From: a virus
Length of the DNA stretch: 25,047 bases
Strand: one strand, 5' to 3'
IMG/VR virus record: IMGVR_UViG_3300031974_004359
Coordinates: 1-25,047 of that record
In this document: positions 1 to 25,047 of the stretch, in pieces
Layout of the letters: the number at the start of each line of letters is the position of its first letter
How positions within the stretch are numbered: the first letter of the stretch is position 1
Made by a program: the position numbers and the translations under genes
The notes under the pieces: model-generated
The model's input: the letters and a program-made list of their open reading frames with translations, nothing else
Database searches by the model: none
Told to the model about the DNA's origin: nothing

Positions 1-276
1 ATCACTAACACCCTCATCTAATTTTTCAATTAATGTCTTTGGTTTTGGTAAATCAGATAAAGATATTATTGGTAAACTTTTGGTTTTCCTTAATCCTAAA
101 TCATTCTTTGGTGTTCTTGGATAATTAAAAGAATTTATTGGTTGCTTTATTGTAACACCCATAGATGAACCACCCCCACCAAACTCGTTTAGAGTAAGCT
201 CAGGCCCACTAATAGCATTTGTTTGATATGTACTATCAAATGGTAATAATCCTCCTATGTTATATATCTGTGCCAT
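1..276 (-). CDS. Probable virion protein, N-terminal part (runs off window)
   Basis: The frame starts with ATG at 276 and stays open to base 1, giving the first 92 residues of a longer protein. The start overlaps the stop of the upstream gene as TAATG, the coupling used between other genes of this tail cluster. The visible part begins MAQIYNIGGLLPFD, has a glycine run (about residues 33-37), and ends with a proline/lysine segment containing LSDLPKPKT. That segment resembles the proline-rich tails of the next two genes upstream. I do not recognise a family. Its position at the end of the baseplate/tail gene run suggests a structural protein; this is inference from context. The C-terminus is not in the window. 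Confidence 0.7.
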   Translation of the reverse strand, partial: MAQIYNIGGLLPFDSTYQTNAISGPELTLNEFGGGGSSMGVTIKQPINSFNYPRTPKNDLGLRKTKSLPIISLSDLPKPKTLIEKLDEGVSD

Positions 277-1622
277 TATCTAAATCGTTCCATATAATTT
301 CTGTTTGAAACAACTTCACTTGGTTCAAACGGGTTTGGTATTCCAAAATTATCCCCAAATAAGAATGCACCACCACCCCTAAATGTTTTTGGATTTGGTT
401 TATATAAATTAAAAATATCTTTTGGTTTTGGAAGTTCTGGCAATGGTTCTTCCTTAACCTCAAACTTTGGTTTTACTTCTTTTGGTTTAACAACTTCTGG
501 TGCATCATCTGGTCTTATTTGATTTTCATAATCATCAAATGAAAATGGATATAATTTTATATTGTACTTACCGATTTGTTTGAACACATCATGTGGTATT
601 GTTAAACCAATAATATCCCCATCATCTAAATTATCAAATTCTAAAACATCATCACCAACGATAATTGTTATAGCCTGAACATCTTCGTTTTTCCTAATCA
701 TTATAGGAACACCGGTTTTTTTATTTATATTATATTTTCGTGGGTCTGTTTTAACTAAAGATATTTGAGGGTCTAAACCTCCACCACCTTGAAATATTTC
801 TTCAGTTACTATATCAATTGTATAGTTTTTATTTAAGGTTAAATCAATATCTAAACTTTCGCCCTCGTTTGCCTTTAATTCTTTTGCAGAATTATCTGGT
901 GTTGTTATTGTAATATTAACAATTTTGTACAATGATAAATCAGATGACCTTATCTTATAAGAAGTTCCTTCTGTATCTTCGTATGTGTTATTACCTATCT
1001 CAGGAAAAAATTCTGCAGCCTTGTTACCATTTTTAAGAACACTAACAGGTGAACCTTTACCAGATACATTAATTCTTATACTATAAGAACCAGGTTCTTC
1101 ATACTCATCACCACCACCACTATTTTTTCTTAAAGTAAAGTTTAATTCATTTGAGGTTGTGTCTGTGATTATTTCTGGAAGTCCTGATGGTTCTCCATCT
1201 ACATATTTTGTTAATACAATATCTTTTGTGTTTATCCCTAATGGAGAATCTCCTGCTCTTTCATTTTTAATGATAGGAACACCATCATCAACCATCTCAA
1301 CTACATAATAAGTATTAGAAGAAAACCCTTGTTTTTTGATTTGTATTTTTGTATTTTCTTCTGCCAATTTTTCTCTTAAAACTCTAACAGTTTTTTGACC
1401 ACTTCTTACAGAATCATTTATATAAAGAGTCCAATCCGTTTGATTTGACTTTATACTAAAATAATAACTATCAGAACGAGTTGATGTACCAGAGCCACTA
1501 CCGCCAGTATTACCACCAGTAGGAGGTCCTCCTAAATTATCCTCACCTTGGCCTGGAAATCTTTCTTCCCCTCCACCATCAGGATTGTATATCTCATCAA
1601 AATCTTTTATTGTTACTGGCAT
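276..1622 (-). CDS. Virion-associated protein with beta-sandwich-like repeats and proline-rich tail
   Basis: A 448-residue protein of unknown family. A Gly/Ser/Thr-rich linker (about residues 15-50) is followed by several similar segments rich in alternating beta-strand pattern, such as YYFSIKSNQTDWTLYIND, YSIRINVSGKG and IVNITITTPDNS. These look like small Ig-like or PEGA-like sandwich domains, though I cannot assign one firmly. The last ~55 residues hold LPELPKPK, YKPNP, FRGGG and a final SNRNYMERFR. Very similar elements close the product of the next gene upstream. Start and stop are both joined to neighbours by TAATG overlaps (1622 and 276), so translation is probably coupled through the run. 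It lies downstream of gp6/gp25, so a tail or baseplate-associated role is likely by context only. Confidence 0.75.
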   Translation of the reverse strand: MPVTIKDFDEIYNPDGGGEERFPGQGEDNLGGPPTGGNTGGSGSGTSTRSDSYYFSIKSNQTDWTLYINDSVRSGQKTVRVLREKLAEENTKIQIKKQGFSSNTYYVVEMVDDGVPIIKNERAGDSPLGINTKDIVLTKYVDGEPSGLPEIITDTTSNELNFTLRKNSGGGDEYEEPGSYSIRINVSGKGSPVSVLKNGNKAAEFFPEIGNNTYEDTEGTSYKIRSSDLSLYKIVNITITTPDNSAKELKANEGESLDIDLTLNKNYTIDIVTEEIFQGGGGLDPQISLVKTDPRKYNINKKTGVPIMIRKNEDVQAITIIVGDDVLEFDNLDDGDIIGLTIPHDVFKQIGKYNIKLYPFSFDDYENQIRPDDAPEVVKPKEVKPKFEVKEEPLPELPKPKDIFNLYKPNPKTFRGGGAFLFGDNFGIPNPFEPSEVVSNRNYMERFR

Positions 1623-2812
1623 TATAATTGTCTATTTCTTAAACTTCTATTTGAAAAATCTTCTCTTGGTGTAAACTTACTTTTGAATCTACCAAATATA
1701 CCTCTCGAACCACCTCTCTTTTTTCTTTTTATTGGATTTGGTTTTTTGAAGTCAGGTATTGGCATTTCTTTAGGAACTTCTTTTTTAATTTCTGCTTCTA
1801 ACGAAGTTTCTTCTTCAGATACAGTTTTTTTCTTAGTTACATTTACTTCCATTTTTTTAGGACTTATCGTAACATCAGATGTTCTACTTTGTATAACAGT
1901 TCCCACCTTATCGAAACTTTCATCAAACACTTCATCAACTTGTGTTTGTGTTTGTATTGCTCGTTTAGGTAAATATCTTTCAATACATTCTATTAATATT
2001 TTTTGTGCAATCTTGAATACATCTTTTTTATTATATCCGATTGATGCAGAAACTTTTTTTGGTTTACCAAAATTAATATCATTGATTGATGAAACTCTAT
2101 TTGAAAATTCATTTTTCATTGCCTCTGAAAATTTACTATAAATCTGAGCCATCAATCTATCAAATCCAGATACACCAAATTCCGATACCATTTTTTTATA
2201 CCACTTCTCCCCATATGTATTTATTATAAATGAATCTATTTCAGATGGGTTTATTGTTTCTATAAAATTACCAATATAAGGTAAAACATCATCTCTAAAT
2301 CCAGTTCCTTCTACAAATATATTAAACCTTTGTAATAAATCGGTTTTCTTTGATGCAGAGTTTTGAATTGGTAATAGTTTAACTTCAAGTCGAGATGGTG
2401 ATATTTCTTTTATCCAAAGTTTTTCATTTTGAGAATCGGTTCCAATTCTTTTGTTTAATAATGTAATTTGAGTTTTGAAAATACCATTATTATATCCTGC
2501 CTCATTTATCAATCTTTCAATATCAATAAAATATTCTTTTGGGAATTCTAATGCTTGAAAAAGTGTTCCTTCTGGAATTAAAATATAGTCGTTGATGTTT
2601 TCTGATGAAAGTTTTATATATCTAACTTGTTTACCATCATCACCTTGTGGTAATTGATTATCATTTGCATCATAAAGAATAAATTCAATCATATCCGAAT
2701 CGGAAAATCCAAAAAATGATTGCAGGGTGCCCTTCTCAAAAATTTCTCTGTCTTTTGAGTTAATTCGGTATCCTTTGTTTTTTATTATTTCCTTAAATGA
2801 TTTAATTGCCAT
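1622..2812 (-). CDS. Tail/baseplate-associated structural protein, family unknown
   Basis: A 396-residue protein beginning MAIKSFKEIIKNKGYRI. The first ~290 residues look globular and mixed alpha/beta, with a tryptophan at LWIKEISPSRLEVKLLPI and helices around IDSFIINTYGEKWYKKMV. After about residue 300 it becomes a charged, low-complexity stretch (KKKTVSEEETSLEAEIKKE). It then ends in a basic proline/glycine tail: MPIPDFKKPNPIKRKKRGG, then FGRFKSKF and SNRSLRNRQL. The KPNP, RGG and SNR elements match the end of the adjacent downstream protein in order. TAATG overlaps at both ends bind it into the tail operon. Virion structural role is inferred from neighbours; no catalytic motif is seen. Confidence 0.75.
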   Translation of the reverse strand: MAIKSFKEIIKNKGYRINSKDREIFEKGTLQSFFGFSDSDMIEFILYDANDNQLPQGDDGKQVRYIKLSSENINDYILIPEGTLFQALEFPKEYFIDIERLINEAGYNNGIFKTQITLLNKRIGTDSQNEKLWIKEISPSRLEVKLLPIQNSASKKTDLLQRFNIFVEGTGFRDDVLPYIGNFIETINPSEIDSFIINTYGEKWYKKMVSEFGVSGFDRLMAQIYSKFSEAMKNEFSNRVSSINDINFGKPKKVSASIGYNKKDVFKIAQKILIECIERYLPKRAIQTQTQVDEVFDESFDKVGTVIQSRTSDVTISPKKMEVNVTKKKTVSEEETSLEAEIKKEVPKEMPIPDFKKPNPIKRKKRGGSRGIFGRFKSKFTPREDFSNRSLRNRQL

Positions 2813-3894
2813 TATCCACCTGTTTTATCTTGCCCCACAAATACTTCTGATTTACCTTGCTTATCAAATTTATTTTTTCTCTTAACTTCTTTTCTATAAT
2901 ACACTTTTAATTCTAACTTATCACCAGAAGATGTATTAATTACAACAGTACCTTCTTTTACTTGTTTTCTCTTAGATGTTCTTCCAATTGGTGATACTGC
3001 AAATGTTGCAGTTGTTACACCAGCACTTTGTTCATTTCTAGCAGGAACTTTGAATGATGATGGTATTTCTAACCAATCAGCTGATGATTTTGTAAGTGTG
3101 AATGTTTGTTCTTCAGTTGAGAAGTTAAAGAATGCAATACCATTTTCACCATTTTTCCATTGAAAGTCTCCTCTATTTTCAACATTAACATAGAAGCCAA
3201 GTCTACTCTCATCCTTAACATCATTTGCTGATATCTTCCATCCACTATTTTCGGTTTGTTGAAAGAATCCATTTAATCCTTCTAATGCATTTTGTGCAGC
3301 ATTTTGTTTTTCTCTTTCTTCAGTTAGTTCTTTTTGTACTCTGAATGATTCTTGTAATGCTTCAATTCTAGCAGTTAGAGATACTCTTTGTACTGCTTCG
3401 TTAATAGAATTTTGTACAGCATTTTGTAAATCGATTGTAGTTGTAGAGATTTGTTTATTTGCAACGGTTGATTGTTCTTGAGCAATATTTGCCTTAAGTC
3501 TTTCATTATCAGCATCAATTCTAAGACTTTCACTAACAATCTCCAATTCACTTACCTTTGCAGTTAAATCATTAACCTCACCGTTTAATCGTTGAACTTC
3601 TAATGTTAAATCATTAACTGATTGAGTTACAACATTATAAACTGAACGTAATACCGTATCTGGACCTGGTGCGGGTGTGTTTGGTATTAACTCGAATATT
3701 GTTGTATCTATTGATTTTTTTAGTTCTGCAACATCATACTCGGGTCTTGTTAATTTTCCACTAATTATACCATCACTTCTATCGGATTGCCTAAATAAGC
3801 GCACACCGGCAGAATTCTGTTCCGTTAAGACCAAAGAACCACTTTTTAGGATTTCTCCAACTTGTACTTCGTTTTTTAGACCGGTGTTTTTCAT
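2812..3894 (-). CDS. Coiled-coil virion protein with C-terminal beta domain (fibre/whisker-like)
   Basis: A 360-residue protein. The N-terminal ~60 residues are mixed. A long heptad-rich helix follows from about residue 85 to 210, with runs such as LTLEVQRLNGEVNDL and LTAKVSELEIVSESL, consistent with a trimeric or dimeric coiled coil. Residues ~225-340 are beta-rich with NSGWKISANDV, FTLTKSSADWLEIPSSF and GTVVINTSSGDKLELKVYY. This is reminiscent of an Ig-like or BACON-type domain, but the match is by pattern only. A long coiled coil followed by a beta domain suits a fibre, whisker or collar-type appendage. One base separates its start from the stop of the adhesin-like gene upstream. The exact role is unknown. 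Confidence 0.72.
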   Translation of the reverse strand: MKNTGLKNEVQVGEILKSGSLVLTEQNSAGVRLFRQSDRSDGIISGKLTRPEYDVAELKKSIDTTIFELIPNTPAPGPDTVLRSVYNVVTQSVNDLTLEVQRLNGEVNDLTAKVSELEIVSESLRIDADNERLKANIAQEQSTVANKQISTTTIDLQNAVQNSINEAVQRVSLTARIEALQESFRVQKELTEEREKQNAAQNALEGLNGFFQQTENSGWKISANDVKDESRLGFYVNVENRGDFQWKNGENGIAFFNFSTEEQTFTLTKSSADWLEIPSSFKVPARNEQSAGVTTATFAVSPIGRTSKRKQVKEGTVVINTSSGDKLELKVYYRKEVKRKNKFDKQGKSEVFVGQDKTGG

Positions 3895-3895
3895 T

Positions 3896-4963
3896 TTAGC
3901 TTATAATCATAAAAGTGTAGTCATCATCAAAGAAGTGACTCACTCCGCTGATAACTACCTTGAACTCAATTTTATATACTCTATTTACTTCCCAATTACT
4001 AAGGTTTAGATTAAAGTAGTTTCCATTAGAATCACAACTTAATTTTGTATAATCACTAAATGGAACTACCACATCTTCACTATGGTAATCGGAAATTTGA
4101 TAATATGTTGTTTCAGGTAATACGCTACTTAAATCATATTGAGCAGTTGAACTAAATGTTTTTATTGGATATAATTCTCTACCAACTACTCTTATTCGTG
4201 GTGTTGTATTTACTTTATATTCTTTCTTAAAGTTTTTGATTCCAACCTTCAATGAATCTGAATCAAGTACTGATAAAGACCCCGTTGAATATACTGAATC
4301 ATCCCAACCTATTCTAACTTTTGGTTGATGTATTGTATTTGTTTCTTTACTAAACAATCTAAGAATCCCATAATCATTTGTATCAGATTCTTTATCGAAT
4401 GGTAATTTTAGAATTATACCATCATTTGGTATTGAACCAGTTACCCAATCATCCATTATATCTTTGATATCTAAACTAACATCGGTTGTTTGATATTCAA
4501 ATAGTTGAGTTGAATAAACATTATAATAAAATGTACCACCTTTACCTTCATATGAACCAGTTGAATTGGATTCAAATGAATTGTTTGGTAACCATCTAAG
4601 TGAACTATCACCTTCTCTATTATTCCAAGTTACACCAGATGTAGTAATGTCATCAAATCGAGTACCATTACCCATTTCCCAACTTTGTGATATAGGATAT
4701 GCTTGTAAAGTAAACTCTAATGGTAATTCTTCTGATTCAGTTTCTTTTAGTATAAGTGTTGCCTCAGACATACTAACAGAACCTTCTGCAATACTTTCTG
4801 ATAATGGTTGTATATCGAATTTAAGAAGTGCACGTGATACATCTTTAACATTACCATAGTAAACTTTACTAACCTCTAATACCTCATCTAAACCACAATT
4901 TTGATTGGGTTGTTGTAAGTACACCGATGCATCTTTTGATGCTGTAAGGAAATAGTATGCCAT
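3896..4963 (-). CDS. DNRLRE/CBM96-like virion protein, candidate adhesin
   Basis: A 355-residue protein starting MAYYFLTASKDASVYLQQP. The N-terminal ~220 residues follow the layout of DNRLRE (CBM96-like) carbohydrate-binding modules. There is an early DASVYLQ strand, then RALLKFDIQPL, an A-x-L-x-L strand (SEATLILKE), a tryptophan segment (SWEMGNGTRFDD), TSGVTWNNRE, and a late W-V-T-G segment (DDWVTGSIPNDGIILKL). Such modules usually bind polysaccharide or stabilise long surface proteins. The remaining ~130 residues are beta-rich and unassigned. The gene sits directly after gp6, to which it is coupled by TAATG. Host-surface or glycan contact near the baseplate is inferred. It could instead be a purely structural baseplate protein. 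Confidence 0.6.
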   Translation of the reverse strand: MAYYFLTASKDASVYLQQPNQNCGLDEVLEVSKVYYGNVKDVSRALLKFDIQPLSESIAEGSVSMSEATLILKETESEELPLEFTLQAYPISQSWEMGNGTRFDDITTSGVTWNNREGDSSLRWLPNNSFESNSTGSYEGKGGTFYYNVYSTQLFEYQTTDVSLDIKDIMDDWVTGSIPNDGIILKLPFDKESDTNDYGILRLFSKETNTIHQPKVRIGWDDSVYSTGSLSVLDSDSLKVGIKNFKKEYKVNTTPRIRVVGRELYPIKTFSSTAQYDLSSVLPETTYYQISDYHSEDVVVPFSDYTKLSCDSNGNYFNLNLSNWEVNRVYKIEFKVVISGVSHFFDDDYTFMIIS

Positions 4964-6996
4964 TATCTTGCCCTCCCTTTTATATCCACATCTGGAAATT
5001 TAACTTCGAAAACCGATGGGTCTAAAGATGGATATACAATTTTATCTTTAGTTGCCGCTTCTATATTATATGAGTTTGGTGAATATTGTCCACCACACTT
5101 ATTTACAATTTTTAATTTTGGAACCGAACTAACTCCTTCAACATTTGCAACTACCAATTCTAATTCTGAAATATTGATTGTGTTGTTAAAAGTCCAATCA
5201 TCAATTTGGAAATAACTTTTTAATTCAGAAATACAATCTGATATTACTTCACTTTTGTTATAGTCTTTATATGTAATGATTTCAAACTCTACACCAACAT
5301 TAATAATAAACCCATCTAACATATTAATACCATCAGTTAATACTTTATACTCATTCAAATATGTTTTAAGATTTTCTTTTACTGCTCTATTTAGAGTAGT
5401 TAATCTTTTTGAATTATCATATCCAAGTAAATAAAGGTTTACTGCAAATGGATTATTTTTTTCATTATCATTTGATGTTTTTCCAACTAAAAATTGTCTT
5501 ATCTCTTCTTGAATAGCTTCTCTATTTGGTTCTTCACTATCTGGTTTGTCTACAAATGATTGTACCAAATCGGTAAACTCATTAAGTGCTTTAGGTGAAG
5601 CAAGAATTGATGATGGTGAATTATTATCCAAAGAACCATCAGATGTTGCATACGCCTTAGATATAGAACCATACTTAACTGGCATAGATAGTGTCCTAAC
5701 TTGATAATCTTTTGCAGTTACTGCTCTGTTTTGTGAACCAAAATTTGCAAGAGCATTTTGTCTAATTTCTTCGATTGTTTCACCATCTCTACCACCACTT
5801 GCAGGAATTTCGTTATCAACTGCTAAAGATGTTTTTGCACTATTATAAATTGCCAACTGAGTTGGTGTGAACAACTGAGTATCTTCTTCATATTCTATTG
5901 CAGATACATTAGTTAATACACCCTTCTTTACATTTGACTCAACACCACCACCAACTAAATACTTTACAGTAATTGTTGTATTTGATGGAGATGTTCCATA
6001 AGTTTTTGTTTTTAAGAAGTTTGTTGCATCAAATGATTCTTCTAATTTAGAAATAGAGTTGGGTAATCCCAATCCAACATTTTTAAGAGTCGGTATTAGT
6101 GTCTCATCACTTGCAGATGGGTCACCTGAACCAAATTGTATTGTTGTTGTACTGTCTCCATTTACTTTCTTTACAAATCTCTTTGGGGTCTTTAATGTAG
6201 TTAATACATATGGAACCGTAGACTTGAATTGATAAAGGTCTGGGTCGTTGTTTTCGGTATTTGGATAATCAGTAAATACCATCTCTTGTCCTAAGTAAGG
6301 AACTTCATACCATTTATTGCCATTAGAATCTCTAACATCATAAATGTCAATTACATTTGTATCTGAAATTTCTATTGTTCTAAATGGTGCATATGAACCA
6401 AACGTAAACTCTGCCGTTTTTAATTCTGCAGATATTGCATCAACATACTTTTTTACTAAATAAAAAGTTACCTCACCTGTTGTACTATCAGTTGAGTAAA
6501 TTGTTATTTCTCTATCAGATGGGTCTGAAAAATCTACAACATCTTGTGTAATAAAATTATTTTCATCTTCATCTCTAACTTGCATACCTTCTTTGATTCT
6601 TAAAAGATATGTGTCATCATAAGTGTTATTTACACCGGTTCCAATTGATGGAACCAATTGATATACAGATAAAGTTGTTACTGAAGGTGATGTTACTTTT
6701 GGCTTATATCCTAAATATTGTGATAATGCTATTACATTTTCAATATCTTCTGCATGAACCATTAATGATTCTTTCAAAGTATCATCAATATAATATGAAA
6801 GTGAATCACCAATATAAGATGCCATTTCTATAAACATCATACCTGGTGATGATTCGTTAAAATCAGAATAAGTTGTTGGGAAATAAGTTTTAGCAAACTC
6901 AATTAGATTTCCTCTAAATTGAGCAAAATCTTTATTGAGGTATTTTATATCTTTACCCCTATTCTTAAAGTTTTTTGTTGATTTAGTTATTGCCAT
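4963..6996 (-). CDS. 6: Baseplate wedge protein gp6 (baseplate J-like)
   Basis: A 677-residue protein with the layout of T4-like gp6, the wedge subunit that forms the continuous ring of the baseplate and holds its central fold. The N-terminus has the typical NKDFAQFRGNLIEFAKTYFP and SSPGMMFIEMASYIGDSLSY segments of the gp6/baseplate J family. A central region contains GGRDGETIEEIRQNA and NRAVTAKDYQVRTL, the conserved baseplate J motif. The C-terminus has KCGGQYSPNSYNIEAATKD and YPSLDPSVFEVKFPDVDIKG, as in marine T4-like gp6. It is preceded by gp25 and followed by the adhesin-like gene with a TAATG overlap. The start at 6996 sits in the leader TAATAAATTATGGC, shared exactly with two other genes here. 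Length is in the usual range. Confidence 0.93.
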   Translation of the reverse strand: MAITKSTKNFKNRGKDIKYLNKDFAQFRGNLIEFAKTYFPTTYSDFNESSPGMMFIEMASYIGDSLSYYIDDTLKESLMVHAEDIENVIALSQYLGYKPKVTSPSVTTLSVYQLVPSIGTGVNNTYDDTYLLRIKEGMQVRDEDENNFITQDVVDFSDPSDREITIYSTDSTTGEVTFYLVKKYVDAISAELKTAEFTFGSYAPFRTIEISDTNVIDIYDVRDSNGNKWYEVPYLGQEMVFTDYPNTENNDPDLYQFKSTVPYVLTTLKTPKRFVKKVNGDSTTTIQFGSGDPSASDETLIPTLKNVGLGLPNSISKLEESFDATNFLKTKTYGTSPSNTTITVKYLVGGGVESNVKKGVLTNVSAIEYEEDTQLFTPTQLAIYNSAKTSLAVDNEIPASGGRDGETIEEIRQNALANFGSQNRAVTAKDYQVRTLSMPVKYGSISKAYATSDGSLDNNSPSSILASPKALNEFTDLVQSFVDKPDSEEPNREAIQEEIRQFLVGKTSNDNEKNNPFAVNLYLLGYDNSKRLTTLNRAVKENLKTYLNEYKVLTDGINMLDGFIINVGVEFEIITYKDYNKSEVISDCISELKSYFQIDDWTFNNTINISELELVVANVEGVSSVPKLKIVNKCGGQYSPNSYNIEAATKDKIVYPSLDPSVFEVKFPDVDIKGRAR

Positions 6997-7002
6997 AATT
7001 TA

Positions 7003-7431
7003 TTATCCTTGTGCAGTAAATGTAACTTCATTTAAGTCTACTGAATTTCCAACTGTAAACTTTATTGAAACATTTACTCTATTACTATCCCTAAGTTCAT
7101 CAGTTTGTTCTATATCAATTTCATCTATATTAACAAATGGTAACCATTGAGATATACTATCCTCTATTGTGGTCTGCAATCTATCCTCTAAGTCATCTAC
7201 ATTTTGTTCGAATAACAATTCTTGAAGTCCACTTCCGAAATTTGGTTGCATAACCCTTTCCCCTCTTTTAGTAAGTAGAAGATTTTTAATATTTGATTTA
7301 ACTTGCTCAAATGTTGTAAAGGTTTGTTCAAACGCAGTATTACCAATCTGTAATGGTAATGAAATACCAATTGCATAATTGCTATATTCTTTAGTATCTT
7401 TTACTATTTTTGAACCTAACTCTATTGCCAT
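7003..7431 (-). CDS. 25: Baseplate wedge protein gp25 (GPW/gp25 family)
   Basis: A 142-residue protein of the GPW/gp25 family, the small wedge subunit that templates sheath assembly on the baseplate. The family signature is clear: GISLPLQIGNTAFEQTFTTF, then IKNLLLTKRGERVMQPNFGS and GLQELLFEQN, followed by a helix (LEDRLQTTIEDSISQWLP) and paired strands (VNVSIKFTV). Despite the historical name, the family has no demonstrated lysozyme activity in this setting. It lies just upstream of gp6, the usual T4-like order. The stop TAA is followed at once by the AT-rich leader of gp6. Confidence 0.93.
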   Translation of the reverse strand: MAIELGSKIVKDTKEYSNYAIGISLPLQIGNTAFEQTFTTFEQVKSNIKNLLLTKRGERVMQPNFGSGLQELLFEQNVDDLEDRLQTTIEDSISQWLPFVNIDEIDIEQTDELRDSNRVNVSIKFTVGNSVDLNEVTFTAQG

Positions 7432-7437
7432 AATTTA

Positions 7438-7929
7438 TTACATACCTGGTCTCCAAGGACCTTTCTTTTTATCTACCGCCTTCATTAATTGTCTATAATC
7501 TTTATTTAACAATTTATCCATTCCAGCGTTTCCAGTTTGAACTGATTGTCTATAACCCATTCCTTGTGTTATATTTGATGCACCTAATGTATGTGTATCA
7601 TTTGTAGTGAAGTTCATCGTTTGATAATCTGCACCAGTTGATTGTCTTTGTTGTGAACTAAATGGTTGTGTTTGTTGTAACACCTCATTTAGTATAGGAT
7701 TTTTACTTAGAGGTTTTTGTTGAACTTGTTGTTCAACCACATTCTCATCCATAAAAGTTGATTGTTTAGGTGTTTGTTTTTTTGTTAATGCCGATTTTAA
7801 TTGTTTATTTTCTTTCAACAATTTTGCCATTTCTTTTTTAACACCTTCTTTTACTAACTTTGGAAGAACTTGTTTTACTTCCTCGTTTACTAAAATTTGT
7901 ATTGCTTTTATTAATTTGTCCGTATCCAT
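7438..7929 (-). CDS. Small coiled-coil tail-cluster protein
   Basis: A 163-residue protein of unknown family. Residues ~3-55 form a charged amphipathic helix (VNEEVKQVLPKLVKEGVKKE), likely a coiled coil. The middle is Gln/Ser/Thr-rich and probably disordered. The last ~25 residues, KDYRQLMKAVDKKKGPWRPGM, look like a conserved docking tail. It is the first gene after an ATATTTATA box and has a recognisable purine-rich site (GAAAGGAAAA) upstream of ATG 7929, unlike most genes here. It may therefore lead the gp25-gp6 transcript. A structural or assembly role is inferred from position. Confidence 0.72.
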   Translation of the reverse strand: MDTDKLIKAIQILVNEEVKQVLPKLVKEGVKKEMAKLLKENKQLKSALTKKQTPKQSTFMDENVVEQQVQQKPLSKNPILNEVLQQTQPFSSQQRQSTGADYQTMNFTTNDTHTLGASNITQGMGYRQSVQTGNAGMDKLLNKDYRQLMKAVDKKKGPWRPGM

Positions 7930-7951
7930 TGTTAAAATGTTTTCCTTTCTC

Positions 7952-7960
7952 TATAAATAT
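7952..7960 (-). promoter_or_regulatory. Putative phage late-type promoter box
   Basis: The coding strand reads ATATTTATA here, 22 nt upstream of ATG 7929, in a 52-nt gap. The same nine bases recur in four other gaps of the window. It is the reverse complement of TATAAATAT, so its relation to the T4 late box TATAAATA is by inverted orientation. Assignment as a promoter is inference. Confidence 0.5.
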
Positions 7961-7981
7961 TTAATTTAGGTTTTTTTAATT

Positions 7982-8827
7982 TTAATCACAGTGCACTTCT
8001 TGTGCTATCAATTGTCTTCTAAAGTCATTTATATATTCATCTACATTAAATGCCTCTGATGCATCATCAGGTAAAGTTGTATTTATTACATTTTGTAGCG
8101 AGGTGTTACCATTGAGAACATCCAATTCATCGGTTAGATTATTATCAATTTGTTCCGTTATAGAAGGCGATGTTACTTCTTGGTTATCTGGCTGCTCTAT
8201 AATAGGAGGTTCACTTCCATCTTCAGATGGGAAGTTGATATTCGGTATAGGTATTGCGGGTGGAATTAGATAACCAGTCCAAGGTATTACACCAGGTGCA
8301 GGAACAGGTGTTGGTGCACCAGGATATAATGATGTTGTTTGTATAAATCCACCTATTGAAAATAAATGTACAATTGCAGCAAGTACAAACATATTAACCA
8401 TGACAATTTGTTTTGATGCAGGTTTAATTGGTGGATAGATTGGCCAAACCCCAATATTGGTAACTATATTAGAGTTGACTTGTACATTTTGTATTGAGCC
8501 TGGTGCTGGTATTAATGGTACTGGAAATGGATTCATTTGTGCACCTGCCCAATATGCCTTTACTCCATTACCAAATTCATTTACCAAAGAAAATGGAACA
8601 CCAGGTGGTGTTGTTAACCCCTTGAGTAGTGCGGCTCTAAAAAGAGTTTTCATTATCTCCACATTACCAGTTTGGATTGATTCAAAGTTAATAAAGTCTT
8701 TTCCTCTTTTTACAGCGGCATCGTATTCAGTTGCCCAAATAGTTGCAACCTGATTTATATCCAATGATGGGTTTCTAACTGGATTTGTTTGTCTTAATAT
8801 GTTTCGTTTGAATAATCCCCAAGACAT
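7982..8827 (-). CDS. Virion structural protein with hydrophobic Pro/Gly-rich core
   Basis: A 281-residue protein starting MSWGLFKRNILR. Residues ~20-90 are helical (NQVATIWATEYDAAVKRGKD; IMKTLFRAALLKGL). A hydrophobic segment at about 140-168 (IVMVNMFVLAAIVHLFSIGG) could be a membrane helix or buried core. It is flanked by proline-rich stretches (FPVPLIPAPG and PTPVPAPGVIPW). The C-terminal ~70 residues are acidic and probably flexible. I do not recognise a family. Its place between the hub/spike region and gp25/gp6 suggests a tail or baseplate component, and the hydrophobic stretch would suit one that meets the membrane during injection. That last point is speculation. Confidence 0.68.
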   Translation of the reverse strand: MSWGLFKRNILRQTNPVRNPSLDINQVATIWATEYDAAVKRGKDFINFESIQTGNVEIMKTLFRAALLKGLTTPPGVPFSLVNEFGNGVKAYWAGAQMNPFPVPLIPAPGSIQNVQVNSNIVTNIGVWPIYPPIKPASKQIVMVNMFVLAAIVHLFSIGGFIQTTSLYPGAPTPVPAPGVIPWTGYLIPPAIPIPNINFPSEDGSEPPIIEQPDNQEVTSPSITEQIDNNLTDELDVLNGNTSLQNVINTTLPDDASEAFNVDEYINDFRRQLIAQEVHCD

Positions 8828-8828
8828 T

Positions 8829-9299
8829 TTAATTAATTAAATCGGTTGGATTAGGAATGTCTGGAACAAAATCATTTGGGTTAGGAATATTTGGTATACT
8901 AACCTCTGGCAATGGCGGCAAATCCGGTATATTAGGTATACTTGGAACCTCTGGTATCGGAGGTAAATTTGGAGGTGTAGGTAATTTTGGTAATCCCTTT
9001 TTCTCCTTTGGATTTTCTGGTGGCTGTTCCACTTCTTGTTTTTTTCTTTTACGAAAACTTGGTAGAGGTATTTTAGGTAACTTTGGTAATGTGGGTTTTT
9101 CTATTTTTGGTAACTCAGGTAACTCAGGTAACTCGGTTGGTATTGAATTTGCCAAATCACCAACCTTTCCTGTTATTGATGAAATATCTCCAACTACATT
9201 TTTTGCAGAATCAATTGCACCACCTGCTATATTTTTTGTAGAACCCAATGAATCCTTTACACCACTAGCTAAACTCTTTATGTTTTTTATATCTGCCAT
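8829..9299 (-). CDS. Proline-rich repeat protein next to the hub/spike gene
   Basis: A 156-residue protein. The first ~50 residues form an amphipathic Ala/Gly/Lys region (VKDSLGSTKNIAGGAIDSAK). The rest is dominated by short proline repeats: LPELPELPKIEKPTLPKLPK, then a basic patch (FRKRKKQ), then PxIPxxP units (IPEVPSIPNIPDLPPLPEV) ending PNPTDLIN. The repeats would favour an extended polyproline II rod. The opposite strand is also open because of this composition, but is not a gene. It lies between the gp5-like gene (TAATG overlap at 9299) and the hydrophobic structural protein, so a spike-tip, tape or scaffolding-like role is possible. No homologue is recognised. Confidence 0.68.
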   Translation of the reverse strand: MADIKNIKSLASGVKDSLGSTKNIAGGAIDSAKNVVGDISSITGKVGDLANSIPTELPELPELPKIEKPTLPKLPKIPLPSFRKRKKQEVEQPPENPKEKKGLPKLPTPPNLPPIPEVPSIPNIPDLPPLPEVSIPNIPNPNDFVPDIPNPTDLIN

Positions 9300-10528
9300 T
9301 ATTTTAGTTGTATATTTTTACTTAGTGAGTCATTTAATTTACCAATCAAAGTATTTAATCTTGCATTGTTTGTTGGTCCAGGTGAAGTTGCACCTGCGGG
9401 TGTTACAAATATCTGTTGTCCTACTATTTCCATAAACTCTCGTAAAATATCTAATAGAACATTTCCTTTTAGTGCATAATCTAACTCACCATCGGTTCCT
9501 AAATTAATTTTACCATTTCCAATATTAATACTAAGTGTTTTATTTTTTGTATCAATAAATAAATTATCTTCACTTGTGATATTAATGCCACCTCTTGCAT
9601 CTAATGAAAGTTTACCATCGGTTATCATACCTATATTTTTCTTACCAACAATTATCATATCTTCTGTCTTTGCTGAAAGGATTATTCTGTCTGAATTTAA
9701 TAGTATTTGATTTCCCTTTAGTTCAGATGGATAATCATAGAACGATTCATATTCAATGGTAGTTGGTAATGTGAAATTTAATTTCTTTTCACCACTACCC
9801 AATACAATAATACTTCCATCTGTATTTATATCTTCTTCAGTTGAATTAGAAATAGGTTTTGTTAGGGATTCAGGATTTTCACCGTTTCTTATTGTAATTG
9901 TTGGTGAAAATACTCTTTCTGAGTTATTGTAACCACTAAATCTAATTGATTGACCAAATCTGCTTTCTAATAAAGTATCACCTTCGTATAATTTAAGTTT
10001 GTGTATCCGAGTTCCTTTTTCAAGTAATTCAAAATAATCACCATACCCATCATAATCACTTTCGGAATTAGTACCACTTGACCTTGGTATGTTTGTTTTT
10101 TGTACATTACTATATTGCTTAGAATTACCCGTTGTTTGTCTTTCTCCTGATGGGAATTTTGTACTAATTAATGTTGGTATTGCATTTGCCTGTGGTGTTA
10201 CTTCTTCTGCAAGTCTTGTGTAATAATAGTCTCCACCATTTTCATGAATAAACACTTGTTCATTTCTTGTTGGTATTGTGTTTATATTTTTATTTACAGG
10301 AAATGCAAGTGGAAGTTCACTATTTGCAGTTGTCTTATCTGACATCAATCTAAATTGGATTGCACCTATTGAAAAAGTACCTTGAACATTTTTTGCTCTA
10401 AGTACTTCATCATTCTCATCCAATATAACACGATAAACAACTCCTTGATTAGAAGCAGGGGGTTTAATAATGTTACTGGTTGTTGAATTTGATATGGTTA
10501 CTCTACCACTTTCTAATCCTGCTGCCAT
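9299..10528 (-). CDS. 5: gp5-like baseplate hub/spike protein
   Basis: A 409-residue protein. Residues ~25-125 read as an OB-like beta barrel (VVYRVILDENDE, AIQFRLMSD, LAFPVNKNINTIPTRNEQVF). The region ~265-345 is a run of short alternating strands (NQILLNSDRIILSAKTEDMI, GKLSLDARGGINITSEDNLF, NKTLSINIGNGKINL). This is the pattern of the gp5/VgrG beta-helical spike. No lysozyme-type catalytic domain is visible between them, unlike T4 gp5, so cell-wall cleavage must be supplied elsewhere or is not used. The C-terminal ~60 residues contain a helix (LLDILREFMEIVGQQIFV) and a Pro/Gly linker. Context fits: the 131-residue protein upstream, then gp25 and gp6 downstream. Confidence 0.75.
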   Translation of the reverse strand: MAAGLESGRVTISNSTTSNIIKPPASNQGVVYRVILDENDEVLRAKNVQGTFSIGAIQFRLMSDKTTANSELPLAFPVNKNINTIPTRNEQVFIHENGGDYYYTRLAEEVTPQANAIPTLISTKFPSGERQTTGNSKQYSNVQKTNIPRSSGTNSESDYDGYGDYFELLEKGTRIHKLKLYEGDTLLESRFGQSIRFSGYNNSERVFSPTITIRNGENPESLTKPISNSTEEDINTDGSIIVLGSGEKKLNFTLPTTIEYESFYDYPSELKGNQILLNSDRIILSAKTEDMIIVGKKNIGMITDGKLSLDARGGINITSEDNLFIDTKNKTLSINIGNGKINLGTDGELDYALKGNVLLDILREFMEIVGQQIFVTPAGATSPGPTNNARLNTLIGKLNDSLSKNIQLK

Positions 10529-10924
10529 TTAGTTTTTTATTTTTTGCTTTAGTTCCTCAACATCACTTTCAATATCATCTACTCTACTCACCTCATCTTG
10601 AACTTGTTCAATTTCAGCAAGTAGTTGTTCTCTTTCTGCATCAGTAAGGTATCCGGTATCTCCTTCTGATTTTTGATTGGATGCAATAATTCGTTGTGCA
10701 ATAGTTGCCAATTTAACTAATTGGTCATCGTTACGAACTGAAGTGTCAATTAAGTCTTTAATGATTGGGCCTATAATTCCCATATCGCCTTTGTGGCCAA
10801 TCATTTTTCTCATTTCATAGATAACTTCTGAAATGTGCTTCTTTTTATTGATTTGATTGTTGTAAATATCCTCAAACAACCCACTAAGGTTTTTGCCTGG
10901 GAATAATTCGAAATCTGTTGCCAT
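10529..10924 (-). CDS. Small tail/baseplate protein with C-terminal coiled coil
   Basis: A 131-residue protein starting MATDFELFPGKNLSGLFEDI. A helical N-terminal domain (INKKKHISEVIYEMRKMIG; IIGPIIKDLIDTS) is followed by an acidic heptad-rich C-terminus (LAEIEQVQDEVSRVDDIESD). I believe similar short proteins sit next to gp5 in marine T4-like phages, but cannot verify this. It is the first gene of the spike-gp6 run and follows an ATATTTATA box at 10952-10960, which suggests late expression. It ends one base before the gp5-like start. Confidence 0.75.
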   Translation of the reverse strand: MATDFELFPGKNLSGLFEDIYNNQINKKKHISEVIYEMRKMIGHKGDMGIIGPIIKDLIDTSVRNDDQLVKLATIAQRIIASNQKSEGDTGYLTDAEREQLLAEIEQVQDEVSRVDDIESDVEELKQKIKN

Positions 10925-10951
10925 AATTAGTTTATCAATATTTGTTCAATA

Positions 10952-10960
10952 TATAAATAT
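10952..10960 (-). promoter_or_regulatory. Putative phage late-type promoter box
   Basis: The coding strand reads GATATTTATATAT in the gap before the 131-residue tail protein, 28 nt upstream of ATG 10924. It is one of five exact copies of ATATTTATA in intergenic gaps. Confidence 0.5.
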
Positions 10961-10982
10961 CAATAAACAAAAAAGTGTAGGA

Positions 10983-11126
10983 TTATCTACCCTGCCCTCT
11001 ATATGCCTTTTTGTAATTTCTACTATTTTTAGATTTTGAAGTTTTGCTCTTAGCGTGAACACCAGGTCTCTTCTTACTTTGAGAACGATATAACGAAATA
11101 CCAAAACCTCCTTTTGCTTTTGCCAT
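10983..11126 (-). CDS. Very basic 47-residue conserved-looking phage protein
   Basis: ATG at 11126 opens a 47-codon frame ending TAA at 10985-10983, beginning MAKAKGGFGISLYRSQSKKR. Fifteen of 47 residues are Lys or Arg and the end is YRGQGR. Such composition suits nucleic-acid binding or packing against DNA. I recall similar basic mini-proteins with a KKRPG...YRGQGR pattern in other phages, but this is memory, not a search. The start has the leader TAATAAATTATGGC, identical to that of gp6 and gp25, which supports this frame over a longer 66-codon frame starting at 11146. It lies between the two-component operon and the tail module. Confidence 0.75.
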   Translation of the reverse strand: MAKAKGGFGISLYRSQSKKRPGVHAKSKTSKSKNSRNYKKAYRGQGR

Positions 11127-11178
11127 AATTTATTATTATATACCAATAAGTATATTATACTAAATCAAACAAAAACAA

Positions 11179-11709
11179 TTACTTATTCTTATAAAAATAT
11201 TCAAGTATATCCTTCTCCAACATATAATCCATTACGAAGTTATCTCCATACTTAATGCTGGTAAATGTTCCACTATCTTCATCGGTGATTTCTATCACAT
11301 AATCTATCTCATTATAGGTTACTCGATAACTTTCACTTTTTAAGATTCGTTGAATACTTTTATGTTCATCGGTTCTCTCAATAACTTCTTTATCACTCAA
11401 ATCGGGAACATTAAGAAGTTGAGTTACACATTTAGCATAATTTGTTTTAAGAGTATCAACAAAGTAGATTTGATTCATCTTACTCATTAGATACAATCTT
11501 TGTTTGTTATCTAATCCGCCAGCTTTGAAATCACCAGTAAACTGAATGATGGGTAGGTTGAGTAATGCTTCTTGTGTTTCTTCTCTTAGAGTTTTGAAAT
11601 CTACTTTAGAATGTATTTGACTTGGATAGTTGATATCCCTATCAAATGGTAAAGATAGAATATCATAGTAAGTGTAGATACCAACCTTTTCTTCTATCTG
11701 TGGTGCCAT
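11179..11709 (-). CDS. Uncharacterised 176-residue protein
   Basis: A 176-residue protein starting MAPQIEEKVGIYTYYDILSL. It appears soluble and mixed alpha/beta, with no membrane segment or catalytic motif I recognise. A C-terminal part has paired strands (SYRVTYNEIDYVIEITDEDS) and a terminal helix (YMLEKDILEYFYKNK). Two bases separate its start from the stop of the coiled-coil membrane protein, so it could be the last gene of the two-component operon. It could also belong functionally to the tail genes downstream; a T4 gp53-like wedge role was considered but is unsupported. Confidence 0.7.
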   Translation of the reverse strand: MAPQIEEKVGIYTYYDILSLPFDRDINYPSQIHSKVDFKTLREETQEALLNLPIIQFTGDFKAGGLDNKQRLYLMSKMNQIYFVDTLKTNYAKCVTQLLNVPDLSDKEVIERTDEHKSIQRILKSESYRVTYNEIDYVIEITDEDSGTFTSIKYGDNFVMDYMLEKDILEYFYKNK

Positions 11710-11711
11710 AA

Positions 11712-12284
11712 CTACTCTTTTTCAGTTGCATACTTCACACCCATAATCGTACCTACGATTGAGAATGCGTTAGTTAAGAGAATACCAAACATATTACTCC
11801 AAGTAGAACCAATGATTTGTGTATCAGTACCAGAAACCAATGCTAATCCATACATAGCAGTTGTAAGAACACCAACTCCTATAATCACATAAAGTGCAAC
11901 TCTTACAATGGTACTGATTAATTCAAATTGAGTTTTCTTTTGCATTAGTTCCAAATCTTCTAATGCTTTATCTTTACCTTCTTCTGCTTCTTCTTTAAGT
12001 TGGTTTGCTTCTTCTAATGCTACTTTGAGTTCTTCCATCAAAGCATCATTTTCTTCTTGTTTAGCAACTAACTCTTTGTTTTGTTTCTGAACTTGTTTGG
12101 TAACTTGTAATCGTTTTCTTCTTGCCGTAGAATCTTTTTCTTTACATACTTTAAGGTACTCTTCAAACTCCACATCATCTTTTGGTGCTTGTAGAATTTT
12201 TAGAAAGTTACCCTCAACATAAATCTTTTTCTTTTTGGCAACTTCTAACAATACATCTCTTGTATGTTTTGTTATTGGTATCAT
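11712..12284 (-). CDS. Coiled-coil protein with two C-terminal membrane helices
   Basis: A 190-residue protein. Residues 1-50 form a small charged domain (VLLEVAKKKKIYVEG). Residues ~55-120 are a strong coiled coil (VQKQNKELVAKQEENDALME, then KVALEEANQLKEEAEEG). Two hydrophobic helices follow at ~124-150 and ~162-184, with a short loop containing SGTDTQIIGSTW between them. The long charged N-terminus is probably cytoplasmic. The start overlaps the receiver gene's stop as ATGA, so the two are translated together. This makes it the best candidate partner or output of the phosphorelay; the two-helix end is also compatible with a holin-like or channel-like role. Both ideas are inference. Confidence 0.78.
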   Translation of the reverse strand: MIPITKHTRDVLLEVAKKKKIYVEGNFLKILQAPKDDVEFEEYLKVCKEKDSTARRKRLQVTKQVQKQNKELVAKQEENDALMEELKVALEEANQLKEEAEEGKDKALEDLELMQKKTQFELISTIVRVALYVIIGVGVLTTAMYGLALVSGTDTQIIGSTWSNMFGILLTNAFSIVGTIMGVKYATEKE

Positions 12285-12727
12285 TTATAAACTTTGAAAG
12301 GGTTTGTTCTATTCAAATATCCTTTATAATCACTTCTAAATTCTTCTAATCGAGGTTCGATATCATCTGATTTGATAATCCAAAATTGTGCACCTGCTGC
12401 TTTTGCTTTTTCAATTTCTTGATTATCATCTGAAGATGAGATAATACCAATCACACAACCATTGCCATAATCAAAGTTGATTTTTCTAACCAACTCGATT
12501 CCATCAAATGAAGAACCGATAATATTCAAGTCAACAAATACACATTCAGGTCTTTCACCGTTTGGGTCATCAGGAAACCATTCCTTAAATTTTGCATCAG
12601 CCTCATCAGAGGAGTTTAATGCCTCTAAAGAAAGTGTGATATCTAAGATACTACAAGCATCTTCAAATACTAAGTGGAATAAATCTTCATCATCCACCAA
12701 TAAGATTGAGTTAATCATTTCGTTCAT
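12281..12727 (-). CDS. Stand-alone response-regulator receiver domain protein
   Basis: A 148-residue CheY-type receiver with no output domain. Counting from MNEMINSILLVDDED, the acidic pocket is D12/D13 and the phospho-acceptor is D66 in CVFVDLNI. The switch residue is S97 in IGIISSS and the invariant lysine is K119 in FWIIKSD. All key positions are intact, so phosphorylation is likely. I place the start at 12727 because its ATG overlaps the kinase stop as ATGA; a 28-residue upstream extension of the frame lies inside the kinase gene and has no receiver character. Its stop overlaps the start of the coiled-coil membrane protein by ATGA. Receivers of this kind act by protein contact or as phosphate sinks. 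Confidence 0.88.
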   Translation of the reverse strand: MNEMINSILLVDDEDLFHLVFEDACSILDITLSLEALNSSDEADAKFKEWFPDDPNGERPECVFVDLNIIGSSFDGIELVRKINFDYGNGCVIGIISSSDDNQEIEKAKAAGAQFWIIKSDDIEPRLEEFRSDYKGYLNRTNPFKVYK

Positions 12728-13956
12728 TTTATTTTGATTTTTAATTTTGTACCAGAATCTAATTTTTCTGCAGTTATTTTGAAACCATGTTCTTTCAAAA
12801 TTGCGATACAAATATTTAATCCCAATCCTGAGCCTCCTTCCTTTTGTCCTTCTTTTCTCGTATATGGTTTAGATAACTCTAAGAATTCTTCTTGAGTAAT
12901 ACCTCTACCATTATCCTCCACACAAAGTGTAGAATCGTTTTCCATATAAATGGTAACCATCTTTGTACTACTATCGTTATACTTTAATCCGTTTCTGATT
13001 AAGTTATCAATTGCGGTACAAAAGAGTGGTTCGTTCACTTCCATTGTAGGTAACCGTTCGATTTTAACTTGCTTTACATATGATGTAGAAGATAGGTAGT
13101 TTCTAAGTACTTCACCTAAATTAACTTCTGCCATATCTAAGTGAGCATCCTCTTTTACCAAATTTGTAAATTCTTTAACTCCAGCGTAAACCTTTTGAGT
13201 ATGTTTCAATCCTTCTTCCAACATTCGTAAAGGTGCATCAATTTTTAGTTCCTTTACTTTATCATCAGTTAATCTTCTTCTAAGAGATGTTAATCCTCTT
13301 GGCATATAAGTGTTGATACCACTATGCATATCGTGTCGTAGAATCTTTGCAGCGTGTTCCAAATAAGAGTTCTTTTGGTTTACCATAACTTCCGATTCGT
13401 GTTGGATTGTGATATCTGCTGCAATCTTTAGAACTTTATCATAAGTTCCATTTGAATTCTGAATAGGTGTGTAGTTACCAAATAACCAAACCGAACTACC
13501 ATCTTTTGCAACTCTTTCAAACTCACCACTAATGGTTTCGCCTCTTTTTAATTTTTGCCAAAATTCGTGGTATTCTAAACTATCTGCATAATCCTTTGTA
13601 ACCATTCTTCTATGTTGTTTGTGTTTTAGTTCTTTTTCACTACACTTCATTGTGTTACAAAACTTGGAGTTTGCTTCTAAGATGTATCCATCCATATCCA
13701 TCATTACCACCAAATTAGATTTATCAATTGCCGCTAATTGTAAATCAATATTTGCTTCTTTTAATTTAGTGGTACGAATAAAATCATATACCACATAAAA
13801 GAAAGGTGGCATGAAAGCAATAACACAACCATAACCAAACTCAGCAAGGAAGTAGGTAGGTTCACACCATCTCATTACTATACAAGTTTGTACAATAAAG
13901 AAAGTGAGCATGATAACACCAGCTATGCCCAAACATATTTTTGCAAACTTATTCAT
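12724..13956 (-). CDS. Membrane PAS-domain sensor histidine kinase
   Basis: A 410-residue complete sensor kinase. Two membrane helices (~5-29 and ~38-60) with almost no loop outside the cell imply sensing in or at the membrane, or by the PAS domain. PAS/PAC spans ~72-190 (LVVMMDMDGYILEANSKF; EFERVAKDGSSVWLFGNYTP). The phospho-accepting histidine is H208 in KILRHDMHSGIN; the proline common in H-boxes is absent. The ATPase domain shows the N box (AIDNLIRNGLKYND, N318/N322), G1 (CVEDNGRGI, D348) and G2 (GGSGLGLNIC, ~374-383). Everything needed for activity is present. The receiver follows with an ATGA overlap. Histidine kinases are rare in phage genomes, so host origin by transfer is likely, but codon use looks like its neighbours. 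Confidence 0.93.
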   Translation of the reverse strand: MNKFAKICLGIAGVIMLTFFIVQTCIVMRWCEPTYFLAEFGYGCVIAFMPPFFYVVYDFIRTTKLKEANIDLQLAAIDKSNLVVMMDMDGYILEANSKFCNTMKCSEKELKHKQHRRMVTKDYADSLEYHEFWQKLKRGETISGEFERVAKDGSSVWLFGNYTPIQNSNGTYDKVLKIAADITIQHESEVMVNQKNSYLEHAAKILRHDMHSGINTYMPRGLTSLRRRLTDDKVKELKIDAPLRMLEEGLKHTQKVYAGVKEFTNLVKEDAHLDMAEVNLGEVLRNYLSSTSYVKQVKIERLPTMEVNEPLFCTAIDNLIRNGLKYNDSSTKMVTIYMENDSTLCVEDNGRGITQEEFLELSKPYTRKEGQKEGGSGLGLNICIAILKEHGFKITAEKLDSGTKLKIKIK

Positions 13957-13962
13957 TTTATT

Positions 13963-14151
13963 TTATAGTTCAGATTTTCTTAATCCTAACTTTTCAAATA
14001 AAAATTTAGATGGACAAAATTTAGTCCATACTCCAATCTGCAACATTGTTACAACAAATAAAACTATCCACCAATTTTGTAGAAGTGTGGCAGATAAAAG
14101 TACGAGAGACATGAGTAGGTAAACTGCTCGTACCGAAGTCCAATTTTTCAT
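13963..14151 (-). CDS. DUF2892-like small membrane protein
   Basis: A 62-residue protein with two hydrophobic helices (AVYLLMSLVLLSATLL and WWIVLFVVTMLQIGVW) followed by a cytoplasmic KFCPSKFLFEKLGLRK. The N-terminal charged start, helix hairpin and Cys-Pro motif near the end match the DUF2892/YgaP-C layout, a small inner-membrane family of unknown function. The start overlaps the stop of a 36-residue gene (TAATG), and only six bases separate its stop from the kinase start, so it is probably part of the two-component operon. A helper or sensor-partner role for the kinase is possible but not shown. Confidence 0.7.
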   Translation of the reverse strand: MKNWTSVRAVYLLMSLVLLSATLLQNWWIVLFVVTMLQIGVWTKFCPSKFLFEKLGLRKSEL

Positions 14152-14261
14152 TACATTAATTCTAAAAATCCAAAAAATGCAACCTTAATTCTAATCCATA
14201 GTCTTTTGTGAAGTGGTAAAGACTTGAACTCTTCGGTATTGAAAATATCTTCCAATTCCAT
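14151..14261 (-). CDS. 36-residue mini-protein at head of two-component operon
   Basis: ATG at 14261 opens a 36-codon frame beginning MELEDIFNTEEFKSLPLHKR and ending VAFFGFLELM with TAA at 14153-14151. The stop overlaps the ATG of the DUF2892-like gene as TAATG, the coupling seen between established genes here; this is the main support. The first half is acidic, the second half amphipathic with a hydrophobic end that could touch the membrane. It would otherwise be a gap of 164 bases. Function unknown. Confidence 0.55.
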   Translation of the reverse strand: MELEDIFNTEEFKSLPLHKRLWIRIKVAFFGFLELM

Positions 14262-14302
14262 TTTGTAGTTTTTTAATAGGTAGGTAATATAACTTATTTA
14301 AG

Positions 14303-14311
14303 AATAAATAT
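14303..14311 (-). promoter_or_regulatory. Variant late-type promoter box before the two-component operon
   Basis: The coding strand reads ATATTTATT, one base different from the ATATTTATA box, 42 nt upstream of ATG 14261 in the only gap before the operon. It is flanked by short AT-rich inverted repeats (AACTTAT/ATAAGTT). Spacing is longer than at the exact copies, so confidence is low. Confidence 0.3.
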
Positions 14312-14315
14312 AAGT

Positions 14316-15041
14316 TTAGTAAGAAAAGAACTCATCCTCATCGGAATCATCTCTGATTTCACCATAATCTAAATAATCATTTAGCATTTTCTTTTGGTGT
14401 TCTTTCATTACATTTACAACTTTAGTAATATAATGAGTTTTACAATCAGTCATTTCTCTGATTAAAAGATAAAGATGTTTTTTGTTGAAGTTTTCAATGT
14501 ATTGACTTCTTCTAAATAATTCTAAGATAGCATCTGCAATTTGAATATCTCTTTTCTTTGTAAACACCTTTGTTAGATTTTTGTCCCAATACTCTAACAT
14601 CAAATCTTTGAACTCAGAAAATTCATCACCTTGTTGACTTTCGTAAAAATCATTTTGAGGATTCCATGTTTCTGGCATTTGAGATAATAAATCCGTTTTC
14701 TTATATCTTTTGTAATTACCATTATTTTTTAATATTAAATGGTTTTTTGCTATGATTGAAAAATAAGAAAAGGCCCTACCTTTATCTGGTTGATACATAT
14801 GAATTTTTTGTATCATCATTGATACTACTTCCTTTTTCACATCATCCTTTGGAACATCAAAATAAGAAAACTTAAATGTGTTTAATACATTTTCTGCTAA
14901 CTTTTCAAAAGGATATTGAATTCTTTCTTCATATATCTTTGATTTTTTTCGTGGGTCTTTACAATTATTGTATTCAATTATTGCCTCTTGGGCAGGTGTA
15001 CCAAAGTATATTTTGGATTTTTTTCTTCTTGGTCTTGGCAT
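14316..15041 (-). CDS. 55: T4 gp55-like late transcription sigma factor
   Basis: A 241-residue protein resembling T4-like gp55, the phage sigma that directs host RNA polymerase to late promoters. A basic N-terminus (MPRPRRKKSKIYFG) leads into helices and the region-2-like core at ~66-103, with DVKKEVVSMMIQKIHMYQPD and GRAFSYFSIIAKNHLI. The latter is the typical 'G-x-A-F-S-Y-F' sigma-2 helix. The C-terminus is acidic (DDSDEDEFFSY), which in T4 gp55 and gp33 is where the sliding clamp binds; that role here is inference. It follows a small membrane protein under a host-type promoter at 15334-15365, so host polymerase can make it. It likely recognises the ATATTTATA boxes found in this window. Confidence 0.85.
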   Translation of the reverse strand: MPRPRRKKSKIYFGTPAQEAIIEYNNCKDPRKKSKIYEERIQYPFEKLAENVLNTFKFSYFDVPKDDVKKEVVSMMIQKIHMYQPDKGRAFSYFSIIAKNHLILKNNGNYKRYKKTDLLSQMPETWNPQNDFYESQQGDEFSEFKDLMLEYWDKNLTKVFTKKRDIQIADAILELFRRSQYIENFNKKHLYLLIREMTDCKTHYITKVVNVMKEHQKKMLNDYLDYGEIRDDSDEDEFFSY

Positions 15042-15043
15042 AA

Positions 15044-15316
15044 TTATAGATTGTTTTTATACTTCTCAACAATATCTTTTAACTCTGTAAAAACAACACC
15101 CACTTCATCATCAGATTCAAATGAACCTCTAATATCTATCTGCCTCATTTCTTCTAACATTTTTTCTAATGTATTTATGGTAATTTCATTTTGAACATCC
15201 ATATCATTTGCAATACTTTCAATCTGTCTAATCAGTTGAGTTCCTCTATAAATGAAAAAAATATTTGAAAGTGTTAAAACTCCTATGATAATGTATAATA
15301 TATAAAGTGTTTCCAT
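15044..15316 (-). CDS. Small N-terminally anchored membrane protein
   Basis: A 90-residue protein with one membrane helix at ~4-24 (LYILYIIIGVLTLSNIFFIY) and a cytoplasmic helical part with two conserved-looking blocks: MLEEMRQIDIRGSFESDDEV and VFTELKDIVEKYK. I recall the IDxRGxFExDDEVG block in small proteins of other T4-like marine phages, unverified. It stands directly behind the TTTG-N20-TATATTAG promoter and two bases before gp55, so it leads the sigma-factor transcript. Function unknown. Confidence 0.75.
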   Translation of the reverse strand: METLYILYIIIGVLTLSNIFFIYRGTQLIRQIESIANDMDVQNEITINTLEKMLEEMRQIDIRGSFESDDEVGVVFTELKDIVEKYKNNL

Positions 15317-15333
15317 ATAGTTAAAATATTCTA

Positions 15334-15365
15334 CTAATATACGAAAAAAAAATTAAAATTCCAAA
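15334..15365 (-). promoter_or_regulatory. Bacteroidota-type promoter (sigma-factor transcript)
   Basis: On the coding strand a -33 TTTG (15365-15362) is followed by 20 nt and TATATTAG (15341-15334), close to the Bacteroidota -7 consensus TAnnTTTG. ATG 15316 is 18 nt further on. The surrounding bases (TTTGGAA and TATATTAG) are shared with promoters at 21554 and 22182. Confidence 0.65.
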
Positions 15366-15584
15366 TTATGCCTCACCTTTTTCTCCCCAATAAGGAAAAT
15401 TTAGAAGTTCAACTTCTATTTCTTGTTCTCTAACTTGGTTTCCTAACTCTTTTATTCTATCTAAAATTTTTTTATCCAACCCATCTCTATCAACGATTTT
15501 GCTATCAACTAATTCTTCTACTAAAGATTCAATAATAATTTCTAAGGTTGCTATCTTTTGTTCTAATATGTATAATCTACTCAT
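15366..15584 (-). CDS. 72-residue coiled-coil protein
   Basis: A 72-residue, mostly helical protein: MSRLYILEQKIATLEIIIES with heptad leucine/isoleucine spacing, then a second helix (LDKKILDRIKELGNQVREQE) and a short aromatic end (LLNFPYWGEKGEA). It probably forms a small coiled coil. Three bases separate it from the 83-residue gene upstream, so it is the last gene of the UvdE transcript. The next promoter begins right at its stop. No family recognised. Confidence 0.68.
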   Translation of the reverse strand: MSRLYILEQKIATLEIIIESLVEELVDSKIVDRDGLDKKILDRIKELGNQVREQEIEVELLNFPYWGEKGEA

Positions 15585-15587
15585 TAT

Positions 15588-15839
15588 TTATGGTGTAAGA
15601 GAACCTGTCAATTGATTTACGGCTTGCATAAATTCTTTGAAGTCTCTATCTGATTCGGTTTCGTAATCTAAACTGCCAAATGCTTTCTTGACAGAATTAT
15701 GATGGTAACCCATTGCATGTGCCATTCGAACACACATAATCTTATACTCATAAATATTCATATCATCAGGAACATCGAATGTAATGTTCTTTGCTTCCCT
15801 ATTTAGGGAATCTTCTGATTCGTAACTAAACATTCCCAT
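15588..15839 (-). CDS. 83-residue soluble protein of unknown function
   Basis: An 83-residue protein starting MGMFSYESEDSLN, with a helical core (YEYKIMCVRMAHAMGYHHNS; DRDFKEFMQAVNQL). A second in-frame ATG two codons in is also possible. The His/Cys/Met-rich stretch CVRMAHAMGYHH could bind a metal but has no recognised pattern. Two bases separate it from the stop of the deformylase-like gene. Position in a transcript with UvdE suggests early or middle expression. Confidence 0.65.
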   Translation of the reverse strand: MGMFSYESEDSLNREAKNITFDVPDDMNIYEYKIMCVRMAHAMGYHHNSVKKAFGSLDYETESDRDFKEFMQAVNQLTGSLTP

Positions 15840-15841
15840 AA

Positions 15842-16414
15842 TTATACTAATTTATATCCTTTATCTAAAAGAGGTTGTGCTTTTTTGTATTTAACAAATT
15901 CCATGTCTCCTTCAGGTGACTGTAACATTACTCTTTCGTTTCTACCTGGTTTCTTTTCAACCTTTCTTTCTTGTGTATATCTTCGTAATGGTGAGTTTAC
16001 ATCAATACCATCAAGTGAATCAATTAGTCTTTGAGCAAGAACACACTCAAACAATCCAACATCATTCATAAATTCTTGTTCACTTTTCCAAGTGTCTTTT
16101 TCTGAAGAAAACTCAACAACTCCAAGATTGTCTGTATTGACCTTAAACCATTTATGTCTTACAGTTTTTCTTGTTTTTTGTTTAGCAGAATCTTTTTCGA
16201 AATAAACCACCATATCTTTTGACTTTTCTGTCACAACAGGATTTACCATTGTTAATTCTTCATACTCTCCACCAAACCGAAGTGTGATGATTCTTTTATC
16301 CATTCCAACATCTAAACCTGTAAATGCTATCCCTTCTAATTTAGATATACTTTCGTTATATTGGTTTAACTCTTCGTTTGTAACGGTAGTTTTTTCAACT
16401 CTTTTTATTATCAT
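15842..16414 (-). CDS. Peptide deformylase-like protein lacking metal ligands
   Basis: A 190-residue protein whose ~20-145 follows the order of peptide deformylase, the enzyme that removes formyl from new proteins. Motif 1 is GIAFTGLDVGMDKRI (28-42) where active enzymes have GxGLAAPQVG. A good family segment follows: MVNPVVTEKSKDMVVY (56-71). Motif 2, normally EGCLS, is replaced by FEKDSA. Motif 3, normally QHExDHLxG, is QRLIDSLDG (128-136). The cysteine and both histidines that bind the metal and the catalytic glutamate are therefore gone. The C-terminal ~40 residues add a linker and EFVKYKKAQPLLDKGYKLV. It is most likely a catalytically dead deformylase fold kept for binding. The alternative, chance resemblance, is less likely given three aligned blocks. 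Confidence 0.65.
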   Translation of the reverse strand: MIIKRVEKTTVTNEELNQYNESISKLEGIAFTGLDVGMDKRIITLRFGGEYEELTMVNPVVTEKSKDMVVYFEKDSAKQKTRKTVRHKWFKVNTDNLGVVEFSSEKDTWKSEQEFMNDVGLFECVLAQRLIDSLDGIDVNSPLRRYTQERKVEKKPGRNERVMLQSPEGDMEFVKYKKAQPLLDKGYKLV

Positions 16415-16571
16415 AATATTTTTCTATTTCATTAGTTAGGTAATCTACTGAATCTGAACTTCCAACAAATGCTCCATACTTTGAATAATATTGAATCCAC
16501 TTATCTTTATCAGAATCAAATTGTTCTTTTAACTGATATATTTCTGGTACATGAATTTTTACATAACTCAT
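16395..16571 (-). CDS. 58-residue protein coupled to the cupin gene
   Basis: ATG at 16571 overlaps the cupin stop as ATGA and opens a 58-codon frame beginning MSYVKIHVPEIYQLKEQFDS and ending EKYYDNKKS with TGA at 16397-16395. It fills a gap of about 150 bases and overlaps the start of the deformylase-like gene by 20 bases. The product is small, acidic-aromatic and helical, with an inner KWIQYYSKYGAFVGSS block. Support comes from the ATGA coupling and complete fill of the gap; no family is recognised. Confidence 0.6.
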   Translation of the reverse strand: MSYVKIHVPEIYQLKEQFDSDKDKWIQYYSKYGAFVGSSDSVDYLTNEIEKYYDNKKS

Positions 16572-16954
16572 AATAAATCCTCTGGGGTTTGTCTGTAAAC
16601 TCTATAACTATCTTCATCAAAGTGTTGGGTCGAAACTTCAAATACAATTGAGTTATCTTCTAATGCAATTAACTGATGAGGCAATCCTCTTTCAATTAAA
16701 ACACTATCACCCTTCTCTAATGTTTTACCTTCCAATTTTCCATCTTCTACATTCAACCAATTAAATTGAAATCTTCCTTCTTGCACATACCAACTTTCTT
16801 TTTTCTTTAAGTGGTAATGCATTGAGAACCTATTTCTTTCTTTTGTGAATACTAATAATTTACCACAATACTCTTCATCGTTGTGAATCCATAGTTCATA
16901 TCCCCAATTCTTTTCTACTCTCTTAGGAGCTTTAATATCTACATCTATAATCAT
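16568..16954 (-). CDS. Single-domain cupin, mannose-6-phosphate isomerase-like
   Basis: A 128-residue single cupin of the type II mannose-6-phosphate isomerase-like group. The leading NWGYELWIHND resembles the 'E-x-x-W-G-x-E' start of that family. Cupin motif 1 gives H46, H48 and E53 (SMHYHLKKKESWYVQEGRF). Motif 2 gives H93 (GDSVLIERGLPHQLIAL). All four metal ligands are present, so it is probably an active metalloprotein. The substrate cannot be told; a sugar phosphate is plausible from the family. Its start overlaps the UvdE stop as ATGA and its stop overlaps the next small gene the same way, placing it in the UvdE transcript. Confidence 0.82.
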   Translation of the reverse strand: MIIDVDIKAPKRVEKNWGYELWIHNDEEYCGKLLVFTKERNRFSMHYHLKKKESWYVQEGRFQFNWLNVEDGKLEGKTLEKGDSVLIERGLPHQLIALEDNSIVFEVSTQHFDEDSYRVYRQTPEDLL

Positions 16955-17904
16955 TCTGCGTAACTTTGTGTGTTTAACAATCCACTATAAGCACATATAC
17001 TTTCTTTTCCAATGAAAGGCATGATAGAAAGTTCTTTTGCTTTTGCTTCTACCATTACATCAACATCAGTACCATATAAGTCAGGTAACTCATTGATATA
17101 ATCTGAATGTGCCTGTGGTTTTAATTTTTCATTCTCTTCATGTAATGCTTTACTTTCTGAGTAATGAACAATAGGTTTAATATTTTTAGGCCATGTTGAG
17201 ATTGCCAGTTTTAGAGCCTCTTCTTCACTCAAATCACCTGTACAAAATTTGTGGTGGTGATAATCAAATACGATTGGGATACCAATTTTTTCGTGTAAGT
17301 ACATTAAGTCTTTTACTGAATACATTGATGCCTTATCATCATTCTCAACTGTCAATCTACTTTTTACCGAATCAGATAGTCTTTGGAAGTTATCACAAAA
17401 TCTATCCATAGCAGATTTCTTATCTCCATAAACACCATTACAATGAATATTTATTTTATTATAGTGAGATTTTTCCAATCCTAATAAATCAAAAATCTTA
17501 CCATGGATTTCCAAATCAGTAATAGTATTCTTTACTACTTTTTCACGAGGTGAAGTAAGTACATTAAAAGGACCAGGATGAGAAGTAATTCTAATTCCAT
17601 TTGTTTTTGCATAATGTCCACATCCTTGTAGTAGTGTTTTGATTCTCAAGTAATGTGGCAGTTCTTCTAAATTATACTCAGATGCCCAAGGAAACATTTC
17701 AGATGATAGTCTGAATAATTTAATTCCATTTTCATTATTCCATTTTAGAATTTGAAACAAGTCTCTTACATTTTCTAATGCAAGTTCTGATGCGTAATCG
17801 ATTCCCCTTTCTTCAAAGGTTCGTTTAATCATTGACCGATTGGTTGTAACTTTGGGTTTTTGTTTACCAAGTGTCATGTTAATACAAGCGTAACCTAAAT
17901 TCAT
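16951..17904 (-). CDS. uvsE: UV damage endonuclease UvdE/UvsE-like
   Basis: A 317-residue protein of the UvdE family, a TIM-barrel metal-dependent endonuclease that nicks 5' of UV photoproducts. The start MNLGYACINMTLG is typical. Later blocks include KLFRLSSEMFPWASEYNL, GIRITSHPGPFNVLTSP, INIHCNGVYGDKKSAMDRF, LTVENDDKASMYSVKDL, IPIVFDYHHHKFCTGD and KPIVHYSES. These carry the His, Glu and Asp metal ligands expected along the barrel. Length is normal and intact. It is the first gene behind a near-perfect Bacteroidota promoter (17931-17962) and leads a six-gene run, so early repair of phage DNA is likely. Confidence 0.92.
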   Translation of the reverse strand: MNLGYACINMTLGKQKPKVTTNRSMIKRTFEERGIDYASELALENVRDLFQILKWNNENGIKLFRLSSEMFPWASEYNLEELPHYLRIKTLLQGCGHYAKTNGIRITSHPGPFNVLTSPREKVVKNTITDLEIHGKIFDLLGLEKSHYNKINIHCNGVYGDKKSAMDRFCDNFQRLSDSVKSRLTVENDDKASMYSVKDLMYLHEKIGIPIVFDYHHHKFCTGDLSEEEALKLAISTWPKNIKPIVHYSESKALHEENEKLKPQAHSDYINELPDLYGTDVDVMVEAKAKELSIMPFIGKESICAYSGLLNTQSYAE

Positions 17905-17930
17905 CTTTGTATATTTTGTTTTTGTTTTAA

Positions 17931-17962
17931 CAAATATACGAAATTATTTTCAAAAAACCAAA
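17931..17962 (-). promoter_or_regulatory. Bacteroidota-type promoter before uvsE
   Basis: On the coding strand TTTG (17962-17959), 20 nt, then TATATTTG (17938-17931), an exact match to TTTG-N19-21-TAnnTTTG. ATG 17904 lies 27 nt after the -7 box, so the leader is short. This is the best match of the four host-type promoters in the window. Confidence 0.75.
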
Positions 17963-17968
17963 TTATTT

Positions 17969-19384
17969 TTAATAAGTTTTAGTTTCAAAGTCTGTTGGGT
18001 ACGAAGTATCCTTTCCATTTTTAATATATGTCAACCAATAGTTTACTGCATTTTGGTTGTTTATCCATTTACTTCTATCCCCCCAATTAAAGTTTGGTTT
18101 TGCATAATATGGTTTCTGAGTCTTTGCATAAAGTGCACGTTTAGATGATTGTGGTCTAAACTCATCTATCAACCCATCACCAGTATTGTCATACCCATCA
18201 ATAGTTCCATCCCCATCTAAATCAATTGCCCTCCTTTTTGTATCTTTTTTTAAGTTAGAAAGTTCATCATCTATTGTTTCCGAAGTGTCAACTTTTTTTT
18301 TATAATCTTCTGCTGCTTGTTTGAGTTCTTCGTTGGGTTCTGATTCTTTTTCAGATTCTTCTACAATTTTTGAAATATCTGTTGGTGATAAATCTTCAAT
18401 ACTAAATTCTTCGTTTGCTAATTCATCTTCAAAGGATGAACCTAACTCATTTTCTGAATCAAATTGATTTCGAAAATCTGCCATTTCTTCTTCAGTCCAA
18501 AAACCATCATCTTGGTCGTTATCTTGGTCGTTATCTTGGTCGGTTTCACCATAGAGTTCTCGTTTCTCAACTACCTTCTTTTTATCGGATTCACCTTTAT
18601 CGATTTTCAAAGCATTGTTAAATGCTACAACCAATGCAACTGCTAGTGGGTCGAATACAAATATAATAATTAAAATAAACCAATTGATAATTTGGTCCAT
18701 CGGTTTATCTAATAATCCACTAAGATATTGTAGAGGTCCTAACTCTGATGATACTTCAGTATCAGTATCTAAATCTAAAATCTTTAACTGAATAGATTGT
18801 AGTGAATCTGCTGCTACTTCTCTTTTTGCTTGAACTTCTTTTCTATTCTCTTCCTCAACTGCTATCCTTTGTTGTGATAATCTAAGTTCGGTTGTTGAGA
18901 TTGTTTGTCTAAATCCAGTTGTTGAAGTTGTATCTCTAACTTGAATTGAACTTGCTTTAGCATTTGAAAGAGTTGCAATATTATCGGATATTCTTGATAA
19001 CTCAACATCATATCTTGCAACATCATCTGCCCAAAACTTTTCTTTTTGTTGTAAAAAGGTTCTTTGTTTTTCAGTTATAGAATAGATGTTGAATGTATCT
19101 TGGAATGCTGCTGTTAGGAATCCATAGATACCTAATGAAGTAATCAGAATCAATATCACTACACCAATTGATAAATAAATTCTAAATACTTTATTTATTT
19201 TTTCCCAATAGTTGTATAGGTAACCTGCGGTTATTAATTTGGCTGCCTCTAAAGAACTTGCCATTAAAATTACCGATAGTGATGCTCCAGCAAATAATTT
19301 AGATAAACCACTTACTGAAAAGAATGCTGCATTAAATGCTACAAACAATGCAGACAAACCCAATAACAAAGTTCTGAATTTCAT
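17969..19384 (-). CDS. Large multi-helix membrane protein with calcium-loop-like repeats
   Basis: A 471-residue membrane protein. Three helices lie near the N-terminus (~5-25, 32-56, 68-92), then a coiled-coil domain (~100-205), then a fourth helix (~233-257, WFILIIIFVFDPLAVALVVA). The rest (~260-471) is acidic and soluble. It contains a DQDNDQDNDQDD repeat (281-293) and DLDGDGTIDGYDNTGDGLID (388-407), two tandem Asp-rich loops like those of EF-hand, dockerin or thrombospondin type 3 calcium sites. The end is aromatic and basic. It has the clearest Shine-Dalgarno site in the window (AAAGGAG before ATG 19384). Helix count and layout recall DUF4407-like phage membrane proteins, unverified. It may reshape the host envelope or sense ions; both are inference. 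Confidence 0.8.
   Translation of the reverse strand: MKFRTLLLGLSALFVAFNAAFFSVSGLSKLFAGASLSVILMASSLEAAKLITAGYLYNYWEKINKVFRIYLSIGVVILILITSLGIYGFLTAAFQDTFNIYSITEKQRTFLQQKEKFWADDVARYDVELSRISDNIATLSNAKASSIQVRDTTSTTGFRQTISTTELRLSQQRIAVEEENRKEVQAKREVAADSLQSIQLKILDLDTDTEVSSELGPLQYLSGLLDKPMDQIINWFILIIIFVFDPLAVALVVAFNNALKIDKGESDKKKVVEKRELYGETDQDNDQDNDQDDGFWTEEEMADFRNQFDSENELGSSFEDELANEEFSIEDLSPTDISKIVEESEKESEPNEELKQAAEDYKKKVDTSETIDDELSNLKKDTKRRAIDLDGDGTIDGYDNTGDGLIDEFRPQSSKRALYAKTQKPYYAKPNFNWGDRSKWINNQNAVNYWLTYIKNGKDTSYPTDFETKTY
18509..18544. repeat. Three tandem copies of a 12-bp unit
   Basis: The plus strand repeats ATCTTGGTCGTT twice and then once more with one change near its end (ATCTTGGTCGGT). 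In the membrane-protein gene it encodes the DQDN repeat, so copy-number changes stay in frame and would only lengthen the acidic linker. Confidence 0.85.
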
Positions 19385-19397
19385 TATGTACTCCTTT

Positions 19398-19577
19398 CTA
19401 TGATAACTCTACAAGAGTTCTCGTTAGTTCGAGTAACCTTTCTATTTGATTCGTTAACCTTAAAGCCTCTTGTTGGTTTGATGGTCTACTACCATCTAAC
19501 ATACCATTAATCACTTTATTGTGATTTCCAATTGCATCTATATGAGTTAATGCCTTTTCTTTATGTTCTGGTTTCAT
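19398..19577 (-). CDS. 59-residue helical protein
   Basis: ATG at 19577 opens 59 codons beginning MKPEHKEKALTHIDAIGNHN, passing SRPSNQQEALRLTNQIERLL, and ending TAG at 19400-19398. It is mostly amphipathic helix. It lies 25 nt behind an exact ATATTTATA box and just after the Hsp20 terminator, and its stop is 13 bases before the ATG of the large membrane protein, with that gene's AAAGGAG in between. It is too short to be seen in a 60-codon ORF screen but fills most of a 286-base gap. Function unknown. Confidence 0.65.
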   Translation of the reverse strand: MKPEHKEKALTHIDAIGNHNKVINGMLDGSRPSNQQEALRLTNQIERLLELTRTLVELS

Positions 19578-19601
19578 AATAACATATTGTTTGTTAATAT
19601 A

Positions 19602-19610
19602 TATAAATAT
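19602..19610 (-). promoter_or_regulatory. Putative phage late-type promoter box
   Basis: The coding strand reads CTATATTTATATATA, containing an exact ATATTTATA, 25 nt upstream of ATG 19577 and directly after the Hsp20 terminator. A terminator followed by a new promoter is a sensible arrangement for a transcript boundary. Confidence 0.5.
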
Positions 19611-19611
19611 A

Positions 19612-19646
19612 GAAAAAAGAAAAAAGGGAGATTTTTCAACCTCCCC
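19612..19646 (-). terminator. Rho-independent terminator after hsp20
   Basis: The coding strand has GGGGAG, a GTTGAAAAAT loop region and CTCCC, then TTTTTTCTTTTTTC. The GC stem with a T-rich tail 25 bases after the Hsp20 stop is a classic intrinsic terminator, and is the only GC-rich hairpin noticed in a gap here. Confidence 0.8.
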
Positions 19647-19670
19647 TAAACTAAACTAACTTTAATAAGA

Positions 19671-20060
19671 TTAAAATTTAATCTTTACTTTTTTAGATTT
19701 TCTTTCTTCTTTTTTATCTAAAAGAATAGTTAATAAACCATTCTCAATTGATGCACTTGTAGTTGTTCCATCATAGTCTTTTCCTACTTTGAATCTAAGA
19801 TTTACATTACCAACTACTGCATTTACATTTTGAGTTTCTGCTTTGATTGTAATTAAATCTTCAGTAACATCTACATCTACATCTTTAGGATTATGTCCTA
19901 CAACATTGATGAGGATTTGTTGTTTTCCATCTTCGGTTGTTGTAATAGAATAATTACCTTGTTGGTGTTTTACATGAAGTGGTTTGAATGTTGAATCAAA
20001 TACTTCATCAAATAAAGTGTCAATTGTATAAATCATATTTTTCATTTTTAAGTTAAACAT
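19671..20060 (-). CDS. hsp20: Hsp20/alpha-crystallin small heat shock protein
   Basis: A 129-residue small heat shock protein. The crystallin domain covers ~35-119: YSITTTEDGKQQILINVVGH, then KDVDVDVTEDLITIKAET and the conserved A-x-x-x-N-G-x-L strand as SIENGLLTILL (104-114). It ends with a lysine-rich tail (KKVKIKF). Such chaperones hold unfolding proteins and are frequent in T4-like marine phages, possibly aiding capsid or scaffold folding. An alternative start at 20045 (MKNMIYT) is possible, since the first five residues add little. It has its own terminator at 19612-19646 and an upstream inverted-repeat region at 20102-20128. Confidence 0.9.
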   Translation of the reverse strand: MFNLKMKNMIYTIDTLFDEVFDSTFKPLHVKHQQGNYSITTTEDGKQQILINVVGHNPKDVDVDVTEDLITIKAETQNVNAVVGNVNLRFKVGKDYDGTTTSASIENGLLTILLDKKEERKSKKVKIKF

Positions 20061-20101
20061 ACAATCTTTATATTACCAATGCCGTACCAATTTGTTTTAT
20101 A

Positions 20102-20128
20102 TGACAAGTTGTCAGTTTGTACTGACAA
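20102..20128. promoter_or_regulatory. Operator-like inverted repeats before hsp20
   Basis: TGACAA (20102-20107), TTGTCA (20109-20114) and TGACAA (20122-20127) occur in 27 bases. This gives a 13-base palindrome (TGACAAGTTGTCA) and an overlapping perfect 8-bp hairpin (TTGTCAGT/ACTGACAA with a 4-base loop, 20109-20128). No T-run follows, so it is not a typical terminator. A dimeric repressor site or an mRNA hairpin after the upstream gene are both possible. Confidence 0.45.
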
Positions 20129-20132
20129 AATG

Positions 20133-20507
20133 TTATTCTTCTATATATTTGCCAGTCAAAGACCTATATAATATTTCTAATTCTTCTTCGGTTGTACAAA
20201 ATCCAAGTCCATCGAAATCTAAAATCTCAAGAAAATATTGACCTGGTTTTAACCCCATGTTTATCAACTCAGTATCATCATCAGATGAATTAGTTACAAA
20301 TCGTGGTGCGTATTTATCATTTCTTCCTTTAGGAATAGGAAGTGTCCAAAAGTAAGGCTTATCTAATTCATCACCCTCTTCAATATCTTCTCTATTTTCG
20401 ATAAAGTCACCAGTTCCATTATAGTCGTGTGTGATATGCTTTGACCAACCTTGTCTTTTGAAGGTTTCATCAGTTAGTGGTGTTGCCTGTAATCTTACTT
20501 TTCTCAT
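20133..20507 (-). CDS. Uncharacterised 124-residue acidic protein
   Basis: A 124-residue soluble, acidic protein beginning MRKVRLQATPLTDETFKRQG. The centre has PYFWTLPIPKGRNDKYAPRF, and the C-terminal half GQYFLEILDFDGLGFCTTEE followed by a helix. No membrane segment or catalytic motif is recognised. Its start overlaps the lipoprotein stop as ATGA, so it is co-translated with a surface lipoprotein and a nucleotidase. A cytoplasmic partner role is possible but not supported by sequence. Confidence 0.7.
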   Translation of the reverse strand: MRKVRLQATPLTDETFKRQGWSKHITHDYNGTGDFIENREDIEEGDELDKPYFWTLPIPKGRNDKYAPRFVTNSSDDDTELINMGLKPGQYFLEILDFDGLGFCTTEEELEILYRSLTGKYIEE

Positions 20508-21055
20508 TCCAATACAAATCTGATTGTTTCTTCTAAATCTTCAAATGTTGCTTTTACAATAAGTGTATCACCAACCATTTCATCAATTGGTGCAATAACT
20601 GTATTTATTTCTCCATCGGTTCCACTATATGAAAACTCATTAATAGTTGGTACAATACTTCCAGCAAAACCCGTTACATAAGTTGTATCTACATCAACCC
20701 ATTGACCTAATATATTGATTGTTCTACGAATGAATACATATGCAGTATCGTTCAAAATCCATTGATGTGAAGATTCCCAATTTACTAATTGTGGATAAAG
20801 TGGTTCTTCTCCATTATTCAAAAGTTTACCTGTAATTCTATGAATTGTTTGGATTGAATTTTGTGTAGAGTTTAGTTCTAATTTATATAATCCTTCATTA
20901 GTTGTATCTAATCTACCATCCAATTCCATTGTGTAATTATCAGGTATGTCTGATATTGGGTCTTCCGTACAAGATGTTAATGTTCCCAATAACATTAATG
21001 AATAAAGAACTAATGCAAATTTTAATAAGAAATTTATACTATCAAATTGTTTCAT
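20504..21055 (-). CDS. Phage-encoded lipoprotein
   Basis: A 183-residue protein with a type II signal peptide. A short charged start (MKQFDSINFLLKF) is followed by a hydrophobic core (ALVLYSLMLLGTL) and a lipobox ending at C29 (LTSC). Residues after the cysteine are TEDP; acidic residues just after the lipidated cysteine are the Bacteroidota pattern for export to the cell surface. The mature ~155 residues are beta-rich (YTMELDGRL, YKLELNSTQNS, TLIVKATFEDL). I choose the start at 21055 because its ATG overlaps the nucleotidase stop as ATGA and gives a clean signal peptide. Phage lipoproteins often block receptors against a second phage; that is an inference here. Confidence 0.82.
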   Translation of the reverse strand: MKQFDSINFLLKFALVLYSLMLLGTLTSCTEDPISDIPDNYTMELDGRLDTTNEGLYKLELNSTQNSIQTIHRITGKLLNNGEEPLYPQLVNWESSHQWILNDTAYVFIRRTINILGQWVDVDTTYVTGFAGSIVPTINEFSYSGTDGEINTVIAPIDEMVGDTLIVKATFEDLEETIRFVLE

Positions 21056-21537
21056 AATAAGTAATCTAAAATAGAATCCCAAGTTGGATATTCGTTTGGT
21101 TTGTTATCGTTTTCCCAATCGTAACCGAATCTCAATAGTTCACCACTAAACTCACCGGCACCATTTTTTAATCTATCATCAATAAGGTAATCACCTAATA
21201 ACAAATCTTTTCTATGTGTAATGAACATTTTTTTGTGAAAGATATTACCGAAGTAATCTTCAATCCAAAGTCTTTTATCAGTATTTGATTGTGGGTTACC
21301 CCAAGGAGCAGAAGTGGCAATGAATAATTCATACTTACCACTTTCATGTAGTTTCTTAACTGCCTCAATAGCACCTTCGATAGGTGGAGCAATTCTGAAT
21401 AGACCTTGTATGTGGTCTGGGAATGTTTTGTATCTTTCTTTTAGATGAGGGTGATTTTCAAACCAAGTGTCGATTGCCTTACCGAAGTCAACTAACACAC
21501 CATCCATGTCAATGTAAATTATTTTCTTTTTTGTCAT
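21052..21537 (-). CDS. 5'(3')-deoxyribonucleotidase (HAD superfamily)
   Basis: A 161-residue HAD-fold enzyme of the 5'(3')-deoxyribonucleotidase group, which removes phosphate from deoxynucleoside monophosphates. Motif I is DMDGVLVDF (10-18) with nucleophile D10 and D12. Motif II is ATSAPW (74-79). Motif III/IV is around K110 and LIDDRLKN (119-125). All catalytic positions are present. The frame extends nine codons upstream, but I place the start at 21537 (MTKKKIIY) because the extension runs into the -7 box of the promoter at 21554-21585. It opens a run with the lipoprotein and the 124-residue protein. It may tune dNTP pools together with dCMP deaminase. Confidence 0.87.
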   Translation of the reverse strand: MTKKKIIYIDMDGVLVDFGKAIDTWFENHPHLKERYKTFPDHIQGLFRIAPPIEGAIEAVKKLHESGKYELFIATSAPWGNPQSNTDKRLWIEDYFGNIFHKKMFITHRKDLLLGDYLIDDRLKNGAGEFSGELLRFGYDWENDNKPNEYPTWDSILDYLL

Positions 21538-21553
21538 ATCACTTATTAGAGTA

Positions 21554-21585
21554 CTAATATACAAAATTTAATTGACATTTCCAAA
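21554..21585 (-). promoter_or_regulatory. Bacteroidota-type promoter before the nucleotidase
   Basis: On the coding strand TTTG (21585-21582), 20 nt, then TATATTAG (21561-21554); ATG 21537 is 17 nt further on. The TTTGGAA context equals that at 22182 and 15334. The -33 box lies in the loop of a perfect hairpin. Confidence 0.65.
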
Positions 21586-21600
21586 TTTTTTGTCAATTAA
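21568..21600 (-). terminator. Perfect 10-bp hairpin enclosing a promoter -33 box
   Basis: TTAATTGACA and TGTCAATTAA form a perfect 10-bp stem with a 13-base loop. On the coding strand the left arm includes the stop codon of the 75-residue gene and the right arm is followed by ATTTTG. It is a plausible terminator for that gene. The loop contains TTTGG, the -33 element of the next promoter. Confidence 0.5.
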
Positions 21601-21824
21601 TTTAACCACAAATTATAAACATAATCATAACTTGTATTTAGTTGTTTTGCCAATTCTGAGAACAATCTTTCTCTTACCAAACTATCATGAACACCGATGT
21701 ATTCATAAACATCGTGTCCACCGAATAATTCAGTAACTAAACCAGCAAAGGTAATGTTATCATTTAATTCAATTCCCAACTCATCAGTTGGATATTCATT
21801 TAAGTAAAATTGTTTAATTGTCAT
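21597..21824 (-). CDS. 75-residue conserved-looking small phage protein
   Basis: A 75-residue acidic protein starting MTIKQFYLNEYPTDELGIEL. The second half, VYEYIGVHDSLVRERLFSEL followed by YDYVYNLWLN, is helical and looks like a conserved small-phage-protein pattern I have seen before, though I cannot name a family. It sits 19 bases after the 102-residue gene and ends inside the left arm of the hairpin at 21568-21600. Expression from the host-type promoter at 22182 is likely. Function unknown. Confidence 0.72.
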   Translation of the reverse strand: MTIKQFYLNEYPTDELGIELNDNITFAGLVTELFGGHDVYEYIGVHDSLVRERLFSELAKQLNTSYDYVYNLWLN

Positions 21825-21843
21825 ATCTTTTATGTTTTAGGGT

Positions 21844-22152
21844 TTATAAGTAATTTGGTCCAAAGTAACTCCAACTATCAGTACCATCAAAGATGTTACC
21901 TCGTGAATGTTTGGCAGGTGAACTCCAACCTGCAGGCATTAATAAATCACCTTTACAAACTAAGGAACCTTTGTTGACTCCTTCCCACATAGAAACGAAT
22001 CCCCAAACAGAATTACCATCTATAAGTTTAATGTATTTTTTACCTTTTGAAACGGTGAGTGGTTCGTAGGGTTTGTAAGAAAACTTGTTATCCCATTCTT
22101 CTTTACGAATCTCATTAACTTTTTCTAACCACAAATCAAATTTACTTTTCAT
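21844..22152 (-). CDS. 102-residue small protein with GW-rich C-terminal block
   Basis: A 102-residue protein beginning MKSKFDLWLEKVNEIRKEEW. The C-terminal half holds KKYIKLIDGNSVWGFVSMWE, KGDLLMPAGWSSPAKHSRGN and IFDG, an aromatic-rich block I recall in small proteins of many phages, unverified and without known function. The frame has an earlier ATG at 22173, but that lies only 9 nt after the promoter's -7 box and would leave almost no leader, so 22152 is preferred. First gene behind the promoter at 22182-22213, hence probably early. Confidence 0.7.
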   Translation of the reverse strand: MKSKFDLWLEKVNEIRKEEWDNKFSYKPYEPLTVSKGKKYIKLIDGNSVWGFVSMWEGVNKGSLVCKGDLLMPAGWSSPAKHSRGNIFDGTDSWSYFGPNYL

Positions 22153-22181
22153 ACTTTTAGGTTTTAATCTCAATTACAAGT

Positions 22182-22213
22182 CTAATATACAAAAAAAAGT
22201 TGAGACTTCCAAA
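22182..22213 (-). promoter_or_regulatory. Bacteroidota-type promoter before small early genes
   Basis: On the coding strand TTTG (22213-22210), 20 nt, then TATATTAG (22189-22182). Spacing and flanks match the sites at 21554 and 15334. It lies immediately after PhoH, with its -33 box in the loop of the PhoH terminator. Confidence 0.65.
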
Positions 22214-22232
22214 TAAAATCCCAACTTTTTTT
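22192..22232 (-). terminator. phoH terminator hairpin overlapping the next promoter
   Basis: On the coding strand AAAAAAAGTTGGGA, a 13-base loop and TCTCAACTTTTTTT form a 14-bp stem with one G-U pair, ending in a T-run, 20 bases after the PhoH stop. The A/T-flanked form would terminate in either direction. The loop carries TTTGG, the -33 box of the promoter at 22182. Confidence 0.7.
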
Positions 22233-22251
22233 AATTTATTTTTAGTTTATT

Positions 22252-22914
22252 TTATGAATATGAATTAAGTAAATTCAATAGTTCATCTAATGCCTCATGT
22301 CTATGATTATCTCTTAGTTGATTTGAATAAACATATTGTGAATCCTTTACTTTAGGAACTTCATGTATTGCTGAATCGTTTGCAAACTTCAAATCAATTT
22401 GCTGTGGGTCTCCAGTTAAAATCATTGTTGAATGTTTTCCTAATCTACCTAACACCATTCCTAATTGTGGCTTAGTTAAGTTTTGAAATTCATCTACAAT
22501 AACAATTGAATGGTCGAATGTTCTTCCTCTAAAGTGAGCAAGAGAAACTAATTCAATATCTTCGTTCTTTTCCATCTTTTCTAAAATCATAGGTTTGTTA
22601 TAAACCTTTCTCATATTAGAACGAATCGGAACTAACCAAGGTTCCATCTTTTCATTTAGTGAACCTGGCAGATAACCATTATCCTCATTTGATACCGTTG
22701 GTCTTGTTATGATAATCTTATTTACCTGCCTCGTAAAAAACATATCTAATGCGATTTGTACTGCTAATAGAGTTTTTCCGGAACCTGCTTTTCCTGTTAT
22801 AAAATTGTAAGGGTGATAAAGGATTGCTGTTTTTGCTAACTTTTGTTCTTCAGACAAGGTTATATCAAATTTGATTTTACCTTTTGGTGGAACTTTACTA
22901 ATGTTCTCTGCCAT
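22252..22914 (-). CDS. phoH: PhoH-like P-loop ATPase
   Basis: A 220-residue PhoH-family protein, a nucleotide-binding fold related to the ATPase half of superfamily 1 helicases. Walker A is GKAGSGKT (41-48). GYLPGSLNEKM (80-90) is the PhoH signature. Walker B is IVIVDEFQN (137-145), and TGDPQQIDL (167-175) is motif III. Length is typical of the short phage form without an added RNase or RNA-binding domain. PhoH is very common in marine phages; its role there is unclear, with links to phosphate stress and RNA metabolism. It follows a 119-residue gene by five bases and has a terminator directly after it. Confidence 0.94.
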   Translation of the reverse strand: MAENISKVPPKGKIKFDITLSEEQKLAKTAILYHPYNFITGKAGSGKTLLAVQIALDMFFTRQVNKIIITRPTVSNEDNGYLPGSLNEKMEPWLVPIRSNMRKVYNKPMILEKMEKNEDIELVSLAHFRGRTFDHSIVIVDEFQNLTKPQLGMVLGRLGKHSTMILTGDPQQIDLKFANDSAIHEVPKVKDSQYVYSNQLRDNHRHEALDELLNLLNSYS

Positions 22915-22919
22915 ATTAT

Positions 22920-23279
22920 TTAATTAAGTGTTGTTACCTTATGCGATTTTTTAGTCGGAGTTTTAATCTTTGGTGGTATTGATTTTTGATAATTTACAAT
23001 CTCAGCACAAATCTCATACTTTTCCATTCGTTCACATAAATTTAATAGTCTTTGTAAAACCAATAAGTAATCTTTCTTTTCAGCCACAGCAACAACACCA
23101 TCGATTGTAAATTCAATCAATACAACTGATGGTAGATTTTGTTTGTGGGCTTGAATTATTAGAGAAAGGGATTGGTTAAGAAAATCATCTCCATAGTCAT
23201 ATAAATACTCATTCAAAGTGGTATTATTAAGAGAGAAATATTTTCTCCATTCAACATTTGCTAAAGGTCTCTTCTTCAT
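22920..23279 (-). CDS. 119-residue protein upstream of phoH
   Basis: A 119-residue protein starting MKKRPLANVEWRKYFSLNNT, with helices (LNEYLYDYGDDFLNQSLSLI), a hydrophobic strand (PSVVLIEFTIDGVVAVAEKK), a further helix pair with two cysteines (LLNLCERMEKYEICAEIVNY) and a basic Lys/Pro/Thr tail. No family is recognised. It follows an ATATTTATA box and ends five bases before PhoH, so the two are likely co-transcribed. A function linked to PhoH is possible only by position. Confidence 0.72.
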   Translation of the reverse strand: MKKRPLANVEWRKYFSLNNTTLNEYLYDYGDDFLNQSLSLIIQAHKQNLPSVVLIEFTIDGVVAVAEKKDYLLVLQRLLNLCERMEKYEICAEIVNYQKSIPPKIKTPTKKSHKVTTLN

Positions 23280-23307
23280 ATAACCTGAAATGTTTAAGTG
23301 TTACAAT

Positions 23308-23316
23308 TATAAATAT
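23308..23316 (-). promoter_or_regulatory. Putative phage late-type promoter box
   Basis: The coding strand reads TTATATTTATAATTG in a 52-base gap, 29 nt upstream of ATG 23279. Exact copy of the nine-base box ATATTTATA. Confidence 0.45.
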
Positions 23317-23331
23317 AAGAGAGGATGGGTT

Positions 23332-24498
23332 TTAATCTCTATCAATGATGTCTTTTAATCCACCACCCTTTGGGTCACCATCGGAATTTGTTCTATTCCA
23401 AGTTTGGGTATCTTCAAACCAAGTCCAAGTTTTCCCATTATAGAAAACTTCTTCTTCATCTTCTACACCCTTTCTACCAATTGGTGGGTATAAGTTTGGT
23501 GATGGGTCAGTAGAATTTCCATCATTATCTTTTTCATCTTCAATCTTTTTAGATGGTTCATTTTCGGATGGTGTTGTGTCTTGAATTGAACCATATTCTC
23601 CAAGTAATTCTGCAGGTATTAATCTTTCATCGTATGATTGTGCAGGCTTGGAAACAACCCAAGATATATATCTTAATAATTCGAGTATTGTGTATGTTGG
23701 ATTTGCATTAAGTCCCTTAACATTATCCTTTTCATAATTTGAATTTACAAATAGATTTCTAAAAACTTCAACATATTTTTTCTCATCGGTTGTTGTTAAA
23801 TTAATATCTAATTCTAATTCTTGATTTCTTAAATCTTCAACTTTTTCTTTTAGGGGTTTAATATCAACAACAACAATATTTTTTGCTTGAATAATATCGT
23901 TTGTTTGAAACGGTTGATTGTTGTTATAGTTTCTAACAAGTGCATTGTAGAATTTAGATGTTACATAAAGTTTAGGTTCTGATTCTTCACCATCTTTGAT
24001 TGACAATACAAAATCAAAGGTAACATCAGGGTCATCTATTACATTTAATGTAGATAAATCATAGGTTGGTATATCTACTTGGTTTTGTTCATAATCACCA
24101 AATATAGTTATCGAACCGCCATCCTTTTCTATATTACCAACCTTAAATGTGGTTACATCACCCTCAACTATCTCAACTCTTTTTTGTGTTTCGGTTGGTT
24201 TTTCTGATTCAGTTGATGTTACTTTTACATCTTCAGTTTCTTCAATGACCTTTGGTACAGGTTGTAGTATTATATCTTTGTTTGATTTAACCCTAAATCT
24301 TTTTCTTATTTTTCTTCTTGGTCTATTACGATGTTTATCACCGACCATAACAGTTCCATCGGACATAATATGATATACACCAACGAAATCCTCACCTTTA
24401 AGAGTGTATTCACCACCAGTTGTAAGACCGATTGTGGTTACACCCCTTCTTTTTTGTCTTGGGTTTGGGTTTGTGTTTATTTTAGCTGTACGGGCCAT
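23332..24498 (-). CDS. Probable virion structural protein (388 residues)
   Basis: A 388-residue protein. The basic N-terminus (MARTAKINTNPNPRQKRRG) is followed by GEDFVGVYHIMSDGTVMVGD (35-54), a motif I associate with phage structural proteins that end or begin in a GxYHxM-DGT-M-G turn. A very basic patch (RNRPRRKIRKRFR) and an acidic linker come next. A globular alpha/beta part (~105-300) contains VDIPTYDLSTLNVIDD and TILELLRYISWVVSKP. The end is acidic, with FYNGKTWTWFEDTQTWN (357-373). It has a purine-rich site (AGAAAGGA) and an ATATTTATA box upstream, both fitting strong late expression. Its separation from the tail module is unusual; a head decoration, neck or fibre role cannot be told apart. 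Confidence 0.68.
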   Translation of the reverse strand: MARTAKINTNPNPRQKRRGVTTIGLTTGGEYTLKGEDFVGVYHIMSDGTVMVGDKHRNRPRRKIRKRFRVKSNKDIILQPVPKVIEETEDVKVTSTESEKPTETQKRVEIVEGDVTTFKVGNIEKDGGSITIFGDYEQNQVDIPTYDLSTLNVIDDPDVTFDFVLSIKDGEESEPKLYVTSKFYNALVRNYNNNQPFQTNDIIQAKNIVVVDIKPLKEKVEDLRNQELELDINLTTTDEKKYVEVFRNLFVNSNYEKDNVKGLNANPTYTILELLRYISWVVSKPAQSYDERLIPAELLGEYGSIQDTTPSENEPSKKIEDEKDNDGNSTDPSPNLYPPIGRKGVEDEEEVFYNGKTWTWFEDTQTWNRTNSDGDPKGGGLKDIIDRD

Positions 24499-24513
24499 TA
24501 TAATTCCTTTCTA

Positions 24514-24522
24514 TATAAATAT
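24514..24522 (-). promoter_or_regulatory. Putative phage late-type promoter box
   Basis: The coding strand reads GATATTTATATAGAAAGGAA, combining an exact ATATTTATA with a purine-rich ribosome site, 16 nt upstream of ATG 24498. The box and ribosome site are joined as at 7952-7960. The spacing is the shortest of the exact copies. Confidence 0.45.
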
Positions 24523-24538
24523 CGGGATTTAAGAAAGA

Positions 24539-24997
24539 TTAGATTCCACTGTGCCCGGTATCATAAAACTGAACCTTAACTCCTGCCTCTTCGAACATTT
24601 CCCAGCTTCTTTCTTGGGATTCATTCCAATGTGGGCCTTTAGTAGAATCAATTCTTTCACAAAAGATTCTTACGATTCCAGCATTGATAATTCCTCTGGC
24701 ACAATCTGCACAAGGAATACCACATGATAAATACATAGTACAACCTTTGGTTGATACACCTATTCTTGCTGCATTGTAAATTGCATTTCGTTCTGCATGT
24801 TCAAACCAATAATACTTTTCTGGTCTTTGTTGTCTTTCTTTTATATTGTCATTTAGACCTCGTGGAAATGAGTTGTAGCCGGTAGATACTATTTCTTTAT
24901 CTTTACCAACAATTATGGCACCAATTTGAGTATTCTCATCTTTGGATTTGAGTTTAACTTGGTGTGCTAAATTTTGAAAATATTCTACCCATCTCAT
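24539..24997 (-). CDS. cd: Deoxycytidylate (dCMP) deaminase
   Basis: A 152-residue zinc deaminase that converts dCMP to dUMP, feeding dTMP synthesis. The catalytic site is complete: H67-A-E69 (FEHAERNAIYNAA) and P95-C96-x-x-C99 (CGIPCADCARG). Substrate-side features TQIGAIIVGKD, STGYNSFPRGLND and the late INAGIVRIFC strand are typical of the T4-like and host dCMP deaminase family. Length fits the family. A weak AATAAATAT variant of the late box is at 25001-25009, only four bases before ATG 24997, too close for a normal leader, so the gene may be read from further upstream, outside the window. Confidence 0.93.
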   Translation of the reverse strand: MRWVEYFQNLAHQVKLKSKDENTQIGAIIVGKDKEIVSTGYNSFPRGLNDNIKERQQRPEKYYWFEHAERNAIYNAARIGVSTKGCTMYLSCGIPCADCARGIINAGIVRIFCERIDSTKGPHWNESQERSWEMFEEAGVKVQFYDTGHSGI

Positions 24998-25000
24998 ACT

Positions 25001-25009
25001 AATAAATAT
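25001..25009 (-). promoter_or_regulatory. Weak variant late-type box, uncertain
   Basis: The coding strand reads ATATTTATT four bases before the dCMP deaminase ATG. One mismatch and the near-zero leader make a functional promoter for this start doubtful. The remaining bases to 25047 hold nothing else that I can identify. Confidence 0.15.
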
Positions 25010-25047
25010 TTACATTCCAATTATAATTTCCCATTTCAACCAACCAA

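Follow-up and report, generated by a model that had tools for sequence, protein, structure and literature searches.

Described systems and the composition of the cassette

Single-domain receivers such as CheY and DivK act by protein contact. The timing of phage lysis is usually ascribed to a clock driven by the build-up of a holin, with the sensing of superinfection by T4 as the classic exception. T4 lysis inhibition relies on the RI and RIII antiholins and the T holin (PMC6832632). The nearest proposals concern curli-pore cassettes: in some pelagiphages the pore genes follow the gene of a histidine kinase (PMC9599517), and the pore of phage Melnitz has been proposed to act in regulated lysis (PMC9004378). 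The viral rhodopsins described in the papers that we found belong to giant viruses of eukaryotes (PMC6821725, PMC7659345).

The locus studied here lies in a virus record of 25,047 bases (the window, i.e., the whole stretch of DNA that was analysed), which also carries the T4-type baseplate genes gp6 and gp25, PhoH and a dCMP deaminase. All the cassette genes are on the minus strand, head to tail, and their products include a coiled-coil membrane protein that we call CCTM. The features are as follows:

14151-14261 (-): mini-protein, 36 aa, starting MELEDIFNTEEF..., read as an ORF; optional first gene of the cassette
13963-14151 (-): small membrane protein, 62 aa, with a weak YgaP/DUF2892-like match; optional accessory
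12724-13956 (-): membrane sensor histidine kinase, 410 aa, with two TM helices, one PAS, and DHp and ATPase domains (Pfam matches, invariant catalytic boxes, dN/dS)
13387-13725 (-): exchangeable PAS domain, the sensor of the kinase (closest solved sequences MmoS/Aer; L115-L118 swap)
13333-13335 (-): codon of the predicted phospho-accepting H208 (invariant alignment column)
12281-12727 (-): stand-alone receiver, 148 aa, without output domain (Response_reg 29.6 bits; invariant residues)
12530-12532 (-): codon of the predicted phospho-acceptor D66 (invariant alignment column)
11712-12284 (-): CCTM, 190 aa, proposed effector, with an N-domain, a long coiled coil running into TM1, and TM2 (position after the receiver, structure model, alignment)
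12069-12284 (-): CCTM N-domain and start of the coiled coil (residues 1-72), predicted to be the input side, fed by the receiver (homology to a bacterial kinase N-terminus)
11730-11921 (-): CCTM TM hairpin (residues 122-185), predicted output (conserved residues; PAS-fused form elsewhere)
11179-11709 (-): 176-aa protein of unknown function, following CCTM in part of the family (46 homologues)

The genes of the mini-protein and the small membrane protein are joined by TAATG, a 6-base gap separates the latter from the kinase gene, and both the kinase/receiver and the receiver/CCTM junctions are ATGA overlaps, exactly as an earlier sequence-only reading of this DNA had reported. This order and spacing recur in relatives, and thus the arrangement is not due to chance. 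That reading also had the operon content right, but the range 12281-14261 that it gave omits CCTM, which its own text described. The 176-aa gene starts 2 bases after CCTM, and family searches with its product gave no convincing match. Upstream of the cassette, a 241-aa gene (14316-15041) was considered as a late sigma factor and dropped, because PHROGs and PDB profile searches were empty. Matches to the late promoter motif TATAAATA were no more frequent than in shuffles, the Bacteroidota promoter motif was seen 6 times against 3.45 expected, which is not significant, and the defence-system models gave a weak coiled-coil match and nothing else.

The kinase and the receiver are textbook parts. 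The cassette shares with CheY/DivK-type two-component systems a HisKA/HATPase-type kinase, a receiver without output domain and the catalytic residues, but it is encoded by phages and its fixed partner is a new coiled-coil hairpin protein instead of a motor or another kinase. The likeness to intramembrane-sensing kinases such as SaeS (PMC4388633) consists of the two TM helices, the very short outer loop and the accessory small membrane proteins nearby, whereas most cassette kinases contain at least one cytoplasmic PAS and the output is not a DNA-binding regulator. With T4 lysis inhibition the cassette would have in common, if our reading is right, the relaying of a signal to a lysis protein in the membrane; nevertheless, we found no sequence relation, the general family searches gave no hit to RI, RIII or T, and T4 has neither kinase nor receiver (PMC6832632). 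Curli-pore cassettes also occur in marine phages and in some of them have a kinase ahead of the pore genes, but these are CsgG/CsgF genes and the receiver-CCTM trio is missing (PMC9599517, PMC9004378); no pelagiphage record was matched in the search with the window kinase. A virus having the whole relay together with a membrane effector of its own, and this at lysis loci, was not encountered in the literature searched: the open-licence papers that deal with kinases or rhodopsins encoded by phages, or with PAS domains in lysis cassettes, contained nothing describing such a cassette.

Distribution and conservation of the core genes

The cassette is carried by more than 500 IMG/VR contigs, and two scans of IMG/VR yielded at least 593 and at least 541 confirmed kinase relatives. 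When gene order was compared in these relatives, the kinase was found directly before the receiver in all 157 distinct loci with room for it, and CCTM directly after the receiver in all 137, once duplicates had been removed and two Bacteroidetes chromosomal loci excluded. Thus, hundreds of uncultured aquatic phages carry kinase, receiver and CCTM as an invariant set in constant order. A single lineage, with contigs of 75 and 178 kb, has CCTM without the receiver. The genomic surroundings differ widely, so the three genes are passed on together among different phages.

The cassette is chiefly a virus system. When 84,980 species genomes of bacteria and archaea were searched, close relatives of the kinase were found in only 3 (L205-L207), the fourth match being a distant one at 24%. 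The likely hosts of phages with the cassette are Bacteroidota. Among 50,697 phage records, the receiver and CCTM had no match, and the kinase and its PAS had only partial generic ones. That its carriers are uncultured explains why the cassette has gone unnoticed.

The sequence-only reading had proposed a unit of five genes, of which the kinase-receiver-CCTM core stands, while the mini-protein and the small membrane protein turned out to be optional accessories. Both had been considered essential and were dropped as such because they are missing from many relatives; the 176-aa follower and other genes are likewise present in some relatives and missing in others. The mini-protein belongs to a sequence cluster of 48 homologues from these loci. 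The label DUF2892-like for the small membrane protein did not hold well, since its match to YgaP-like_TM (0.046) is below the cut-off. The gene of this protein lies upstream of 9 of 10 kinases without PAS, 40 of 113 with one PAS and none of 15 with several PAS (counts uncorrected for relatedness), a pattern that fits a role as helper sensor.

The kinase matches HATPase_c (E 1.4e-14) and PAS_3 (2.1e-11), both above the cut-off, and the receiver matches Response_reg with an E-value of 8.6e-7 and 29.6 bits, just under the cut-off of 30.2. The sequence-only reading had described both proteins as catalytically intact. In fact, H208, the N box and both G boxes (G1 and G2) of the kinase, as well as D12, D13, D66, S97 and K119 of the receiver, are all intact in the window and invariant in an alignment of 16 diverse relatives, and the receiver shares 77-91% identity with 15 diverse relatives. 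In addition, the dN/dS values of kinase, receiver and CCTM are mostly 0.02-0.13, with two values near 0.2 (one divergent pair), and thus all three are under purifying selection. The complete phage-borne two-component system of the sequence-only reading is thereby supported as a selected one. The occurrence of homologues in two Bacteroidetes genomes might suggest captured host genes without a selected function in the phage, but this idea is refuted by these dN/dS values, the invariant catalytic residues, the hundreds of contigs and the fixed order, and we regard it as hardly conceivable.

Sensor exchange and rhodopsin variants

The closest solved relatives of the window PAS are MmoS (1.7e-13) and Aer (6.3e-7). 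Both are FAD redox sensors. The suggestion of the sequence-only reading that the PAS senses a redox or ligand state is consequently plausible. Room for a PAS is missing in only 10 of 138 kinases. Some kinases of freshwater type have several PAS domains, or a GAF-like region as judged by eye.

The two TM helices of the kinase are separated by about 10 residues, and this very short extracytoplasmic linker, seen in the sequence, the alignment and the hydropathy, is that of intramembrane-sensing histidine kinases. We rejected this class for the window kinase, however, because it has a cytoplasmic PAS. The same topology bears on the possibility that the cassette senses secondary adsorption or superinfection and leads to superinfection exclusion or to a lysis inhibition like that of T4. 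There, the superinfection signal is linked to the holin through the RI antiholin (PMC6832632), and the window phage has T4-type tail genes; but the cassette kinase is almost devoid of a periplasmic domain with which to detect an incoming phage, and the sensors are cytoplasmic PAS or GAF-like domains, or rhodopsin. We consider this explanation quite improbable.

Sensors are exchanged. The cassettes L115 and L118 share about 92-100% DNA identity throughout, except in the PAS, where identity falls to 45-57%, and this divergence confined to the PAS marks a recent replacement of the sensor alone. When 108 cassettes were compared in pairs, identity averaged 45% in the sensor half but 71% in the kinase half; the receiver averaged 82% and the hairpin 66%. 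From these comparisons, the sensor can be described as modular and the output as fixed.

A few cassettes contain a further candidate sensor. In L058, L059 and L060/L061, a type-1 rhodopsin gene lies between the gene of a coiled-coil protein with four TM helices and CCTM. The assignment is based on Bac_rhodopsin scores well over the cut-off of 24.6 bits (51.5 and 46.6) and on a proteorhodopsin match of 1e-9. The score and the retinal-binding Lys with the counter-ion Asp were found in L058, L059 and L060. The protein keeps the Schiff-base Lys, the counter-ion Asp residues and the TM6 Trp/Pro, and TM7 shows D-x-x-x-K in the alignment. The best 47 fold matches are all rhodopsins, with OLPVRII at the top, albeit with E-values of 0.004 or worse and from a low-confidence model. 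Where proteorhodopsin has its proton donor, the cassette protein has a Gln, which makes sensing more probable than pumping. The cassette rhodopsins thus share with those of giant viruses, OLPVRII and others (PMC6821725, PMC7659345), the type-1 fold, but differ from them in this Gln and in being located in contigs of tailed phages, inside a kinase-receiver operon. In fact, the carrier of 297 kb is a tailed phage according to its tail sheath, portal, head and baseplate genes. A rhodopsin profile scan of IMG/VR returned only these four contigs, suggesting that light input is a rare variant, and no rhodopsin match was obtained in the collection of 50,697 phage records.

The coiled-coil membrane protein and its proposed output

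The alignment divides CCTM into an N-domain, a coiled coil that varies in length and a hairpin in the membrane. The second helix of this hairpin hardly varies, and of the 23 residues from W162 to K184, 17 are invariant. The structure model, which is reliable for local shape only (mean pLDDT 82, pTM 0.35), has a single helix from the coiled coil through TM1, followed by a return helix. This anatomy suggests that CCTM is the output of the relay.

Two natural fusions point in the same direction. In L205, a Bacteroidetes genome, the gene directly after the kinase and the receiver encodes a protein that begins like CCTM, with the N-domain and the coiled coil, and has a histidine kinase where CCTM has its hairpin. 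The CCTM N-domain aligns with the N-terminus of this kinase with an hhalign probability of 98.9 (E 2e-17). The attachment of this N-domain to another kinase suggests that in CCTM it is the signal input and that the membrane hairpin is the phage output. Conversely, three virus contigs (L300-L302) encode PAS, coiled coil and hairpin in one protein, which shares 40% identity with the window PAS and 61% with residues 73-190 of the window CCTM, suggesting that the PAS signal ends at the hairpin. A receiver was not found in these three contigs, which are fragments of at most 29.8 kb. The sequence-only reading had supposed that the receiver acts on the coiled-coil membrane protein; the presence of this partner in every viral relative with enough flank, together with the two domain fusions, supports this as the most likely target and argues strongly for a receiver-to-CCTM link.

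A different use of the phosphate would be that the receiver or the kinase feeds two-component pathways of the host and rewires its transcription, given that single-domain receivers can act in phosphorelays and that a second kinase follows the nearest bacterial homologue. The phage partner at that position is, however, a membrane hairpin without a kinase domain, the pairing is invariant, and the N-domain was detected in only 1 of 395 Bacteroidota genomes, that one being the source of the query itself. We judge host rewiring to be very improbable. As for the rest of CCTM, the hairpin gave a single weak partial match in bacteria, so that neither domain is common there, and the protein was not found in plasmids.

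Neither by sequence nor by fold does CCTM significantly match any holin or antiholin, and it was not classed as one: the best hit among known holin families was Phage_holin_9 (E 0.014, in 1 of 16 members), and there was no significant PDB or fold match, the top Foldseek matches being generic helical structures. The genes around the cassette in relatives are often of lysis type, including PF05105 holins, PG-binding amidases, M15 peptidases, DUF5675 proteins and GH19 enzymes, as well as family c54, which has no Pfam name and was taken as a lysin (one member is fused to a PG-binding domain). Enough flank was available in 39 lineages. A gene of holin or endolysin type lies within 5 kb of the receiver in 23 of them (within 2 kb in 22), and in one further lineage the nearest is at 5-10 kb. 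The remaining 15, the window clade included, have no lysis-type gene nearby, and none was detected beside the cassette of the window itself. The gene of the fused PAS-hairpin protein has overlapping neighbours at both ends, namely a small TM gene and a gene of GH19 endolysin type. The sequence-only reading had offered lysis timing, superinfection exclusion and host envelope physiology as outputs, and these neighbourhoods, together with the fused gene adjoining an endolysin, favour the first: the cassette likely controls lysis.

Lysis genes often cluster with other late genes, so that their proximity to the cassette could reflect late expression only. Accordingly, the hairpin of the same relay might instead adjust the host membrane or its energetics in the course of infection, e.g., by ion leak or the handling of envelope stress, and leave lysis timing alone, the cassette lying near lysis genes as a fellow group of late membrane genes. 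The lineages unlinked to lysis genes, among them the window, the accessory membrane proteins without lysis homology and the redox-type relatives of the PAS would agree with such a role. The tight distances (22 lineages within 2 kb and one at 5-10 kb) and the position of the fused PAS-hairpin, flanked by a small TM protein and by an endolysin, fit lysis better, and we regard membrane adjustment as rather unlikely.

We therefore return to lysis timing. The relay that we infer from these sequences, from the phosphotransfer and the contact of receiver and CCTM to the kind of signal and an output in lysis, would work as follows. The membrane histidine kinase would monitor the cell with an interchangeable sensor, which may be one PAS, several, a GAF-like region or no such domain at all; small membrane proteins, and rhodopsin in a few phages, might assist it. 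The kinase would autophosphorylate at H208 and hand the phosphate to D66 of the receiver, which in its phosphorylated form would bind the CCTM N-domain. The resulting conformational change would run along the coiled coil into the conserved two-helix membrane hairpin, which might open the membrane itself, or restrain or release a phage holin, so that lysis timing would follow the redox, energy or light state of the cell. In this general form, a modular viral sensor-to-membrane relay whose output times lysis by one of these states, we find the model reasonably probable. A more specific version is put forward only tentatively, namely a dedicated lysis switch in which redox, small-molecule or light sensors have been recombined onto a conserved phosphorelay whose receiver gates a membrane hairpin, the hairpin opening the membrane or controlling a holin, with daylight entering through rhodopsin in some phages and a one-protein PAS-hairpin form in others.

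These phages may be gauging the condition of the cell and timing their action on its membrane by it. If the control of lysis is confirmed, the cassette would represent a new kind of phage lysis regulation. A widespread viral phosphorelay connected to a new membrane effector would mean that what many aquatic phages do to the cell depends on its state, and the rhodopsin within the operon would allow a direct test of whether phage infection depends on light. The cassette also offers a new receiver-driven membrane module, a natural platform for sensor swaps and a list of residues for mutation.

The distance to lysis genes can be considerable in individual phages. In three podovirus-like contigs, a DUF5675 enzyme is encoded about 15-20 kb away from the cassette, and in the 297-kb jumbo phage with rhodopsin the endolysin is about 40 kb away. 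Finally, one neighbouring gene (e.g., L018:8905-9327) matches Phage_holin_4_1 with 22.3 and 22.7 bits in two members, just over the gathering threshold of 22.2, and with 20.7 bits, below it, in a third, while in G010 Phage_holin_4_1 scores 34.7 bits.

Sensor exchange and rhodopsin in the cassette

The kinase genes of the virus contigs L115 and L118 differ in that the PAS alone is replaced, the remainder of their cassettes (kinase, receiver and coiled-coil membrane protein, CCTM) being nearly identical; this replacement is a recent recombination event. In three contigs, a phage-encoded microbial rhodopsin gene lies within the kinase-receiver cassette, and the proton-donor position of its product is Gln:

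L058:12170-12751, rhodopsin
L059:12165-12746, rhodopsin
L060:7547-8125, rhodopsin

Among rhodopsin carriers, a tailed 297-kb phage encodes an 852-aa TonB-dependent-receptor-like product (L224:8150-10708), and another contig a GlnII-type glutamine synthetase (L217:14795-15874; 408 bits against a curated cut-off of 500).

Membrane proteins without a receiver

Two contigs encode a CCTM that retains its N-domain, and a receiver is absent throughout both (75 kb and 178 kb, respectively):

L267:3150-3806, CCTM
L285:4569-5225, CCTM

Three fragments (longest, 29.8 kb) encode PAS, coiled coil and membrane hairpin in one protein, whose gene stands between one for a small TM protein and one of GH19 endolysin type; none of these contigs carries a receiver gene:

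L300:2039-2815, fused PAS-hairpin protein
L301:4234-5010, same
L302:1736-2521, same

On contig L216, five tandem paralogous proteins (449-3873; 180-240 aa each, with short internal repeats) lie immediately upstream of the endolysin.

Other genes of the window

10983-11126, very basic 47-aa protein (KKRPGVHAKSKTSKSKNSRNYKKAYRGQGR)
16568-16954, Cupin/cysteine-dioxygenase-like protein, overlapping the endonuclease gene
16951-17904, endonuclease (phrog_8420)
17969-19384, 471-aa membrane protein

The basic protein is kept at the same position among phages of the window's clade. A Bacteroidota-type promoter match lies 27 bases upstream of the endonuclease gene, and relatives of the 471-aa protein adjoin the holin in many other phages with the cassette.

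Follow-up and report, generated by a model that had tools for sequence, protein, structure and literature searches.

The open reading frame at positions 15842-16414, on the minus strand of the 25,047-nucleotide window (the whole stretch of viral DNA that was analysed), very probably encodes a pseudoenzyme derived from a phage peptide deformylase (PDF) with a C-terminal tail, here called a tailed PDF. PDFs trim the initial residue of newly made proteins. The gene at 15842-16414 is carried by many large aquatic phages, and its product has the shape of a PDF with the catalytic residues lost. This conclusion rests on the family assignment and fold, the loss of the catalytic residues, a single origin, the genomic slot shared with intact enzymes and purifying selection. 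The wider reading, in which an orthologous switch left a dead protein that still functions by binding, possibly in the vicinity of the ribosome, is proposed tentatively, with a confidence slightly short of even. Members of the lineage that lack or retain the catalytic residues are referred to below as dead and intact, respectively. The features of the reading frame are as follows.

15842-16414, minus strand: pseudo-deformylase reading frame, 190 aa, ATG start, frame uninterrupted
16304-16333, minus strand: former motif I, residues 28-37 (GIAFTGLDVG), Gln replaced by Asp35
16184-16204, minus strand: former motif II, residues 71-77 (YFEKDSA), the metal ligand Cys replaced by Asp75
16007-16033, minus strand: former motif III, residues 128-136 (QRLIDSLDG), His replaced by Arg129, Glu by Leu130 and His by Ser133
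15845-15946, minus strand: C-terminal tail, residues 157-190, predicted strand-strand-helix

Profile searches place the 190-residue product in the deformylase family. Pfam PF01327 (Pep_deformylase) matches it with an E value of 1.6e-7 and 31.5 bits, above the curated cut-off of 22.8, and a search of the record itself puts the PDF family on the same reading frame (E 2.2e-9). PHROG 2890, “peptide deformylase”, matches at E 1.6e-4, and the NCBIfam deformylase models match at E 2e-6 and 1.7e-5. The NCBIfam scores lie far below the equivalog cut-offs for an active PDF (27.6 bits against 190, and 24.4 against 103.95), which fits a member without the motifs. The initial annotation had proposed a PDF homologue in an intact frame, and the Pfam, record, PHROG and NCBIfam searches bear this out, with no other family better supported. 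PF01327 matches all 101 aligned members, dead and intact, at E <= 0.01. A Pfam search can miss dead members, some of which score under the cut-off or escape a record search; the G006 record, which carries the dead protein L058, yields zero PF01327 matches.

The catalytic positions were compared in an alignment of 49 distinct full-length dead proteins and 54 distinct intact ones. The five positions read Q, C, H, E and H in 54/54 intact proteins, in which motif III was fixed by the search pattern (L086 apart) and motifs I and II were not, and all five are changed in 49/49 dead proteins. The 190-residue protein retains 0/5 of the residues that mark an active PDF (Gln, Cys and His-Glu-x-x-His), as do all 54 dead proteins that are complete at these positions. 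The Cys, the Glu and both His had been listed at the outset as lost, correctly for this protein, but the loss of the motif I Gln, which is Asp in 49/49 distinct dead proteins, had been overlooked. Across the 49 dead proteins, the motif II Cys has become Asp (43) or Glu (6), and the Gly, Gln or Ser that precedes it has become Lys or Arg. In motif III, the first His is replaced by Arg (47) or Lys (2), the Glu by Leu (29), Ala (18) or Gly (2), and the second His by Ala (31) or Ser (18). The Glu preceding the Cys, the Gln preceding HExxH and the Asp inside HExxH are unchanged in all dead and intact proteins; in the FEKDSA motif of the 190-residue protein, Glu73 is retained and Asp75 stands in place of the Cys. 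These losses strongly imply that the protein is without deformylase activity, and only imply it, because PDFs with altered motifs can be active, as noted for the type 3 PDF of T. brucei in work cited in the available portion of PMC12690207. As a separate observation, the intact proteins often carry a variant motif II, EQCLS in 34/54 and ESCLS in 3/54 distinct proteins in place of EGCLS, as in the loci L108, L105 and L106.

Close dead relatives were obtained from searches of viral contigs, and intact tailed PDFs from a pattern of HExDH followed by the tail; the first intact tailed PDF came from LR756508.1, a record of 484 kb, where it precedes the 241-aa anchor gene described below. Among the best 80 of the 88 stretches that fit the pattern, 79 encode a PDF and one (L132) does not. 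For the tree, 10 of the 80 were set aside (start or motif I unplaced, some truncated), 53 distinct proteins from the remaining 70 were used together with L086, and the truncated L076 was excluded from the dead set. The maximum-likelihood tree of 109 proteins groups all dead proteins together (support 100/100); this clade was recovered in each of the 200 bootstrap trees, and its stem is long, at 1.55 changes per column. The clade is nested in the intact tailed PDFs of related phages and is joined to 37 of them at a fork with support of 96/90, in a tree in which long branches meet and the positions of the outgroup and of L086 are unsure. A wider count drew on all loci retrieved, including those from scans in which the catalytic residues were not required, and comprises 165 distinct relatives: 105 are intact at 5/5 positions, 54 are at 0/5, 0 are mixed and 6 are incomplete. 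As many as six of the 165 may be untailed PDFs that had been retrieved as an outgroup, and these scans gave the 80 best of 354, 201 and 502 relatives, which means that intermediates, if rare, may have escaped. A single loss of catalysis would be the simplest account of the origin of the dead clade. Zero relatives were returned by one scan of GTDB bacterial contigs, by tblastn of the 190-aa protein against annotated phages and by a single-sequence search of viral contigs with the LR756508.1 PDF.

The dead genes are constrained by purifying selection. The Nei-Gojobori dN/dS has a median of 0.29 and a maximum of 0.59 in the dead clade (1085 pairs) and a median of 0.35 among the intact PDFs (1196 pairs), for non-independent pairs restricted to dS 0.3-1.5 and with a method that is rough in AT-rich DNA. 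The simplest reading of an intact frame under selection across the whole clade would be a non-catalytic role, for which the initial annotation had named binding to the ribosome or to formyl-Met peptides and inhibition of the host deformylase or methionine aminopeptidase as candidates.

The predicted model of the 190-aa protein has a mean pLDDT of 91.3 when built from a 101-sequence alignment (49 dead and 52 intact proteins), from which the truncated L104 and L086 were excluded. A model built from 16 close dead relatives alone reaches a pLDDT of 55, which indicates that the fold rests partly on homology. The best solved matches of the model in Foldseek are PDFs. VIA-align, which was applied to Foldseek's ranked matches and does not exclude other folds, superposes the model on 3uwb, the PDF of phage S-SSM7, with a Z score of 14.2 over 126 residues and an rmsd of 2.5; among these matches, none scores higher than 3uwb, and several other PDFs tie with it. 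The deformylase fold that the initial annotation expected is therefore recovered, in a model whose alignment included the 52 intact PDFs.

The solved PDFs, 3uwb included, align to model residues 2 to ~149, and the tail lies outside the aligned region. The predicted elements of the tail are strands at 161-165 and 171-175 and a helix near 180-184, and residues 161-190 have a pLDDT of ~91-93. The tail is basic and conserved, and it is common to the dead clade and to the intact PDFs of related phages. It had been taken for an addition to the dead form, possibly a docking peptide; the same tail in the intact PDFs contradicts this, and the element is ancestral and is predicted to be folded, not a free peptide. 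Across the dead/intact split, the mean identity is 0.47 in the tail (157-190) against 0.35 in the core (1-156), and positions that hold the same residue in at least 97% of both sets number 7/34 in the tail against 14/156 in the core, a borderline difference (Fisher p 0.07). Such conservation speaks for a non-catalytic function that would be common to both kinds of protein. In 10 large records, the tail profile matches the PDF gene alone strongly in eight, weakly in a ninth and not at all in the tenth, with no second strong match in any gene of these records, and tblastn with the 42 C-terminal residues against the phage collection gives E values of 1 or worse throughout. The idea that the tail is a module of other phage proteins was rejected on these results, and as far as the searches went, the tail is an undescribed C-terminal element. 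A Foldseek search of a viral library returned a few phage proteins of 51-58 aa that may match the tail, with E values above 0.9.

The surroundings of the pseudo-deformylase gene were compared with those of intact PDF genes. The neighbouring genes used in the comparison are listed here.

15588-15839, minus strand: 83-aa gene, beginning two bases past the pseudo-deformylase stop
15366-15584, minus strand: 72-aa gene, the next after the 83-aa gene in the same row
14316-15041, minus strand: conserved 241-aa gene, the anchor of the common gene order
16568-16954, minus strand: cupin gene, upstream of the pseudo-deformylase

Dead and intact loci have a common downstream order of the 83-aa, 90-aa and 241-aa genes, followed farther downstream by a 131-aa gene and the baseplate genes gp25 and gp6, which indicates that the dead and intact genes are orthologues at one slot. 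The 72-aa gene resembles, in position and at its C-terminal end (by eye), a gene of ~80 aa that follows the intact PDFs, and in several intact loci, the small genes are separated from the 90-aa gene by a longer one whose product resembles a lysozyme-type hydrolase (by eye). The 83-aa gene has no family match below E 0.01, and the 241-aa gene has no Pfam match above the cut-off; a motif in the latter points to a putative sigma factor or gp55-like protein. Where at least 1.3 kb upstream is available, the cupin gene is present in 55/58 dead loci against 0/49 intact ones. By the 241-aa and baseplate genes, the nearest annotated relatives are Flavobacterium phage immuto, a phage recorded from Microcystis and LR756508.1, at ~36-47% identity, and hosts among the Bacteroidota are plausible on this basis.

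Several other genes were recorded in the window and its relatives. A small ORF of ~58 aa (by eye; ~16395-16571, minus strand), under the size limit of the ORF list, overlaps the start of the pseudo-deformylase. A PAS-containing histidine kinase (12281-13956, minus strand; HATPase_c, E 1.4e-14) adjoins a protein with a receiver domain (Response_reg, E 8.4e-7, slightly short of the cut-off); together they form a phage two-component pair that is found at this place in some relatives with a dead PDF and is missing in others. The window also encodes the UV damage endonuclease UvdE (16951-17904, minus strand; E 1.1e-70), which shares 46% identity with the UvdE of an uncultured phage of 642 kb, and an Hsp20-type small heat-shock protein (19671-20060, minus strand; E 2.7e-9). 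The relative of the 241-aa gene in Microcystis phage Mel-JY01 is preceded by a 120-aa gene, which has a ClpP-like protease gene (by eye; L084, 3954-4643) immediately upstream; an intact PDF is located elsewhere in that genome.

In the preferred reading, an ancestral tailed PDF would have lost its three metal ligands, its catalytic Glu and its motif I Gln once, and the dead protein would work through binding. It would probably dock where the intact tailed PDF does, via the basic tail and the body, most likely at the ribosome exit or nearby. There it may serve as a nascent-chain or partner-binding factor without deformylation, or it may keep host N-terminal processing away. The acid in place of the Cys and the base in place of the His may form a salt bridge where the metal had been and stabilize the fold.

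Docking on or near the ribosome is a possible but doubtful part of this reading. It is suggested by the C-terminal docking known in the family (the E. coli PDF docks on the ribosome via its C-terminal helix, according to the available portion of PMC5591237), by the basic conserved tail and by phage genes for bS21. A bS21 gene is present in 8/13 large records (G003, G006, G011, G025, G014, G015, G027 and G028), namely in 4/8 dead-type and 4/5 intact-type ones. Its absence from 4/8 dead-type records counts against a ribosomal role, as does the predicted form of the tail, which differs from the C-terminal helix of the E. coli PDF. M24 peptidases (the methionine aminopeptidase family) are absent from 13/13 large records searched, a further point against the preferred reading. 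A more specific version, in which the pseudoenzyme docked at the exit site blocks or redirects the N-terminal processing of new proteins, seems unlikely; if true, it would be the opposite of what phages are known to do, namely supply additional deformylase.

A complex with neighbouring small proteins is nearly as likely as the ribosomal role. According to this alternative, which we regard as somewhat unlikely, the ancestral tailed PDF already took part, as a second function, in a phage complex away from the ribosome, and of its functions the dead clade retains this scaffold role alone, with the products of the adjoining 83-aa and 72-aa genes as partners, for example. The close spacing of the 83-aa gene is in keeping with such a complex, as are the presence of this gene in 60/60 dead loci with at least 400 bases downstream available, that of the 241-aa gene in 56/56 dead loci with at least 2.5 kb available, and the tail kept in both sets. 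Among the intact loci with the same lengths available, the 241-aa gene is present in 54/58 and the 83-aa gene in 48/76; the 28/76 intact loci in which the 83-aa gene is not detectable weigh against the alternative, and conserved order by itself is no proof of contact.

The protein could also be a dominant-negative competitor of the host deformylase that occupies its docking site or formyl-Met peptides, so that the formyl group stays on, an explanation that we hold to be unlikely. The orthologous swap of an intact for a dead PDF, with body and tail kept, would suit such a competitor, and no second PDF-family gene was found in the large dead-type records with PF01327, a search that misses some dead members. 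Exactly one match is present in 5/5 and 9/10 dead-type records (two overlapping sets with two records in common), and in the one record with zero matches, the dead member is too divergent for the model to recognize. The possibility that these phages carry an active PDF in addition was likewise considered, and none was found in the dead-type records searched. Among the intact-type records, 11/12 have one match, and LR756508.1 has a second, weak match (E 0.02) below the cut-off. However, the substrate site is lined by motif I, and this motif is reshaped in the dead clade, with its second Gly lost in 49/49 proteins, so formyl-Met may no longer fit; additionally, the benefit to the phage is not evident.

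It is improbable that Asp35, Lys74, Asp75, Lys78, Arg82 and Arg129 form a new active site that makes the protein an enzyme. These residues are found in 43 to 49 of the 49 dead proteins and are rare or absent in the intact ones, but a charge network in the metal's place accounts for them equally well, and Asp75 is Glu in 6/49. To our knowledge, no hydrolase uses this set on a PDF fold. A decaying relic or a sequencing error, which the loss of every catalytic residue might suggest, is hardly credible given 54 distinct dead proteins on many contigs, none of them mixed, and the purifying selection on their genes.

The pseudoenzyme derived from a tailed PDF can be compared with three groups of known proteins. 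The intact tailed phage PDFs (L108 and L153 in IMG/VR, L086 in LR756508.1) belong to the same lineage as the dead clade and resemble it in the body from motif II to motif III, the C-terminal tail and the gene order; they differ in keeping Q, C, H, E and H, in a length of ~200 aa with a longer N-terminal part and, unlike the dead clade, in that no adjoining cupin gene was found. The PDFs of Synechococcus phage S-SSM7 (3uwa, 3uwb) and Vibrio phage Vp16 are like the dead clade in fold, whereas they are short active enzymes whose C-terminal part is reduced, according to the available portion of PMC5591237. In that portion, phage PDFs are taken as active and short, and the published viral PDFs are said to be without the ribosome-binding C-terminal region. 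The initial statement that phage deformylases are short thus holds for the published ones but not for this lineage, and set against that description, the tailed phage PDFs are noteworthy in themselves.

Inactive or weak PDFs are already known elsewhere. According to the available portions of PMC5591237 and PMC12690207, type 3 PDFs with altered motifs, weak or inactive, are found in archaea, trypanosomatids and some bacteria, and inactive second PDFs are found in S. aureus and S. pneumoniae. Type 3 PDFs, which are set apart here by description, are described there as changed in motifs I and II, whereas in the dead clade all five catalytic residues are gone, including both His of motif III, and the proteins belong to a phage lineage with a tail of its own. 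Among the titles and abstract openings listed by searches of an open-access library, none describes a dead phage PDF clade, and the phage pseudo-deformylase clade with its own tail appears to be new on this basis. Catalysis in this clade appears to have been lost once and fully, with no intermediates among the sequences seen, at the locus where sister phages carry the enzyme. Dead clade and intact tailed PDFs thereby form a natural matched pair, which may reveal what a deformylase does for a phage beyond deformylating and may also probe whether the tail docks on the ribosome.
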